64,000 nt of DNA from Modestobacter altitudinis (lineage in GTDB: Bacteria > Actinomycetota > Actinomycetes > Mycobacteriales > Geodermatophilaceae): assembly GCF_005930475.1 (NCBI RefSeq), contig NZ_SJEW01000020.1, forward strand, positions 1 to 64,000, given 5' to 3'. This document shows positions 1 through 64,000 of the stretch, piece by piece. Numbering within the stretch: position 1 is the stretch's first letter; the number at the start of each line of letters is the position of its first letter. The notes under the pieces were generated by a model, which worked only from the letters and a program-made list of their open reading frames with translations, had not been told where the DNA came from and ran no database searches. Both the position numbers and the translations under genes were made by a program.

Positions 1-474
1 GCCGAGGACCACCCCGAGCAGGCCGAGCAGCTTCACGTCCCCGCGGCCCAGGGCCGCCGGGGACGCCACCCGCGCCGCGACCCCTGCACCGGCGGCGGCG
101 ACGGCGGCCACCCCGGCGCGCAGCACGGCACCCGCCTCGCCGGTGACGACGGCGTCGGCGAGCAGCGCGACACCGCAACCGATGAGCGCCGGCCAGGTGA
201 CCGGGTCGGGCAACCGGTGCCGGCGCAGGTCGACGTCGGCAAGGACGAGGGCGGCCGCGCCGAACCAGGCCAGCGCCACCGCCGCCGGGCGGTCGCCGGC
301 CAGTGCCGGCCCGGCAGCGACGAGGACCGCCGCCAGCAGCGACGTGACCGCGACCCGGACCGGCGTCGGCCGGGCCGCCGGGTCGCGCTCGGCGAGCCGC
401 ACGGTGGTGACGGCCAGCCACGGGCCGAACAGCAGGCCCACGACCGCACCGGCGAGCGTCAGCGCGCTGGGCAC
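1..474 (-). CDS. Prepilin peptidase, A24 family (3' end cut by window edge)
   Basis: Reading the minus strand from a GTG at 474 gives an uninterrupted frame running off the window edge. It encodes a very hydrophobic, Ala/Leu/Val-rich membrane protein. Two conserved aspartate regions of type IV prepilin (A24) peptidases are visible: ADVDLRRHRLPD about a third of the way in, and GRGDVKLLGLLG near the edge. Such enzymes cleave prepilin leader peptides at the cytoplasmic face. The start lies 7 bp after the aroE stop, so the two genes are probably co-transcribed. The short form, with no N-terminal methylase domain, is common in actinobacteria. The C-terminus is outside the window. Confidence 0.8.
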   Translation of the reverse strand, partial: MPSALTLAGAVVGLLFGPWLAVTTVRLAERDPAARPTPVRVAVTSLLAAVLVAAGPALAGDRPAAVALAWFGAAALVLADVDLRRHRLPDPVTWPALIGCGVALLADAVVTGEAGAVLRAGVAAVAAAGAGVAARVASPAALGRGDVKLLGLLGVVLG

Positions 475-481
475 CGGCCGG

Positions 482-1330
482 TCAGGCGCCCAGCGCGGCG
501 CGCATCGCCGCGATCGGCGCGGGCTGCCCGGTCATCAGCTCCACCTGGGCGGTCGCCTGCCAGAACAGGACCTCGATGCCGCTGATGGCATGGCCGCCGG
601 CCAGGTCGACCCGCTGCGCCAACGGGGTGGGCCAGCCGGCGTAGAGGACGTCGAGCACCGTCTGGCGGGGTCGCCAGTCGAGGTCGGCGACGTCCGCCTG
701 CCCGTCGGCGGGCACCGTGCTCACCACCACGGGCGCGGCCACCGAGGTGGTGGCGTCCAGCCGCTGCACCTCCGCGGTCACGTCCAGCATCTCCAGGACC
801 CGCAGCAGCTCGGTGGCGCGGGCCGGCTCCCGGACGACGACGTCGACCTGGCGGGCGCCCAGGGAGGCCAGCGCGACGGCCGCGGCCACCGCCGTCCCGC
901 CCGCGCCGAGGACGGCCGCGTGCTCCACCTGCTCGACCCCGCCACCCTGCAGCGCGGTGCCGACCCCGAGGACGTCGGTGTTCTCCGCCCGCCAGCCCCC
1001 GGCCTCCGTGCGCACCAGGGTGTTCGCCGCGCGCAGCAGGCGCGGGAGGGCGTCGACCTCGTCGGCGAGCTCGACCGCCGCCCGCTTGCACGGCATGGTC
1101 ACGGAGAAGCCCCGCCACTCCGGGCCGAGGCCGGCCAGCAGCACGGGCAGGTCCTCAGCGCCGACGTCCAGCGCGTCGTAGGTCCAGTCGTCGAGTCCCA
1201 GGGCCGCGTACGCCGCCCGGTGCAGCAGCGGGGACAGCGAGTGGCCGACGGGCCGGCCGAGGACTGCTGCCCTCAGGACCGGCCCGTCCGCGTGTCGGGA
1301 GCTCAATTCCCCGGGTTGTCCTGCAGCCAC
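482..1330 (-). CDS. aroE: Shikimate dehydrogenase
   Basis: AroE reduces 3-dehydroshikimate to shikimate with NADPH in aromatic amino acid synthesis. The 282-aa protein shows the substrate-binding GHSLSP motif near residue 30, SVTMPCK carrying the catalytic lysine, the ENTD motif, and a Rossmann glycine-rich LGAGGTA stretch. Length fits the family. The listed ATG overlaps the mltG stop by 28 bp. A TTG at 1306 that overlaps the mltG TGA directly is an alternative start and would remove eight non-conserved residues. The gene sits between mltG and a prepilin peptidase, an order also found in mycobacteria. Confidence 0.93.
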   Translation of the reverse strand: MAAGQPGELSSRHADGPVLRAAVLGRPVGHSLSPLLHRAAYAALGLDDWTYDALDVGAEDLPVLLAGLGPEWRGFSVTMPCKRAAVELADEVDALPRLLRAANTLVRTEAGGWRAENTDVLGVGTALQGGGVEQVEHAAVLGAGGTAVAAAVALASLGARQVDVVVREPARATELLRVLEMLDVTAEVQRLDATTSVAAPVVVSTVPADGQADVADLDWRPRQTVLDVLYAGWPTPLAQRVDLAGGHAISGIEVLFWQATAQVELMTGQPAPIAAMRAALGA

Positions 1331-3357
1331 TGCTGGAACAGCAGCACGTTCTGCTGGTGCTCATCGGCGGTGACCGCGAACCGGGTCTCCCCGGTGTCGG
1401 GGTCCACCACGACGAAGAAGCGCCAGTCGCCGGGGGTCGGGTCGAGCACCGCTCGCAGCGCCTCCTGCCCGGGGTTGCTGATGGCGCCCGGCGGCAGGCC
1501 GGAGTGCGCGTAGGTGTTGTACGGCGAGGGGTTGGCCCGGTCCTCGCTCGTGGTGGTGATGCCGCTCTTGCCGTTGGCGTAGTTCACCGTGGTGTCCAGC
1601 TGCAGCGGCATGCCGTCGGCCAGCCGGTTGTCCAGCACCCTGGCGACCTTCCCCATGTCCTCGGTGCTGCCGGCCTCGGCCTGCACGATGCTGGCCTCGG
1701 TCACCAGGCCCAGCCGCTGGTCCTCGGGGACCTGCAGCTCGTCCAGCACGGCCACCGTGCCGGCCACCATGTCCGTGAGGATCCCGACCGCGGTGTCGCC
1801 GGGCTCGATGTCGTAGGTGGCGGGGAACAGGAAGCCCTCGAGCAGCCCGTTGGCATACGCCGGCAGCCCGAGCGCCGCCGGGTCGGCGGCAGCGGCCTCC
1901 AGGTCGGCCAGTGGGATGCCGGTCTGGTCGGCGAGCCTCTGCAGCACCTGGGTCACGGTGAGGCCCTCGGGCAGGGTCACCCGGGTGACCTGCCGGGACG
2001 CCGGGTCGAGCAGCAGGTCCAGCGCCGCCTCGCCCGACATCTGCGAGCGCAGCGTGTAGACCCCGGGCTGGATGCCGGTCGCCGCCGGGTTGGCGCTCGC
2101 CGCGTCCTCGAAGGGGTCGGCGGACGCGATGACGCCCGCGCTCACCAGCGTGCCGGCGATGGCGCGCAGCGAGTCACCGTCGTTCACCCGGACGTCGACG
2201 GTGCCGGTCCCGGTGCCGGTGTAGTCCTCGGCGACCGGGTTGATCGTGCTCCACAGCTGCTTGCCGCCGATCCCGATCCCGACGACCAGCGCGGCCAGGA
2301 CGATCAGCGACAGCACGATGGTGATCGGCCGCCGGCGCTTGCGCGGCCGGTCCGAGCCATCGCCGCCGCGACCTCCACGGCGGCCGCCACCGCCGCCCAG
2401 CAGGTGGTCGTCGAGGTCGGCGTCGTCGTGGTGGTCGTCGAGCGGGCCGTGGTGGTCGTCGTCGGTGACGAGCTCCAGCCCACCGGTCTCGTCGAAGACA
2501 GTGGCCGGACCGGCCAGCTCGTACGGGTGCTCGTCGGGCTGCGGCCCGACGTCGTCGCCGTCGTCGGGTTCCGTGCCCCGGTGCCGGGACGCCGGGGCGA
2601 GCCACGTGCCGGTGTCGCCGTCCCAGTCGGTAGGGTGCATCTCGGTCGCGGGCTCGTCGGCCGGCGCCGCGGTGCGGGGCTCGGCGGTGACGAGCGAGGC
2701 CAGCGAGCCGCGACCGGCCGGCTGCGGGGCGTCGAGCACCGGCCGGCTGTTCGCGGAGAGCCAGCCGGGGTCGGTCTCGGCGTCGGCGAACCGGTCGGCG
2801 GCGACCCGGTCGGCGATCGTCGGCTCGGTGGCTGCCCGGGGTGCGGGGGCCGACCGGCGGTCGGACCCGGGAGAGCGGCCCGGGCGCTGGTCGGTGTCGG
2901 CCTTCGGCACGGCCGGTGCGACGGCCAGCATCTCCGTGGTGCGGGGCGCCGTCTCGGCGGCGGCGCTCGCGGCCGTCATGTCGTCCCAGGACCACGACTT
3001 GGGCCCGGAGGCCCCGGCGGGGCGACGGGTACCTTCGGTCGGGTCGATGCCGAAGGCGCTCAGGTCCAGACCGGCGGCGGCCAGGCCGACGTCGGCGATG
3101 CCCCCGGCGGCGAGCCCGGTGATCTCGACGTCGGCGATGTCGACGGGGCCGCGGGGCGAGAGCACCTGCACGCCGGTGGCGTCGGTGTCCGGCGCGGAGC
3201 GGCGGCCGCGGCGGGGACGCATCGTGTCGTCGGCCAGCTGCAGCGTGCTCGCGCCGGCGCTCGTCCAGGCGGCGAGCAGCTCGGAAGCCGGACGGCCGGC
3301 GTCGCCGTCGGGCTGGGAGTGGCGGCCGCGCGGACGCGGCTGGGTCGGGTCCGTCAC
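1303..3357 (-). CDS. mltG: Endolytic murein transglycosylase MltG (YceG-like)
   Basis: MltG cleaves nascent peptidoglycan at the outer face of the membrane and limits glycan chain length. The 684-aa protein has a very long, charged, disordered cytoplasmic N-terminus (residues 1-340), then a basic stop-transfer run and one membrane segment at about 344-366. A LysM-like region and the YceG catalytic domain follow. The catalytic glutamate lies in the EASIVQAEAG motif, and NTYAHSGLPPGAISNPG is a typical family signature. The E. coli enzyme is about 340 aa, so the N-terminal half is an actinobacterial-type extension containing a His/Asp-rich stretch near residues 300-318. The start overlaps the ruvX stop (ATGA). 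Confidence 0.93.
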   Translation of the reverse strand: MTDPTQPRPRGRHSQPDGDAGRPASELLAAWTSAGASTLQLADDTMRPRRGRRSAPDTDATGVQVLSPRGPVDIADVEITGLAAGGIADVGLAAAGLDLSAFGIDPTEGTRRPAGASGPKSWSWDDMTAASAAAETAPRTTEMLAVAPAVPKADTDQRPGRSPGSDRRSAPAPRAATEPTIADRVAADRFADAETDPGWLSANSRPVLDAPQPAGRGSLASLVTAEPRTAAPADEPATEMHPTDWDGDTGTWLAPASRHRGTEPDDGDDVGPQPDEHPYELAGPATVFDETGGLELVTDDDHHGPLDDHHDDADLDDHLLGGGGGRRGGRGGDGSDRPRKRRRPITIVLSLIVLAALVVGIGIGGKQLWSTINPVAEDYTGTGTGTVDVRVNDGDSLRAIAGTLVSAGVIASADPFEDAASANPAATGIQPGVYTLRSQMSGEAALDLLLDPASRQVTRVTLPEGLTVTQVLQRLADQTGIPLADLEAAAADPAALGLPAYANGLLEGFLFPATYDIEPGDTAVGILTDMVAGTVAVLDELQVPEDQRLGLVTEASIVQAEAGSTEDMGKVARVLDNRLADGMPLQLDTTVNYANGKSGITTTSEDRANPSPYNTYAHSGLPPGAISNPGQEALRAVLDPTPGDWRFFVVVDPDTGETRFAVTADEHQQNVLLFQQWLQDNPGN

Positions 3358-3845
3358 GAGTGGCGCCCCCTGGTCTCAGGGCCAGTGCGAGGTCGCCCGT
3401 CGAGATGGCTCTGCAGGATGACCACGGCGGCCGCCTGGTCGATCACCGGGCGCTGCCGGCGGGCGGAGATGCCTCCGGCGCGCAGATGACTCGCAGCGGT
3501 CACGGTGGAGAGCCTTTCGTCGACGAGGTGCACCGGGACGTCCCCGATGCGACTGGCCAGGGATGCAGCGTATGCACTGGCATCTTGTGCCGAGGCGCCC
3601 GACGCTCCGGACAGATGTCTCGGCAGACCCACAACCACCTCGACCACCTCGTGTGTCACAACCAGCCCAGCGAGATGGTCGAGATCGCTCTGGTCCTTGG
3701 CTCGCCGGAGCGTCTCCAGCGGGCTGGCGAGGGTGCCGGTGGCGTCCGAGAGGGCCACTCCGACGCGCACGGTCCCCACGTCGACGCCCAGTCTCCTCCC
3801 TGGCGACCGGACCGGCCCGCCGTCGTCAGCGGCCATGCCGGCCAC
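3354..3845 (-). CDS. ruvX: Putative pre-16S rRNA nuclease RuvX/YqgF
   Basis: The 163-aa protein has the RNase H-like YqgF fold, with LGVDVGTVRVGVALSD at the start holding the first metal-binding aspartate, VVGLPRHLSG in the middle, and VDERLST supplying the acidic site. The family removes the 5' extension of 16S rRNA. It overlaps the upstream proline-rich ORF by 20 bp and the downstream mltG start by 4 bp, so translation of the three is probably coupled. Two ATG codons (M1 and M4) are possible starts; the ORF track longest form is used. The alaS-ruvX-mltG-aroE order is conserved in actinobacteria. Confidence 0.92.
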   Translation of the reverse strand: MAGMAADDGGPVRSPGRRLGVDVGTVRVGVALSDATGTLASPLETLRRAKDQSDLDHLAGLVVTHEVVEVVVGLPRHLSGASGASAQDASAYAASLASRIGDVPVHLVDERLSTVTAASHLRAGGISARRQRPVIDQAAAVVILQSHLDGRPRTGPETRGRHS

Positions 3846-4149
3846 CGCCGTCGGTGTCGGGCTCGGGCCGGACGGGCCGGGGAGGGACGGGCCGGGGACG
3901 GCCGGGCACCCGCGGCGGGTAGCCGCCGAGGTCGAGCTGCCCCGTCTGGGGGTCCAGCGCCGGGGCGCCCTGCCGGTCGAGCGGGGGCAGCGGGAACGGC
4001 ACCCGCTCGGTGGCGTGCTGCCCGGCGGGTGCCTCCTCCTCGGCGGGGGCGTCCGACGGCACCGGACGCGGCGGCACGGGTGGCCGCAGCATCTGCGGGA
4101 CCGGCTCTGCCGCCGGGTCCCCGTCCGGTCCGTCGGGCGCGTTCCTCAC
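3826..4149 (-). CDS. Proline-rich hypothetical protein between alaS and ruvX
   Basis: A 107-aa ORF rich in proline, arginine and aspartate, with no recognisable fold, membrane segment or signal peptide. It looks like an intrinsically disordered protein. I accept it as a gene because its ATG overlaps the alaS stop by 4 bp (ATGA) and its end overlaps the ruvX start by 20 bp, an arrangement typical of translational coupling inside an operon. A short central stretch, LDPQTGQLDLGGYPPR, is the least repetitive part and the most likely conserved segment. Function is unknown. Confidence 0.65.
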   Translation of the reverse strand: MRNAPDGPDGDPAAEPVPQMLRPPVPPRPVPSDAPAEEEAPAGQHATERVPFPLPPLDRQGAPALDPQTGQLDLGGYPPRVPGRPRPVPPRPVRPEPDTDGGGRHGR

Positions 4150-6827
4150 GAAGTGGCCGCTCCGATCGTCTGCTCGACGGCCGCGAGGGCCGCCGGGATG
4201 CCCGCCGGATCGGTCCCGCCGCCCTGGGCGAGGTCCGGCTTCCCGCCCCCCTTGCCACCCAGGTGACCTGTGGCGAGCGTGATCAACCGGCCGGCCGCGA
4301 GCCCTCGGCCCACGGCGGCGGGGTTCAGCGCCGCGACCACCGCCACCTTGCCGTCGACCGCCGACGCCAGGACCACCGCTGCGGGCTCGTCACCCAGTCG
4401 TCCGCGCACGTCCAGCGCCAGGCTGCGCAGGTCGCCGCCGGACAGGCCGGCCGGCGCCCCGGTGACGACGGCGACCCCGCCCCGGTCCGTGGCGGAGGCG
4501 GCCAGGTCTCCGGCAGCGGCCAGCGTCTGCTGCCCGCGGAGCGCGGCCAGCTCGCGGTCGGCGTCCCGGAGCCGGTCGAGCATGCCGTTCACCCGGTCCA
4601 CGATGCCGTCCTGCGGGGTCTTCAGCAGGTCGGCGAGCTGACGGACCAGGTCGCGCTCCCGGGCCAGGTAGCGGAACCCCTCCAGCCCGACGGACGCCTC
4701 GACCCGGCGCGCGCCGGAGCCCACCGAGCTCTCGCCGGTGAGCGCCAGGGTGCCGATCTGGGCGCTGCCCCGCACGTGGGTGCCACCGCACAGCTCCCGG
4801 GACCACTCGCCACCGATCTCGACGACCCGGACCTGCTCACCGTAGGTCTCGCCGAACAGCGCGATCGCGCCGAACTCGCGGGCCTCGGGCAGCGTCATGT
4901 ACAGCGCGCGGACACCGTGGTCGGCGCGGACAGCCGCGTTGGCGACGTCCTCGACGTCGATGCGCTGCTGCGCCGACAGCGCGCCCTGCCAGGCGAAGTC
5001 CAGGCGCAGGTAGCCGGGCCGGTTGTAGGAGCCGGACTGCAGCGCCTGCGGGCCGAGCACCTGGCGCAGCGCGGCGTGCAGCACGTGCGTGCCCGAGTGC
5101 GCCTGGCAGGCCGACAGCCGCCACTCGCGGTCGACCTGCGCGGTCAGCTCGGTGCCGGCCCGGAGCTCGCCCTCGAGCACCCGCACCTGGTGGGCGACCA
5201 GGCCCTTGACCGGGCGCTGGACGTCGATGACCTCGGCCCGGCCGCCGTCCCAGGTCAGCTCGCCGGCGTCGGCGACCTGGCCACCGGACTCGGCGTAGAA
5301 CGGCGTCCGGTCCAGCACCACGCGGGTGAGCGAGCCGGGCCCGACGACCGGGTCGCCGTCGTCGGAGGTGGCGTCGTCGCCCTCGTCGACGACGCCGAGC
5401 ACCCGGGACTCGGTGTGCAGCGTGTCGTAGGCGCGCCAGTCGGTGGGCCCGAACTCCGCCAGCAGCCGGCGGTAGGCCAGCACGTCGACCGCCCCGGTGC
5501 GCTTGGCCCGGGCGTCGGCGCGGGCCCGGTCGCGCTGCTCCTTCATCAGGGCCCGGAAGCCCTCCTCGTCGACGGTGACACCCTGCTCGGCGGCCATCTC
5601 GAGGGTGACGTCGATCGGGAAGCCGTACGTGTCGTGCAGGCTGAACGCCTGGGTGCCCGACAGCGCCGGGGTGCCCGCGGCCCGGGCCTGGCTCACCGCG
5701 GTGTCGAACAGCGCCGTCCCGGCGACGAGGGTGCGCCGGAACGCCTCCTCCTCGGCGTAGGCGATGCCGGAGATCCGGGCGAAGTCGGACGCGACCTCGG
5801 GGTAGCTGGCGCTCATCGCGCCGCGGGAGACCGGGAGCAGCTCGGGCAGGGTCGCCGCGTCGACGCCGAGGAGCTTCATCGACCGGACGGCGCGGCGCAG
5901 CAGCCGGCGCAGGATGTAGCCGCGCCCCTCGTTGCCGGGGGTGACCCCGTCGGCGATGAGCATCAGCCCGCTGCGCACGTGGTCGGCCACCACCCGCAGC
6001 CGGACGTCGGACTCGTGGTCGGCGCCGTAGCGCAGGCCGGCCAGCTCGGCGGCCCGGTGCAGCACCGGGGCTACCTCGTCGATCTCGTACATGTTGTCGA
6101 CGCCCTGCAGCAGGAAGGCCACCCGCTCCAGGCCCATGCCGGTGTCGATGTTCTTCTTCGGCAGCTCGCCGAGGATCGGGAACTCCTTGCCCTCCCCGGG
6201 CCCCCGCTCGTACTGCATGAAGACCAGGTTCCAGATCTCCAGGTACCGGTCGCCGGTCGGGTCGACCTCGGGCCCCCCGCCGGGGCCGTACTCCGGCCCG
6301 CGGTCGTAGTGGATCTCCGAGCACGGGCCGGCCGGCCCGGCGGCACCGGTCGACCAGTAGTTGTCGTCCTTGCCGCGGCGCTGGATCCGCTCGGCCGGGA
6401 CGTGGGCCCGCCAGGCGTCGAACGCCTCGTCGTCGTCCAGGTAGACCGTCGGCCAGATCCGCTCGGGGTCCAGGCCCAGGCCGCCGTCCTCGACGCGGCC
6501 GGTGACCAGCTCCCAGGCGAAGCCGATGGCCTCGGCCTTGAAGTAGTCGCCGAAGCTGAAGTTGCCGTTCATCTGGAAGAACGTGCCGTGCCGGGTGGTC
6601 TTGCCCACCTCCTCGATGTCGAGGGTGCGGACGCACTTCTGCACGCTGGTGGCCCGCGGGAACGGGGCGGGCTCCCGGCCGGTCAGGTACGGGATGAACG
6701 GCACCATGCCGGCGACGGTGAACAGCAGCGAGGGGTCGGGCGACACCAGCGAGGCGCTGGGCACCACGGTGTGACCGCGCTTCTCGAAGTGCTCGAGGAA
6801 GCGGCGGCGGATCTCGGCGGTCTGCAT
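4146..6827 (-). CDS. alaS: Alanine--tRNA ligase
   Basis: AlaRS charges tRNA-Ala. The 893-aa protein matches full-length bacterial AlaRS: the N-terminal class II catalytic core begins MQTAEIRRRFLEHFEKRGH, the editing domain carries the zinc-binding HSGTHVLHAALR (HxxxH) and CGGTHV motifs, and a C-terminal DHHA1-type C-Ala domain with the glycine-rich GGKGGGKPDLAQGGG motif closes the protein. No residues appear to be missing. It is followed at its 3' end by overlapping small ORF, ruvX and mltG genes. Upstream on the same strand, about 60 bp away, lie two small DUF proteins. Confidence 0.97.
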   Translation of the reverse strand: MQTAEIRRRFLEHFEKRGHTVVPSASLVSPDPSLLFTVAGMVPFIPYLTGREPAPFPRATSVQKCVRTLDIEEVGKTTRHGTFFQMNGNFSFGDYFKAEAIGFAWELVTGRVEDGGLGLDPERIWPTVYLDDDEAFDAWRAHVPAERIQRRGKDDNYWSTGAAGPAGPCSEIHYDRGPEYGPGGGPEVDPTGDRYLEIWNLVFMQYERGPGEGKEFPILGELPKKNIDTGMGLERVAFLLQGVDNMYEIDEVAPVLHRAAELAGLRYGADHESDVRLRVVADHVRSGLMLIADGVTPGNEGRGYILRRLLRRAVRSMKLLGVDAATLPELLPVSRGAMSASYPEVASDFARISGIAYAEEEAFRRTLVAGTALFDTAVSQARAAGTPALSGTQAFSLHDTYGFPIDVTLEMAAEQGVTVDEEGFRALMKEQRDRARADARAKRTGAVDVLAYRRLLAEFGPTDWRAYDTLHTESRVLGVVDEGDDATSDDGDPVVGPGSLTRVVLDRTPFYAESGGQVADAGELTWDGGRAEVIDVQRPVKGLVAHQVRVLEGELRAGTELTAQVDREWRLSACQAHSGTHVLHAALRQVLGPQALQSGSYNRPGYLRLDFAWQGALSAQQRIDVEDVANAAVRADHGVRALYMTLPEAREFGAIALFGETYGEQVRVVEIGGEWSRELCGGTHVRGSAQIGTLALTGESSVGSGARRVEASVGLEGFRYLARERDLVRQLADLLKTPQDGIVDRVNGMLDRLRDADRELAALRGQQTLAAAGDLAASATDRGGVAVVTGAPAGLSGGDLRSLALDVRGRLGDEPAAVVLASAVDGKVAVVAALNPAAVGRGLAAGRLITLATGHLGGKGGGKPDLAQGGGTDPAGIPAALAAVEQTIGAATS

Positions 6828-6887
6828 GCGGGGTCTCGGTCCTTCAGCGAGCGAGGTGGCCGGCGGGACGCCGACCAGGGAGGAGGG

Positions 6888-7172
6888 TCAGTTGTCCGCT
6901 GCGTGTGCGCCGCGCCGCGGCAGCTCGACCTGGCTGCGGTCGGGCAGCGGCGCGTCCAGCCCGGTGCCGGCCCGCAGCTCGTCCTCCCGGGCCGCTGCGG
7001 CCGCCCGCACGTCGGCCCCGAAGTCACCGATCGCCTCGGCCAGGTCGCGCAGGCCGTCGGCCAACTGGCCGGCGATGCCCTGCGGGGTGAGCTTCTCCGC
7101 GGCCCGGGACAGCCGGCGGACGACGAGGGCGCCGATCGTGACGCCCATGGCCAGCCAGAACAGCCGGCGCAT
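6888..7172 (-). CDS. DUF6167 family small membrane protein
   Basis: A 94-aa protein starting MRRLFWLAMGVTIGALVVRR, a single N-terminal membrane anchor, followed by an amphipathic charged helix (LADGLRDLAEAIGDFGADVR) likely to form a coiled coil. I recognise this as the actinobacterial DUF6167 family, found next to alaS. Its ATG overlaps the stop of the DUF948 gene by one base, so the pair is probably co-translated. The function is not known; the topology suggests a membrane-tethered scaffold. Confidence 0.8.
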   Translation of the reverse strand: MRRLFWLAMGVTIGALVVRRLSRAAEKLTPQGIAGQLADGLRDLAEAIGDFGADVRAAAAAREDELRAGTGLDAPLPDRSQVELPRRGAHAADN

Positions 7173-7597
7173 CAGTCGGCCCGCCGCGAGGCGCGCCGCG
7201 CCCGCCGCTCGTCCTTGGACGACCGCTGCGCGTCGGCCAGGGCCTGGCCCTCACGCTTCTTGCGCGCCGCGCTGCGCACGCCGTAGCTGAACGCGGCGAC
7301 CTTGATCAGCGGGCTGCCGAGCGTGGCTGCGAAGACGCTGGTGAGCGCGGCGACGTTGCTGGACACGTTGGCCGCGTTGCCGGTGATGTCGTCGACGCGC
7401 TCGAGGTTGGCGTTGACGTGGGTGACCGTCGTCGACGCCTGGCTGAGGATCGGCTGGCTCTGCTCCCGGACCTGGCGGATGGTCAGCGTGGTCTCGTCCA
7501 AGGTGCGCCCGAGCTTCAGCAACGGCACCGCCAACAGGAGGACCAGCACCACCACGGCAAGGGCTGCGACCAACCCCGCCCACTCTCCTGCGGACAC
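7172..7597 (-). CDS. DUF948 domain membrane protein
   Basis: A 141-aa protein with an N-terminal membrane helix (LVAALAVVVLVLLLAVPLLKLG) and a following coiled-coil-like region rich in Thr, Val and Asn that matches the DUF948 pattern. The tail is strongly basic (RRARRASRRAD). I chose the GTG at 7597 because a GAGGGAG ribosome-binding site precedes it and the membrane helix begins a few residues later; a longer frame to 7681 adds a low-complexity head. Family members in Gram-positives are general-stress-like proteins of unknown function. Confidence 0.8.
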   Translation of the reverse strand: MSAGEWAGLVAALAVVVLVLLLAVPLLKLGRTLDETTLTIRQVREQSQPILSQASTTVTHVNANLERVDDITGNAANVSSNVAALTSVFAATLGSPLIKVAAFSYGVRSAARKKREGQALADAQRSSKDERRARRASRRAD

Positions 7598-7728
7598 GCG
7601 TGCACTCCCTCGGGTCTCGACTCTCGTCGACGTCTCGGATGGTCCTGTTCCCGGCCGTCGTGCCTGCCGGTGGGGCAACACTAGCCGCGGGGGCCGACGG
7701 TCGTCGTCGCCTTCGCCGTCGACGGGCC

Positions 7729-9087
7729 TCAGCCGCGGCGGCGGACGATCGCCCGGAGCTTGGCCAGCCGGGTCGAGATCGCCGCCTCGACGCCGCGGTT
7801 GGTCGGCCGGTAGTAGTCGCGGCCGACCAGGGCGTCGGGCGGGTACTGCTGCGGGACGACGCCGTCGGGGTGGTCGTGCGGGTAGACGTAGGTCTTGCCG
7901 TGGCCGAGCGCCTTGGCCCCGGAGTAGTGCGCGTCGCGCAGCCCCGCCGGCACCGGGCCGGCCAGGCCGGCCCGCACGTCGGCCACCGACTCGCCCATCG
8001 CCGTGGTGACCGCGTTCGACTTCGGCGCCGTGGCCAGGTGGACGACGGCGTGCGCGAGCGGGAAGTGCCCCTCGGGCATCCCGATGAAGGCGACCGCGTC
8101 GGCGGCGGCGACCGCGGTGAGCAGCGCGGTCGGGTCGGCCATGCCGATGTCCTCGCTGGCGGAGATCACCAGCCGGCGGGCGATGAAGCGCGGGTCCTCC
8201 CCCGCCTCGACCATCCGGGCCAGGTAGTGCAGCGCCGCGTCGACGTCGCTGCCGCGGATGCTCTTGATCAGGGCACTGGCGATGTCGTAGTGCTGGTCAC
8301 CGGACCGGTCGTAGCGCACCGCCGCCTGGGCGACCGCCGTCTCCAGGGTCTGCAGGTCGATCTCCGTGGCGCCCACCGCCAGCGCGGCACCGGCGCCGGA
8401 CTCCAGCGCGGTGAGGGCCTTGCGCCCGTCGCCGCCGGCGACCCGGACCAGGTGCTCCTCGGCCTCCGCGCTCAGCGTCACCGCGCCGGCCAGCCCGCGG
8501 TCGCTGGTCAGCGCCCGGTGCAGCAGGGTGCGGACGTCCCCGTCGCTCAGCGGCTGCAGCGCCAGCACCAGGCTGCGGGACAGCAGCGGGCTCACCACGG
8601 AGAAGAACGGGTTCTCGGTGGTGGCGGCGATCAGGCTGACGATCCGGTCCTCGACCGCGGACAGCAGCGAGTCCTGCTGGGTCTTGGAGAAGCGGTGCAC
8701 CTCGTCGATGAACAGCACCGTGCGGCGTCCGGCGTGGGTGAGCTCCCGCTTGGCGCTGGCGATGACCGCGCGGACCTCCTTGACCCCGGCGTCCAGGGCG
8801 GAGAGCTGCACGAAGGACCGCTTGGTGGCCAGCGAGATGACGTGGGCCAGCGTGGTCTTCCCGGTGCCGGGCGGGCCGTACAGCACCAGCGACATCGGCT
8901 CGTCGGCCTCGACCAGCCGGCGCAGCGGCGCGCGGGGGCCGAGCAGGTGCTGCTGGCCGACGACCTCGTCCAGCGAGCGCGGGCGCATCCGGACGGCGAG
9001 CGGGGCACCCGGGTCGACGACCGGGCGCGCTGCCTCGTCGTCGGCGAACAACCCCTCGCCGAACAGACCCGCGTCGCCCACGCTCAC
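7729..9087 (-). CDS. rarA: Replication-associated recombination protein A (AAA+ ATPase)
   Basis: RarA (MgsA) is a clamp-loader-like AAA+ ATPase acting at stalled replication forks. The 452-aa protein shows [17 protein letters not shown], Walker [10 protein letters not shown], Walker B FIDEVHR, sensor 1 region [10 protein letters not shown], and a C-terminal tetramerisation region including SEDIGMADP and a KSIRGSD motif. Length is typical. The GTG start overlaps the stop of a small upstream ORF lying in a repeat-containing leader (9084-9232). It diverges from the plus-strand aldo/keto reductase. Confidence 0.95.
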
Positions 9088-9232
9088 GGTGCCTCCGGTC
9101 CGCCCCCGCGGGGCGCTCCGCTCCTCGGTCGCCGTGACACGGGTCGCCTCCGCGGTTGCTCCGCTCCTCGCTCGCTGGCGCTCGCTGCGATGCTCACTCC
9201 CTGTCGGCTCCGGCGCTCCCTGCGATGCTCAC
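9084..9232 (-). repeat. Tandem mini-ORF leader repeat upstream of rarA
   Basis: Two GTG-initiated mini-ORFs are chained on the minus strand. The first (9232 to 9194, 12 codons) and the second (9197 to 9084, 37 codons) overlap as GTGA, and the second ends in a TGA overlapping the rarA GTG. Both open with near-identical DNA (GTGAGCATCGCAGSGAGCGCC). The segment GCAGCGAGCGCCAGCGAG is shared exactly with the hisS leader at 15340-15384. CGAGGAGCGGAGC occurs twice more inside. Whether peptides are made is unknown; the repetition itself is seen directly. Confidence 0.6.
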
Positions 9233-9282
9233 GCCCCTGTCCGCTCACGGTTGCGACGCTACCCGCGGGGCACGACAGCCCC

Positions 9283-10143
9283 ATGCAGCAGCGGACCGTC
9301 GGGTCGACCACCGTCAGCGCGATCGGCCTCGGGGCGATGCCCCTGTCGAGCAAGGAGGACCGGCCCTCGCCGGAGGACGCGGTGGCCGTCGTGCACGCCG
9401 CCCTGGACGCTGGGGTCACCCTCATCGACACCGCCGACGCCTACGCCGCGGACGAGGCCGAGTTCGGCCACAACGAGGAGCTGGTGGCCCGCGCGCTGGC
9501 GGCTTACGGCGGTGACACAACGTCGGTGCTGGTCGCCACCAAGGGCGGGCACACCCGCGACGGCCGGGAGTGGGGGCTGGACGGGACGTCGTCCTACCTC
9601 CGCCGCGCCTGCGAGGGGTCGCTGCGCCGGCTCGGCGTCGAGGCGATCGGGCTCTACCAGTTCCACCGGCCCGACCCGGCGACGCCGTGGGAGGAGTCGA
9701 TGGGCGCGCTGCGGTCGCTGCACGAGGACGGGCTGATCCGGATGGCCGGCATCTCCAACGCCGACGTCGACCAGATCGACGCCGCCCGGGCGATCGTCGG
9801 CGAGGCGCTGGTCAGCGTGCAGAACCAGTTCTCCCCGGGCTACCGGTCCTCGGCCGGCGAGCTCGCGCACTGCGCCGCGCACGGGCTGGCCTTCATCCCG
9901 TGGAGCCCGTTCGGCGGGGTGTCGGCGGCCAGGTCGCTGGGCTCGACGGCCGACGCGTTCGCCGCCGTCGCCGACGAGCTCGGGGTGTCGGTGTACCAGG
10001 TGACGCTGGCCTGGCACCTGGCCCAGGCCGACGTCGTCGTCCCGATCCCCGGCGCCTCGCGTCCGGCGTCCATCGTCGACTCGGCAGCCGCCGCACACGT
10101 CGTCCTGACCCCCGACCAACTCGCCCGCCTCGACGCCGCCTGA
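9283..10143 (+). CDS. Aldo/keto reductase
   Basis: A 286-aa NAD(P)H-dependent oxidoreductase of the TIM-barrel aldo/keto reductase family. It contains the GLGAMPLS start, the catalytic aspartate/tyrosine region DTADAYAADEAEFGHNEE, the lysine strand VLVATKGGH, LGVEAIGLYQFHRPD, and the cofactor-binding IPGASRPASIVDSA near the end. The substrate cannot be told from sequence. A longer open frame extends upstream antisense to rarA but lacks family similarity, so the ATG at 9283 is chosen. A copy of the 72-bp palindrome follows 10 bp after its stop. Confidence 0.92.
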   Translation: MQQRTVGSTTVSAIGLGAMPLSSKEDRPSPEDAVAVVHAALDAGVTLIDTADAYAADEAEFGHNEELVARALAAYGGDTTSVLVATKGGHTRDGREWGLDGTSSYLRRACEGSLRRLGVEAIGLYQFHRPDPATPWEESMGALRSLHEDGLIRMAGISNADVDQIDAARAIVGEALVSVQNQFSPGYRSSAGELAHCAAHGLAFIPWSPFGGVSAARSLGSTADAFAAVADELGVSVYQVTLAWHLAQADVVVPIPGASRPASIVDSAAAAHVVLTPDQLARLDAA

Positions 10144-10153
10144 GGCACCTCTC

Positions 10154-10225
10154 GTTGATCATGGGCGTCCTGCCACGGACACGCCGGCGGACGGCGTGTC
10201 CGCCGGCGAGACGCCCATGGTCAAC
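10154..10225. repeat. 72-bp palindromic repeat, copy A
   Basis: The outer arms are GTTGATCATGGGCGTC (10154-10169) and its near-perfect reverse complement (10210-10225, one mismatch). A second inverted pair, GGACACGCCG / CGGCGTGTCC, lies inside. The same outer arms and the same 72-bp length recur at 11205-11276. It lies just after the aldo/keto reductase stop and could act as a terminator, but its repetition suggests a dispersed palindromic element. Confidence 0.75.
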
Positions 10226-10318
10226 AACGGCCACGGTGGTTACAGCCACTGCATCCACAGCCTGAGCTGTCGTCCACAGATCAGCTGAACTGCTGGTCGG
10301 CGCACCGTCGGGTCGCCG

Positions 10319-11209
10319 ATGGTCGGCGGTGTGGACGGCATCCGGCTCGGCGGCAGCTACACCTGGGCAACGGCGCGAGCGATGGGCGTCACCCGGCGAC
10401 AGGTCGAGCGGGACGGGCACCGCATCGGACAGGGGCTGTACCTGTCCACGGCGGTGGAGCCGAGCCTGACGGAACGCTGCCGGGCCTGGGCGCGGGTCCT
10501 CCCGCCGACGGCAGCCTTCGGGGGCGCCACCGCGGCCGTGCTGCTGGGAGCGCCCCTGGCCGAGCCTCCTCGGCCCACCGTCGTGCTGCCACCACACGCC
10601 GTCGTCCCGGCACGGCCAGAGCTGGTGCGGCTCGTCCGGACGCTGACCCCGGTGGACCTGGGCACGATCCACGGCCTGCAGGTCACGTCCGGCTCGCAGA
10701 CGTTCCTCGACCTGGCCGCTCTGCTGCCGCCGCACGACCTGGTGACCGTGGGCGACGCCCTCTACCGCGGTCGGCACCTGGACGCCGACCGTCTCGCCGA
10801 ACGCCTGGCGCGCGCGGACCGGGTGCGGGGCGTCGTCCGCGCACGGGCTTGCGCTCCGCTGCTCAGCCCGCAGGCGCAGTCCCGGCCGGAGAGCCTGATG
10901 CGGTACTGGCTGGCCACCAGCGAGCTGCCCGACCCGGAGCCGCAGGTCCCGCTGTTCGACGGGCGCGGCCGGGAGGTCGCACACGGCGACCTGGGGTACC
11001 GCCGCTGGAAGGTGCTGCTGGAGTACGAGGGCCGGCAACACGCGGAGCGGGAGCAGTTCCGCCGGGACGTCGACCGGTACTCGTTGATGGGCGCCGATGG
11101 CTGGCTGGTCCTGCGCTTCGCCGACCAGCACCTCACCGGCCCGGCTGCCGTGCTGGGGCGGACCCGCCGGGCCCTGCTCAGCCGCGGCTGGCGTCCCGGC
11201 CTCGGTTGA
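10319..11209 (+). CDS. AbiEi-like / DUF559 (Vsr-like endonuclease fold) protein
   Basis: A 296-aa protein with two parts. The N-terminal half starts with a winged-helix-like segment (ARAMGVTRRQVERDGHRIGQ) as in AbiEi antitoxins. The C-terminal part has the DUF559 pattern GDLGYRRWKVLLEYEGRQH followed by FRRDVDRYSLMGADGWLVLRF, which resembles the PD-(D/E)xK nuclease core with conserved acidic residues. Such proteins are frequent accessory genes in actinobacteria. No AbiEii toxin gene lies beside it, so a complete type IV toxin-antitoxin pair is not present. The stop codon falls inside palindrome copy B, and copy A lies 94 bp upstream of the start. Confidence 0.75.
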   Translation: MVGGVDGIRLGGSYTWATARAMGVTRRQVERDGHRIGQGLYLSTAVEPSLTERCRAWARVLPPTAAFGGATAAVLLGAPLAEPPRPTVVLPPHAVVPARPELVRLVRTLTPVDLGTIHGLQVTSGSQTFLDLAALLPPHDLVTVGDALYRGRHLDADRLAERLARADRVRGVVRARACAPLLSPQAQSRPESLMRYWLATSELPDPEPQVPLFDGRGREVAHGDLGYRRWKVLLEYEGRQHAEREQFRRDVDRYSLMGADGWLVLRFADQHLTGPAAVLGRTRRALLSRGWRPGLG

Positions 11210-11276
11210 TCATGGGCGTCGTGCGCGATGACGCGCCGATGCACGGCGAGTCCGTGGCACGACGCCCATGATCAAC
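11205..11276. repeat. 72-bp palindromic repeat, copy B
   Basis: Perfect 16-bp outer arms (GTTGATCATGGGCGTC at 11205-11220; reverse complement at 11261-11276). The arms supply the stop codons of both converging genes: the TGA of the DUF559 gene at 11207-11209 and the TGA of aspS at 11274-11272. Its central 40 bp differ from copy A while the arms and total length are kept. A bidirectional terminator role is plausible here. Confidence 0.8.
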
Positions 11277-13038
11277 CGCGCGCAGACGGGCTGCCGGGCT
11301 CGCCGGGCAGCGGGTCGGCCTCCGGGACGACGTCGATGCCGGCCTCGACCCGCTGGGCGTCGGAGATCGGCGTCGGAGCACCGGTCAGCGGGTCGTAGCC
11401 GGCCCCGGTCTTGGGGAAGGCGATGACCTCGCGGATCGAATCGACGCCGGCCAGCAGCGCGGTGAGCCGGTCCCAGCCGATCGCGGCACCGGCGTGCGGC
11501 GGCGGACCGTAGGCGAAGGCCTCCAGGAAGAACCCGAACCGCTCCCGGGCCTCCTCGGTCGACATGCCGATGACCTCGAACACCCGCTCCTGCAGCGTCG
11601 CGTCGGCGATCCGGACCGACCCGCTCATCAGCTCGTTGCCGTTGCACACCAGGTCGTAGGCGTCCGACAGCGCCGCGCCCTTGTCCTCGGCGAACCGCTC
11701 CCGCCACTCCGGGGTGGGCGAGGTGAAGGGGTGGTGCATGAAGGTCCAGTCGCCGTCCTCGGTCTCCTCGAACATCGGGAAGTCCACGACGAACAGGAAC
11801 GACCACGAGCCGGGTGCGATGAGCTCCAGCCGCTTGGCCACCTCGTTGCGGGCGGCGCCGAGCAGCTCCTGGGAGGACCGCCGCTGGCCGGCGGCGAAGA
11901 ACACGCAGTCGCCGGGGGCCGCGCCCACGGCCTCGACCAGCCCGGCCCGCTCGGACTCGGAGATGTTCTTGGCCACCGGGCCGCCGAGGGTGCCGTCGTC
12001 GGCGACGGTCACGTAGGCCAGGCCCTTGGCCCCGCGCGAGCGGGCCCAGTCCTGCCACGCGTCGAAGGCACGCCGCGGCTGCGAGCCCCCGCCGGGCATC
12101 ACGATCGCCCCGACGTAGGGCGACTGGAACACCCGGAACGGCGTCTCGGCGAAGTAGGAGGTGAGCTCGGTCAGCTCGACACCGAACCGCAGGTCGGGCT
12201 TGTCGGAGCCGAACCGGTCCATCGCCTCGCGGTAGGTCATCCGCGGGACCTCCGGGACGGCGTAGGAGGCCAGCTCCCGCCACAGCGACCGGATGACGTC
12301 CTCGGCCACGGCCAGCACGTCGTCCCGGTCGACGAAGCTCATCTCGAAGTCCAGCTGGGTGAACTCCGGCTGCCGGTCGGCCCGGAAGTCCTCGTCCCGG
12401 AAGCAGCGGGCGATCTGGTAGTACCGCTCCAGCCCGCCGATCATCAGCAGCTGCTTGAACAGCTGCGGCGACTGGGGCAGCGCGTACCAGGAGCCCGGCT
12501 GCAGCCGCACCGGGACGACGAAGTCCCGCGCCCCCTCGGGCGTCGACCGGGTCAGGTTCGGCGTCTCGACCTCGGTGAACCCGTGGCCGGCCATCACCCC
12601 GCGGGCGATCCGGTTGATCTCCGAGCGCAGCCGGAGCGCCGCGGCCGGGCCCTGCCGGCGCAGGTCGAGGTAGCGGTACCGGTAGCGGACGTCGTCGCCG
12701 GCGGCCTGCGCGGTCTCGATCGGGAACGGCAGCGGCGCGGACGCCGAGAGCACCTGCAGCTCGGAGGCCACGACCTCGATGTCCCCGGTCGGCAGCTCCG
12801 GGTTCTCGTTGCCCGCCGGGCGCTGCTGCACCTCCCCGGTCACCAGCACGCAGTACTCGTTGCGCAAGGCGTGCGCCTCCTCCTCGCGGACGACGACCTG
12901 GGCGTAGCCCGAGGCGTCCCGCAGGTCGAGGAAGACGACCCCGCCGTGGTCGCGCCGGCGGGCGATCCAGCCGGCGAGGGTGACCGTGGAACCGGCGTCG
13001 GTCGCGCGCAGCGTGCCGGCGTCGTGGGTGCGGAGCAA
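11272..13038 (-). CDS. aspS: Aspartate--tRNA ligase
   Basis: A 588-aa bacterial-type AspRS. It has an OB-fold anticodon domain ([19 protein letters not shown]), class II motif 2 ([24 protein letters not shown]), the GAD insertion domain typical of bacterial AspRS, and motif 3 ([15 protein letters not shown]). It charges tRNA-Asp. Many actinobacterial AspRS enzymes also mischarge tRNA-Asn for the GatCAB route, but this cannot be decided here. The stop lies inside palindrome copy B. An aldo/keto reductase lies immediately upstream on the same strand. Confidence 0.97.
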
Positions 13039-13082
13039 GGAAGTGCCTCTCAGGTGGGCGGTGAGGTGTGCCGGATGGGTCG

Positions 13083-14084
13083 TTACCAGCGGTCGTGCAC
13101 GGAGGCGCGGATGCGCTCGTCGTACACGCGCTCGCAGTCGGCGAGCTGGCTGGGGGTGAGGGACGGGATGTTGGCGGCGGCCACGTTGCCCAACGCCTGC
13201 TGGACGTTGCGGGCGCCGGGGATGACGGTGGTGACGCCGGGCTGGTCGATCACCCAGCGCAGCGCGAAGGCCGCGGTCGAGACGTCCGGGCCGGCGATCT
13301 CGGCGACCTCGCGGGCGGCGGCGACACCGATCTCGAACGGCACGCCGGAGAAGGTCTCACCGACGTCGAAGGCCTCGCCGTTGCGGTTGAAGTTCCGGTG
13401 GTCGTCGGCGGCGAAGGTGGTGTCGGTGGAGTACTTGCCCGACAGCAGCCCGCTGGCCAGCGGCACCCGGGCCAGGATGCCGACCTCGGCCCGCCCTGCT
13501 GCCGGCAGCAGCTGCTCCAGCGGCTTGCGCCGGAAGACGTTGAGGATGACCTGGATCGACTGCACGCCGGGGTGCTGCAGCGCGGTCAGGCCCTCGGCGA
13601 CGGTCTCCACCGAGACGCCGTAGGCGGCGATCGCCTGCTCCTCGACCAGCGCGTCGAGGGTCTCGTAGACCCGCTCGTCGGAGTAGACGGCCGGCGGCGG
13701 GCAGTGCAGCTGCACGAGGTCGAGGGTGTCCACGCCGAGGTTGCGGCGGGACCGGTCGATCCAGGCGCGCAGGTTCTCCGGCGTGTAGGTCTCGGCGGCG
13801 AACGGGTCGGCGCGCCGGCCGGCCTTGGTGGCCACGAACGGGCGCTCGCCGCGGGCGGCCAGCGCCTTGCGGATGCGCTCCTCCGACCGGCCGTCGCCGT
13901 AGACGTCAGCGGTGTCCAGCAGGGTGACGCCGGCGTCCAGCGCCGCGTCCAGGACGGCGGCCGCGTCGTCCTGGGTCACGTCGCCCCAGTCACCGCCCAG
14001 CTGCCAGGTGCCCAGGCCGACGACCGAGACGTCGGCGCCGGTCCGGCCCAGCGGCCGGGTCTCGAGGGGGGTGCTGGAAGTCAT
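13083..14084 (-). CDS. Aldo/keto reductase
   Basis: A 333-aa aldo/keto reductase, distinct from the one at 9283. It has [22 protein letters not shown], the active-site region [17 protein letters not shown] with Asp and Tyr, the lysine strand [19 protein letters not shown], and the cofactor loop [14 protein letters not shown]. It is placed between hisS and aspS with a 4-bp overlap with the hisS end, so all three may share a transcript. Substrate unknown. Confidence 0.93.
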
Positions 14085-15343
14085 GCGCCCACCGTCGCAC
14101 GCACCCGGTCGAACAGCTCACCCAGGGGGACGGCGACCTGCTCGTGCGTCCGCAGGTCCCGCAGCTGCGCCACGCCCTCGGCCAGGTCGCGGTCGCCGAC
14201 GACCACCGCGTGCGAGGCACCCGAGCGGTCGGCGGCCTTCATCGCGCCCTTGAGCCCGCGGTCGCCGTAGACGGTGTCGGCCGGGACGCCGGCCTCGCGC
14301 AGCTGCCCGACGAGCGTCACCGCGAACCGCTTGGCCTCCGCGCCCAACGGGACGACGAACGCCTGCACCCCGGCCGACGCCGCGATGTCCAGCCCCTCGG
14401 CCTGCACCGCGAGCAGCGTCCGGTCGACCCCGACGGCGTACCCGATGCCGGACAGGTCCGGACCGCCCAGCGCCGCGGACAGCCCGTCGTACCGGCCGCC
14501 GCCACCGATCGCGGACTGCGCGCCCAGCCCGGAGTGCACGAACTCGAACGTCGTCTTCGTGTAGTAGTCCAGCCCGCGCACCAGCCGCGGCGCCTCGGTC
14601 CAGGCCACGCCCAGGTCGGTCAGGTGCTGCCGGACGGCGTCGTAGTGCGCCCTGGTCGAGTCCGACAGGTGGTCGACCATCAGCGGGGCGTCGTCCAGCT
14701 GGGCCTGCACCTCGGGGCGCTTGTCGTCCAGCACCCGCAGCGGGTTGATCTCCGCCCGGCGGCGGGTGTCCTCGTCCAGGTCCAGCCCCGCCAGGAAGTC
14801 GACCAGCAGCTCGCGGTACTGCGGCCGGCAGGTGGCGTCACCGAGCGAGGTGAGCAGCAGCTCGAACTGGGTCAGCCCCAGGTCGCGGAAGCCCTGCACG
14901 GCCAGGGCGACCACCTCGGCGTCCAGCGCCGGGTCGTCGACGCCGAGGGCCTCGCAGTCGACCTGGGTGAAGTGCCGGTACCGGCCGGCCTGCGGCCGCT
15001 CGTAGCGGAACGCCGACCCGACCGCCCACAGCTTCACCGGCAGCGCGCCGGAGTACAGCCGGTGCTCGATGAACGAGCGCATCAGCCCGGCGGTGAGCTC
15101 GGGCCGCAAGGTCAGTGAGCGGCCACCCCGGTCGGTGAACGTGTACATCTCCTTGGAGACGACGTCGGTCGACTCCCCCACCCCGCGGGCGAACACCGCG
15201 GTGTCCTCGAACGTGGGCGTCTCGATGTAGCCGTACCCGGCCCGCCGCAGCGGCGCGGTCAGGGTGTCCCGGACGGCGAGGAACTCCGCCGACGCCGGCG
15301 GCAGCGTGTCGAAGGTGCCCTTCGGCGCGGTCAGCCCGCTCAC
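14081..15343 (-). CDS. hisS: Histidine--tRNA ligase
   Basis: A 420-aa class II HisRS. Motif 2 ([22 protein letters not shown]), the histidine signature [15 protein letters not shown] and the C-terminal HGTP anticodon domain are all present. It charges tRNA-His. The GTG start at 15343 is supported by similarity from residue 4 onward and overlaps the stop of a 14-codon mini-ORF (15340-15384). No promoter is obvious in the 37 bp separating it from the metallo-beta-lactamase-fold gene, so transcription probably comes from upstream. Confidence 0.96.
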
Positions 15344-15384
15344 GGTGTCATCACTCGCTGGCGCTCGCTGCTGTGCTCGCTCAC
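15340..15384 (-). repeat. 14-codon mini-ORF element tiling between an MBL gene and hisS
   Basis: On the minus strand a GTG (15384-15382) overlaps the TGA of the upstream hydrolase gene, and after 14 codons a TGA (15342-15340) overlaps the hisS GTG. The would-be peptide is Ser/Glu/Arg-rich ([14 protein letters not shown]). The DNA shares GCAGCGAGCGCCAGCGAG with the rarA leader and the opening GTGAGCGAGC with the yebC leader. This suggests an inserted repeat that keeps the reading frame, like mycobacterial MIRUs. Confidence 0.6.
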
Positions 15385-16064
15385 AACCCTCGTCCCCTCG
15401 GTGCGCCGACCGCCTCGGCGAGGTACGGGTTGGTGGCGCGCTCGCGGCCGATCGTGGTGGCGGCGCCGTGGCCGGGGAGGACGACGGTCTCGTCGGCCAA
15501 GGGCAGGACGACGTCCCGCAGCGAGCCGAGCATCGCCTCCCACGACCCGCCGGGCAGGTCGACCCGGCCGACGGAGCCGGCGAACAGGACGTCGCCGGCC
15601 AGCAGCCCCGGCGAGTCGTCCAGGTCGAGGGAGAACACCACGGAGCCCTGGGTGTGTCCGGGCGCGTGCCGCACGGTGAGATCGACCCCGGCCAGCGACA
15701 GCCGTGCGCCGTCGTCCAGCGGCAGCACGTCGGAGGGGTCGGGCAGCCGCACGCCGGTGATCAGCGGCGCGAGCTGCGGGCCGTGCCACCGCGCCGGGTC
15801 CGACAGCATGCCGGTGTCGGCGGGGTGCAGGTACGCGGGGATGTCGTAGCCCTCGCACACCGGGAGCACCGAGAAGGTGTGGTCCAGGTGGCCGTGGGTG
15901 AGCACGACGGCCACCGGCTTCAGACCGTCGGCGGCGAGCATCTCCGCGAGCGGTACCACGGCGTCCATGCCCGGGTCGACGACGACGCACTCGGCGCCCG
16001 GTGCGGAGGCCACCGCGTAGCAGTTGGTGCCGAACGCGCCGGCGGGGAAGGAGCGGATGAGCAC
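15381..16064 (-). CDS. Metallo-beta-lactamase-fold hydrolase (glyoxalase II-like)
   Basis: A 227-aa protein with the metal-binding signature THGHLDH, further ligands in APGHTQGSV and [11 protein letters not shown], and [14 protein letters not shown] near the end, as in glyoxalase II-like hydrolases. The corresponding mycobacterial gene (Rv2581c type) also sits between hisS and rel. It probably hydrolyses a thioester such as an S-glycolylated thiol; the substrate is uncertain. It diverges from the peptidyl-prolyl isomerase gene. The stop overlaps the mini-ORF leader of hisS. Confidence 0.9.
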
Positions 16065-16224
16065 CTGTGCAGGTTACGCGGGGAGATCACCGCCCAGCCG
16101 CGCTGCCAGGGAGCGGACAGGTGGCCGCCCTACACTGCGCACTCGACACCGCGGGGTGGACGGCGTCAGCTCGAGGAGCGGGCCGCCCCCGCGCCCGAGC
16201 ACACGCACGAGGAGCCCGAGAAGA

Positions 16225-17049
16225 GTGCCGACGAACAAGCAGCGCCGCGAGCAGGCCCAGCGACGGCTGCAGCGCCAGCTGGAGCGCCGCGAGCAGATCG
16301 CCCGCACGCGCCGCCGCAACCTGCTCATCGGCGTGACGGTGCTCGCCGTCCTCGCCGTGGTCGGCGCCTTCTTCATCATCACCGGGCTCGCCGACGACGA
16401 TCCCGACAGCACCGCGGCCCCGAGCAGCACCAGCGCCGCCAGCTCGGCGTCCGCTGCGCCCGCCGGGCAGACGACCGTCGCCGGGCCCTGCACCTACACG
16501 ACCGACGGCACCGCCAGCGCCGGCGCCGAGGTCACTCCCCCGTCCGGGGACATCGCGACCACCGGCACGCTGGCGCTGACGATGGCGACCAACTTCGGGG
16601 ACATCGGGCTCGCCCTGGACCAGGCCACGGCCCCCTGCGCGTCGGCCAGCTTCGCCGCCCTCAGCCAGCAGGGCTACTTCGACGGCACGCCCTGCCACCG
16701 GGAGACCGACTCCGACAGCCTCAAGGTGCTGCAGTGCGGCGACCCCGGCGGCACCGGCAGGGGTGGCCCCGGCTACACCTTCCCGACCCAGGTGACCGGG
16801 TCCGAGACCTACCCGCGCGGCACGGTGGCGATGGCCAACAGCGGCTCGGGCACCGACGGCAGCCAGTTCTTCCTGGTCTTCGGTGACAGCACGCTGCCGC
16901 CGGACTACACCGTCGTGGGCAGGATCGACGACCCCGGGCTCGCCGTCCTGGACACCATCGCTGCCAACGGGAACGACGGCGCCAACGGCACCGGCGACGG
17001 CGCACCCACCCAGCCCGTCACCATCACCGCGATGACCCCCGCCGCCTGA
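16225..17049 (+). CDS. Membrane-anchored cyclophilin-type peptidyl-prolyl cis-trans isomerase
   Basis: A 274-aa protein with a basic coiled-coil-like N-terminus (KQRREQAQRRLQRQLERREQ), one membrane helix (LLIGVTVLAVLAVVGAFFIIT), a Ser/Ala-rich linker and an extracytoplasmic cyclophilin domain carrying GYFDGTPCHRETD, TFPTQVTG, GTVAMANSGSGTDGSQFFLVFGD and YTVVGRI. The catalytic Arg of the FHR motif is here in CHRE. The GTG start at 16225 follows a GAGGAG ribosome-binding site; earlier starts give a non-conserved head. It corresponds to mycobacterial PpiB beside rel. It probably assists folding of exported proteins. Confidence 0.9.
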   Translation: MPTNKQRREQAQRRLQRQLERREQIARTRRRNLLIGVTVLAVLAVVGAFFIITGLADDDPDSTAAPSSTSAASSASAAPAGQTTVAGPCTYTTDGTASAGAEVTPPSGDIATTGTLALTMATNFGDIGLALDQATAPCASASFAALSQQGYFDGTPCHRETDSDSLKVLQCGDPGGTGRGGPGYTFPTQVTGSETYPRGTVAMANSGSGTDGSQFFLVFGDSTLPPDYTVVGRIDDPGLAVLDTIAANGNDGANGTGDGAPTQPVTITAMTPAA

Positions 17050-17090
17050 GCGCCGCGCGGCGGCGGGTCCGCACCGGCACACTGGGCGCG

Positions 17091-17741
17091 ATGGACGCCG
17101 ACCTGTACGCGGGCTTCCCACCGGGCTTCTTCGACCGCAGCGACGACGGGCCGGACGCCGGGTTCTACGACCGGCCCCGGCTGGTCACGCACATCGACGA
17201 CCGCGCGATCGCCGCCGTCGGGGAGCTGTACGCCGAGCTGGGCATCGACGGGGACGCGCCGGCGCCGACGAGGGTCCTGGACCTGATGTCCTCGTGGGTG
17301 TCGCACTTCCGCACGCCCCCGGCCGAGCTGGTGGTGCTCGGCATGAACGCCGAGGAGCTGGCGGCCAACCCGGCGGCCACGGACCGGCTGGTGCACGACC
17401 TGAACGCCGACCCGCGCATCCCGCTCCCCGATGACGACGTGGACGCCGCGGTCTGCTGCGTGTCGATCGACTACCTGACCCGGCCGATCGAGGTGCTCCG
17501 CGACGTCGGCCGGGTGCTGCGCCCCGGCGGGCAGCTGGCGGTCACCTTCTCCGACCGCTGCTTCCCCACCAAGGCCGTCCGCGGCTGGCTGGCGACCGAC
17601 GACGCGCAGCACGGGGCCGTGGTCGCCGAGCTGGTGCGCCGCAGCGGCCGGTTCACCGAGCCGACCGTCTCGCTGCGGACCCCGCCGGGCCGCGGCGACC
17701 CGCTCCACGCCGTGGTCGCGGCGCGCCTCGTCAGGCGGTGA
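17091..17741 (+). CDS. Class I SAM-dependent methyltransferase
   Basis: A 216-aa protein with a degenerate motif I ([14 protein letters not shown]), a [15 protein letters not shown] strand and the post-motif [28 protein letters not shown]. The combination is seen in short actinobacterial methyltransferases of unknown substrate. Motif I lacks the usual GxGxG glycines, so SAM binding may be atypical. The end overlaps the tail-to-tail rel gene by 11 bp. It starts 42 bp after the isomerase stop and may be co-transcribed with it. Confidence 0.8.
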
Positions 17742-20133
17742 CGCGCTCGACGTCGAAGACGCCGTCGACGCTGCGGATCGTCTGCAGCACCGAGCCCAGG
17801 TGGGCCGGGTCGGCCAGCTCGAAGGTGAACCGGCTGACCGCCACCCGGTCCCGGCTGGTCTGCACCGACGCGGACAGGATGTTGACCCGCTCGTCGGCCA
17901 GCGCCCTGGTGACGTCGGAGAGCAGCCGGTGCCGGTCGAGCGCCTCCACCTGGATGGCGACCAGGAAGACCGAGCCCGGCTGCGAGGCCCAGTCGACCTC
18001 CACCAGCCGCTCGGGCTTGCGCTGCAGGTCCTCGGCGTTGGTGCAGTCGGTGCGGTGCACGCTCACCCCGCCGCCCCGGGTGACGAAGCCGAGGATGTCG
18101 TCCCCCGGGACCGGGGTGCAGCACTTGGCGAGCTTGGCCCACACGTCGGTCATCCCGTGGACGACGACCCCCGGGTCGCCGCCGGCGGAGCGGGTCACCG
18201 AACGCTTGGTGGGGATCGCGGTCTCGGCGATGTCCTCGGCCGCGCCCTCGGTGCCGCCGAGCGCGATGAGCAGCTTCTCGACGATCGAGTGCGCCGAGAC
18301 CTGGTTCTCCCCCACCGCGGCGTACAGCGCGCTGATGTCGGGGTAGTGCAGGTCCGCCGCCAGCGTCGCCAGCGACTCCCCGCCCAGCAGCCGCTGCAGC
18401 GGGAGCCCGGCCTTGCGCATCGCCTTGGTCAGCGCGTCCTTGCCCGCCTCGACGGCGTCCTCGCGGCGCTCCTTGGTGAACCACTGGCGGATCTTCGTCC
18501 GCGCCCGGGAACTGCCCACGAAGGACAGCCAGTCCTTCGACGGGGCGGCCGTGGGCGAGCGGGAGGTGAAGACCTCCACGACGTCACCGTTGGACAGCTT
18601 GCTGTCCAGGGAGACCAGGTTGCCGTTGACCCGGGCGCCGATGCAGCGGTGCCCGACCTCGGTGTGCACGGCGTAGGCGAAGTCGACCGGGGTCGACTCC
18701 CCCGGCAGGCTGATCACGTCGCCCTTGGGCGTGAAGACGAAGACCTCCTGCGGACCGAGGTCGTAGCGCAGCGTCTCCAGGAACTCGCCGGGCTCCTGCG
18801 CCTCGCGCTGCCAGTCCAGCAGCTGGCGCAGCCACAGCATGTCGTCGCCGGCGGAGCCGGGCGTCGGGCCGGCCTCGGTCCTGCCGCCGCCGCGGGCGTT
18901 CTCCTTGTACTTCCAGTGCGCGGCGATCCCGTAGTCGGCGATGCGGTGCATGTCGTGCGTGCGGATCTGCAGCTCGACCGGCTTGCCCTGCGGACCGATG
19001 ACGGTGGTGTGCAGCGACTGGTACATGTTGAACTTCGGCATCGCCACGAAGTCCTTGAAGCGGCCGGGTACCGGCTGCCAGTGGGCGTGCATGATGCCCA
19101 GCGCCGCGTACACGTCGCGCACCGAGTCGACCAGGATCCGGATGCCGACCAGGTCCCAGATGTCGGTGAAGTCCCGGCCGCGGACGATCATCTTCTGGTA
19201 GATCGAGTAGTAGTGCTTGGGCCGGCCGGTGACGACCGCCTCGATCTTGGCCGACTTCAGCTGCTCGGTGACCGCCGAGGCGACCTCGGCCAGGTAGGTG
19301 TCCCGGGACGGCGCCCGCTCGGCCACCAGCCGCACGATCTCGTCGTACCGCTTGGGGTACAGGGTGGCGAACGCGAGGTCCTCGAGCTCCCACTTGATCG
19401 TGTTCATGCCCAGCCGGTGCGCCAGCGGGGCGAGGATCTCCAGCGTCTCGCGCGCCTTCTTCTCCTGCTTCTCGGGCGGGAGGAAGCGCAGCGTGCGCAT
19501 GTTGTGCAGCCGGTCGGCCAGCTTGATGACCAGCACCCGCGGGTCGCGGGACATCGCCACGATCATCTTGCGGATGGTCTCGGCCTGGGCCGCGTCCCCG
19601 AACTTGACCTTGTCGATCTTGGTGACGCCGTCGACCAGGTGGGCGACCTCAGGCCCGAAGTCCGCGCGGATGGACTCCAGGTCGACCCCGGTGTCCTCGA
19701 CCGTGTCGTGCAGCAGCGCGGCCACCAGCGTCGTGGTGTCCATGCCCAGGCCGGCCAGGACCGTGGCGACCGCCAGCGGGTGGGTGATGTAGGGGTCGCC
19801 GCTCTTGCGCCGCTGCTCGGCGTGCGCCTCCTCGGCCACGTCGTAGGCCCGCTGCAGCAGCGCGAGGTCGGCCTTGGGGTGGCTCTGCCGGTGCAGGGCG
19901 GCCAGCGGCTCGAGGACCGGGCGGATCCCGGTGGAGCGCTGCCCGGCGACGATCCGCCGGGCCAGCCGGTCGCGGACCCGCCGGCGCGGGACGGTCTCGC
20001 TCTCCCCGCCCGGCTCGGCGGCGACGTCGTCGGGACGGCGGACGACCGGGCGCTCGGGCAGGGGGGCCCGCGGCGCTGCCTCCTGCGCAGGAGGCGCGTC
20101 AGACGTCTGGGGCGCGACGACGTCAGAGGCCAC
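17731..20133 (-). CDS. rel: Bifunctional (p)ppGpp synthetase/hydrolase
   Basis: Rel makes and degrades the alarmone (p)ppGpp. Visible domains are the HD hydrolase ([30 protein letters not shown]), the synthetase ([39 protein letters not shown]), TGS ([22 protein letters not shown]), a helical region with the CCTPVPGD zinc-finger motif, and a C-terminal ACT domain. I place the start at the GTG at 20133 (800 aa), which has a GCAGGAG site 7 bp upstream. Starts at 20172 or 20211 would add up to 26 residues and would overlap the probable -10 box. Confidence 0.95.
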
Positions 20134-20170
20134 GGGTGCTCCTGCCCTGTCGAGGAGGTTGACCCTCCCC

Positions 20171-20176
20171 ATGTTA
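20171..20176 (-). promoter_or_regulatory. Possible -10 box for rel (TAACAT)
   Basis: TAACAT on the minus strand lies 38 bp before the chosen rel GTG and fits the actinobacterial TANNNT pattern. No good -35 hexamer is seen 16-18 bp further upstream, so support is weak. If real, transcription would begin near 20164 and the longer rel start codons could not be used. Confidence 0.35.
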
Positions 20177-20220
20177 GCCGCGGTGCGCTCGGGGCTGCCC
20201 CCCGCGCTCACCCGAGATGA

Positions 20221-20796
20221 TCAGGTCGTCCAGAGGGCGTGCACGGGGTGCGGGGCGATCCGCTGACGGCCACCGAGCGCGGCGAGCTCGATGACCACCG
20301 ACACCGCCGTCACCACTCCGCCCAGCCGCTCGACCAGCGCGATCGCCGCCAGCAGGGTGCCACCGGTCGCCAGCACGTCGTCGACCAGCAGCACCCGCTG
20401 CCCCGGCCGGATCGAGTCGGTGTGCAGCTCCAGCGTGGCGGTGCCGTACTCCAACTCGTACTCGGCCGAGACGTGCTCCCGGGGCAGCTTGCCGGCCTTG
20501 CGGATCGGCACGACCCCGGTTCCCGCGTCCAGCGCGACCGCGGCCGCCAGCAGGAACCCGCGGGCCTCGACGCCGGCGACGACGTCGAACCCCACGCCGC
20601 CTCCGGACAGCGCCGCGGCCCGCGGGTCGACGTCGGCGGGCTCGGTGAGGGCGTCGACGACCCGCCGGAACGCCCCGGCATCGGCGAAGACCGGGGTGAG
20701 GTCGCGGAAGAGCACCCCGGGTTCGGGGAAGTCCGGGACGTCGACGGCGATCGAGGCGATCAGCTCGTCGACGGGCCGCTCGGCGGCGGCGGTCAC
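20221..20796 (-). CDS. apt: Adenine phosphoribosyltransferase
   Basis: A 191-aa purine-salvage enzyme converting adenine and PRPP to AMP. It contains DFPEPGVLFRDLTPVF, GVEARGFLLAAAVAL and the PRPP-binding motif VLLVDDVLATGGTLLAA. The GTG start overlaps the secF TGA (GTGA), so translation is coupled to secF. The secD-secF-apt-rel order is the standard actinobacterial arrangement. Confidence 0.95.
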   Translation of the reverse strand: MTAAAERPVDELIASIAVDVPDFPEPGVLFRDLTPVFADAGAFRRVVDALTEPADVDPRAAALSGGGVGFDVVAGVEARGFLLAAAVALDAGTGVVPIRKAGKLPREHVSAEYELEYGTATLELHTDSIRPGQRVLLVDDVLATGGTLLAAIALVERLGGVVTAVSVVIELAALGGRQRIAPHPVHALWTT

Positions 20797-22208
20797 CGAC
20801 GCTTCTTGCCGGCCGGCCGCTGACCCGGCCTGGCACCGGGTCGCTGCGGACGCTGGCCGGGCCGGGGGGCCGCCGTCGCGCCGGTGCTGGTCGGCTGCAC
20901 CGAGGCCGGCGACTCCACCGGGACGTCGGCGTCGGGACGGTCCGGCAGCGCCTGCGGCCGCTCGGCGACGGCGACCGACGACCCGCGGGCCGTGCTGGTC
21001 GCACCCCGGCTGCGGCGGGCGCTGGCGACCGGACCGAGCGCTGCGCCGGTGGCCGCCGCGCGTGCCTCGGCGGCCCGCCGGGCGAGCACCCGCTTGCGCA
21101 GCTGCTGCTGCTCGGGCTCGCGCTCCTTGAGCTCGGCCAGCACCGGGGTGGCCAGGAAGATCGAGCTGTAGGTGCCGACGGCCAGACCGACGAAGAGGAC
21201 CAGGGCGAGGTCCTTGAGCGTGCCGGCGCCCAGCAGGCCGGCGCCGACGAACAGCAGCCCGGCGACCGGCAGCAGGGCGATGACCGAGGTGTTGATCGAG
21301 CGCATCAACGTCTGGTTGACCGCCAGGTTCGCCGCCTCGCCGTAGGTCGAACGGGCACTCTTGGCCAGGTCCTTGGTGTTCTCGTCGACCTTGTCGAACA
21401 CCACCACGGTGTCGTACAGCGAGAAGCCCAGGATCGTCAGCAGCCCGATGACCGTCGAGGGCGTCACCTCGAAGCCGATCAGCGCGTAGACCCCCGCGGT
21501 GACGATGATGTCGTGCAGCAGCGCGACGATCGCGGCGACCGCCATCTTCGGCTGGAAGCGGACCGCCAGGAAGGCCACCACCGCGACCAGGAAGACGGCC
21601 AGCGCGAGCAGCGCCTTGTTGGTCACGTCCCCGCCCCAGTCGGCGCTCACCGACTGCGGGCTGACCTCCTCGGCGCTCACCCCTGCGGCTTGCGCCACGG
21701 CGGCGACGACGGTGTCCTCGGTGGCGTTGTCCAGTGCCTCGGTGCGCAGCAGCACGGAGTTGCCGCCGACCACCTGCGCGCTGGACACCTCGGCGCCGGC
21801 GTCCTCGGCGGCCTGCCGGATGTCGGCGAGCTGCTCGCTGCTCGCCGGCACCCGCAGGCTGTTGCCGCCGGCGAACTCGATGCCGAAGTTGAACCCGCGG
21901 AACACCATCAGCAGGGCGCACAGCAGCACGACGACGGCGGTGACGCGGAACCAGGTACGGCGCCGGTTGACCACGTCGAGCCCGGCCTCGCCGTTGTAGA
22001 GCCGGTGCGCCAGCGAGCTGCGGGCCGGCGCGCGCCGCCCGGAGGTCGCCGCGGACCCGCCCTCGGCGGGCAGCCCGGCGTCGGCCAGCGCCTGGTCCCC
22101 GGTGCTGTCGTCGGCGGCCTCGGTCAGGACGGCGCCGTCGTCCACCGTCTCGTCGGCGTCGGTGCCCAGCGGGACGTCCGCGGCATCGTGGGGGTCGCGG
22201 GGGGTCAT
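20793..22208 (-). CDS. secF: Protein translocase subunit SecF
   Basis: A 471-aa RND-type membrane protein working with SecD to drive late protein export. It has a long charged N-terminal tail, a first membrane helix (VTAVVVLLCALLMVFRGFNFGIEFAGG), the periplasmic domain, then five clustered helices with the conserved GFSLYDTVVVFDKVDEN and INTSVIALLPVAGLLFVG. The C-terminal tail of about 110 residues is Ala/Arg/Pro-rich and ends in a basic cluster, an extension common in actinobacteria. The ATG overlaps the secD stop (ATGA). Confidence 0.95.
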   Translation of the reverse strand: MTPRDPHDAADVPLGTDADETVDDGAVLTEAADDSTGDQALADAGLPAEGGSAATSGRRAPARSSLAHRLYNGEAGLDVVNRRRTWFRVTAVVVLLCALLMVFRGFNFGIEFAGGNSLRVPASSEQLADIRQAAEDAGAEVSSAQVVGGNSVLLRTEALDNATEDTVVAAVAQAAGVSAEEVSPQSVSADWGGDVTNKALLALAVFLVAVVAFLAVRFQPKMAVAAIVALLHDIIVTAGVYALIGFEVTPSTVIGLLTILGFSLYDTVVVFDKVDENTKDLAKSARSTYGEAANLAVNQTLMRSINTSVIALLPVAGLLFVGAGLLGAGTLKDLALVLFVGLAVGTYSSIFLATPVLAELKEREPEQQQLRKRVLARRAAEARAAATGAALGPVASARRSRGATSTARGSSVAVAERPQALPDRPDADVPVESPASVQPTSTGATAAPRPGQRPQRPGARPGQRPAGKKRR

Positions 22209-23899
22209 CGGTTGCTCCCGTTCGTGCTGCTGCTGCCGACCAACTCGCGGTCGGGGCGGGCCGGCGGAGCCGGACGGCGGCTGTGGTCGACCTGGCCGAG
22301 GCCGGAGAAGCGGTTGGTCCCGAAGCTCTTGACCCGGCTCAGCACCGCCATCAGCGGGTGGGTGAAGAGGAAGACGACGACCAGGTCCAGCACCGTGGAC
22401 AGGCCGAGGGTGAACGCGAAGCCCTTCACGTCCCCGATGGCCAGCCAGTACAGGATCGCCGCGGCGAGGAAGCTGACCGCGTCCGCGGACAGGATCGTGC
22501 GCCGGGCGCGGACCCAGGCCCGCGGGGTGGCGCTGCGCAGGCTGCGGCCCTCGCGCACCTCGTCCTTGAGTCGTTCGAAGTAGACGACGAAGGAGTCCGC
22601 GGTGATGCCGATGGACACGATGAACCCGGCGATGCCGGCCAGGCTGAGCGCGAAGCCGATCTGCCGGCCGAGCAGCACCAGGCTGGCGTAGACGACCGCC
22701 GCAGAGAGGATCAGGCTGGCGATCATCACCAGGCCCAGCAGCCGGTAGTAGAGCAGCGCGTAGACGAACACCAGGGCGACCCCGATGGCGCCGGCGATCA
22801 GCCCGGCCCGGAGCTGCTCGCTGCCCAGCTCGGTGGAGATCGACTGTGCCGTCGCCTGGGAGAAGGTCAGCGGCAGCGCGCCGTACTTCAGCTGGTTGGC
22901 GAGGTCGGTGGCCTCGGTCTGACTGAAGTTGCCGGTGATCTGGGTGGTGCCGCCGTTGATCGCACCGTTGATGGTCGGCGCCGAGACGACCCGGCCGTCC
23001 AGGGTGATGCCCACGGCGTTGCCGACGTTGGCCGCGGTGTAGGTGGCCCAGGTCGCCGACCCGGTCGAGTTGAAGTCGACGTTGACCACCCACGCGCCGG
23101 TCGCCGTCTCGGTGCCGGCGGTCGCGTCGGTGATGTCGGTGCCCTCGATGACGGCCGGGCCGAGCAGGTACTTGGCGCTGCCGTCGTCGGAACAGGCGGC
23201 GATGGCGTCCTGGGGCCGGTCGACCGACGTGGTGGTCGTGTCGCAGACCAGCGTCGCGTACTCGGCCGTGGCCTGCTCCTGGGTCACCGTGGGCGCGTCC
23301 GCGTCGGGGGCGGCCGTGTCGGTCACCGCACCGGTGGTCGTGCCCGCGGCGTCGGTGGGCGCAGCGGCGCTGTCGGTGGGCGCAGCGGCGCTGTCGGTGG
23401 GCGCAGCGGCGCTGTCGGTGGGCGCGGCGGGGTCCGTCGGCGCCGCGCTGTCGGTGGGCGCGGCGGGGTCCGTCGGCGCCGCGCTGTCGGTGGGCGCGGC
23501 GGAGTCGGTGGCGGCCGGGGTGGCCGCCTCCGGCCCGGTCAGGACCGGGCGGAAGCGCAGCTGGGCGGTGGCACCGAGCTCACGGGCCTTCTCGCCGTTG
23601 TCACCGGGCACCGAGATGACGATGTTGCTGCTGCCCTCGGTGACGACCTCGGCCTCGGCGACACCGAGCCCGTTGACGCGCTGCTCGATGATCTGCCGGG
23701 CCAGCTCGAGGTCGGCCGGGTCGGGCGCCTGGCCGTCCGGCGTGCGGGCGGTGAGGGTGACCGTCGTCCCGCCCTGGAGGTCCAGGCCGAGCTGCGGGGT
23801 GCGGGAGTCGCCGGTGAAGAAGATCAGCGCGTACATCCCGGCGATGATCAAGGCGAGTACGGCGAAGTAGCGCCGGGCGGGGAACTGGCGGGCGGCCAT
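22205..23899 (-). CDS. secD: Protein translocase subunit SecD, with an internal PTDSAA repeat tract
   Basis: A 564-aa SecD: N-terminal helix (FAVLALIIAGMYALIFFTG), LGLDLQGGTTVTL, the P1 head domain, VVNVDFNSTGSATWATYT, ITGNFSQTEATDLANQLKYGALPL, and the C-terminal helices with GITADSFVVYFERLKDE. Residues about 128-183, in the periplasmic P1 region, are an in-frame tract of 6- and 7-residue PTDSAA/PTDSAAA repeats, encoded by 18- and 21-bp tandem DNA repeats. It overlaps secF by 4 bp and follows yajC. Confidence 0.96.
   Translation of the reverse strand: MAARQFPARRYFAVLALIIAGMYALIFFTGDSRTPQLGLDLQGGTTVTLTARTPDGQAPDPADLELARQIIEQRVNGLGVAEAEVVTEGSSNIVISVPGDNGEKARELGATAQLRFRPVLTGPEAATPAATDSAAPTDSAAPTDPAAPTDSAAPTDPAAPTDSAAAPTDSAAAPTDSAAAPTDAAGTTTGAVTDTAAPDADAPTVTQEQATAEYATLVCDTTTTSVDRPQDAIAACSDDGSAKYLLGPAVIEGTDITDATAGTETATGAWVVNVDFNSTGSATWATYTAANVGNAVGITLDGRVVSAPTINGAINGGTTQITGNFSQTEATDLANQLKYGALPLTFSQATAQSISTELGSEQLRAGLIAGAIGVALVFVYALLYYRLLGLVMIASLILSAAVVYASLVLLGRQIGFALSLAGIAGFIVSIGITADSFVVYFERLKDEVREGRSLRSATPRAWVRARRTILSADAVSFLAAAILYWLAIGDVKGFAFTLGLSTVLDLVVVFLFTHPLMAVLSRVKSFGTNRFSGLGQVDHSRRPAPPARPDRELVGSSSTNGSNR
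23351..23515. repeat. Tandem 18/21-bp repeats inside secD
   Basis: Three 21-bp units (GTCGGTGGGCGCAGCGGCGCT) are followed by alternating 18-bp units (GTCGGTGGGCGCGGCGGG and GTCCGTCGGCGCCGCGCT). All unit lengths are multiples of three, so copy-number changes keep secD in frame. They encode the Pro-Thr-Asp-Ser-Ala-Ala tract. Confidence 0.9.
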
Positions 23900-23913
23900 G
23901 CGGGGTACCCGGC

Positions 23914-24258
23914 TCAGCGCGTGGGGTCGGTGGGGTCGCCGTCGCCGTCGACGAAGCCCGTCGCGCCGGTGGAGTTCCCCGGATCGACGGTGCCGGCAGC
24001 GGGCTTGCGGACCTCGAGGACCGCCGGGCGGGCGACGGTGATGACCACGCCGGGCGAGACCTCCAGGTCGATGGTGCCCTCACCGAGACCGGCGACCGTG
24101 CCGTGGATCCCGCTGGTGAGCATCACCGGGGTCCCCACGGTTAACGAGTCCTGCAGGGCCTGGGCGTTGGCCGCCATCTTCTTGCGCTGCCGCGAGGGCA
24201 GCACGAAGAGGACCACGAACGCCAGGGCGACGAGGATGAGCAACGGCAAGGATTCCAC
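23914..24258 (-). CDS. yajC: Preprotein translocase accessory subunit YajC
   Basis: A 114-aa protein with one N-terminal membrane helix (LPLLILVALAFVVLFVLPSRQRKK) followed by the small YajC domain (LTVGTPVMLTSGIHGTVAGLGEGTIDLEVSPGVVITV). It associates with SecDF. The GTG start is preceded by GAGAGG. The last 25 residues are acidic and unconserved. Its position between ruvB and secD is as in other actinobacteria. Confidence 0.92.
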   Translation of the reverse strand: MESLPLLILVALAFVVLFVLPSRQRKKMAANAQALQDSLTVGTPVMLTSGIHGTVAGLGEGTIDLEVSPGVVITVARPAVLEVRKPAAGTVDPGNSTGATGFVDGDGDPTDPTR

Positions 24259-24416
24259 GACTGGTGAGCCTCTCTACCGCAGCGTCAACGCGCGGTGGGT
24301 GCGGCCCAGGGCGGGCCGCTCGGGTACATCGGCGCCGGCTCGCTCCCCTGAGCACACGGGGCGTCCGGGGGCGCCGCACCCCGGACAGCCCGGATTGCGC
24401 GCCAGCGCGGTGGAGT

Positions 24417-25544
24417 CTAGGCGTCGAACAGCGTCTGTGACGAAGGCCCGTCCGACGGCGGGTCGGCTGTGCCGCCGCTGAGCGGCAGGCCGCCGCGCGG
24501 GACCGGGTGCCCCAGGTGCCGGAAGGCCGCCTCGGTCGCGACCCGGCCGCGGGACGTGCGGGCCAGCAGCCCGGCGCGCACCAGGAACGGCTCGCACACC
24601 TCCTCGACGGTGTGCGGCTCCTCCCCCACGGCCACGGCCAGGGTGGCCACGCCGACCGGTCCGCCGCCGAACCGGCTGACCAGGGCCTCGAGGACCGACC
24701 GGTCGAGCCGGTCCAGCCCCAGGTCGTCGACGTCGTAGAGGGCCAGCGCGGCCTGAGCGACCTCGAAGGTGATCCGCCCGTCCGCGCGCACCTCGGCGTA
24801 GTCCCGCACCCGGCGGAGCAGCCGGTTGGCGATCCGCGGCGTGCCCCGCGACCGGCCGGCGATCTCTGCCGACCCGGCCGGGGTCAGCTCGACCCCGAGC
24901 AGGTCGGCGCTGCGCGTCAGCACCCGCTCCAGGTCGGCGGTGTCGTAGAACTCCATCTGGCCGACGAAGCCGAACCGGTCACGGAGCGGGCCGGTGAGCA
25001 GCCCGGCCCGGGTGGTCGCGCCGACCAGCGTGAAGGGGTTGATCTCCAGCGGGATCGCGGTGGCCCCGGGGCCCTTGCCGACGACGACGTCGACCCGGAA
25101 GTCCTCCATCGCCATGTACAGCAGTTCCTCGGCCGGCCGGGCGATGCGGTGGATCTCGTCGATGAACAGCACGTCACCGTGCCCGAGGTTGGACAGCATG
25201 GCCGCCAGGTCACCCGACCGCTCGATCGCCGGACCGCTGGTGATCTTCACCGCGGTGCCGAGCTCCGAGCCGATGATCAGCGCCAGGCTGGTCTTGCCCA
25301 GGCCGGGCGGGCCGGACAGCAGCACGTGGTCCGGTGGGCGGCCCCGCCGCTTGGCGCCCTCCAGCACGAGGTCCAGCTGCCGGGCGACCTTGGGCTGGCC
25401 GATGAAGTCGGCCAGCGAGTGCGGCCGCAGCGCGAACTCGACGACCCGCTCCTCGTCCCCGGCCCGCGGGTCGACCGCGTCGTCGGGCAGCCGGCCGGGA
25501 CCGGCGTCGGCGGCGGGCAGCCCGCGGTCGAACGGCGAGCTCAT
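24417..25544 (-). CDS. ruvB: Holliday junction branch migration helicase RuvB
   Basis: A 375-aa AAA+ motor: [20 protein letters not shown], Walker [10 protein letters not shown], Walker B LFIDEIHR, sensor 1 GATTRAGLL and a winged-helix DNA-binding C-terminus. It works with RuvA to move Holliday junctions. The ATG at 25544 overlaps the ruvA stop (ATGA); a longer frame upstream is ruvA antisense noise. The C-terminal 25 residues are Ser/Pro-rich and variable. Confidence 0.96.
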
Positions 25545-26179
25545 GCCCGGCCCAGCAACCGCAGGGCCTGGCGCAGCAGGACGGCGATCTCGACGGCACC
25601 GGTGGCGGCCACCTGCTCGTCGGCGACCGGCGCCAGCTGGCCGACCGCACCCTCGGCCTCCTTGCCGCTCCACCCCAGGCTGACCAGGGCGGCGGTCAGC
25701 TGGTCACGCCACGGCGCGACCGCGGTGACGGAGGGCAGGCCGGCGGTCGCAGGCCCGTCCAGCGAGGTGTCGCTGGGGGTGCTGCCGAGCCGGTCCCGCA
25801 GCTCCAGGACCAGCCGCTCGGCGCCCTTCTTGCCGATCCCCGGCACCTGCATGAGCGCCTTGAGGTCGCCCATCGAGACGGCGCGGCGCACCTCACGGGG
25901 CGGGTGGATGGCCAGCACCGCCTGGGCCAGCCGCGGGCCGACGCCGTTGGCGGTCTGCAGCAACTCGAACAGCTGGCGTTCGTCGTCGTCCGCGAAGCCG
26001 TAGAGGGTGAGCGAGTCCTCGCGGACGACGAGGCTGGTCGCCAGCCGGGCCTGCTCCCCGACCGTGAGGCGGGCGATCGTGCCGGGGGTGCACTGCACCG
26101 ACAGCCCCACCCCGCCGACCTCGACGACGGCGCCGTCCGGCGACACCGCCGCGACGCGGCCCGCGACCGAGGCGATCAC
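25541..26179 (-). CDS. ruvA: Holliday junction branch migration subunit RuvA
   Basis: A 212-aa protein with the OB-fold start [12 protein letters not shown], two helix-hairpin-helix segments ([15 protein letters not shown] and [18 protein letters not shown]) and a C-terminal RuvB-binding helix bundle. The GTG at 26179 overlaps the ruvC TGA (GTGA) and places the conserved residues at the very N-terminus, so it is preferred over the ATG at 26197. Confidence 0.95.
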
Positions 26180-26754
26180 CGGGAGATCCCAGTCCACCGC
26201 GGCAGGGTGCGCGCGGCGGGGACCGGCGCACCGATGCCGCCGGCGAGCGCGGCGACCCGCAGCCGCTGCTGCGCCGGCGCCCGCCAGACGTGGCAGATGG
26301 CCAGGGCCAGCGCGTCGGCGGCGTCGGCCGGCTTGGGCGGCGTCGCCAGCCCCAGCACCCGGGTCACCATCAACGTCACCTGCTCCTTGTCGGCCCGGCC
26401 GCTGCCGGAGATCGCGGCCTTGACCTCGCTCGGGGTGTGCCAGGCGACCGGGAGGTCGGCCTGCGCGGCGGCGAGGGCGGCGACCCCGGCGGCCTGCGCC
26501 GTGCCCGTGGCCGTCCCCTTGTTGTTCTGGTGGAACACCCGCTCGATGGCGACCGCGGCGGGCCGGTGCTCACGCAGCAGGGCGGTCACCGCGGTGTGCA
26601 CCTCCAGCAGCCGGAGCTCCAGGTCGAGGTCCGGAGAGGTGCGGACGACGCCGACCCCCAGGGCCGTGGGCCGGGCACCCGGCCGCCCCTCGACCACACC
26701 CCACCCGCACCGGGTCAGGCCCGGGTCGATGCCGAGCACACGCAGGCCGACCAT
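26176..26754 (-). CDS. ruvC: Crossover junction endodeoxyribonuclease RuvC
   Basis: A 192-aa Holliday junction resolvase: [19 protein letters not shown] supplies the first catalytic aspartate, [10 protein letters not shown] the glutamate, and [15 protein letters not shown] the C-terminal acidic pair. The ATG at 26754 follows GGGGAGG by 11 nt; the upstream frame extension is non-conserved. It heads the ruvCAB operon, about 125 bp downstream of yebC. Confidence 0.95.
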
Positions 26755-26878
26755 CGCGACGCCCACCTCCCCAGTCTCGCACGAACACCTGTTCGACGAA
26801 ACGCTAACCGGAGATCGGGGCGGGACGCGGGCACGACACGCCACCGGCCCGCGACCCCGGTGCAGGGGGGTCCTCCGG

Positions 26879-27621
<743 letters not shown>

Positions 27622-27625
<4 letters not shown>

Positions 27626-27705
27626 TTGGTCTCCTCGCTGACGCTCGTCGGCCGCACTCGCGACCGGGCAACCGTGTCTCCTGGTGAGCTCGCACGCTCG
27701 CTCAC
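27622..27705 (-). repeat. 27-codon mini-ORF leader element between pdxT and yebC
   Basis: A GTG (27705-27703) overlaps the pdxT TGA and the ORF ends in a TGA (27624-27622) overlapping the yebC GTG, so the element fills the gap exactly. It opens with a palindrome, GTGAGC...GCTCAC, and closes with GCGTCAGCGAGGAGACC, which supplies the yebC ribosome-binding site. The DNA aligns well with the ligB-ligA element at 45564-45644: both share CGACGAGCGTC followed by GCGAGGAGA. The peptide would be Ser/Arg-rich. Confidence 0.6.
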
Positions 27706-28366
27706 AGCGACACTCTCCCCTCACTGCCGGCGCCGACGCCGGCACCGTCCGAACTCAGGTCTCGGGCAAGGATTGCCCGCACCAGTCCCACGAACATCGC
27801 GTGCACCCGGCTGTCGCCGGTGAGCTCGGGGTGGAAGCTGGTGGCCACCAGGCGACCCTGGCGGACCGCGACGATCTTACCGTCGGCCGGTCCGCCCACG
27901 ACGCGGCCGAGGACCTCGACGCCGGGGCCGACCTCCTCGACCCACGGGGCGCGGATGAACACCGCGTGCACCGGACCGCCCGGGACCCCTTCGACCTCGA
28001 CCTCGGTCTCGAAGGAGTCGACCTGTCGGCCGAAGGCGTTGCGCCGGACGACCACGTCCAGGCCGCCGACGGTCTGCTGGTCGGCCGGGGCGTCCAGCAC
28101 CCGGTCGGCCAGCATGATCATCCCGGCGCAGGACCCGAAGGCGGGCAGCCCACCGCGGACGGCGTCGCGCAGCGGACCGAGCAGGCCGAACCGGTCGGCG
28201 AGCTTGGCCATCGTCGTGGACTCGCCACCGGGGACGACCAGCCCGTCGACGTCGGCGAGCTCCGCGGGACGGCGGACGGTCACCGCCTCGGCCCCGCCGG
28301 CGCGCAACGCCACCAGGTGCTCCCGGACGTCGCCCTGCAGCGCGAGCACGCCGATGACCGGCGCGG

Positions 28367-28370
<4 letters not shown>
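27702..28370 (-). CDS. pdxT: Pyridoxal 5'-phosphate synthase glutaminase subunit PdxT
   Basis: A 222-aa class I glutamine amidotransferase subunit releasing ammonia for PLP synthesis. It has [13 protein letters not shown], the PGGESTTM motif, GSCAGMIML with the nucleophile cysteine, and SFHPELTGD for the His-Glu pair. The start overlaps the pdxS stop by 4 bp (ATGA), consistent with the PdxST complex being produced together. About 20 variable residues extend its C-terminus. Confidence 0.95.
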
Positions 28371-29296
<926 letters not shown>

Positions 29297-29347
29297 GGGG
29301 TGCTGCCTTCGGTCGGGCGGGGGGCGGACGGCCCAGCCTACGACCGG

Positions 29348-29887
29348 TCAGCCGTGCGGCTGCGCGCCGCCGGTGTGCGGGAACCCGGCGAGCACGGCGT
29401 CCAGCCCGTCGTCGATGTCGAAGTAGCGGGGCAGCGGACGGCGGGCGTGCAGCCGGAGCACCCGGGGCAGCCGGCTGCGGCGCAGCGCACGGGTGTCCCG
29501 GACGGCGTCGTTGTAGAACCGCCGCGCCAGGGCCACCCGCATCCCGGCGTCCCCGAGCTCGGGGCTCAGCAGCGGCTCCGGCACCCGGCGCAGCAGCCGA
29601 CCGAGCCGGTTCTCGGCGGCCTCCCGGTCGCCGGCGCTGGGGGCCCGGGCACCGGCCGCGGCGTCGGCGAGCTCGCCGGCGAGGTCGGCACCGAGGTCGT
29701 CGGCGCGCTCGCGGGCCAGCGCCGCGGTGAGCTCGGCCCGGCGCAGCAGCGCCCCGTCGAGCACCTCCCGCGCCCGCCGCACCCGGCCCGCGAGCCGGCG
29801 CAGCCGGGTGAGGGTGAAGGTGGTCCAGGCCAGCAGCAGGACGAGCAGGACCGCGATGGCGCTCAGCAGCCAGGTCCCGGGGTCCAC
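29348..29887 (-). CDS. LemA-like membrane protein
   Basis: A 179-aa protein with an N-terminal membrane helix (TWLLSAIAVLLVLLLAWTTFTL) and an all-helical remainder. The pattern is LemA-like: LRRAREVLDGALLRRAEL early, RRFYNDAVRDTRALRR near the middle, and YFDIDDGLDAVLAGFP towards the end. The GTG at 29887 places the membrane helix near the N-terminus. It lies 11 bp downstream of pimA, in the same operon direction. The LemA assignment is by pattern only; function unknown. Confidence 0.6.
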   Translation of the reverse strand: MDPGTWLLSAIAVLLVLLLAWTTFTLTRLRRLAGRVRRAREVLDGALLRRAELTAALARERADDLGADLAGELADAAAGARAPSAGDREAAENRLGRLLRRVPEPLLSPELGDAGMRVALARRFYNDAVRDTRALRRSRLPRVLRLHARRPLPRYFDIDDGLDAVLAGFPHTGGAQPHG

Positions 29888-29898
29888 AGCGGACCAGG

Positions 29899-31128
29899 CT
29901 AGCGCCGCACCCGCCTGCGGAACGGCCCCGCGGTCCTCGGATCGCCGACCGGGTCGTGCGGCGGGGCACCGAGCAGGGCGGCGTCGTCCTCGTGCGAGGC
30001 GGTCACCCCGAGGCCGCCGGTGGGGGCGACCGTCTCGTAGACGGCGAGGATCCGGTCGGCGACCACCGACCAGTCGTAGTCGGCGACGGCCTGCCGGCCG
30101 GCCGCGGTCAGCTGCGCCCGCCGCCCGGGGTCCCCCAGCAGGCCGGACAGCGCACCGGCCAGCTCGGCGGCGTCGCCCCGGGGCACCAGCACCCCGGCCG
30201 CGCCGTCCTCCAGCACCCGGGCGAAGGCGTCCAGGTCGCTGGCGACCACCGGCGCGCCGGCGGCCATCGCCTCCAGCAGGACCACCCCGAAGGACTCCCC
30301 CAGCAGGTTGGGTGCGCAGTAGACGTCGACCGAGCGCAGGAACGCTGCCTTCTCCGGCTCGGTCAGCTCGCCGAGCAGCGTCACGTGCGGCGCCAGCTCC
30401 GCCCCGACGAGGTCGGCGAAGTCCCCCGGGTCGCCCCGGCCGGCGACCAGCAGCCGGGCGTCCGGGTGGTCGCGGACGACGCTGCGCATCGCCTCCAGCA
30501 GCACCGGCAGGCCCTTGCGCGGCTCGTCGTAGCGCCCCAGGAAGCCGACTGTCGGGCCGCCCTGCCCGCGCGCGTGCCCGGGCAGCGAGGGCCCCTCCGC
30601 GAAGCCGGCGACGTGCACGCCGTTGGGGATCACCACCGCGTCGCCGCCGAGGTGCTCCACCTGCACCCGCCGGGCGAAGTCCGAGACGGCGATCCGGCCG
30701 CCGATCTTCTCCAGCCAGGGCCGGACCCACGGGCCCCAGGCGGCCAGGAACTTCGACCGGGTGGTCGCCGCGTGGAAGGTCGCCACGATCGGCCCCTTGG
30801 CGATGATGCAGACCAGCAGGGACACCGAGGGCGGGGCCGGCTCGTGCACGTGGACGACGTCGAAGGCGCCGTCCCGCAGCCAGCGGCGGACCCGCGCGGC
30901 CGACACCAGACCGAACTGGAAGCTGGCCATCGAGCCGTTGTACGGGACCGGCACCGCGCGGCCGGCCCAGGTGACGTGCTCGGCGGGGAGGTTCTCCTCG
31001 TGCTCGGCCGGGGTCAGCACCTCGACGTGGTGCCCCCGCCCGCGGAGGGTGTCGGCGAGGTCGCGCACGTGGTACTGGACGCCGCCGGGGACGTCCCACT
31101 GGTACGGGCAGACCAGACCGATGCGCAT
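29899..31128 (-). CDS. pimA: Phosphatidylinositol alpha-mannosyltransferase PimA
   Basis: A 409-aa GT4 glycosyltransferase transferring mannose from GDP-mannose to phosphatidylinositol, the first step of PIM synthesis. MRIGLVCPYQWDVPGGVQYHVRDLA and HVHEPAPPSVSLL are close to mycobacterial PimA; the GT-B nucleotide-binding part has VGFLGRYDEPRKGL and ESFGVVLLEAMAAGAPVVAS. The ATG shares one base with the acyltransferase stop. The last 35 residues are a variable tail. It is in the thrS-HIT-pgsA-acyltransferase-pimA order. Confidence 0.94.
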   Translation of the reverse strand: MRIGLVCPYQWDVPGGVQYHVRDLADTLRGRGHHVEVLTPAEHEENLPAEHVTWAGRAVPVPYNGSMASFQFGLVSAARVRRWLRDGAFDVVHVHEPAPPSVSLLVCIIAKGPIVATFHAATTRSKFLAAWGPWVRPWLEKIGGRIAVSDFARRVQVEHLGGDAVVIPNGVHVAGFAEGPSLPGHARGQGGPTVGFLGRYDEPRKGLPVLLEAMRSVVRDHPDARLLVAGRGDPGDFADLVGAELAPHVTLLGELTEPEKAAFLRSVDVYCAPNLLGESFGVVLLEAMAAGAPVVASDLDAFARVLEDGAAGVLVPRGDAAELAGALSGLLGDPGRRAQLTAAGRQAVADYDWSVVADRILAVYETVAPTGGLGVTASHEDDAALLGAPPHDPVGDPRTAGPFRRRVRR

Positions 31129-32105
31129 CAGGCCGGCTCCCTCGACTCCTGGGCCACCGGTCCCGGCGCGCGGGCGCCGGCCGGGACGGGCCGGCCGTCC
31201 GGCCCGACGTCGGGCCAGATCCGGCCCAGCACGTGCCAGTCCTCGGGCCGCTCGCCGATGGTCGCGGCGAACGCGTCGGCGACCTGCTGCATCGCCGCCC
31301 CGACCCGCTCCCGCAGCCGGCCCGGCCCGGCGACCGGGACCTCGGGGTGGACGACGAAGCGCCAGCCGTCGCCGTCGAACTGGCAGACGGCCGGCAGCAG
31401 CGCCGCGCCGGTCTGTGCGGCGAGCAGTGCCGGGCCGCCGGGCATCGCCGACCGCCGGCCGAAGAAGGTGACCGGGACACCGGAGCCGGACAGGTCGCGG
31501 TCGACCAGCAGGCAGGTCGTCCCACCGGCGGCCAGCCACTCCCGGAGCACCGTCGAGCTGGGCCGCTCACCGCCGGTCAGCGGCACCACCCGCATGCCCA
31601 GACCCTCCCGGAACTCCACGAACCGGCGGTACAGCGACTCCGGCCGCAACCGTTCGGCGACGGTGAGGAAGGGGCCGCCGAGCCAGTCGACCAGCCACAC
31701 CCCGGCGGCGTCCCAGTTGCCGCTGTGCGGCAGGGCGAAGACGACGCCCCGGCCCTCCGCCCGGGCCCGCTCCAGGTGCTCCTGACCGAGCATCGTCGAG
31801 GCGGCGACGATCCGCTCCCGGTCGAGCACCGGCAGCCGGAACGCCTCCTGCCAGTACCGGGCGTAGGACTGCACGGCCCGCCGGGTGAGGGCGTCCAGCG
31901 CGGCGTCGTCCAGGGTGCCGCCGGTGACCACGTCGAGGTTGGCGCGCAGCTGGCGCACGCCGCGGCCGCCCCGGCGGGCGGCGAGCGCTCCCCCACCGGC
32001 GAACAGCCCGCGGGCGACCGGGCCGGGCAGCAGCCGGACCGCCCGCCACCCGGCCGCGTAGCCGGCGTCGGTGAGCCGGTCGCGCAGCTCGGCGGGGCGG
32101 GTCAT
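31128..32105 (-). CDS. Phosphatidylinositol mannoside acyltransferase
   Basis: A 325-aa LpxL/HtrB-type acyltransferase. ALPHSGNWDAAGVWL contains the catalytic H(x4)D-type motif, and GGTTCLLVDRDLSGSGVPVTFFGR and ERPEDWHVLGRIWPD are typical of the mycobacterial PatA (Rv2611c) group that acylates the mannose of PIM. The ATG at 32105 overlaps the pgsA stop by 4 bp. A longer frame upstream is antisense-like sequence in pgsA. Confidence 0.92.
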   Translation of the reverse strand: MTRPAELRDRLTDAGYAAGWRAVRLLPGPVARGLFAGGGALAARRGGRGVRQLRANLDVVTGGTLDDAALDALTRRAVQSYARYWQEAFRLPVLDRERIVAASTMLGQEHLERARAEGRGVVFALPHSGNWDAAGVWLVDWLGGPFLTVAERLRPESLYRRFVEFREGLGMRVVPLTGGERPSSTVLREWLAAGGTTCLLVDRDLSGSGVPVTFFGRRSAMPGGPALLAAQTGAALLPAVCQFDGDGWRFVVHPEVPVAGPGRLRERVGAAMQQVADAFAATIGERPEDWHVLGRIWPDVGPDGRPVPAGARAPGPVAQESREPA

Positions 32106-32764
32106 GGCAGGGTCGGGCCGGCCGGCTCGTCGGCGGACCGGTCGCGGGGAGCCGGGAGGCGCATGCCCCGCGACGCGCTCCGGACGGCGGCGAAGCGCTG
32201 CACGACGGTGACGGCGCTGCCCGCGAGCAGCAGCCACAGGCAGACGTGCAGCGCGTACGGGATGCCCAGCCCGGTGAAGCCGGTGCCGACCAGCACCAGG
32301 ATGAGCCGCTCGGTGCGCTCGACGATGCCGACCTCGACCCGCAGCCCCATGCCCTCCGCGCGCGCCTTGACGTAGGAGGTGAGCACGCCCAGCACCAGGC
32401 AGACCAGCGACAGCCCGACGATCAGCCGGTTGTCGCCCTCCCCGCTGTACCACCAGACCAGCCCGGCGAAGATGGCCGCGTCGGCCGCCCGGTCGCCGGT
32501 CGAGTCCAGCACGGCGCCGAACACCGAGCCACCGCCGCGGGCCCGGGCCAGCGCGCCGTCGAGCATGTCCAGCAGCACGAACACGGTCACCGCGAAGGCG
32601 CCCCAGAACAGCGCACCGTTGCCGATGCCGAAGACCGCGGCGGCCACCGCGCCCAGCGTGCCCGTCAGGGTCACCGCGTCGGCGGTGACCCCGACGCGGA
32701 CGAGCCCGCGCACCACGGGGGCCCAGAAGCGGCCGACGGCGGGGCGGAGGTTGACGCCGAGCAC
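32102..32764 (-). CDS. pgsA: Phosphatidylinositol phosphate synthase (CDP-alcohol phosphatidyltransferase)
   Basis: A 220-aa integral membrane enzyme. The CDP-alcohol phosphotransferase signature D66-x2-D69-G70-x2-A73-R74-x8-G83-x3-D87-x3-D91 is complete. In this gene context the acceptor is very likely inositol phosphate, giving the phosphatidylinositol precursor of PIMs. The GTG start follows the HIT gene stop directly (TGAGTG). About six hydrophobic segments are visible, with a cytoplasmic, charged C-terminal tail. Confidence 0.94.
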   Translation of the reverse strand: MLGVNLRPAVGRFWAPVVRGLVRVGVTADAVTLTGTLGAVAAAVFGIGNGALFWGAFAVTVFVLLDMLDGALARARGGGSVFGAVLDSTGDRAADAAIFAGLVWWYSGEGDNRLIVGLSLVCLVLGVLTSYVKARAEGMGLRVEVGIVERTERLILVLVGTGFTGLGIPYALHVCLWLLLAGSAVTVVQRFAAVRSASRGMRLPAPRDRSADEPAGPTLP

Positions 32765-33370
32765 TCAGGCCACCCCTGCGCCGGGCTCACCGAGCTCGTC
32801 GGGAGCCAGCGGCCACCGGGCGGCCAGCAGCTGCCGGGTCTCCGACAGCACCTGCGGGAGCACCCGGGTGAGCCCGACGACCGGCATGAAGTTGGTGTCC
32901 CCGCCCCAGCGCGGCACGGCGTGCTGGTGCAGGTGGTCGGCGATCCCGGCGCCGGCGACCGAGCCCTGGTTCATCCCGATGTTGAAGCCGTGCGCACCGC
33001 TGACCGCGCGGACGACCCGCATCGCCGTCTGGGTGAAGGCGCCGAGCTCGGCGACCTCGGCGACGGTCAGGTCGGTGTAGTCGGGCACGTGCCGGTACGG
33101 GACCACCATCAGGTGGCCGGCGTTGTACGGGTAGAGGTTGAGCACGGCGAAGACCGTGTCCCCGCGGGCCACGATCAGGCCCTCCTCGTCGCTCATCCGC
33201 GGGATGAGGCAGAACGGGCAGTCGTGGTCACCGGTGGGCTTGCCCGCACCGCGGATGTAGGCCATCCGGTAGGGCGTCCACAGGTGCTCGAAGACCGACG
33301 ACGGGCCGCCGTGGTCGTTGTCCACGGCGGCCGGACGGTCCGCGGGGTCGGTGCCGGGGATCGAGCTCAT
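32765..33370 (-). CDS. HIT family hydrolase (AP4A phosphorylase-like)
   Basis: A 201-aa histidine-triad protein with [19 protein letters not shown] as the active-site motif and the CPFC pair near the N-terminus. It is the actinobacterial homologue of Rv2613c, an Ap4A phosphorylase. ATG at 33370 overlaps the thrS stop (ATGA). It hydrolyses or phosphorolyses nucleotide substrates such as diadenosine polyphosphates. Confidence 0.92.
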
Positions 33371-35406
33371 CCGAGCGTGGCCCCTGCACCTGGGGTGCTG
33401 GCGGTCGGGTCGGCGTTGTGCCGGGCGGTGACCCAGTCGGCGACCTGCGCCACCGCCTCGGCGATCGGGACGCCGTTGCGCTGCGAGCCGTCGCGGTACC
33501 GGAAGGAGACCGCGCCGGCCTCGGCGTCGGTGGCCCCGGCGATGAGCACGAAGGGCACCTTCTGCTTGCTGGCAGTGCGGATCTTCTTCTGCATCCGGTC
33601 GTCGGAGTCGTCGATCTCCACCCGGATGCCCTGCTCCCGCAGCAGCAGAGCCACGTCGGTCAGGTAGGGCACCTGCTCGTCGGTGATGGGGATGGCCACG
33701 ACCTGCACAGGGGCCAGCCAGGCCGGGAAGGCGCCGGCGTAGTGCTCGGTGAGCACGCCGAAGAACCGCTCGATCGAGCCGAACTTCGCCGAGTGGATCA
33801 TCACCGGCTGCTGGCGGGTGCCGTCGGCGGCGCTGAACTCCAGGCCGAAACGGGCCGGCTGGTTGAAGTCGTACTGGATGGTCGACATCTGCCAGGTGCG
33901 GCCGATCGCGTCCCGGGCCTGCACGGAGATCTTCGGGCCGTAGTACGCCGCGCCACCGGGGTCCGGGACCAGTTCCAGCCCGGTCTCCTTCGCCGCCTCC
34001 TCCAGCACGGCGGTGGCGGTCGCCCACTCCTCGTCCGAGCCGATGAACTTGGGCCCGTCGTCGCGGGTGGACAGCTCCAGGTGGTAGTCGTCCATCCCGA
34101 AGTCCCGCAGCAGCCCGAGCACGAAGGCCAGCAGGTGCCGGACCTCGCCGGGCGCCTGCTCAGGGGTGACGTAGCTGTGCGAGTCGTCCTGGGTCAGACC
34201 GCGCACCCGGGTCAGGCCGTGCACGACGCCGGACTTCTCGTAGCGGTACACCGAGCCGAACTCGAAGAACCGCAGCGGCAGCTCACGGTAGGAGCGCCCG
34301 CGGGACCGATAGATCAGGTTGTGCATCGGGCAGTTCATGGCCTTGAGGAAGTACTCGCTGTTCTCCAGCTCCATGGCCGGGAACATGGTCTCCTCGTAGT
34401 AGGGCAGGTGCCCGGAGGTCTCGAACAGCCCGCGCTTGGCGATGTGCGGGGTGCCGACGTAGTCGAACCCCTCCTCGAGGTGCCGACGGCGGACGTAGTC
34501 CTCCATCTCCCGCTTGACCACCCCGCCCTTGGGGTGGAACACCGCCAGGCCGGAACCGATCTCGTCGGGGAAGCTGAACAGGTCCAGCTCGACGCCGAGC
34601 CGGCGGTGGTCGCGGCGCTCGGCCTCGGCCAGCTGCTCCAGGTACGCCTTGTGCGCGTCCTTGCTCTCCCACGCGGTGCCGTAGACCCGCTGCAGCTGCG
34701 GGTTCTTCTCGCTGCCCCGCCAGTACGCGGCGGCGCTGCGGGTGAGGGAGAACGCCGGGATGTTCGAGGTGCGCGGCAGGTGCGGGCCGCGGCACAGGTC
34801 GGTCCACACCCGGTCGCCGGTGCGGGCGTCGAGGTTGTCGTACATGGTGAGCTGCGCCCCGCCGACCTCGACCTCGGCGCCCTCGGCAGCCTCGTCGCCG
34901 GCCCCGCCCTTGAGGCCGATCAGCTCGAGCTTGTAGGGCTCGTGCGCCAGCTCGGCGCGGGCGTCGTCGTCGCTGATCTCCCGCCGGCTGAAGTGCTGGC
35001 CGGCCCGGACGATCTCGGTCATCTTCTTCTCGAGGACCTGCAGGTCCTCGGGGGTGAACGGCCGCTCCGGGTCGAAGTCGTAGTAGAAGCCGTTCTCCAC
35101 CGGCGGGCCGATGCCCAGCCGGGTGCCGGGGAACAGCTCCTGCACCGCCTGGGCGAGCACGTGCGCGGCGGAGTGCCGGATGACCGCGCGCCCCTCGGCG
35201 CTGGCTGCCGGGACCGGCTCCACCTCGGCGTCGGCGTCCGGGGTCCAGGCCAGGTCCTTGAGGTCCCCCGAGGCCAGCTCACGGACGACGACCGCGCCGT
35301 CGGGGCCCTTGAGCGGCACACCGGACTCCTTGAGCGCCTGCACGGCCGTCGTCCCGGCCGGCACCCGGATCGGGGCGGCGGTGGACGGGAAGGGCGGCGC
35401 GGACAC
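33367..35406 (-). CDS. thrS: Threonine--tRNA ligase
   Basis: A full-length ThrRS with TGS domain, editing domain ([17 protein letters not shown]), class II catalytic core with the zinc-binding [30 protein letters not shown], and [21 protein letters not shown], then an anticodon-binding domain. I prefer the GTG at 35406 because AGGAG sits 6 bp upstream; the ATG two codons earlier is too close to that site. It heads the PIM synthesis operon. Confidence 0.96.
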
Positions 35407-35457
35407 GAGCATCTCCTGGGGATCGGCAGCTCCCGACCGTGCGGCCGGGCACTCCCG

Positions 35458-35463
35458 AGACTA
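35458..35463 (-). promoter_or_regulatory. Possible -10 box for thrS (TAGTCT)
   Basis: TAGTCT on the minus strand fits TANNNT and lies in the 97-bp gap between the MOSC gene and thrS. Transcription would start near 35451, giving a leader of about 45 nt. No convincing -35 element or T-box-like structure was seen. Confidence 0.35.
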
Positions 35464-35509
35464 GTGCGCGGGGCGGGGCTGCCTGGCACGACTTCCCCGG
35501 CCGGGACCG

Positions 35510-36079
35510 TCAGCCCAGCAACGAGACGGCGTCCCCGTCGACGACCCGGCCGGGGGTGCGGACCTCTGCGTACACGCCGAGGCAGTGCTTGGGGGTGCGG
35601 ACCACGTCGAGCACCGCCTCCCCCACTCGCAACCGGCGGCCCACCCACGCCCGCTCGTCCTGACCGCCGGTCAGCTGGAGCACCAGGTTGGCCCGCGGGT
35701 CGTCGGCCGAGCAGCCCTCGGGGACCTCGCCGGCGGCGGCCCGGTCGATCGCGGCGCGGGAGACCAGGTGCACCGCCGCCGCGTCGGTCCGCGGGCCGTC
35801 GGCGGAGCGCACCAGCCGCACCGGGCGCCCGAGCACCTCGGTGAGGGTGATCGTGTCCGCCTCGTCGTCGCCGGTGGCGACCACCGAGGACAGCTGCGGC
35901 GTGGTCTTCACGGTGACCCGCTCCCCGGTGTCGGCGTCGACCACCGACCAGGCCCGGTCGCCGCGCAGCCCGGCGGTGTCGACCCGGGCCGCCGGCACCG
36001 TCCGGCCGGCGAGGGACTTCACCGGGTAGACCGCGATCGAGGCCACCCGCCCGACGACCACGTCTCCGCTCTCGCTCAC
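35510..36079 (-). CDS. MOSC domain-containing protein
   Basis: A 189-aa protein with an N-terminal MOSC beta-barrel half (VASIAVYPVKSLAGRTVPAARVDTAGLRGDRAW) and the C-terminal MOSC domain (PRANLVLQL, LDVVRTPKHCLGVYAEV) containing the conserved cysteine. MOSC proteins bind sulfur or molybdenum cofactors in sulfurase or mARC-like enzymes. The exact reaction is not evident. It stands alone, tail-adjacent to thrS. Confidence 0.88.
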   Translation of the reverse strand: MSESGDVVVGRVASIAVYPVKSLAGRTVPAARVDTAGLRGDRAWSVVDADTGERVTVKTTPQLSSVVATGDDEADTITLTEVLGRPVRLVRSADGPRTDAAAVHLVSRAAIDRAAAGEVPEGCSADDPRANLVLQLTGGQDERAWVGRRLRVGEAVLDVVRTPKHCLGVYAEVRTPGRVVDGDAVSLLG

Positions 36080-36131
36080 CCCGGCGACGCTACGCGCGGC
36101 CGGGTCCGGCTCGCGGGACGAGGAGCGGCGG

Positions 36132-36527
36132 TCAGCCCACGGCGCGCGGGGCGGGGCCGCTGCCGCGGCGGCGCAGCCGGCGCAGCTGCGCGTCCAGGTA
36201 CGGACGCGCCCGGCGCTGCCCGCCCCGTTCGGCGATCGCCGTGGCCAGCGTGCTGAGCACGGCGGTCAGCCGGGCCTCGTCGGGCTGCCAGCCGCGGCGG
36301 TCGCACTCCTCCAGCCACTCGACGGGCGCGGTGTGACCGCGCTCGGAGTTGCACCGGCGGCAGGCGGCGACCTCGTTCTCCAGCCAGGACGGGCCGCCCT
36401 TGACCCTCGGCACGACGTGCTCGGTGCTGGGGGCCACCTGGTCGGAGAACGTCCGGCCGCACCAGATGCAGGTGGGGCCGTCGCGCTCGACGGCGGCCCG
36501 CAGGCGCGCAGCCCGGTCCAGTGCCAT
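36132..36527 (-). CDS. HNH endonuclease
   Basis: A 131-aa protein with the complete HNH zinc-nuclease core: CIWCGRTF, STEHVVPRVKGG, NEVAACRRCNSERG. The two CxxC pairs and the central histidine are present. The C-terminal half is helical and basic. Small stand-alone HNH proteins like this are common in actinobacteria and mostly uncharacterised. A tRNA gene and its terminator lie just upstream. Confidence 0.88.
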   Translation of the reverse strand: MALDRAARLRAAVERDGPTCIWCGRTFSDQVAPSTEHVVPRVKGGPSWLENEVAACRRCNSERGHTAPVEWLEECDRRGWQPDEARLTAVLSTLATAIAERGGQRRARPYLDAQLRRLRRRGSGPAPRAVG

Positions 36528-36596
36528 CGCCGTCCATGGTGCGCCCCGGCGGGCGGCTCCGCTCGGTCCGGCAGCCGCCGTGGCCCGGGGACGACG

Positions 36597-36625
36597 AAGG
36601 CCCCAGGTCGATGACCTGGGGCCTT
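36597..36625 (-). terminator. Hairpin terminator after tRNA-Val(CAC)
   Basis: A perfect 13-bp stem (AAGGCCCCAGGTC / GACCTGGGGCCTT) with a 3-nt loop, starting 9 bp after the tRNA 3' end in the direction of transcription. It ends in CTT rather than a long T tract, as is usual in GC-rich actinobacteria. Confidence 0.8.
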
Positions 36626-36633
36626 GCCTCCGG

Positions 36634-36705
36634 TGGGCGATACTGGGATCGAACCAGTGACCTCTTCGGTGTGAACGAAGCGCTCTACCGCTGAGCCAAT
36701 CGCCC
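36634..36705 (-). tRNA. tRNA-Val (anticodon CAC)
   Basis: A 72-nt cloverleaf on the minus strand: acceptor GGGCGAT/ATCGCCC with discriminator A, anticodon stem CTTCG/CGAAG, loop TTCACAC with anticodon CAC, T-loop TTCGATC. No CCA is encoded. It is nearly the same as tRNA-Val(GAC) at 39739 outside the anticodon arm. Confidence 0.95.
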
Positions 36706-36731
36706 GGAGTGGTGATGAGTCTGCCAGATGC

Positions 36732-37175
36732 TCAGTGCCACAGCGGCACCCACCCCGGCACCCAGTGCGGCACGCCCGTGACGTGCAGCGTCACCAGCAG
36801 GACCGCGTAGACGAACGCCGCGGTCAGCACGGCGACGCCGAGGCGCACGACCACCGACTGCCGGCCCAACCACTCGGTCCACCCGGCCACCTGGCGGCGG
36901 GTGTACTCCAGCAACCGCTCGGCCCAGGCGAACTCGGTGGCGAGCACGAACAGACCGGCGATGACGGTCAGCCAGCCGGGACCGGGCAGCGGGATGGTGA
37001 CGATCCCGAAGGCGACGACGACCGCCCCGGCCACGCCCACGAGGACGCGGTAGGGCGCGTCCAGGCTGCGCCTGCCGGCGATGCGCCGGCGCCAGTCGTA
37101 GTCGGCCACCCGCTCCCGCAGGCTGCGCTGGGCATCGGCGTCCGCGACGGGGACCTCCCCATCGGGCGCCGACAC
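36732..37175 (-). CDS. PGPGW-motif (TIGR02611-type) membrane protein
   Basis: A 147-aa protein with four hydrophobic segments and the signature IPLPGPGWLTVIAGLFVLATEFAWAERLL, matching the PGPGW/TIGR02611 actinobacterial family of unknown function. The N-terminal 40 residues are charged and cytoplasmic. The GTG at 37175 lies 14 bp after the anti-sigma stop, so it probably belongs to the sigma/anti-sigma operon. Confidence 0.8.
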   Translation of the reverse strand: MSAPDGEVPVADADAQRSLRERVADYDWRRRIAGRRSLDAPYRVLVGVAGAVVVAFGIVTIPLPGPGWLTVIAGLFVLATEFAWAERLLEYTRRQVAGWTEWLGRQSVVVRLGVAVLTAAFVYAVLLVTLHVTGVPHWVPGWVPLWH

Positions 37176-37189
37176 GGTGTGTTGTCCGT

Positions 37190-38110
37190 TCAGCTGGCCA
37201 CCTGCCCTTGACCGACGATGTCCGTCGGGGACGACGGAGCCTCTCGACCGGGCTCGATGCTGATCGCGTACTCCGAGTAGTCGTCCAGCCCGGTCGCCGT
37301 CGAGCCTACGGTCCGCAGGTCCGTCTGGGGAGTGACCACGTCGAAGGTGCCCAACGCCTCGGGCACACCGTCCTGCAGGCCCCACACGACGTAGGTGGTG
37401 TCGTCGCTGTCGTTGACCGCCAACGTCCGCGAGACCACCTGCACCTGGTCCTCGCGGGCGACCACGGTGGCGACCGCGGTGCCGTCCTGGAGCACCGGCG
37501 CGATCGTCGCCCGCCCCGGGGTCAGCAGGTCGTCGAGCACCGTCGACTGCTCCGCCGCCGTCGCCTGCGCGGCGTCCCGGTCGCTGGTGACGGCGACGTT
37601 CCAGGCGCCCAGCGACAGCACGGCCGCGACGCCGGCGGCGACGAGTGCGGTGGGGAGCACCCGACGCCAGGCCGGTCGCGGGTCGACGGGGCGGACCGGC
37701 AGCGGGGCGCGCAGGTTGCCGAAGCGGCTGGGCTCCAGCGGGGGCACCGTCCGCGCGGAGCTCGCGTGCGAGGGCACCGACCGCGGGACGTCCGCCGGGA
37801 CGGGCGGGACCGCGACCGGCGGGCCCGGCCGCTCCGTGCGCGGGCGGGCGGTCGGCAGCTGCTCGGTCTCCTCCACGGCGGACCGGAGCCGCTCCCGGAG
37901 GCCGTCGGACGGCTCGGCCTGCGGCAGGTCACCGGCCATCGCGGCCATGACCTCGGCGGCCTCGGCGACGGTCCGGCCGCACCGGGAGCAGTCGGCCAGG
38001 TGCGCGACGAACAGCGACTCGTCCTCCGGCTCGAGTGCGTGCAGCGCCCAGCCGACCGCGAGCTCGTCCCAGCGCTGGTGGTCGTCCCCGTGCCTGTCCC
38101 TGTCGTTCAC
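37190..38110 (-). CDS. Anti-sigma factor (RskA-like, zinc anti-sigma domain)
   Basis: A 306-aa single-pass membrane protein. The N-terminal cytoplasmic domain has the zinc anti-sigma motif HLADCSRCG (H-x3-C-x2-C). A Pro-rich linker, a membrane helix (VLPTALVAAGVAAVLSLGAWNVAV) and an extracytoplasmic RskA-like domain (TYVVWGLQDGVPEALGTF, YAISIEPGREAPSSPTDIVGQG) follow. It should hold the ECF sigma factor inactive until a surface signal triggers proteolysis. The GTG start overlaps the sigma gene stop (GTGA). Confidence 0.9.
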   Translation of the reverse strand: MNDRDRHGDDHQRWDELAVGWALHALEPEDESLFVAHLADCSRCGRTVAEAAEVMAAMAGDLPQAEPSDGLRERLRSAVEETEQLPTARPRTERPGPPVAVPPVPADVPRSVPSHASSARTVPPLEPSRFGNLRAPLPVRPVDPRPAWRRVLPTALVAAGVAAVLSLGAWNVAVTSDRDAAQATAAEQSTVLDDLLTPGRATIAPVLQDGTAVATVVAREDQVQVVSRTLAVNDSDDTTYVVWGLQDGVPEALGTFDVVTPQTDLRTVGSTATGLDDYSEYAISIEPGREAPSSPTDIVGQGQVAS

Positions 38111-38733
38111 CGGGAGCTCCCGTCGGCCGGTGCCTGCCCGGGCACACCGGTGCCCAGGGTGTCCTTCAGCCGGCGCATGCCAGCCAGCATGCGCGTCTTC
38201 ACGGTGCCCAGGGGCGTGTTCGTGAGCGCCGCCACCTCGCGCTGGGTGTAGCCGCCGTAGTAGGCGAGCGTGAGGGCCTCGCGCTGGGGCGCCGGGAGCT
38301 CGTGCAGCGCCGTCCGCACCCGGTCGGCGACGATGCGCCGCCACGCGGCGTCCTCGACGTCGGTGGTCTGGGTGGGCGCGGAGAGGACCAGGTCGTCCTC
38401 GGCCCGGGAACGGCGCCGGCGGTGCGACTCCTCCCGGCGCACGGTGTCGACCGCCTTGTGGTGGACCATCGCCAGCAGCCAGGAGGCCACGCTGCCGCGG
38501 TTCCCGTCGAAGGCGCCCGGGTCGCGCCAGATGCCGAGGAACACGTCCTGCAGCACGTCCTCGGCGAGCACGTCGTCCCCGAGGACCCGCCGCGCGAGTG
38601 CGAAGGCGGGCTGGCGGAACCGCTCGTACAGGTCGTCGACGGCACCGCGGTCACCGGCGGCGACCCGGCGGACCAGTTCGAGGTCAGCTGCGCTGTCCTC
38701 CTGGCTGCGGGGTGGTCGACTCACGAGGCCCAT
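38107..38733 (-). CDS. ECF-family RNA polymerase sigma factor (SigK/RskA-paired type)
   Basis: An ECF sigma factor of about 208 aa. Region 2 is seen in DDLYERFRQPAFALARRVLGDDVLAEDVLQDVFLGIW and GSVASWLLAMVHHKAVDTVRREESHRRR; region 4 in LPAPQREALTLAYYGGYTQREVAALTNTPLGTVKTRM. The ATG at 38733 is chosen; starts at 38784 or a GTG at 38724 are also possible. It is translationally coupled to its anti-sigma factor. Target genes cannot be deduced. Confidence 0.9.
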   Translation of the reverse strand: MGLVSRPPRSQEDSAADLELVRRVAAGDRGAVDDLYERFRQPAFALARRVLGDDVLAEDVLQDVFLGIWRDPGAFDGNRGSVASWLLAMVHHKAVDTVRREESHRRRRSRAEDDLVLSAPTQTTDVEDAAWRRIVADRVRTALHELPAPQREALTLAYYGGYTQREVAALTNTPLGTVKTRMLAGMRRLKDTLGTGVPGQAPADGSSR

Positions 38734-38898
38734 GGTCACATGCGGTGTTCGCGCCGTCGGCCCCCTGCGGTTCAGCGCGTCCACAGGCTCCCCCGGATCG
38801 GTGGGACGGGCGACGCCTCGTGGGACTCATGGGACTCGTGGTGCGCGACACGCCGAGACCATGCGTGACCTTGAGGCTTTTTGGGTCGTTAAGAGGGC

Positions 38899-39378
38899 AT
38901 GGCACGTTCTTCGAGGTCTGGCTGCACCGCACGCACCACGTTCCACCTGGTGGGTCCCCAGTCGTGGACGGCGGTCCCGGCCGCCCTGGTCTACGACTCC
39001 ACCGACCCGTTCGCGGTGCGGGTGCGCTTCGGCGACGGCGCGGCAGACGAGGAGACCACCCGCTACGACGACCCCGACGACGACGGCGGTGTCGAGTGGC
39101 TGCTGAGCCGCGACCTGCTGCGCGCCGGGCTGACCGGTCCGGTGGGCGAGGGCGACGTGCGGCTGTGGCCGGCCCGCGGCGGGCTGGACGTCCTCTTCCT
39201 GCAGCTGCGCGCCCCCTCGGGCGAGGCGATGTTCGAGCTGTCCGGGGCCGTGGTCGGCGACTTCCTGCGCGAGACGGAGCTGCTCGTGCCGGCCGGTGGC
39301 GAGAGCGACCTGCTCCGGGTCGACGACGAGCTCACCGCACTGCTGCGCGGCGGCACCGACAACCCGACGGGGCGCTGA
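38899..39378 (+). CDS. SsgA family sporulation/cell division regulator
   Basis: A 159-aa member of the actinobacterial SsgA-like family, which positions division proteins in sporulating actinomycetes. Recognised by AALVYDSTDPFAVRVRF, EWLLSRDLLRAGL, VGEGDVRLWP and the central beta-rich region. Which paralogue (SsgB or another) cannot be fixed without alignment. It diverges from the ECF sigma operon, with a 114- to 165-bp gap containing TTGAGG and TTAAGA but no clear promoter. Confidence 0.88.
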   Translation: MARSSRSGCTARTTFHLVGPQSWTAVPAALVYDSTDPFAVRVRFGDGAADEETTRYDDPDDDGGVEWLLSRDLLRAGLTGPVGEGDVRLWPARGGLDVLFLQLRAPSGEAMFELSGAVVGDFLRETELLVPAGGESDLLRVDDELTALLRGGTDNPTGR

Positions 39379-39439
39379 GCCCCCCGCGAGCCGCTGAGCA
39401 GCGGGAACAACCTCCGGGACACCGGCGAGGACCCCCCTG

Positions 39440-39469
39440 TTCAACCCCGTGGACCGGGTCGGTTAGAGT
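39440..39469 (+). promoter_or_regulatory. Probable promoter of the tRNA-Gly/Cys/Val cluster
   Basis: TTCAAC at 39440-39445 and TAGAGT at 39464-39469 are spaced 18 bp apart, resembling a housekeeping promoter, and lie about 30 bp before the first tRNA. Predicted from pattern only. Confidence 0.5.
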
Positions 39470-39499
39470 TCTCCCCGTGACGCGGACTTGATCCGCAGC

Positions 39500-39571
39500 G
39501 CGGACGTGGCTCAGTGGTAGAGCATCACCTTGCCAAGGTGAGGGTCGCGGGTTCGAATCCCGTCGTCCGCT
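39500..39571 (+). tRNA. tRNA-Gly (anticodon GCC)
   Basis: A 72-nt cloverleaf: acceptor GCGGACG/CGTCCGC with discriminator T, anticodon stem TCACC/GGTGA, loop TTGCCAA with anticodon GCC, T-loop TTCGAAT. CCA is not encoded. First of three tRNAs in a cluster. Confidence 0.95.
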
Positions 39572-39615
39572 CGGAACTACCCGGGCGCTGGTCGCGAGAC
39601 CGGCGCCCGGCGTGC

Positions 39616-39686
39616 GGTGGAGTGGCCGAGAGGCGAGGCAACGGCCTGCAAAGCCGTCTACACGGGTTCAAATCCCGTCTCCACCT
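39616..39686 (+). tRNA. tRNA-Cys (anticodon GCA)
   Basis: A 71-nt cloverleaf: acceptor GGTGGAG/CTCCACC with the U73 discriminator expected for tRNA-Cys, anticodon stem ACGGC/GCCGT, loop CTGCAAA with anticodon GCA, T-loop TTCAAAT. Confidence 0.95.
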
Positions 39687-39738
39687 CGTCCTCCTCGGAG
39701 CACGAGCGCGGAGGTGGGTCCGGCTGCAGAGCCGGGAG

Positions 39739-39810
39739 GGGCGATTGGCGCAGCGGTAGCGCGCTTCCCTGACACGGAAGAGGTCACTGGTTCGATCCCA
39801 GTATCGCCCA
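39739..39810 (+). tRNA. tRNA-Val (anticodon GAC)
   Basis: A 72-nt cloverleaf: acceptor GGGCGAT/ATCGCCC, anticodon stem CTTCC/GGAAG, loop CTGACAC with anticodon GAC, discriminator A. Last tRNA of the cluster, closely followed by a hairpin terminator. Confidence 0.95.
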
Positions 39811-39814
39811 CAGC

Positions 39815-39844
39815 AAGGCCCCGGATCAGTCGATCCGGGGCCTT
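39815..39844 (+). terminator. Hairpin terminator after the tRNA cluster
   Basis: A perfect 13-bp stem (AAGGCCCCGGATC / GATCCGGGGCCTT) with a 4-nt loop begins 5 bp after tRNA-Val(GAC). It resembles the terminator after the other tRNA-Val in its outer eight base pairs. Confidence 0.8.
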
Positions 39845-39935
39845 CGTCGTCTGCGGACCGTGGCAGGCGTCCATCGACACCGGGCGCCGGGTTCGGCAGG
39901 CTGACCCCTCCGGGCACCTGTGGGAGGAGCGGTCG

Positions 39936-40145
39936 ATGGCGGCGCGTTACGAGTACGCGGTGGACGAGATCCGCGAGGGCATGATCGGCGGCAAGATGTC
40001 CGGCGACAAGCTGGAGAAGGCGCTCAACCAGCGCGCCCGTGAGGGCTGGCAGCTGAAGGCCATCACCTCCGTGGAGGTCAAGGGCCGGATGGGCCCCGGC
40101 GGCGTGGAGGGCATCCTCGTCACCTTCGAGCGCCCCGTCGGCTGA
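39936..40145 (+). CDS. DUF4177 domain small protein
   Basis: A 69-aa protein, YEYAVDEIREGMIGGKMSGDKLEKALNQRAREGWQLKAI, with the DUF4177 pattern of a beta-strand, helix and the REGWQL motif. ATG preceded by GGAGGAG. Function unknown; such small proteins are widespread in actinobacteria. Confidence 0.85.
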   Translation: MAARYEYAVDEIREGMIGGKMSGDKLEKALNQRAREGWQLKAITSVEVKGRMGPGGVEGILVTFERPVG

Positions 40146-40205
40146 GTCGGAGGGAACCGGTCGCAGCCCCGCGGGCGCGGTCGACCGGGAGCACCCGCCC
40201 CGGGG

Positions 40206-40697
40206 TCAGCCGACCGGCACGCCGTCCGCCGCGGCCCGCAGGGCGGCGACGTCGAGCTTCTGCATGCCGAGCATCGCCTGCACCGCCCGCTGGGCGCGAC
40301 CCGGGTCCGGGTCGGCGAACAGCTCGGCCATGCCGGCCGGGACGACCTGCCAGGACAGCCCGTACCTGTCCTTCAGCCACCCGCACTGGCCCTCCTCACC
40401 GCCGTCGGCGATGAACCGGTCCCAGAAGCGGTCGACCTCCGCCTGGTCGGCACAGCCGATCTCGAAGGAGACCGCCTCGGTGAAGGTGAACTGCGGCCCG
40501 CCGTCGATGCCGACGAAGCGCATCCCGCCGGCTTCGAACTCCACCGCCATCACCGAGCCCGCCTGGCCGGGCGCCCCCTCGGGGTACCGCATCACGTTGG
40601 TGACGCGACCGGAACCGAACACGTCGATGTAGTACTGCGCCGCCTCCTCGGCCTGGGTGTCGAACCACAGGTTCGGGATGATCTTCTGCTCGGGCAT
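40206..40697 (-). CDS. VOC family protein (PhnB-like)
   Basis: A 163-aa vicinal-oxygen-chelate fold protein of the PhnB / 3-demethylubiquinone-methyltransferase-like group: IIPNLWFDTQAEEAAQYYIDVFG at the start, FTFTEAVSFEIGCADQAEVDRFWDRF and CGWLKDRYGLSWQVVP later. The family lacks methyltransferase activity in most cases; its true role is unknown. ATG follows GAGAGGACC. It is an isolated gene upstream of nothing obvious, downstream of coaE. Confidence 0.9.
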   Translation of the reverse strand: MPEQKIIPNLWFDTQAEEAAQYYIDVFGSGRVTNVMRYPEGAPGQAGSVMAVEFEAGGMRFVGIDGGPQFTFTEAVSFEIGCADQAEVDRFWDRFIADGGEEGQCGWLKDRYGLSWQVVPAGMAELFADPDPGRAQRAVQAMLGMQKLDVAALRAAADGVPVG

Positions 40698-40776
40698 GGC
40701 TGGTCCTCTCGGTGTGCGGCGCCCTGAGGGCCGTACAGGTCCAGACGCCTCGCGAGGGCAGAACTCATCGCCGGGG

Positions 40777-41373
40777 TCACCCCAGGGCCGGCTGCACCCG
40801 CTCGGCCCAGAACCGCTCCACCTGCGCCTCGAGTGCCGCGCGGTCGCCGTCGTTGCGCAGCACCACGTCAGCGACCGCCCGGCGCTCCTCGTCGGTCGCC
40901 TGGCTGGCGATCCGGGCCCGGGCGTCCTCGGCCGGCAGCCCCCGCTCCCCCAGCCGGGCCACCCTCGTCCCCAGGTCGGTCTCGACCACGAGGACCAGGT
41001 CGTAGGACCCGGCCTGCCCGGTCTCCACCAGCAGGGGCACGTCCTGCACCACCACGGCGTCCGGCGGGGCCGCCTGGACCTGCTCGGCGGCCCGCGCACG
41101 CACCAGGGGATGGACGACGGCGTCCAGGCGTGCCCGGGCAGCCGGGTCGCCGAAGACCACGGCGGCCAGGGCAGGCCGGTCCAGGGCGCCCTCGGCGGTG
41201 AGCACGCCGCTGCCGAACTCGGCCACCACGGCGGCCAGCCCCGGCGTCCCCGGCTCGACGACCTCGCGGGCGATCCGGTCGGCGTCCACCACCACGGCGC
41301 CCCGCTGCGCCAGCAGCGTCGCCACGGTGCTCTTCCCCGACCCGATCCCCCCGGTCAACCCGATCCTCAGCAC
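40777..41373 (-). CDS. coaE: Dephospho-CoA kinase
   Basis: A 198-aa P-loop kinase performing the last step of coenzyme A synthesis. LRIGLTGGIGSGKSTVATLL holds the Walker A motif; VVDADRIAREVVEPG, VVVQDVPLLVETG and the lid RIASQATDEERRAVAD follow. M. tuberculosis CoaE has an extra C-terminal UPF0157 domain that is absent here. The rpsA and polA genes are nearby, as in mycobacteria. Confidence 0.95.
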   Translation of the reverse strand: MLRIGLTGGIGSGKSTVATLLAQRGAVVVDADRIAREVVEPGTPGLAAVVAEFGSGVLTAEGALDRPALAAVVFGDPAARARLDAVVHPLVRARAAEQVQAAPPDAVVVQDVPLLVETGQAGSYDLVLVVETDLGTRVARLGERGLPAEDARARIASQATDEERRAVADVVLRNDGDRAALEAQVERFWAERVQPALG

Positions 41374-41389
41374 GCGCCGACCCTAGGAG

Positions 41390-41443
41390 GGCCTTCCTGC
41401 CCCCACCACTCGCACGCTCGTGGCGGGTCCCGGCAGGAGGGCC
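41390..41443. repeat. Hairpin repeat copy 1 (AGGAGGGCC type)
   Basis: Arms GGCCTTCCTGCC (41390-41401) and GGCAGGAGGGCC (41432-41443, one mismatch) enclose an inner CCACCACTCGCACGCTCGTGG hairpin-like core. The same structure recurs at 41825-41877. Here it lies in a divergent gap between coaE and a small ORF, so it is not a terminator of either gene. Confidence 0.75.
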
Positions 41444-41562
41444 GGAGGTCTCGGGCAGGTCACGGCGCGGCGGATCCCGGCGCGTCGCGCCAGTCCCACC
41501 CGTCACACGAATTAGCTTTCGTCCCGGTGGACCTCCCCCGCCACAGCAGAGAGGCAGCGACC

Positions 41563-41820
41563 ATGTCCCGCTCCACGCTCGATGACGCTCAGTCGGCTGC
41601 CGGCACTCCCCGTCGCGGCCGGCACCGGCTGGACAACCCCGCCGGTGTGCGCTGCTCAGAGCTGCCCGGCGTGCGTGAGCGGCTGCCGCAGACCCGCCGC
41701 GGGAGCTCGTTCCTGCGAGCCCTCCTGCCCAGCGTCCCGTCCGGCCGGCACACCTGGGACTTCCTGGCCAACGCCGGCGGGCGGCCGCGTTCGGCGTTCG
41801 CGATCATCCTCAGCCTCTGA
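41563..41820 (+). CDS. Small basic orphan protein
   Basis: An 85-aa ORF with GAGAGGCAGCGACC before its ATG and mostly G/C third positions. It is basic and Ser/Arg-rich in the middle and ends in a hydrophobic SAFAIILSL tail. No family is recognised. Upstream, ACGAA-TTAGCT-TTCGT (41507-41522) is an AT-rich inverted repeat that includes a TAGCTT -10-like hexamer. Hairpin repeats bracket the gene on both sides. It could be a small regulatory or secreted peptide precursor, or a chance ORF. Confidence 0.5.
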   Translation: MSRSTLDDAQSAAGTPRRGRHRLDNPAGVRCSELPGVRERLPQTRRGSSFLRALLPSVPSGRHTWDFLANAGGRPRSAFAIILSL

Positions 41821-41824
41821 GAGA

Positions 41825-41877
41825 GGACCCTCCTGCCCCACCGCTCGCGAGCTTGCGGTGGGCCCCGCAGGAGGGCC
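41825..41877. repeat. Hairpin repeat copy 2 / terminator of the small ORF
   Basis: Arms GGACCCTCCTGC (41825-41836) and GCAGGAGGGCC (41867-41877) with an inner perfect stem CCCACCGC/GCGGTGGG. It starts 5 bp after the small ORF stop and so is placed like a terminator. Same architecture and motif as 41390-41443. Confidence 0.75.
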
Positions 41878-41951
41878 GTGACGACACCGAGGACCCGGCT
41901 GACCGTGGTGGTCGGCGGGGGGTCTCGTCGTCCCAGGACTGCCCCGCAGAC

Positions 41952-41993
41952 GACAGTGCGCCGTTCACCGGTACCGGTGGACGGCGCACTGTC
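41952..41993 (-). terminator. 42-bp near-perfect palindrome downstream of rpsA
   Basis: A palindrome with arms GACAGTGCGCCGT / ACGGCGCACTGTC around an inner CACCGGTACCGGTG, with only two mismatches in 42 bp. It begins 27 bp after the rpsA stop on the minus strand and could form an unusually stable hairpin. A terminator role is inferred. Confidence 0.65.
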
Positions 41994-42019
41994 ATGTGCT
42001 GCTCAGGCGAGCTGCGGGG

Positions 42020-43489
42020 TCACTCGCCGCCGGCGAGCTTGGCGCGCAGCGCGGCCAGCGCCTCGTCCGAGGCGAGCGTGCCGCCACCCGCGGACGACGT
42101 GTCGCCCTCGGGCTCGGCGGCGCTGGAGTAGCTGCCACCGGCAGCGGCCTCGGCGTCGGCCTCCTTGGCGGCCGCGATCTGCTTGCGGTGCGCCTCGAAG
42201 CGGGCCTGGGCCTCGGCGTACTGCCGCTCCCAGGTCTCGCGGGCCTCGTCGTAGCCCTCGAGCCACTCGCCGGTGTCGGCGTCGAAGCCCTCCGGGTACA
42301 GGTAGTTGCCCTGCTCGTCGTAGGAGGCGGCCATGCCGTAGGCGGCCGGGTCGAACTGCTCCTCGTCGCCGACGACGCCCTCGTTGGCCTGCTTGAGGGA
42401 CAGCGAGATGCGGCGGCGGTCCAGGTCGATGTCGATGACCTTGACCAGGATCTCGTCGCCGACCTGCACGACCTGCTCCGGGATCTCCACGTGGCGCTCG
42501 GCCAGCTCGGAGATGTGCACCAGGCCCTCGATGCCCTCGTCGACGCGCACGAACGCACCGAAGGGGACGAGCTTGGTGACCTTGCCGGGCACGACCTGCC
42601 CGATCTGGTGGGTCCGGGCGAACTGACGCCACGGGTCCTCCTGGGTCGCCTTCAGCGACAGGGAGACCCGCTCACGGTCCAGGTCGACGTCGAGGACCTC
42701 GACGGTGACCTCCTGGCCCACCTCGACGACCTCGGACGGGTGGTCGATGTGCTTCCAGGACAGCTCGGAGACGTGCACCAGGCCGTCGACGCCACCCAGG
42801 TCCACGAACGCACCGAAGTTGACGATCGAGGAGACGACGCCCGTGCGGACCTGGCCCTTGGCGAGCTTGTTGAGGAACTCGCTGCGGACCTCGGACTGGG
42901 TCTGCTCCAGCCACTGGCGACGGGACAGGACGACGTTGTTGCGGTTCTTGTCCAGCTCGATGATCTTCGCCTCGAGCTCGCGGCCCACGTAGGGCTGCAG
43001 GTCGCGGACGCGACGCATCTCCACGAGCGAGGCGGGGAGGAACCCACGGAGACCGATGTCGAGGATCAGGCCGCCCTTGACGACCTCGATGACGGTGCCG
43101 ACGACGACCTCGTCGGCCTCCTTCTTGGCCTCGATCGTGCCCCAGGCGCGCTCGTACTGGGCGCGCTTCTTGGAGAGGATCAGGCGGCCTTCCTTGTCCT
43201 CCTTCTGAAGGACGAGGGCTTCCACCTCGTCGCCGACCTTGACCACCTCGGTGGGGTCGACGTCGTGCTTGATGGACAGCTCACGCGAGGGGATGACGCC
43301 CTCGGTCTTGTAGCCGATGTCCAGCAGCACCTCGTCGCGGTCGACCTTGACGATCACGCCTTCGACGATGTCGCCGTCGTTGAAGTACTTGATGGTCTGG
43401 TCGATCGCCGCGAGGAAGTCCTCGGCGGTGCCGATGTCGTTCACCGCGATCTGCGGGGTGCTGTCAGGACGGACCTGGGTGGAGGTCAT
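42020..43489 (-). CDS. rpsA: 30S ribosomal protein S1
   Basis: A 489-aa actinobacterial S1 with four S1 RNA-binding repeats: [82 protein letters not shown] and [29 protein letters not shown]. The C-terminal 110 residues are an acidic, Ala/Glu-rich disordered tail. It helps mRNA binding in translation initiation and trans-translation. ATG at 43489; a longer frame upstream lacks family similarity. It follows a possible promoter at 43628-43656. Confidence 0.96.
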
Positions 43490-43627
43490 GTGGTCGAGTG
43501 CTCCGGACGGGGGATGCGTAGGGACAGGATCACCCGCAGCCCGGTGAGGCTGCGGGGAGGTACACGGGAGACGCGCGGGGAGCCCCCGTAGAGGGAGGCA
43601 ACACCACAGACCTCTGGCGTGATCCCC

Positions 43628-43656
43628 ATGGTACGGACGCTGTGAGGGCCGGTCCA
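43628..43656 (-). promoter_or_regulatory. Probable rpsA promoter
   Basis: On the minus strand, TGGACC (43656-43651; four of six to TTGACA) and TACCAT (43633-43628; TANNNT) are spaced exactly 17 bp. Transcription would start near 43621, leaving a leader of about 130 nt before the rpsA ATG, room for autoregulation by S1. Pattern-based only. Confidence 0.45.
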
Positions 43657-43719
43657 CCACGGGTCCGGGGCCGGCCTCCCGGCGCCCGGGACGGAGCGGC
43701 GTGTCACGATCGGCGCGTC

Positions 43720-44577
43720 ATGGACGGCGCCCCGGCAGGACCCCCGCTCAGCTCCCTCCCCCTGGCCGACGACGGCTACCCGGCGGCCGGCGGGGTGACC
43801 CGCCGCGCGGCCGGGCCGGCCGAGTCGGCGCGGGCCAACCGCGACTGGTGGGACGCCGCCGCGCCCGCCTACCTCGCCGAGCACGGCAGCGACCTGGGCG
43901 ACGCCGACTTCCTCTGGTGCCCCGAGGGGCTGCGCGAGGCCGACGCGCACCTGCTCGGCGACGTGACCGGCGCCCGGGTGCTGGAGATCGGCTGCGGGTC
44001 GGCGCCCTGCTCGCGCTGGCTCCGCAGCGCGGGGGCGGAGCCGCTGGCGCTGGACGTCTCCGGCGGCATGCTCGCCCGGGCCGCCGAGCTGAACCGGGCG
44101 ACCGGGCTCGCCGTCCCGTTGCTGCAGGCCGACGCCGGCGCCCTGCCGCTCGCCGACGCCAGCGTGGACCTGGCGTGCTCGGCCTTCGGCGGGCTGCCGT
44201 TCGTCTCCGACGCGCGGGCGGTGCTGGCCGAGGTGGCCCGGGTGCTGCGTCCCGGCGGCCGGTTCGTCGCCTCGGTGAACCACCCGATGCGCTGGCCGAT
44301 GCCGGACTCCCCCGACCCCGCGGACCTGCGGGTCGTCTCCTCCTACTTCGACCGCCGGCCCTACGTGGAGACCGACGGCTCCGGGCGGACGGTGTACGTC
44401 GAGCACCACCGCACGATCGGCGACTGGGTGCGGGCCGTCGTCGGCGCCGGGTTCGCGCTCACCGACCTGGTCGAGCCGGAGTGGACGCCAGGGCGCACGG
44501 AGACCTGGGGCCAGTGGTCACCCGCGCGCGGCCAGCTCGTGCCCGGCACGTTGATCCTGGTGTGCTCCAGGCCCTGA
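43720..44577 (+). CDS. Class I SAM-dependent methyltransferase
   Basis: A 285-aa methyltransferase with motif I VLEIGCGSAPCSRWL, DVSGGMLARAAELN, the DASVDLACSAFGGLPFV strand and VLRPGGRFVASVNHPMRWPMPD. The SVNHPMRW motif is typical of an actinobacterial methyltransferase subgroup usually found next to rpsA. Substrate unknown. ATG at 43720 is chosen; a 26-residue longer frame has no conserved features. Confidence 0.88.
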   Translation: MDGAPAGPPLSSLPLADDGYPAAGGVTRRAAGPAESARANRDWWDAAAPAYLAEHGSDLGDADFLWCPEGLREADAHLLGDVTGARVLEIGCGSAPCSRWLRSAGAEPLALDVSGGMLARAAELNRATGLAVPLLQADAGALPLADASVDLACSAFGGLPFVSDARAVLAEVARVLRPGGRFVASVNHPMRWPMPDSPDPADLRVVSSYFDRRPYVETDGSGRTVYVEHHRTIGDWVRAVVGAGFALTDLVEPEWTPGRTETWGQWSPARGQLVPGTLILVCSRP

Positions 44578-44584
44578 CCTGCGC

Positions 44585-45121
44585 TCACCAGAGCGGGCCG
44601 TCGCGCCAGTCGCAGGTCAGCTCGCCCGTCAGGTCGAGCCGCGCGGTGACGGGCAGGACGAACACGGCACCGTCCTCGTCAGGGGTCCGGACCGTCCCCG
44701 TGGGGGTGAGCGCCGAGACCGGGCCCTGCCACAGCTGCCATCCCAGCGACCGGTACAGCGGCCGCCCGTCGGCAGTGGCGCTGAGCGCGCCGAGCTCGTA
44801 GGCGCCGCGGATGACGGCCTCCAGCCCGCGCATCACCGCCGTGCCGTGGCCGCCGCGCCGGACGCCGGCGGCCACCCCGACGGCCTCGACGTACCCGGTG
44901 CGCCAGGTCCGCCCTGCGTGCAGGAAGCGGCGCTGGACGACCGAGCCGTGGGCGACCAGCTCGCCCCCGTCGTGGACCAGGGCGTGCATGCCGCCCAGGG
45001 CGTGGTCCCAGTCCTCGTCGTCGAACTCGAGGAAGGCCTCACGCAGCAGGGCCTCGGCGGCCGCCCGCGTCGCGGCGTCCAGGTGCGCGGTGTGGACGAT
45101 GGTGGTCGCGGCCATCGGCAC
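44585..45121 (-). CDS. Aminoglycoside 2'-N-acetyltransferase (AAC(2')-I-like)
   Basis: A GNAT-fold protein of about 178 aa. It closely resembles mycobacterial AAC(2')-Ic through its length: DWDHALGGMHALV, TGYVEAVGVAAGVRRGGHG, RGAYELGALSA, LYRSLGWQLWQGP, PTGTVRTPDEDGAVFVLP and LTCDWRDGPLW all have direct counterparts. The enzyme acetylates the 2'-amine of aminoglycosides such as gentamicin and tobramycin, though a cell-envelope role has also been proposed. AGGA lies 7 bp before the GTG at 45121; GTG 45136 and ATG 45115 are alternatives. Expression and resistance are not shown by sequence. Confidence 0.85.
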   Translation of the reverse strand: MPMAATTIVHTAHLDAATRAAAEALLREAFLEFDDEDWDHALGGMHALVHDGGELVAHGSVVQRRFLHAGRTWRTGYVEAVGVAAGVRRGGHGTAVMRGLEAVIRGAYELGALSATADGRPLYRSLGWQLWQGPVSALTPTGTVRTPDEDGAVFVLPVTARLDLTGELTCDWRDGPLW

Positions 45122-45207
45122 ATCGTGGTCCTGCACCGACTGTCGCGGCTCGCCCCTCGGCCCAGCACGACCACCCGCGCACCCGCCTCAGCGCCGCCGC
45201 GCGGGGG

Positions 45208-45567
45208 TCAGGTGGTGATGTCGGGATAGGGCATCGGGATGTGCGCCATCGCCTTGCCGTAGGCGCGCTGGTACTCCAGCGGCCCGTGGTCGCGCTCGAA
45301 CATCGCGATGAACAGCGTGAGGGTGAGGAAGGGGTGCGCGCCCATCTGGAACAGCGTCACGTGGTCGTGCTCGCGCAGCGCCCGCCGCTCGTCCTCGGTG
45401 AAGGACAGCCACGTCGTCCGCTCGTCGCCGGTGCAGTTGAGCAGCCGGCCGGCCATCTCGGCCTCCCACCACTCCACCGTGCCGGCCGGGTCGGCGCGGT
45501 AGCGCTCGACCAGCTCGGGGTCGCGGTCGACCGTGTAGAGGAACTTGTCCAGCAGGTAGCGGCTCAT
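45208..45567 (-). CDS. LigA-like extradiol dioxygenase small (alpha) subunit
   Basis: A 119-aa all-helical protein matching the alpha subunit of protocatechuate 4,5-dioxygenase-type LigAB enzymes: SRYLLDKFLYTVDRDPELVERYRADP, LTEDERRALREHDHVTLFQMGAHPFLTLTLF. It should cap the active site of the LigB subunit encoded just upstream on the same strand. The ATG overlaps the stop of a 26-codon leader ORF that separates the two subunits. The actual aromatic substrate is not known. Confidence 0.85.
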   Translation of the reverse strand: MSRYLLDKFLYTVDRDPELVERYRADPAGTVEWWEAEMAGRLLNCTGDERTTWLSFTEDERRALREHDHVTLFQMGAHPFLTLTLFIAMFERDHGPLEYQRAYGKAMAHIPMPYPDITT

Positions 45568-45644
45568 GAGCTCTCCTCGCCGACGCTCGTCGATCGCATG
45601 CGCGTAGCTGCTCTGCCTCTGGGCGAACTCGCGAGCTCGTTCAC
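45564..45644 (-). repeat. 26-codon mini-ORF leader element between ligB and ligA
   Basis: A GTG (45644-45642) overlaps the ligB TGA and the ORF ends in a TGA (45566-45564) overlapping the ligA ATG. It opens with the imperfect palindrome GAACGAGCTCGCGAGTTC and ends with a GAGGAG ribosome-binding site for ligA. It aligns with the pdxT-yebC element (27622-27705) along most of its length, although the two loci are functionally unrelated. Confidence 0.6.
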
Positions 45645-46504
45645 CTCGGGTCTCCCTGCGGGTACCAGGTGAAGTAGGCCTCCATGGTGTGGAACAGGTC
45701 CAGGGTGTCGACGTGGTCGGCCTTCCGACCCTCGCCGGCGACGCCCATCATCAGCATGAAGTCCATGAACCCGTGGGTGGCGTTGCCCGGGGAGTGCAGG
45801 CTGTCCAGCGTCACCTCGGCCAGGCAGCCCTCGATGTCACCGCTGGCGATCCACTCCACCGCCTTGCGGTCGAACTCGGGGTCGGGACCGTGCTCGCCGA
45901 ACTGGCGCGGGCCCCCGAGCTCGAGGCTCAGGTGGCCGGTGCCGATGATCGCCACCCGCTGGTCGCTGTCCCAGGACTCCACCATCTCCCGCAGCGCCCT
46001 GCCCAGCTGCACGAAGCGCCGGGGCCGGGGCAACGGCGGGGCGAAGATGTTGGTGTAGACCGGCACGATCGGCAGGTCGGCCTGCGGCCGCAGCGTGATG
46101 ATCGGGCAGGTGATGCTGTGGTCGATCCGCAGCTCGTTGCTGAACGCCAGGTCGAAGTCCCGGTCCAGCCCGTCCCGCAGGAGGTGCGCGGCCAGGTCCT
46201 CCTGCCCGCGCAGCGTCATCCTCGGCAGGCCGAACTCGCGTTCCTCGTTGTAGAAGTTCGCGTCGAAGAACGGCGCCTTGCCCACCAGGAACTGCGGCAT
46301 GTTGTCCAGCCACAGCTGGTGGAAGTGGTCGCTGCCCACCATGACCAGCACGTCCGGCTCCGCAGCGGTCAGCGTCTCCCGGAAGCGCTCGATCTTGGCA
46401 ACCCACTCGTCGGCGAACGGCGGCCGGTCGGCACCCGTCGCCGTGCTCGCCCGGTGGTAGAACGGGTGGTGGGTGGATGCGATGACCGCGGCCAGCTCAG
46501 CCAT
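45641..46504 (-). CDS. LigB-like extradiol ring-cleavage dioxygenase catalytic (beta) subunit
   Basis: A 287-aa class III extradiol dioxygenase. Likely iron ligands and catalytic residues are H12 in ASTHHPFY, H60 in MVGSDHFHQ, H129 in ELRIDHSITCPII and H191 in IIGTGHLSLELGG, which match LigB positions. It opens an aromatic diol ring next to a hydroxyl using Fe(II) and O2. Its ATG overlaps the citryl-CoA-lyase-like gene stop by 8 bp, so the genes form one operon. Relatives act on protocatechuate, gallate or similar acids; the substrate here is undetermined. Confidence 0.87.
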   Translation of the reverse strand: MAELAAVIASTHHPFYHRASTATGADRPPFADEWVAKIERFRETLTAAEPDVLVMVGSDHFHQLWLDNMPQFLVGKAPFFDANFYNEEREFGLPRMTLRGQEDLAAHLLRDGLDRDFDLAFSNELRIDHSITCPIITLRPQADLPIVPVYTNIFAPPLPRPRRFVQLGRALREMVESWDSDQRVAIIGTGHLSLELGGPRQFGEHGPDPEFDRKAVEWIASGDIEGCLAEVTLDSLHSPGNATHGFMDFMLMMGVAGEGRKADHVDTLDLFHTMEAYFTWYPQGDPR

Positions 46505-47333
46505 GGTGACCTCCGTGGGTGTCGGCGGACGGGAGAGCGTCGGGGACGTACGGGTCAGGGTCGACCGACCGGTTGTTGAGGTCGACCGAGAGGAAGACCT
46601 CGTTGGCCACCGGGTGGCGCAGCTCCTCGGCGAGCTGCCCGATCAGCCCGGCGGTGCGGGCCAGCAGGGCGAAGCCGCGCAACAGCTCCAGCGGCAGCCC
46701 GAGGTCGGCCAGCGCGGCGCCGCACACCCCGGCCCCGTTGAGCGGCAGCGTCCGCCCGAGCACCTGGGGGTGGACGCGGCCGATGGCGGCGAACAGCGCC
46801 AGGTGCGGGCCGACCAGCTGCTCCTCGGCGGCGATCTCCAGCAGCCGCGGGGTGCGCGGGTCGCCGTCCTTGTGCACGTGGTGCCCCAGCCCGGGCACGA
46901 ACCGGCGCGCCGCCCGCTGGGCGGTGACCGTCTCCAGGGCGAGGGCGTCCCAGCCGGTGTCGTCGCTGGGCAGCTCGCCGTCCACCCCGGTGAGGACGTC
47001 GTGCAGGAACCGGCCGCAGTCCTCGGTCACGCCCAGGAAGCGGGAGCCGCCGCCGAGCAGCCCGGCGGCCAGCGCGCCCTGCACCGAGTCCGGCGCGGAC
47101 AGGTAGGTCAGCCGGGTGACGATCGCGGTCGGGGTGAACCCGTGGTCGGCCAGCGCGGCGAGCACGGCCTCGAACACCCGGGTCTCCCCCGGGCTCGGAC
47201 GGCGCTGGGTGGCCAGCCAGAACGCCAGCTCACCGAACCCCACGCTGCCCATCACGTCACGGGCCAGGTCCTGGCCGAGCAGGGTGATGCTGTCCCGGCT
47301 GGAGGCGCCGAGCGCGGTCGGGTACTCGGTCAT
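46497..47333 (-). CDS. Citryl-CoA lyase-like (short citrate synthase family) enzyme
   Basis: A 278-aa member of the citrate-synthase fold, shorter than true citrate synthases. It has ARRFVPGLGHHVHKDGDPRTPRLLE with the catalytic histidine region, VGPHLALFAAIGRVH, LPLNGAGVCGAALADLGLP and GLIGQLAEELRHPVANEV. Such short members are annotated citryl-CoA lyase and cleave or form hydroxy-acyl-CoA compounds. It is coupled to the CaiB gene (ATGA) and to ligB. I infer a CoA-dependent C-C cleavage after ring opening. Confidence 0.8.
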   Translation of the reverse strand: MTEYPTALGASSRDSITLLGQDLARDVMGSVGFGELAFWLATQRRPSPGETRVFEAVLAALADHGFTPTAIVTRLTYLSAPDSVQGALAAGLLGGGSRFLGVTEDCGRFLHDVLTGVDGELPSDDTGWDALALETVTAQRAARRFVPGLGHHVHKDGDPRTPRLLEIAAEEQLVGPHLALFAAIGRVHPQVLGRTLPLNGAGVCGAALADLGLPLELLRGFALLARTAGLIGQLAEELRHPVANEVFLSVDLNNRSVDPDPYVPDALPSADTHGGHHG

Positions 47334-48526
47334 CCGGCGACCCCGGTCTCGGGGGTGGCGAGCCAGCGGCGGAGCTCGTCGCCGTGCTCGTCCAGGCCCG
47401 GCGGCGGCAGCCGGTAGTCGGCCGGCGTCTCGGAGAAGGTGATCGGGTTGCGCACCGAGGGGACCGCCGCTTCGCCGTCCCCCACCATCACCACCGGCTC
47501 CAGGCCGATCCGCTCGGCGAAGGCGACGCCCTGGTCGACGGTGTTGATCGGTCCGCACGGCACCCCGGCGGCGATGATGTCGGCGAACCAGTCCTGCTTC
47601 GGCCGGGTCCGCAGCCGGTCCACCAGCAGGGGGCGCAGCTCGGCGCGGTTCACCGTCCGGTCCTCGTTGCGGGCGAACCGCGGGTCGTCGGCCAGCTCGG
47701 GCACGCCGAGCACCTCCACCAGCTTGCGGAACTGACCGTTGTTGCCGGCGGTGATGATCAGGTCACCGTCGGCGCAGGGCAACGGCTCGTAGGGGAACAG
47801 GCTCGGGTGGCTGTTGCCCATCCGGAACGGGACGACGCCGCCGGCGACCACCGCACTGGCGTGGTTGACCAGCCCGGAGAGGGCGGAAGACAGCAGGTTG
47901 ACCTCCACGTGCTGTCCGACGCCGGTCTCCTGCCGCAGGTTCAGCGCGGCGAGCACGCCGATGGTGGCGTGCAGCCCGGCCATCACGTCGAACACCGAGA
48001 TCCCGGCCCGGAAGGGCTCCCCCGCGACGTCGCCGGTGAGGCTCATCAGCCCGGAGATCGCCTGGACGATGAGGTCGTAGCCGGGCAGCTCCGCGCCACC
48101 GGGCTGCGGGCCGAAGCCGGTGATCGAGGCGTACACCACCCGGGGGTTGGTGGCCGCCACCGTGTCGTAGTCCAGGCCGAACCGGGCGAGTCCCCCGGTC
48201 TTGAAGTTCTCGACGACGATGTCGGCGCGCTGGGCGAGCTCCTGGCCGACCGCCCGGTCGTCAGGGTCCTTGAGGTCCAGCGCGATCGATCGCTTGTTGC
48301 GGTTGACGCCCAGGTAGTAGGTCGAGACGCCGTCCCGGACCGGTGGCTGCCAGCTGCGGGTGTCGTCCCCGGCCGGACCCTCGACCTTGACCACCTCGGC
48401 GCCCATGTCCGCGAGCAGCATCGTCGCGTAGGGACCGGCCAGGACCCGGGAGAAGTCGGCGACCAGCAGGCCGGCGAGCGGGCCGCTGCCGGGCGCGGCG
48501 CCCGACACTGCCGCGGGACCGGTCAT
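47330..48526 (-). CDS. CaiB/BaiF family CoA-transferase
   Basis: A 398-aa class III CoA-transferase: LLVADFSRVLAGPYATMLLADMGAEVVKVEGPAGDDTR, NRNKRSIALDLK, the catalytic-aspartate region PGYDLIVQAISGLMSLTG, and GQHVEVNLLSSAL. It moves CoA between organic acids. It is the first gene of the minus-strand ligBA operon and faces the amidohydrolase across a 203-bp divergent region. ATG at 48526 follows AGAGG; a GTG four codons earlier is possible. Confidence 0.9.
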   Translation of the reverse strand: MTGPAAVSGAAPGSGPLAGLLVADFSRVLAGPYATMLLADMGAEVVKVEGPAGDDTRSWQPPVRDGVSTYYLGVNRNKRSIALDLKDPDDRAVGQELAQRADIVVENFKTGGLARFGLDYDTVAATNPRVVYASITGFGPQPGGAELPGYDLIVQAISGLMSLTGDVAGEPFRAGISVFDVMAGLHATIGVLAALNLRQETGVGQHVEVNLLSSALSGLVNHASAVVAGGVVPFRMGNSHPSLFPYEPLPCADGDLIITAGNNGQFRKLVEVLGVPELADDPRFARNEDRTVNRAELRPLLVDRLRTRPKQDWFADIIAAGVPCGPINTVDQGVAFAERIGLEPVVMVGDGEAAVPSVRNPITFSETPADYRLPPPGLDEHGDELRRWLATPETGVAG

Positions 48527-48608
48527 GTCAGGGAACACCTCTCATCGCTGCCACGCAGCGGACGGCCGTCCGCCCGTGCTGGGGAGTCTTCGGCGCCGCG
48601 CGGGTCAC

Positions 48609-48637
48609 TGTCAAGCGTGCTCTCCGATGCCTTGACA
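48609..48637. promoter_or_regulatory. Divergent promoter/operator candidate: inverted TGTCAAG-N15-CTTGACA
   Basis: In the 203-bp gap between the divergent CaiB and amidohydrolase genes, TGTCAAG (48609-48615) and CTTGACA (48631-48637) form a perfect 7-bp inverted repeat. Each arm contains a TTGACA hexamer pointing outward, so it could be paired -35 elements or a binding site for the IclR regulator. The -10 regions are weak. Confidence 0.4.
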
Positions 48638-48729
48638 TGTGCGCCGGCTCACGGCCAGGGTGGGTCGGTCGCCCGGCTGACCGTTCTGCGGACACTCGTA
48701 CGTTCGGCTGGGGACCTGAGGAGGAGTCC

Positions 48730-50220
48730 ATGTCCCATCCCGACGCCGACGTCGCGGTCCCGGCGGCCGGCCAGCCCGTGGTCCTCCGCGGCGGCACGGT
48801 CCTGACCATGGACGACGCCCACACGGTGCTCCCCAGCGCCGACGTGCTCGTGGTCGACGGGCGCATCGCTGCCATCGGACCACAGCTCGAGGTCCCGGAG
48901 GGCACCGCCGAGATCGACGCGTCGGGCGGCATCGTGATGCCCGGGATGATCGACACCCACCGGCACATGTGGCAGACGGCGATGCGGGGTTACGGGGCCG
49001 ACTGGACGCTCACCCAGTACTTCGTCTGGTACTACCTCGAGCACGGCCGGTCCTTCCGCCCGGAGGACGTGCACGCGGGCAACCTCCTCTCCGCGTGGGA
49101 CGCCCTCGAGGCCGGGGTCACCACCACGGTCGACTGGTCGCACGGGCTGCAGAGCGTCGACCACGCCGAGGCCGCCGCCGACGCCCTGCTCGCCGTCCCC
49201 GGCCGGTTCGTGCTCGCCTACGGCAACATCCAGGCGGGACCGTGGGAGTGGACGGCCGACCCGGCCGTGCAGTCGTTCCTGCGACGCCGGCAGGACGAGG
49301 GCCGGCTGGGTCTGCAGCTGGCCTTCGACGTGACCGGCGACCCGGCGTTCCCGGAGAAGGCCGCGTTCGAGGTGGCCCGGGAGATGGGCCTGCCGGTGAC
49401 CACGCACGCCGGCGTCTGGGGCGCGACGAACGACGAAGGCATCCGGCTCATGCACGAGCACGGCTTCATGGCCCCCGAGACGGTGTACGTGCACGCCGCC
49501 ACCCTGAGCACGGACTCCTACCACCGGATCGCGGCGACCGGCGGCTCGGTCTCGGTGTCCACCGAGTCCGAGCAGAGCGCCGGCCAGGGCTACCCGCCCA
49601 CCTGGCAGGTGCGCCGGCACGGCATCCCGGTGTCGCTGTCGATGGACACCAGCGTGTGGTGGAGCAGCGACCTCTTCGCCGCGATGCGCGCCACGCTGGG
49701 CGCCGACCGGTCCCGCGAGCACCTCGAGGCCCACGCCGCGGGGCAGACGGTCACCCAGGTGCACCTGCGCGCCGAACAGGTCGTCGACTGGGCCACCCGC
49801 GGCGGCGCCCGGGCCCTGGGCCGGGACGACATCGGCAGCCTGGAGCCGGGCAAGAGGGCGGACGTCGTCCTGGTCAAGAACGACCACTCCCCGGTGTCCT
49901 TCCCACTGCTCAACCCCTACGGGCACATCGCCTTCCAGGCGCAGCGCGGCGACGTGCACACCGTGCTCGTCGACGGCCGGGTCGTGAAGTCCGCGCACCG
50001 GCTCGTCGACGCGGACCTCCCGGCGGTGCGCCGGACGCTGGAAGCCACGGTGGAGCACCTGCGCTCGACGATGGGCGAGGAGATCTGGGCGCAGGGGATG
50101 AACCCCGAGCTCCCCGGCGAGGAGGTGCTGGACAACCCGTACACCTACACCGAGTACCGGTCGGCGACCACGCACGGTGCCCGGGGCAGCGTCTTCGACG
50201 CCGAGGACGTCGCCGGCTGA
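48730..50220 (+). CDS. Amidohydrolase / TRZ-ATZ family deaminase
   Basis: A 496-aa metal-dependent amidohydrolase. Metal ligands are visible: H77 and H79 in PGMIDTHRHMW, a later histidine in TTHAGVWGATNDEG, YVHAATLS, and the conserved aspartate in SLSMDTSVWW. It resembles cytosine/guanine/8-oxoguanine deaminases and triazine hydrolases that remove amino or halide groups from heterocycles. AGGAGGAG precedes the ATG. It is divergent from the ligBA operon and upstream of the IclR gene, so it probably prepares the substrate for ring cleavage. Confidence 0.9.
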   Translation: MSHPDADVAVPAAGQPVVLRGGTVLTMDDAHTVLPSADVLVVDGRIAAIGPQLEVPEGTAEIDASGGIVMPGMIDTHRHMWQTAMRGYGADWTLTQYFVWYYLEHGRSFRPEDVHAGNLLSAWDALEAGVTTTVDWSHGLQSVDHAEAAADALLAVPGRFVLAYGNIQAGPWEWTADPAVQSFLRRRQDEGRLGLQLAFDVTGDPAFPEKAAFEVAREMGLPVTTHAGVWGATNDEGIRLMHEHGFMAPETVYVHAATLSTDSYHRIAATGGSVSVSTESEQSAGQGYPPTWQVRRHGIPVSLSMDTSVWWSSDLFAAMRATLGADRSREHLEAHAAGQTVTQVHLRAEQVVDWATRGGARALGRDDIGSLEPGKRADVVLVKNDHSPVSFPLLNPYGHIAFQAQRGDVHTVLVDGRVVKSAHRLVDADLPAVRRTLEATVEHLRSTMGEEIWAQGMNPELPGEEVLDNPYTYTEYRSATTHGARGSVFDAEDVAG

Positions 50221-50354
50221 CGGCTGGCGACGCAGGCCCCTGGCCCGCCCGGTGCGTCACCCCGGGCGGGGCAGGACAGGGTGCCGGGCGGGGCGGACGA
50301 CCGGTTCGTCCGTGTCATCCTCGATCGGCGGACGACGACAGGAGCAACGGGACG

Positions 50355-51197
50355 ATGGCAGGACGCGGGACGGGACCGGACTTCGTGGAGGCGCTGGCGC
50401 GCGGCCTCGACGTGCTGGCCTGCTTCGACGCCGGCCGCCCGGCGATGACCTTGTCGGAGGTGGCGGCTGCGGCCGGGCTGGCCCGGCCGACGGCCCGCCG
50501 CCTGCTGCTCACGCTGGAGGAGCTGGGCTTCGTGCGCAGCTCCGGCGGGGCCTTCCAGCTGACCCCGAAGGTGCTCACCCTGGGCATGGCCTACGTCGGC
50601 GCCCTCGGGCTGTGGGACATCGCCCGGCCGCACCTGGAGGCACTGGTCGCCTGGACCGGGGAGTCCTCCTCGATGGCCCAGCTCGACGGCTCGGACATCG
50701 TCTACGTCGCCCGGGTGGCGGTGCCGAAGCTGATCACCCTGCGGGTGGAGATCGGCACCCGGTTCCCCGCCGTGCAGACCTCCCAGGGCAAGGTCCTGCT
50801 GGCCGCGCTGTCCCCCGAGGAGCTTGCGGACACCCTGGCCCAGCCCAGCCGCGCCGGGCTGCCCACCTACATCGGGCGCACCGCCGAGCAGCTGGCCGCG
50901 GAGCTGACCGAGGTGCGTGCCCGGGGCTGGGCACTGGCCGACGAGGAGCTCGCGCCGGGGGTCCGCTCGGTCGCCGTCCCGGTGCGGGACGCCGAGGGCC
51001 GGGTCCGGGCGGCGATGAACGTGACGGTGCACGCCGCGGAGACCTCGACCGAGCGGCTGCTCGGCGAGCACCTGCCGCAGCTGCTGCGCACCGCAGGCGA
51101 CATCAGCGCCGAGTGGGCGCTGTGGCAGTCGAGACCTGTGCGCACGGCGACCCTCCGGGCCGCACCGCGGCCAGGTGCCGTTCCCGGCGCGAGCTGA
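50355..51197 (+). CDS. IclR family transcriptional regulator
   Basis: A 280-aa regulator with an N-terminal winged helix (MTLSEVAAAAGLARPTARRLLLTLEELGFV) and a C-terminal ligand-binding domain (LVAWTGESSSMAQLDGSDIVYVARV, FPAVQTSQGKVLLAAL, LADEELAPGVRSVAVPVRDAEG). It resembles PcaR/PobR-type regulators of aromatic catabolism and likely controls the adjacent amidohydrolase and ligBA operons. The final ~18 residues, after about position 262, are encoded by an intergenic repeat and are not part of the domain. Confidence 0.92.
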   Translation: MAGRGTGPDFVEALARGLDVLACFDAGRPAMTLSEVAAAAGLARPTARRLLLTLEELGFVRSSGGAFQLTPKVLTLGMAYVGALGLWDIARPHLEALVAWTGESSSMAQLDGSDIVYVARVAVPKLITLRVEIGTRFPAVQTSQGKVLLAALSPEELADTLAQPSRAGLPTYIGRTAEQLAAELTEVRARGWALADEELAPGVRSVAVPVRDAEGRVRAAMNVTVHAAETSTERLLGEHLPQLLRTAGDISAEWALWQSRPVRTATLRAAPRPGAVPGAS

Positions 51198-51234
51198 GCC
51201 GCTCGATCGCGGGACCCTCCGGGCTCCACTCCTC
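51147..51234 (+). repeat. Dispersed repeat (ACCCTCCGGG type), copy 1
   Basis: Contains GCGACCCTCCGGGCCGCACC, then GAGCTGAGCCGCTCGATCGC and GGGACCCTCCGGGCTCCACT. The same ordered blocks occur in reverse orientation at 51284-51385 and, in altered form, at 63065-63250. Its first half forms the 3' end of the iclR coding sequence, including the stop. Confidence 0.7.
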
Positions 51235-51283
51235 CCGGTCCGTAATGGTCACCTCGGGCCTCGATGACGACCGCGCCTGGTTC

Positions 51284-51385
51284 TGTCGTGCCGAGTGGGG
51301 CCCGGAGGGTCCCGGGTAGGCGCGACCAAGCGGCTCATCGCGACCGGGGACGGCACGTGGCCGCGGTGCGGCCCGGAGGGTCGCA
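51284..51385 (-). repeat. Dispersed repeat (ACCCTCCGGG type), copy 2, inverted
   Basis: Read on the minus strand it gives GCGACCCTCCGGGCCGCACC, CGGCCACGTGCCGTCCCC, GATGAGCCGCTTGGTCGCG and GGGACCCTCCGGGCCCCACTC in the same order as copy 1. With copy 1 it makes a large inverted repeat between iclR and the polA stop, ending 7 bp before it, where the two genes converge. Confidence 0.7.
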
Positions 51386-51391
51386 GTCAGC

Positions 51392-54133
51392 TCAGTGCGC
51401 GGCGTCGTCCCAGCTGGCACCGAAGCCGACCGAGACCTCCAGCGGCACCGACAGCTGCGCCGCACCGGCCATCTCACGGCGGACCAGCGCCTCCAGGACG
51501 TCGTGCTCCCCGGCGGCGACCTCGAGCACGAGTTCGTCGTGCACCTGCAGCAGCATCCGCGACCGCAGGCCCTCTGCCGTGATCGCCTTCTCCACGTTCA
51601 GCATCGCGACCTTGATGACGTCGGCCGCGGAGCCCTGGATCGGCGCGTTCAGCGCCATCCGCTCGGCCATCTCCCGGCGCTGCCGGTTGTCGCTGGTGAG
51701 GTCGGGCAGGTAGCGCCGGCGGCCCAGCGTCGTCTCGGTGTAGCCGGTCTGCCGCGCGTCGTCGACGACGCCGTCGAGGTAGTCGCGGATGCCACCGAAG
51801 CGCTCGAAGTAGGCGTGCATCTGCCCCCGCGCCTCCTCCGGCGTGATGTGCAGCTGCTGGGACAGCCCGTAGGCGCTCAGCCCGTACGCCAGGCCGTAGC
51901 TCATCGCCTTGATCCGGCGCCGCATCTCCGGGTCGACCTGCTCGATCGGGATGCCGAAGGCCCGCGAGGCGACGAAGGAGTGCAGGTCCTCCCCCGAGGT
52001 GAAGGCCTCGATCAGCCCGGCGTCCTCGGACAGGTGCGCCATGATGCGCATCTCGATCTGGCTGTAGTCGGCCGTCATCAGCGACTCGTAGCCGGAACCG
52101 ACCACGAAGGCCTGCCGGATGCGCCGGCCCTCGGCGCTGCGGATCGGGATGTTCTGCAGGTTGGGGTCGGTCGAGCTCAGCCGCCCGGTCGCCGCGATCG
52201 TCTGCTGGTACGTGGTGTGCACCCGGCCGACGTCGTCGACCATCGGGATCAGGCCGTCGATCACGGTGCGCAGCCGGGTGACGTCGCGGTGCCGCAGCAG
52301 GTGCTCGAGGAACGGGTGCCCGGTCGAGGCCAGCAACGAGGTCAGGGCGTCGGCGTCGGTGGTGTAACCGGTCTTGTTCTTCTTCGTCTTGGGCAGCCCC
52401 AGCTCGTCGAAGAGCACCGCCTGCAGCTGCTTGGGCGACCCGAGGTTGATCTCCTTGCCGATGACCGCGTAGGCCTCCTGGGCGGCGTCGGCCACCTCCG
52501 CGGCGAACTCCTTCTGCAGCTCGTGCAGGAAGTCCAGGTCCGCGGCGATGCCCCGGTGCTCCATCGCGGCGAGCACCCGGGTCAGCGGCAGCTCGATGTC
52601 GCCGAGCAGGTGGTCGCCGCCCTTCTGGCCGAGCACCTGCTCGAGGGCGTCGGAGAGGTCGTTGACCGCGACGGCCTTGAGCACGTCGGCCTTGGCGGCC
52701 TCGCGGGCGACGTCGTCCTCGCTCGGTCCGAGCCCGTCGAGGGTCAGCTGCTCCTCGGGCTCGGCGGTGTCCTTCAGCTCCCGCCGCAGGTAGCGCACCG
52801 CGAGGTCGCCCAGGTCGAAGGACCGCTGCCCGGGCGTCGCCAGGTACGCGGCGAGGCCGGTGTCGCTGACCACCCCGGCCAGGTCCCAGCCCCGCGCCCA
52901 GATCGCCAGCAGCGGGCCCTTGACGTCGTGCACGACCTTCGGCGTCGCCGGGTCGGCGAGCCAGCCGGCCAGCGCCTGCTCGTCGGCGGGGTCCAGGCCC
53001 GGGCCGAGGTCGACGAAGGTGGCGTGGTCGTCGGCCGCCGCCAGCGCGATCCCGGTCAGCTCACCGGCGCCCCGGCCCCAGCTGCCGCGGAAGACGAGAC
53101 CGGTGCGGCCGGTGCGGGCGTGCGCGGCCAGCCAGTCGCCCAGCCCGCCGACCGGGACCTCGTCGACCGCGACGTCGAACCCACCCTCGACCTCGGGTTC
53201 CGGTGCGGAGAGGGTGGCGAACAGCCGGTCCCGGAGGACCCGGAACTGCAGGTTGTCGAAGAGGGTGTGCACCTCGTTGCGGTCCCAGGACTGGACGGCG
53301 AGGTCCTGCGGGCCGAGCTCCAGCGGCACGGCGCGGTCCAGCTCGGTCAGCCGGCGGTTCTGCAGCACCGAGGACAGGTGCTCGCGCAGCTTCTCGCCGA
53401 CCTTGCCCTTCACGGTGTCGACCTGGTCGACCAGCGCGTCCAGCGAGCCGTACTCACGGACCCACTTGGCGGCGGTCTTCTCCCCGACGCTCGGGATGCT
53501 GGGCAGGTTGTCGCTCGGGTCGCCGCGCAGCGCGGCGAAGTCGGGGTACTGGGTGGGGGTCAGCCCGTACTTGGTCTCGACCTCCTCCGGGGTGAACCGG
53601 GTCAGGTCGGAGACGCCCTTGCGCGGGTACAGCACGGTGACGTGGTCGTTGACCAGCTGCAGGGCGTCCCGGTCGCCGGTGCAGATGAGCACGTCCATGC
53701 CCTGCTCGACGGCCTGGACGGTGAGCGTGGCGATGACGTCGTCCGCCTCGAAGCCCTCCGCGGTGATCACCGGTACGTGCAGCGCCCCGAGCACCTCCTG
53801 GACCAGGCTCACCTGGCCCCGGAAGTCCGTCGGGCTCTCCGAGCGGTTCGCCTTGTACTCGGCGTAGATCTCGCTGCGGAAGGTCTTCCGGCTCACGTCG
53901 AAGGCGACCGCGAGGTGGGTGGGCTGCTCGTCACGCAGCACGTTGATCAGCATCGACGTGAAGCCGTAGACGGCGTTCGTCGGCTGGCCCGTGGTGGTGG
54001 AGAAGTTCTCCACGGGCAGCGCGAAGAAGGCGCGGTAGGCCAGCGAGTGGCCGTCGAGCAGCAGCAGCCGCGGACGGGCGCCGGAGGGCGCGGTGGCGGG
54101 AGCGGGCGCTGAGGTGCTGACCGGTGCGGACAT
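51392..54133 (-). CDS. polA: DNA polymerase I
   Basis: A 913-aa PolA with 5'-3' exonuclease (LLLLDGHSLAYRAFFALP, FRSEIYAEYKANR, CTGDRDALQL, GDPSDNLPSIPSVGEKTAAKW), a vestigial 3'-5' exonuclease-like domain, and a polymerase domain (QTIAATGRLSSTDPNLQNIPIR, ADYSQIEMRIMAHLS, RRRIKAMSYGLAYGLS, LQVHDELVLEV). The proofreading DxE motif is absent, as in mycobacterial PolA. ATG at 54133 lies 8 nt after AGGA, which also overlaps a TAGGAT -10-like hexamer. It lies downstream of two repeats. Confidence 0.96.
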   Translation of the reverse strand: MSAPVSTSAPAPATAPSGARPRLLLLDGHSLAYRAFFALPVENFSTTTGQPTNAVYGFTSMLINVLRDEQPTHLAVAFDVSRKTFRSEIYAEYKANRSESPTDFRGQVSLVQEVLGALHVPVITAEGFEADDVIATLTVQAVEQGMDVLICTGDRDALQLVNDHVTVLYPRKGVSDLTRFTPEEVETKYGLTPTQYPDFAALRGDPSDNLPSIPSVGEKTAAKWVREYGSLDALVDQVDTVKGKVGEKLREHLSSVLQNRRLTELDRAVPLELGPQDLAVQSWDRNEVHTLFDNLQFRVLRDRLFATLSAPEPEVEGGFDVAVDEVPVGGLGDWLAAHARTGRTGLVFRGSWGRGAGELTGIALAAADDHATFVDLGPGLDPADEQALAGWLADPATPKVVHDVKGPLLAIWARGWDLAGVVSDTGLAAYLATPGQRSFDLGDLAVRYLRRELKDTAEPEEQLTLDGLGPSEDDVAREAAKADVLKAVAVNDLSDALEQVLGQKGGDHLLGDIELPLTRVLAAMEHRGIAADLDFLHELQKEFAAEVADAAQEAYAVIGKEINLGSPKQLQAVLFDELGLPKTKKNKTGYTTDADALTSLLASTGHPFLEHLLRHRDVTRLRTVIDGLIPMVDDVGRVHTTYQQTIAATGRLSSTDPNLQNIPIRSAEGRRIRQAFVVGSGYESLMTADYSQIEMRIMAHLSEDAGLIEAFTSGEDLHSFVASRAFGIPIEQVDPEMRRRIKAMSYGLAYGLSAYGLSQQLHITPEEARGQMHAYFERFGGIRDYLDGVVDDARQTGYTETTLGRRRYLPDLTSDNRQRREMAERMALNAPIQGSAADVIKVAMLNVEKAITAEGLRSRMLLQVHDELVLEVAAGEHDVLEALVRREMAGAAQLSVPLEVSVGFGASWDDAAH

Positions 54134-54201
54134 CGGCACGGATCCTATGTGCGGGCACCGACGGTCCGGCGGGCGCGCGGCCGCCCAGCGCGTGCGCTGG
54201 T

Positions 54202-54207
54202 TACCGT
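54202..54207 (+). promoter_or_regulatory. Likely -10 box (TACCGT) of a leaderless thioesterase transcript
   Basis: TACCGT fits TANNNT and ends 6 nt before the GTG of the thioesterase gene, the spacing expected if transcription starts at or next to the start codon. No ribosome-binding site is visible, which supports a leaderless message. Confidence 0.45.
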
Positions 54208-54213
54208 GCCCGG

Positions 54214-54636
54214 GTGACCACCCCCCGTCCGGACTGGCTGCCCTCGGCGAGCCAGGGCCCCCTCGACGACAAGCTCGGCATCCAGATCGTCGACTTCGAC
54301 CCGGACCGCCTCGTCGCGACCATGCCGGTGGCCGGCAACGAGCAGCCCTTCGGCCTGCTGCACGGCGGCGCGACGTGCGCGCTCGCCGAGAGCATCGGGT
54401 CCTGGGCGGCCATCCTGCACGCCGGGCCCGGTGGCGACGTCGTCGGCATCGAGCTCAACGCCAGCTACCTGCGCGCCGCCCGGTCCGGCGTGGTGACCGC
54501 GGTCTGCACCCCGGTGCGCCGCGGGCGCACGCTGGCCACCTACCTCATCCAGGTCAGCGACGAGGCCGGCCGACCGACAGCCAGCGCCCGGCTGACCTGC
54601 CTGATCCGCCCCGCCCGCACCCCGCGTCAGCCCTGA
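54214..54636 (+). CDS. Hotdog-fold thioesterase (PaaI/YbgC-like)
   Basis: A 140-aa hotdog thioesterase. LDDKLGIQIVDFDPDRLVATMPV, the conserved HGGATCALAESIGS (catalytic Asn/Asp/Glu helix region) and GIELNASYLRAARSG identify it as a PaaI-type acyl-CoA thioesterase. Substrate not known. It starts with a GTG that has a -10-like hexamer at leaderless spacing. It converges with a GNAT gene 8 bp downstream and diverges from polA. Confidence 0.9.
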   Translation: MTTPRPDWLPSASQGPLDDKLGIQIVDFDPDRLVATMPVAGNEQPFGLLHGGATCALAESIGSWAAILHAGPGGDVVGIELNASYLRAARSGVVTAVCTPVRRGRTLATYLIQVSDEAGRPTASARLTCLIRPARTPRQP

Positions 54637-54644
54637 CGGCCCGG

Positions 54645-55286
54645 TCAGCCCTCGACGGCCGCGAGGTCGGTCAGCAGCCGCACCGGACGGCGAGGAGCCG
54701 GTCGCCGCGGCACCGGGACGGCCAGGCCGGTGCGCTGCCAGGCCGCCAGCCGGCGGGTGAGCTGCTCGCGGCCGACGATCCGGCGGGTGGCCAGCGGGGC
54801 GAAGCCCATCCGGGAGAAGAAGCGCTGACGTTCGGCGTCGGAGCCGGTCACCGCGGCCACGACGTGGTCGGCCCCGGTCTCCGCGGCGTAGCCGGCCGCC
54901 GCCGCCAGCAGTGCGACGCCGGTCCCCCGGCGCCGGTGGTCCCGGTGGACGACGAACCAGTCGATGGTCACCCGGGGTGTGCCGAGTACCGCCGGGAGCG
55001 GGTCGGTGCCGAGCACCGCCAGCCCGATCGCCCCGGTACCACCCGCGGCCGGGAGCGGGGCTGGCGCGACGGCCAGCACCACCCGGTGGCCGGGGTCCTC
55101 GAGCAGCTGCCGGAAGCCGGCCGCCACTGCTCCTCCCGGCGTCTGACCGGTCAGCACGCGCTCGTAGCCGGCGTCGGCCTGGTGCTGACGGACCAGGCCG
55201 AGCACCGCTGCGAGGTCGTCGGGACGTGCGGTCCGCGTCGACACCCGGGACCGAGCTGCGCTGCTGACATCCTCGTGCACCGGCAC
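54645..55286 (-). CDS. GNAT family N-acetyltransferase
   Basis: A 213-aa acetyltransferase with RTARPDDLAAVLGLVRQHQADAGYERVL, TIDWFVVHRDHRRRGTGVALLAAAAGYA (acetyl-CoA-binding R/Q-x2-G-x-G/A type loop) and FFSRMGFAPLATRRIVG. The C-terminal 50 residues are basic and Pro-rich. I take the GTG at 55286 as start because GAGGAGG precedes it and earlier residues look non-conserved. Substrate unknown. Confidence 0.85.
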   Translation of the reverse strand: MPVHEDVSSAARSRVSTRTARPDDLAAVLGLVRQHQADAGYERVLTGQTPGGAVAAGFRQLLEDPGHRVVLAVAPAPLPAAGGTGAIGLAVLGTDPLPAVLGTPRVTIDWFVVHRDHRRRGTGVALLAAAAGYAAETGADHVVAAVTGSDAERQRFFSRMGFAPLATRRIVGREQLTRRLAAWQRTGLAVPVPRRPAPRRPVRLLTDLAAVEG

Positions 55287-55478
55287 CGGGCCCTCCTCGG
55301 ACGTTTGTACCGAGAGTGTCCGATCACACACGAGGAGTGCCTGTGACGCGCCGACAGGGGGCGTGGCAGCTGCTGTCACAGCGGCGTGTCGCAGAAGGGT
55401 CACAGTGCGTCCCAGCAGGTCGATGTGTGTAACAGGGGTGGGTTACTGTCCCGGCTCAACCAACGGCTGGGAGGTCGA

Positions 55479-56852
55479 GTGACGCACGCGCAGCACCGCG
55501 CCCGAGGGCACGGTGGACGCAGCTCCACCGGAGAGGTACCGGTGGCGCCAGCGACGACCGGCGGACGCGCGGAGCGGTGGCGCTCCGGACGGCGGCCGCT
55601 GGTCCTCGCGTTGCTCGTCGCCGCGTTCGCCATGGCACTGGCCACGCTCGTCCCCGGGATCGCCAGCGCCCAGGGCGAACGACTCGTCGGCACCCTGCAG
55701 ACCAGCCGCAGCGGCCCCATCGAGGGCGTCGAGGTGACCGTCGAGACCGCGACCGGCGAGGAGGTCGCGTCGGTCGAGACCGACGAGGACGGCCGCTTCG
55801 CCATCGACCTGCCCGCGGCCGGGACCTACACCATCAGCCTCGACGAGGACGCGTTGCCCGACGGCGTCGCACTCGGCACCGGCGGTGCGAGCCGCGACGT
55901 CACGGTCGACACCGGGCGGTCCCAGCCGGTGAACTTCGGCCTCGTCGACGGCAGCTCGAACGCCGGCGGCGGCTCCGTCGAGGCCGTCCAGCTGCTGGTC
56001 GACGGCATCCGGTTCGGCCTGCTGATCGCGGTCTGCGCGGTCGGCCTCTCGCTGATCTTCGGCACCACCGGGCTGACCAACTTCGCGCACGGTGAGCTGG
56101 TCACCATCGGCGCGGTCATCGCCTGGTACATCAACGTCCGCGGCGGGATCCCGCTGATCCCGGCCACGGTCATCGCGATGATCGCCGGCGCGGGTGTCGG
56201 CATCCTCAACGAACGAGCTGTGTGGCGGCCGCTGCGCCGCCGCGGCACCGGCCTGGTCGCCGCCCTGGTGGTCTCGATCGGCCTGTCGATGGTGCTGCGC
56301 TACGCCGTGCAGATCGTCTACGGCGGCTTCTCCAACCCCTACGCCGACTACCAGAGCCAGCGGGCCGTCGACTACGGCGTCTTCACCATGACCAACCGGT
56401 CGTTGGCCTCGATCATCATCTCGGTGGTCGTGCTGGTGCTGGTCGCGCTGATGCTGCAGCGCACCAAGATCGGCAAGGCGATGCGCGCGGTGTCCGACAA
56501 CCGCGACCTGGCCGCCTCCTCGGGGATCGACGTCGACCGCGTCATCCTCGTCGTCTGGATGATGGGCGGTGCGCTGGCCACCCTCGGCGGTGTGCTGCTC
56601 GGCCTGTCCGACCAGGTCCAGTGGGACATGGGCTTCCGTCTGCTGCTGCTCATGTTCGCCGGGGTCACCCTGGGCGGGCTCGGCACGGCCTACGGCGCCC
56701 TGATCGGCTCCCTCATCGTCGGTGTGTTCGTGCAGATGTCCACCCTCGTCATCCCCAGTGACGTGAAGTACGTCGGAGGCCTGCTCCTGTTGATCGTCAT
56801 CCTCGTTCTCAGGCCCCAGGGCATCCTGGGCAGCCGGGCCCGGATCGGCTGA
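55479..56852 (+). CDS. livH: Branched-chain amino acid ABC transporter permease LivH with N-terminal extracytoplasmic domain
   Basis: A 457-aa LivH-type permease. Residues 165-457 are the usual membrane domain: LLVDGIRFGLLIAVCAVGLSLIFGTTGLTNFAHGELVTIGA, then IVYGGFSNPY, AMRAVSDNRDLAASSGIDVDRV and GGLGTAYGALIGSLIVG. Unusually, a signal-peptide-like segment at about residues 40-64 (ending ASAQ) precedes a carboxypeptidase-regulatory-like beta-sandwich (RLVGTLQTSRSGPIEGVEVTVETATGEEVASVETDEDGRFAIDLPAAGTYTISLDED, about 68-150). The GTG at 55479 follows GGGAGGT. First gene of livHMGF. Confidence 0.87.
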   Translation: MTHAQHRARGHGGRSSTGEVPVAPATTGGRAERWRSGRRPLVLALLVAAFAMALATLVPGIASAQGERLVGTLQTSRSGPIEGVEVTVETATGEEVASVETDEDGRFAIDLPAAGTYTISLDEDALPDGVALGTGGASRDVTVDTGRSQPVNFGLVDGSSNAGGGSVEAVQLLVDGIRFGLLIAVCAVGLSLIFGTTGLTNFAHGELVTIGAVIAWYINVRGGIPLIPATVIAMIAGAGVGILNERAVWRPLRRRGTGLVAALVVSIGLSMVLRYAVQIVYGGFSNPYADYQSQRAVDYGVFTMTNRSLASIIISVVVLVLVALMLQRTKIGKAMRAVSDNRDLAASSGIDVDRVILVVWMMGGALATLGGVLLGLSDQVQWDMGFRLLLLMFAGVTLGGLGTAYGALIGSLIVGVFVQMSTLVIPSDVKYVGGLLLLIVILVLRPQGILGSRARIG

Positions 56853-56856
56853 CCCG

Positions 56857-57855
56857 ATGTCGGACCTCATCGACGCGTTCCAGGTCGCCGGCAAGGCGTT
56901 CTTCGGCTTCCAGGCGATCTTCTTCGCCCTGCTCGCCATCGGCATCAACGTGCACTTCGGGTACACCGGGCTGCTCAACTTCGGGCAGATCGCCTTCGCC
57001 ATGCTCGGGGGCTTCGGCATCGCCATCTCGGTCAGCCAGTGGGGCCTGAACTTCTGGGTCGGCGTGCTGGTCGGCATCGCGGCGGCCGTCGTGCTCGCCC
57101 TGCTGCTGGGGCTGCCCACCCTGCGGCTGCGGGCGGACTACCTGGCGATCGTCACCATCGCCACGGCGGAGGGGCTGAGACTGCTCTTCCGGTCCGTGTC
57201 GGCCACGCCGGTCACCGGGGGCACCCGGGGCCTGTCGGCCTTCAACACCGACTTCATCGCCCTCGCCCCGTGGGACACCGCCCGCCGCTACAACATCCTG
57301 GGCACCTCGTGGAGCGGCGGCGAGCTGTGGGTCGCCCTCGTCGGGTGGCTGGTCGTGACGGCGTTCAGCCTGCTGGTCTGGCAGCTCATGCGCAGCCCCT
57401 GGGGGCGCGTGGTCAAGGCCATCCGGGAGGACGAGGACGCCGTCCGGGCGCTGGGCAAGAACGTCTACTCCTACAAGATGCAGGCGCTGGTGCTCGGCGG
57501 TGTGATCGGTTCCTTCGGCGGCATGGTCTACGCCATCGGCACCGGGTCGGCGATCCCCGACCAGTACCAGAACGCCAACACCTTCCTGGCCTACGCGGCC
57601 CTGATCCTCGGTGGCGCGGCCCGGGTGCTGGGCCCGGTCATCGGGTCCATGCTGCTGCTGTTCATCCTGCAGTTCGCCGACACCGGCCTGCGGGCGCTGA
57701 TCTCCAACGGCGTCATCCCCGACACGTTGCTCTCCTCCACCGACGTGGCGCAGATCCGCTTCGTCCTGGTCGGGATCGGGCTCATGCTGTTGCTGGTGTT
57801 CCGTCCCCAGGGCATCTTCGGTGACCGACGAGAGGTGATGCTCGATGCCCGCTGA
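56857..57855 (+). CDS. livM: Branched-chain amino acid ABC transporter permease LivM
   Basis: A 332-aa LivM permease, eight or more hydrophobic segments, with INVHFGYTGLLNFGQIAFAMLG, RADYLAIVTIATAEGLRLLFRS, VIREDEDAVRALGKN-type EAA loop (AIREDEDAVRALGKNVYSYKM) and VFRPQGIFGDRREVM at the end. It starts 4 bp after the livH stop and overlaps livG by 11 bp. It forms the translocation pore with LivH. Confidence 0.93.
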   Translation: MSDLIDAFQVAGKAFFGFQAIFFALLAIGINVHFGYTGLLNFGQIAFAMLGGFGIAISVSQWGLNFWVGVLVGIAAAVVLALLLGLPTLRLRADYLAIVTIATAEGLRLLFRSVSATPVTGGTRGLSAFNTDFIALAPWDTARRYNILGTSWSGGELWVALVGWLVVTAFSLLVWQLMRSPWGRVVKAIREDEDAVRALGKNVYSYKMQALVLGGVIGSFGGMVYAIGTGSAIPDQYQNANTFLAYAALILGGAARVLGPVIGSMLLLFILQFADTGLRALISNGVIPDTLLSSTDVAQIRFVLVGIGLMLLLVFRPQGIFGDRREVMLDAR

Positions 57856-58872
57856 GCCCACGGCCCACGGCGCGCACGCTGCCCGACCCGACGAGAACCC
57901 GGCGGCGGAGTCCGCGGGGCGGGTACCCCAGCGGCTCGCCCAGGCGGCCCTCAAGGACCTCCCCTGGGAGGTCGGGGTGGCCAAGCCGGACCCGGCGATC
58001 GTGGTCGACAAGGTCACCCGGTCCTTCGGTGGTCTGACCGCGGTGTCCGTCGACCACCTGGAGGTGCAGCGGGGTGGCATCACCGGGCTGATCGGCCCCA
58101 ACGGTGCCGGCAAGACCACGCTGTTCAACCTGCTCACCGGGTTCGACCAGCCCAACACCGGCACCTGGTCCTTCGACGGCCGTGACCTGGGCAAGCTCTC
58201 CCCGCACCAGGTGGCCCGGCTCGGCGTCGTCCGGACCTTCCAGCTCACCAAGGCGCTGTCCCGGCTCACCGTGCTGCAGAACATGCTGCTCGGCGCACAG
58301 AACCAGCGCGGCGAGAGCTTCCTGCGGGCCCTGGTGCCCGGCGGATGGCGCTCGCAGGAGAGGGAGAACACCGAGCGGGCCATGGACCTGCTCCGGCGGT
58401 TCAAGCTCGACGCGAAGAAGGACGACTTCGCCGGCATCCTGTCCGGTGGTCAACGCAAGCTGCTGGAGATGGCCCGCGCGCTGATGAGCGACCCGAAGGT
58501 CGTCATGCTCGACGAGCCGATGGCCGGGGTGAACCCGGCGCTCACCCAGAGCCTGCTCGGGCACGTCAAGGACCTCCGCGAGGAGGGGATGACGGTCATC
58601 TTCGTCGAGCACGACATGGACGTCGTCCGCGACATCAGCGACTGGGTCGTGGTCATGGCCGCCGGCAAGATCATCGCCGAGGGCCCGCCGGAGTCGATCA
58701 GCCAGAACAAGGCCGTCGTCGACGCCTACCTCGGCGCCCACCACGACGCGCCGCTGACCGTCGAGGAGGAGGACCGCGTCCTGGCCGAGGTCGACGCCTC
58801 GCTCGGCCGGGAGGACGGGCGGTCATCGGGCCGGCCCGGCACCGACGAGATCAGCAGCGACGGGAGCACCCG

Positions 58873-58876
<4 letters not shown>
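57845..58876 (+). CDS. livG: Branched-chain amino acid ABC transporter ATP-binding protein LivG
   Basis: A 343-aa ABC ATPase: Walker A GPNGAGKTTLF, Q-loop in VRTFQLTKALSRLTVL, signature LSGGQRKLLEMARALM, Walker B KVVMLDEPMAGVNP, H-loop VEHDMD. The N-terminal ~50 residues and the C-terminal ~40 acidic residues are extensions beyond the usual 255-aa LivG. Its stop overlaps the livF ATG (ATGA). Confidence 0.93.
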
Positions 58877-59724
<848 letters not shown>

Positions 59725-59732
59725 ACGAAGGA

Positions 59733-59783
59733 CCTCGGTGCCCCCCGGACCGCGCACGCTCGGCCCGGGGCCCTGCACCGAGG
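59733..59783 (+). terminator. Terminator of the liv operon
   Basis: A hairpin with perfect 9-bp outer stem CCTCGGTGC (59733-59741) / GCACCGAGG (59775-59783) and a G/C-rich inner part with further pairing. It lies 9 bp after the livF stop. Confidence 0.7.
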
Positions 59784-59786
59784 CCG

Positions 59787-59822
59787 GGACGGCGCCGCTC
59801 CCCTGGTGGGACGGCGCCGTCC
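59787..59822 (-). terminator. Terminator for the convergent minus-strand small-gene pair
   Basis: A perfect 11-bp stem GGACGGCGCCG (59787-59797) / CGGCGCCGTCC (59812-59822). Each arm contains the self-palindrome CGGCGCCG. It lies 14 bp from the stop of the 59836-60261 gene, opposite the liv terminator. Confidence 0.65.
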
Positions 59823-59835
59823 GTCGTCCCGGGGG

Positions 59836-60261
59836 TCAGCCCAGCACGGCCCAGGCGCTCACCACGACGTTCACGGTGGCCGCGGCCACCCGCACGTCGT
59901 CGGCGCGCAGCAGCCGCGCGTACGCCGCCCGGTCGAAGCCGGCGCCCAGCACCCGGTGCTGCGGTACCGCGACCAGCCCGGTCACCGCCAGCACCACCGC
60001 CAGGCACACGGCGCTGGCGACCAGTGCGGGCACCACGACGCCCGCCGGCCGCCCCGCCAGCAACCAGCCGGTGGTCCCCAGCTGGCCGGCGAACAACGGT
60101 CCGACCACCCGGGCGATCCGCCGCGAGTGGCTGCTCTCGTACTCGGCGAACGAGCCGTGCGGCACCGCGGCGAACTGCGGGTACACCAGCGCCCGCACGG
60201 TCCACTGGAAGCCCGCGTAGCCCCCCACGAGCAGCAGGTGCGCCACCGCCACCGCGCTCAC
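59836..60261 (-). CDS. Small hypothetical membrane protein
   Basis: A 141-aa protein with four hydrophobic segments (AVAHLLLVGGYAGFQWTV, VVGPLFAGQLGTTGWLLAG, VVVPALVASAVCLAVVLAV, VRVAAATVNVVVSAWAVLG). The PQFAAVPHGSFAEYESSHSRRIARV loop between the first two helices looks conserved-like and could be functional. I do not recognise a named family with confidence. The GTG start overlaps the stop of the upstream small gene (GTGA). Confidence 0.65.
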   Translation of the reverse strand: MSAVAVAHLLLVGGYAGFQWTVRALVYPQFAAVPHGSFAEYESSHSRRIARVVGPLFAGQLGTTGWLLAGRPAGVVVPALVASAVCLAVVLAVTGLVAVPQHRVLGAGFDRAAYARLLRADDVRVAAATVNVVVSAWAVLG

Positions 60262-60587
60262 GCGGGGCGCGCCCGACGGCCGGCCCGCTTCCCACGCCAG
60301 GCGAGGCTCTGCGCGTCGAGCTGCTGCAGCAGCGGGTCGCCCTCCGCCGCGATCCGCTCGGCCAGGGCCACCGCGGCATCGAGCTGGTCGTCGTCGAGCT
60401 GGGCGAAGGCCGGGGACCGGCGGCGGTCCAGGACGTCGTACCAGCGACCCTGGACGGCGTGGTCGAGGACGATCCGGCCGAAGCAGTGGTCGGCCGTGAC
60501 CACCCACCGCTCGACGCGGGCCCGCCGGGGCAGCTCGTCGAGCACCAGCTCGCGGTAGCGGGACAGCTGTCGCGCGCGGTCGGCCAC
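60258..60587 (-). CDS. Conserved hypothetical protein
   Basis: A 109-aa soluble protein with YRELVLDELPRRARVERWVVTADHCFGRIVLDHAVQGRWYDVLD, a pattern seen in small actinobacterial proteins of unknown function. A basic C-terminus (GKRAGRRARPA) overlaps the next gene start. GTG at 60587. The coupling with the membrane protein suggests a two-gene unit. Confidence 0.7.
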   Translation of the reverse strand: MADRARQLSRYRELVLDELPRRARVERWVVTADHCFGRIVLDHAVQGRWYDVLDRRRSPAFAQLDDDQLDAAVALAERIAAEGDPLLQQLDAQSLAWRGKRAGRRARPA

Positions 60588-60710
60588 CGGACGAGTCTGC
60601 GGTGCCCGCGCAGACCTCGCTCCCCGTGCCCCGGACAGCACTGCGGCCCAGCACCCTGGTGGGGTGCCGGGCCGCAGCCTGGAGCGGGGTGTCACATGCC
60701 AATCAGGAGA

Positions 60711-62051
60711 TCAGCGCTGGGGGCCGACACCGTTCGTGTTGAGGCCCTGGATGATCCGCGAGGACTCCTCGAACCCGATGACGATGATCGCGTCGGGGCT
60801 GAACTCGGTCATCTGCTGCACCTCGGCGTCGTAGTTCGCCGCCTGCGGGTCGTAGATGACGCTCTGGATCGAGTCCTCCGGCAGACCGTCGGAGATCAGG
60901 TTGTTCTTGGTGTTCTCCGCCAGCCCGGTGCCGTAGGGGTCGTTGGTGGCGAGGATGCCGACGGTGTTGTTGCCGTCAGCGCCGATCAGGTCGGCCAGCG
61001 CGCGGGCCTGCAGCAGGTCCGGCGGCGCGGTGCGGAAGTACAGGTTCTGGTCGTTGTACGTCGTGAACTGGTCCGACGTGTTGGCCGGCGAGATCTGCAT
61101 GACGCCGGCCTGGGTGATCGTGTCGATCACGGTCAGGCTGACGCCCGAGGACGCCGCACCGATGATCGCGTTGACACCGGACTGCAGCAGGCGGTCGACG
61201 GTCTGGGTGGCGGTGTCGGTCGACGCGTCGCCCGAGTCACCGGTCACCAGGGTGATCGGCTTGCCGAGCACGCCACCGGCGGCGTTGATGTCGTTGATCG
61301 CCAGCTGGACGCCGGCGACCTCCGGCGGGCCGAGGAAGGCGAGGTTGCCGGTCTCGGGCAGCAGGGTGCCGATGGTCAGCGGGGTTGCGCTGGCCGGCGG
61401 GTTGGCGACCGGGGCGGGGCCGGCGTTCTGGGTGGCGTTGGCCTCGTCACCGGCGATGACGAACTGCGTCTTCGAGTCGTCGATCTTGTTGTCGGTGCCG
61501 AACTGCTGCAGGCCGAAGCTGGCCTGCGCGGGCTCGCCGGCGTCGGTGAAGCTGAGCGGGCCGGAGAAGCCGTCGTAGTCCACGTCGCCGCCGGCCTGGA
61601 TGATCGCCAGGCACGCCGCGAAGTCCGAGCACTTCTCGCCGGTCACGGTCAGGGCGTTGACGTACGGTCCGAAGGCCGTCGCCTGCGTGTTGCCGGCCGC
61701 CTGCGCCGCCAGCGCGATGAGCATGGTGGCGTCGTAGGACTCACCGGCGTAGTTGTAGTCGACCAGCTGGGGGTTCAACTGGAGCAGCCGGTCCTTGAAG
61801 TCGCCGGAGAGCTCCGTCAGCGGCAGGGTGCCCTTCATCCCCGCCAGGGCACCGGTCTCGGTGAAGTCCTCGCCGAGCGCGTTGCCCATGTTGCCGTCGG
61901 TGCCGTAGACGTTGACCTGCTTCTCGCTGCTCGAGCTGCCGCCGTCGTCGCTGCCGCTGTCACCGCTGTCGTCGCTGCCACCACAGGCGGTCAGGGCGAG
62001 CAGGGCGGCACCGGAGAGGGCGGTCGCGCGGGCGATGGTGCCTGTGCGCAT
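60711..62051 (-). CDS. ABC transporter substrate-binding lipoprotein, branched-chain amino acid type, with circularly permuted domain order
   Basis: A 446-aa lipoprotein: signal peptide with lipobox LTAC (Cys23) and an acidic Gly/Ser linker. The next part, about residues 45-200 (QVNVYGTDGNMGNALGEDF to LQQFGTDNKI), is the normal C-terminal half of a LivK-type type I periplasmic-binding protein. A linker (about 200-222, Ala/Pro-rich) then leads to residues 223-446, TPLTIGTLLPETGNLAFLGPPEVAGV to GLNTNGVGPQR, the normal N-terminal half. The gene thus ends where family members continue. It should bind a ligand for LivHMGF, which is encoded convergently nearby. ATG at 62051 is chosen; an ATG at 62102 lacks a proper signal. 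Confidence 0.85.
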   Translation of the reverse strand: MRTGTIARATALSGAALLALTACGGSDDSGDSGSDDGGSSSSEKQVNVYGTDGNMGNALGEDFTETGALAGMKGTLPLTELSGDFKDRLLQLNPQLVDYNYAGESYDATMLIALAAQAAGNTQATAFGPYVNALTVTGEKCSDFAACLAIIQAGGDVDYDGFSGPLSFTDAGEPAQASFGLQQFGTDNKIDDSKTQFVIAGDEANATQNAGPAPVANPPASATPLTIGTLLPETGNLAFLGPPEVAGVQLAINDINAAGGVLGKPITLVTGDSGDASTDTATQTVDRLLQSGVNAIIGAASSGVSLTVIDTITQAGVMQISPANTSDQFTTYNDQNLYFRTAPPDLLQARALADLIGADGNNTVGILATNDPYGTGLAENTKNNLISDGLPEDSIQSVIYDPQAANYDAEVQQMTEFSPDAIIVIGFEESSRIIQGLNTNGVGPQR

Positions 62052-62222
62052 CAAGGAACTCCCAGGGATGTGTGGATCTCGGTGCTGCTCGGCAGGCTGC
62101 ATCGCCTGTCGGGCTGCCGATCAGTGCCGAGAACCTAACCGCCACCTGAGCGCCCGGAGCCGCCCTCGAACGCACCGTGATGGGGTTGTGACCTCGTCGA
62201 CGCGCACCCGCCACATGGACCA

Positions 62223-62264
62223 ACGGCGCGTCACACGGCCGCAACCGACCGTGTGACGCGCCGT
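62223..62264 (-). terminator. Terminator of pdtaR
   Basis: A perfect 16-bp inverted repeat ACGGCGCGTCACACGG (62223-62238) / CCGTGTGACGCGCCGT (62249-62264) with a 10-nt loop, starting 19 bp after the pdtaR stop. No T tract. Confidence 0.75.
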
Positions 62265-62283
62265 GGAGTCCTCCAGCGCTGGG

Positions 62284-62901
62284 TCAGGACCCGGCGGGCC
62301 CACCCGCCGGTGTGGCCTCGTCCGCCGTCTCCGTGGTCAGGATCGCCTGGGCCAGCGCCTTCATCGAGGTGCGCTCGTTCATCGCCGTCCGCTGGATCCA
62401 GCGGAAGGCCTCGGCCTCGGTCATGCCGCGGTCGGCCATCAGCCGGCCCTTGGCCTGCTCGACGACCTTGCGGGCCTCGAGCCGCTCCTTGAGGTCGGTG
62501 ACCTCGGCGTCCAGGGCGTGCATCTCCTGGAACCGGCCGACGGCGACCTCGATCGCCGGGACCAGGTCGTTCTTGGAGAACGGCTTGACAAGGTAGGCCA
62601 TGGCACCGGCGTCGCGGGCCCGCTCCACCAGCTCCCGCTGGCTGAAGGCGGTCAGCACGATGACCGGGGCGATCCGGGCCGCCGCGATCTGCTCCGCCGC
62701 GGCGATCCCGTCGAGGACGGGCATCTGCACGTCGACGATCACGAGGTCGGGGCGGAGTTGCCGGGCCTGGTCGACGGCCGCCTGCCCGTCGCCGACCTCG
62801 GCGACGACGACGTATCCCTCCTCCTCCAGCATCTCCTTGAGGTCGAGGCGGATGAGTGCCTCGTCCTCGGCGATGAGGACACGGGTCGGCTCGCTGCTCA
62901 C
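62284..62901 (-). CDS. pdtaR: Two-component response regulator with ANTAR RNA-binding domain
   Basis: A 205-aa PdtaR-type regulator. The receiver domain has the acidic pair E12-D13, phospho-acceptor D57 (IVDVQMP), TAF and KPF motifs; the C-terminal ANTAR domain has KVVEQAKGRLMADRGMTEAEAFRWIQRTAM. Phosphorylated ANTAR proteins bind tandem-hairpin mRNA leaders and prevent termination. The cognate kinase PdtaS is not in the window. Homologous to Rv1626, which also lies near polA and rpsA in mycobacteria. Confidence 0.94.
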   Translation of the reverse strand: MSSEPTRVLIAEDEALIRLDLKEMLEEEGYVVVAEVGDGQAAVDQARQLRPDLVIVDVQMPVLDGIAAAEQIAAARIAPVIVLTAFSQRELVERARDAGAMAYLVKPFSKNDLVPAIEVAVGRFQEMHALDAEVTDLKERLEARKVVEQAKGRLMADRGMTEAEAFRWIQRTAMNERTSMKALAQAILTTETADEATPAGGPAGS

Positions 62902-62969
62902 GGGGTGAGCCTAGCGACCGCAGCCGGCCACCGGCCGCCGGATAGGCTCATGGTCATCCGGTTGAGCTG

Positions 62970-63043
62970 GCCCCCGTACCCCAATCGGCAGAGGGAGCGG
63001 ATTCAAAACCCGCGCAGTGTGCGTTCGAGTCGCACCGGGGGCA
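62970..63043 (+). tRNA. tRNA with CAA anticodon (Leu-type), short variable loop
   Basis: A 74-nt cloverleaf: acceptor GCCCCCG/CGGGGGC, discriminator A, a 3-bp D stem with leucine-like CGGCAGA loop, anticodon stem GCGGA/CCCGC with an A.C mismatch next to the loop TTCAAAA (anticodon CAA), a 5-nt variable loop GCAGT, and T arm GTGCG-TTCGAGT-CGCAC. The anticodon and D-arm point to leucine, but the long variable arm normal for tRNA-Leu is missing. No CCA is encoded. Confidence 0.7.
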
Positions 63044-63064
63044 CTGAGCAGATGGCGATCCTGA

Positions 63065-63250
63065 CGGACCGCACCGCGGCCAGGAGCGGTACCCGGCCGC
63101 CGCTGAGCCGCTTCGTCGCGGCTGCGCGAGACCCTCCGGGCCTCACTCGCCACGACAGGACAGTCCACCGCCACCAATTGCCGTCCCCGAGGTGTGCTGA
63201 GCCGCTTCGTCGCTCGGTCGCGGGACCCTCCGGGCCCCACTCCTCACGAC
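63065..63250 (+). repeat. Dispersed repeat (ACCCTCCGGG type), two diverged copies
   Basis: Copy one (about 63065-63160) has GACCGCACCGCGGCCAGG, CTGAGCCGCTTCGTCGCG and GACCCTCCGGGCCTCACTC. Copy two (63178-63250) has TTGCCGTCCCCGAGG, CTGAGCCGCTTCGTCGC and GGGACCCTCCGGGCCCCACTC. They share the block order with the iclR-polA repeats. The segment fills the gap between the tRNA and the decarboxylase gene. Confidence 0.7.
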
Positions 63251-63311
63251 ACTGCTCACCCAGCGCGGTCGCCTGCCCTCCCCCGCGCCCGCAACAGGAC
63301 GGCGCAGTCAA

Positions 63312-63317
63312 TACGGT
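63312..63317 (+). promoter_or_regulatory. Likely -10 box (TACGGT) of the decarboxylase gene
   Basis: TACGGT fits TANNNT and ends 6 nt before the GTG at 63324, the same spacing as for the thioesterase gene at 54214. No ribosome-binding site is seen before the GTG, so a leaderless mRNA is likely. Confidence 0.4.
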
Positions 63318-63323
63318 GGCTCC

Positions 63324-64000
63324 GTGACCGGCCACATGACCCCTGAGCAGTTCCGCCAGCACGGCCACGAGGTCGTGGACTGGATCGCCGACTACTGGAC
63401 GCGCATCGGCGACTTCCCGGTCCGCTCGCAGCTCTCCCCCGGTGACGTCCGCGCCTCGCTGCCGCCGACCGCGCCCGAGCAGGGCGAGCCGTTCGCCGCC
63501 GTCCTGGCCGACCTGGACCGGGTCGTGCTGCCCGGCGTCACCCACTGGCAGCACCCCGGCTTCTTCGGCTACTTCCCGGCCAACACCTCCGGCCCCTCCG
63601 TGCTCGGCGACCTGGTGTCCGCCGGCCTCGGCGTGCAGGGCATGTCCTGGGTGACCAGCCCGGCCGCCACCGAGCTCGAGCAGCACGTCATGGACTGGTT
63701 CGCCGACCTGATGGGCCTGCCCGAGTCCTTCCGCTCCACCGGCAGCGGCGGCGGGGTCGTCCAGGACTCCAGCTCCGGCGCCAACCTGGTAGCGCTGCTG
63801 GCCGCCCTGCACCGGGCCAGCAAGGGCGCGACCCTGCGGCACGGCGTCCGGCCCGAGGACCACACCGTCTACGTCTCCGCCGAGACGCACAGCTCGATGG
63901 AGAAGGCGGCCCGCATCGCCGGGCTGGGCACCGACGCCATCCGGATCGTCGAGGTCGACGGCGACCTGGCGATGAGCCCGCGCGCACTGGCCCAGCGGCT
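63324..64000 (+). CDS. PLP-dependent aromatic-L-amino-acid decarboxylase family protein (5' part; runs off the window)
   Basis: An open frame from a GTG to the window end with no stop encodes about 225 residues of a group II PLP decarboxylase: MTPEQFRQHGHEVVDWIADYW, HPGFFGYFPANTSGPSVLGDLVSAGLGVQGMSW, SPAATELEQHVMDWFADLMGLP, VVQDSSSGANLVALLAALHRAS and YVSAETHSSMEKAARIAGLG. The PLP-lysine region lies beyond the window. Substrate may be tryptophan, tyrosine, Dopa or phenylalanine. An ATG at 63336 is an alternative start. Confidence 0.9.
   Translation, partial: MTGHMTPEQFRQHGHEVVDWIADYWTRIGDFPVRSQLSPGDVRASLPPTAPEQGEPFAAVLADLDRVVLPGVTHWQHPGFFGYFPANTSGPSVLGDLVSAGLGVQGMSWVTSPAATELEQHVMDWFADLMGLPESFRSTGSGGGVVQDSSSGANLVALLAALHRASKGATLRHGVRPEDHTVYVSAETHSSMEKAARIAGLGTDAIRIVEVDGDLAMSPRALAQR

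Follow-up and report, generated by a model that had tools for sequence, protein, structure and literature searches.

We have analyzed the gene for a substrate-binding protein (SBP) in a 64,000-nucleotide stretch of Modestobacter altitudinis DNA (the window). Its product is confirmed to be a circularly permuted LivK-type (Peripla_BP_6) binding protein, and the permuted form recurs in other Actinomycetota, an observation that goes beyond an earlier, sequence-only reading of the same DNA. Our joint proposal, to which we assign a probability of about 0.8, is that the protein is a permuted lipoprotein linked to a LivFGMH transporter, that the permuted gene originated by duplication in place and that this form is recurrent in the Actinomycetota.

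The gene, its locus and its conservation

The features of the locus are listed in Table 1. The coordinates of the SBP ORF were verified (start at 62051, stop at 60711-60713). The protein begins with a normal lipoprotein signal, as had been read from the sequence; LTAC with Cys23 is taken to be the lipobox by the lipobox rule. Residues 45-203 carry the motif YGTDGN (Asp52) and Cys141/Cys147, and D52 is 29 residues from the lipobox Cys. The ligand-facing residues of LivJ and LivK are Ser, Thr and Tyr plus one acidic residue, and S302, T325, Y373 and D52 are presumably their counterparts; all four are invariant in 31 rows of an alignment of relatives. The Ala/Pro linker between the old C- and N-ends, which had also been proposed, is confirmed; it evolves faster than the two parts that it joins, both of which are under constraint. 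Plasmid records gave three matches, all below 60% identity, and a literature search for proteomic evidence of the permuted protein found nothing useful among the matches listed.

Table 1. Features of the permuted SBP gene and its neighbours in the window
Feature	Position	Strand	Basis
Permuted LivK-type substrate-binding lipoprotein gene, 446 aa	60711..62051	-	ORF, Pfam, HMM, family genomes
Lipoprotein signal peptide, residues 1-23, putative lipobox LTAC, Cys23	61983..62051	-	Sequence inspection
Gly/Ser/Asp spacer, residues 24-44, low model confidence	61920..61982	-	Sequence, structure model
Canonical second part in first place, residues 45-203	61443..61919	-	Pfam, identity, conservation, HMM
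Ala/Pro-rich linker, old C-end to old N-end, residues 204-222	61386..61442	-	
Canonical first part in last place, residues 223-446, end GVGPQR	60714..61385	-	
LivH-type permease, CarboxypepD_reg ahead of membrane part; GTG start uncertain	55386..56852	+	
LivM-type permease	56857..57855	+	
LivG-type ATPase	57845..58876	+	
LivF-type ATPase; frame start chosen here, uncertain	58816..59724	+	
Response regulator with ANTAR domain; adjoins many canonical and permuted SBP genes	62284..62901	-	

The LivHMGF-type transporter genes linked to the permuted SBP gene occupy 55386-59724. The setting of an ANTAR regulator, the SBP gene and then a convergent livFGMH set is shared by the permuted loci of Geodermatophilaceae and the canonical loci of Rhodococcus, Rhodococcoides and an Actinomycetales MAG, and permuted and canonical loci of families f41 and f49 are found in it as well. 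Among the loci scanned, no ANTAR gene was detected beside those of f39 or of type B (defined below). The type B genes of f68 (L175, L176) are divergent and lie beside livH, and six permuted loci of f16 (L079, L151-L155) have no liv genes within the stretches examined; one of these copies (L079, 9193-10653) has genes for enoyl-CoA hydratase and 3-hydroxyacyl-CoA dehydrogenase as neighbours. One or two small frames with no Pfam match lie between the SBP gene and livF in the window (59836-60695). Similar frames occupy this place in L033 and L036, but on opposite strands relative to the SBP gene, so which frame is the true one is unsure. In L237 (4686-8291) two type B genes stand in tandem, with the lipobox Cys about ten residues from the start of the domain. 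An association of permutation with the CarboxypepD_reg domain of LivH was examined and rejected: the domain is found in 8 of 9 further LivH proteins, in most of them below the Pfam cut-off, beside canonical and permuted SBP genes alike, and is lacking in one type B locus.

The permuted gene is present at full length, as one open frame, in 22 of the 23 genomes of the genus, including the single-contig assemblies G007 and G020; the only genome that lacks it (G002) is 80% complete. At a threshold of 1e-40, 95 of 112 Geodermatophilaceae genomes match (92 at full length, 3 as partial pieces in G424, G425 and G431) and 17 do not; 86 of the 95 have one match only. Since the gene is full length in 92 of the 112 family genomes, it is not an assembly error. 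Among 43 named loci, 33 of Geodermatophilaceae are permuted, 8 are canonical (Rhodococcus, Rhodococcoides, Cryobacterium, Amycolatopsis and the Actinomycetales MAG) and in 2 the match is confined to the first part. With the same uninterrupted frame recurring across the genus genomes and these 33 loci, an artefact of assembly or gene calling, whether a rearranged contig or two separate genes as the earlier reading had envisaged, is ruled out for all practical purposes. Of the 397 genomes searched in the order, 180 match at 1e-40, and at least 135 of these have a full-span permuted row (67 in family f1, 67 in f16 and 1 in f13, among the matches listed); the other 45 score lower, and the 11 of them with a row among the matches listed match in the first canonical part (N-part) only. 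Three genomes of the genus (L076, L077, L078) also carry a distant SBP paralogue in canonical order, which in L076 and L077 is downstream of a co-oriented liv gene set.

Exchanged order of the two parts

Both Pfam and an HMM of the canonical order show that the two halves of the chain are exchanged, as the sequence-only reading had claimed. Positions 1-217 of the 343 of the Peripla_BP_6 profile correspond to residues 224-444 of the window protein, with a score of 122.7 bits (cut-off 31.7). The residues ahead of 224, scanned alone, match positions 232-345 of the 353 of the ANF_receptor profile (E = 1.9e-5), at 24.3 bits, just under the Pfam cut-off of 25.4. The cut-off of the NCBIfam LivK subfamily NF011933 is not reached (69 bits versus 477). 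A collinear alignment, which would have spoken against permutation, was sought; the LivK/Peripla_BP_6 chain order is absent, and there are instead two matched stretches in swapped order. The gene does end exactly where its canonical relatives continue. When such proteins are annotated by profile, mainly one half of the chain is aligned.

An HMM of 374 positions was built here from 67 canonical proteins. All 124 distinct permuted proteins examined match it in two stretches, of which the later precedes the earlier, and each of the 77 canonical proteins matches it in a single collinear stretch. This split is partly by construction, since the two sets were sorted by order and the HMM itself derives from canonical proteins; the nearly exact tiling at the cut is not. 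In type A (102 distinct proteins) the first part extends to about position 219 of 374 and the second starts at 213-221, with a gap or overlap of -8 to +3 positions in 101 of the 102; the lone exception, at 67 positions, is most likely the protein of L234, where the end of the contig truncates the gene. In type B (22 proteins) the first part extends to 238-241 and the second starts at 226-241, with an overlap of 1 to 16 positions. The two breakpoints are thus about 20 residues apart.

In the structure model, the cut of the window protein is in a loop between a helix (residues 428-439) and a strand (residues 47-51). This corrects the earlier reading in one point: the cut is not between the two lobes, and it is halves of the chain, not lobes, that have changed places. 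A fold comparison, covering mainly residues 221-446, gave a LivK-type fold for residues 223-444, with 14-28% identity to the solved chains among the matches listed; the other four structure models are lower (61.5-71.2). Profiles of the second canonical part (C-part) against PDB sequences matched no solved structure at E 0.01, and up to E 10 the eight matches are GET3 ATPases, a plant protein and a plant glutamate receptor. The fold predicted for the C-part is thus taken from the model and from orthology. Its homology to the C-terminal half of the family is seen in the ANF_receptor match and in 50-55% identity to canonical proteins of Rhodococcus and Rhodococcoides (L066, L067, L071), which share 64-65% identity with the window protein in the N-part. 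These relatives run from N-part to C-part with no internal linker, unlike the window protein. Two of them (L066 and L071) are encoded at the same locus as the window gene, so the swap in the Geodermatophilaceae lineage happened in place, to the resident gene.

Recurrence, number of origins and route

Full-span permuted rows were found in at least 11 of 394 genomes of the class and in 8 of 396 of the phylum; those from outside the order belong to families f49, f39, f41, f68, f81 and f122. Searches at 1e-50 gave 13 permuted genomes among 197 of f41 (110 matching without a full-span row, 74 with no match), 51 among 150 of f81 (36 and 63, respectively) and 11 among 85 of f49 (54 and 20).

For phylogenetic analysis both parts were put in one order, columns adjoining the cut were omitted, and the permuted and canonical forms were assigned from sequence before any tree was made. 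A careful tree of 56 rows requires 5 changes of form. AU tests reject a single clade of all permuted rows (p = 1.8e-4), of type A (p = 1e-46), of type B (p = 0.014) and of the type A rows of f49, f39 and f41 (p = 0.001), a subgroup picked after the first tree. A tree of 64 rows also has 5 changes, with at least 4 between canonical and the rest on well-supported branches (starred here); for the same rows the N-part alone gives 6 and the C-part alone 5, and a quick tree of 89 rows gives 6. In the latter, ten permuted rows of f41 group in a single clade (97*) next to eight canonical f41 rows, with two further canonical rows of this family placed elsewhere. A LivG+LivF tree of 36 loci places the permuted f41 locus among canonical f41 loci (100/99*) and the permuted f49 loci beside canonical f49 loci (92/85, not starred).

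A single clade of permuted proteins is thus rejected by computation. That there was nevertheless one ancient permutation, spread horizontally or partly reverted, with the apparent independent origins due to tree error, is improbable in our judgement. Three lineages do have the type A loop in common, some deep nodes of the trees lack resolution, counts of changes do not separate gain from loss, and the permuted SBPs of f39 and f49 group together while their LivG+LivF do not. Type B, moreover, is one clade in the LivG+LivF tree and may have had one origin. Against this stand the AU tests, the difference between the two breakpoints and the permuted clade of f41 beside its canonical relatives, with the LivG+LivF of the permuted f41 locus grouping in the same way. 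We conclude that there were at least four origins, probably five, provided that the common canonical order is the ancestral one and that reversal is left out of account. The direction of change that we infer is from canonical to permuted.

Duplication followed by trimming had been suggested as the source of the swap, and this remains the favoured route. A resident canonical SBP gene would have been duplicated in tandem and the copies fused; copy 1 would then have lost its first part and copy 2 its last part, leaving the old termini joined by a flexible linker. With canonical order ancestral and reversal discounted, the same events would have taken place at least four times in the Actinomycetota, at two neighbouring breakpoints. 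Tandem canonical SBP genes on the same strand are found at this locus in G718 (where the copies are 81.5% identical), G1506, G1213 and G1502, and in G1481 a permuted gene lies beside a canonical one; these tandem copies and the mixed pair fit the suggestion and are possible intermediates. Two permuted genes stand in tandem in G1338, with no liv genes found in its stretch. Other aspects of the suggestion fared less well: no fused tandem SBP gene was seen in the loci scanned, and the canonical motif before strand 1 occurs in 13 of 88 permuted linkers versus 44 of 67 canonical proteins, so relics of duplication are weak. Both of these points, and the distance between the paired genes of G1481, which are not sisters in the 89-row tree, would suit another route, such as fission of the gene with later refusion or recombination of SBP genes distant from each other. 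The tandem same-strand copies argue against such routes, as does the fact that separate SBP half-genes were not noticed in the loci scanned (an incidental observation), and we regard them as rather unlikely relative to tandem duplication, fusion and trimming.

Predicted function and comparison with known permuted binding proteins

From sequence, model and synteny, the protein is predicted to be secreted, lipidated at Cys23 and folded as one bilobed unit that captures an amino-acid-like ligand and most likely hands it to the convergent LivFGMH transporter. The new termini would lie in the helix-strand loop just before the strand with the conserved DGN motif, so that the membrane tether would attach there and not at the first strand. 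Loss of transport function, with the permuted protein acting as a sensor or surface protein, seems quite improbable: an ANTAR regulator adjoins the permuted gene in several lineages, and the f16 copies are away from liv genes, that of L079 being near acyl-CoA genes, but livFGMH is retained beside the permuted gene, most matching family genomes have the single match noted above, and the presumed ligand residues are invariant. A tentative further reading is that lipid-anchored LivK proteins of Actinomycetota are a natural hot spot of permutation, re-cut at least four times and always in two neighbouring loops because a moved tether was selected, for instance for presentation to LivH. If so, the moved tether might alter presentation to a LivH permease whose membrane part is preceded by an additional domain.

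For natural circular permutations, remote pairs are often the only examples known, which makes the manner and cause of their origin difficult to test. In the present case both orders occur as orthologues at one locus, with 50-65% identity, in more than one lineage. The swap seems to have taken place repeatedly and mostly at one genomic site, so that the case is unusually well suited to studying how protein chains come to be rearranged. Such matched natural permutants allow folding, ligand binding and transport to be compared, and it can be asked whether the moved lipid anchor is neutral or selected.

The window protein shares with LivK/LivJ-type proteins (Peripla_BP_6; type I, cluster B fold) the homology of both parts, the lipoprotein signal and the adjoining liv operon, and differs from them in its permuted chain order. 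The earlier reading knew of no permuted protein of this group. That holds among the matches listed of our literature search (subscription journals were mostly outside its scope), although for other groups permuted binding proteins have been published. Glycine-betaine-binding proteins belong to another fold class than the LivK type. Members related by circular permutation have been described, with less than 24% identity between any pair, and the available portion of that paper reports no close pair in both orders (PMC2395249); a paper on OpuA (PMC2861598) makes no mention of permutation. Closer to the present case is Tp0684 (MglB-2) of Treponema pallidum, a glucose binder and permuted type I binding protein for which the class 'Type Ic / Cluster Bc' was proposed and for which, in the accessible text, anchoring was raised as a possible reason for permutation (PMC4990184). 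As far as that text goes, Tp0684 and the window protein are alike in being natural, lipid-anchored, circularly permuted type I binding proteins. The cut of Tp0684 is described there as lying within the N-lobe, with the first three strands moved to the C-end, whereas the window protein is cut at about position 219 of 374, with the first ~219 canonical positions at the C-end. The permuted part of Tp0684 is stated to be poorly conserved, at 13% identity (PMC4990184), while both parts of the window protein are well conserved and its swap recurs. Permuted binding proteins as such are therefore already published; what is new is that the family is that of LivK, that orthologues of both orders share a locus, and that the swap recurs.
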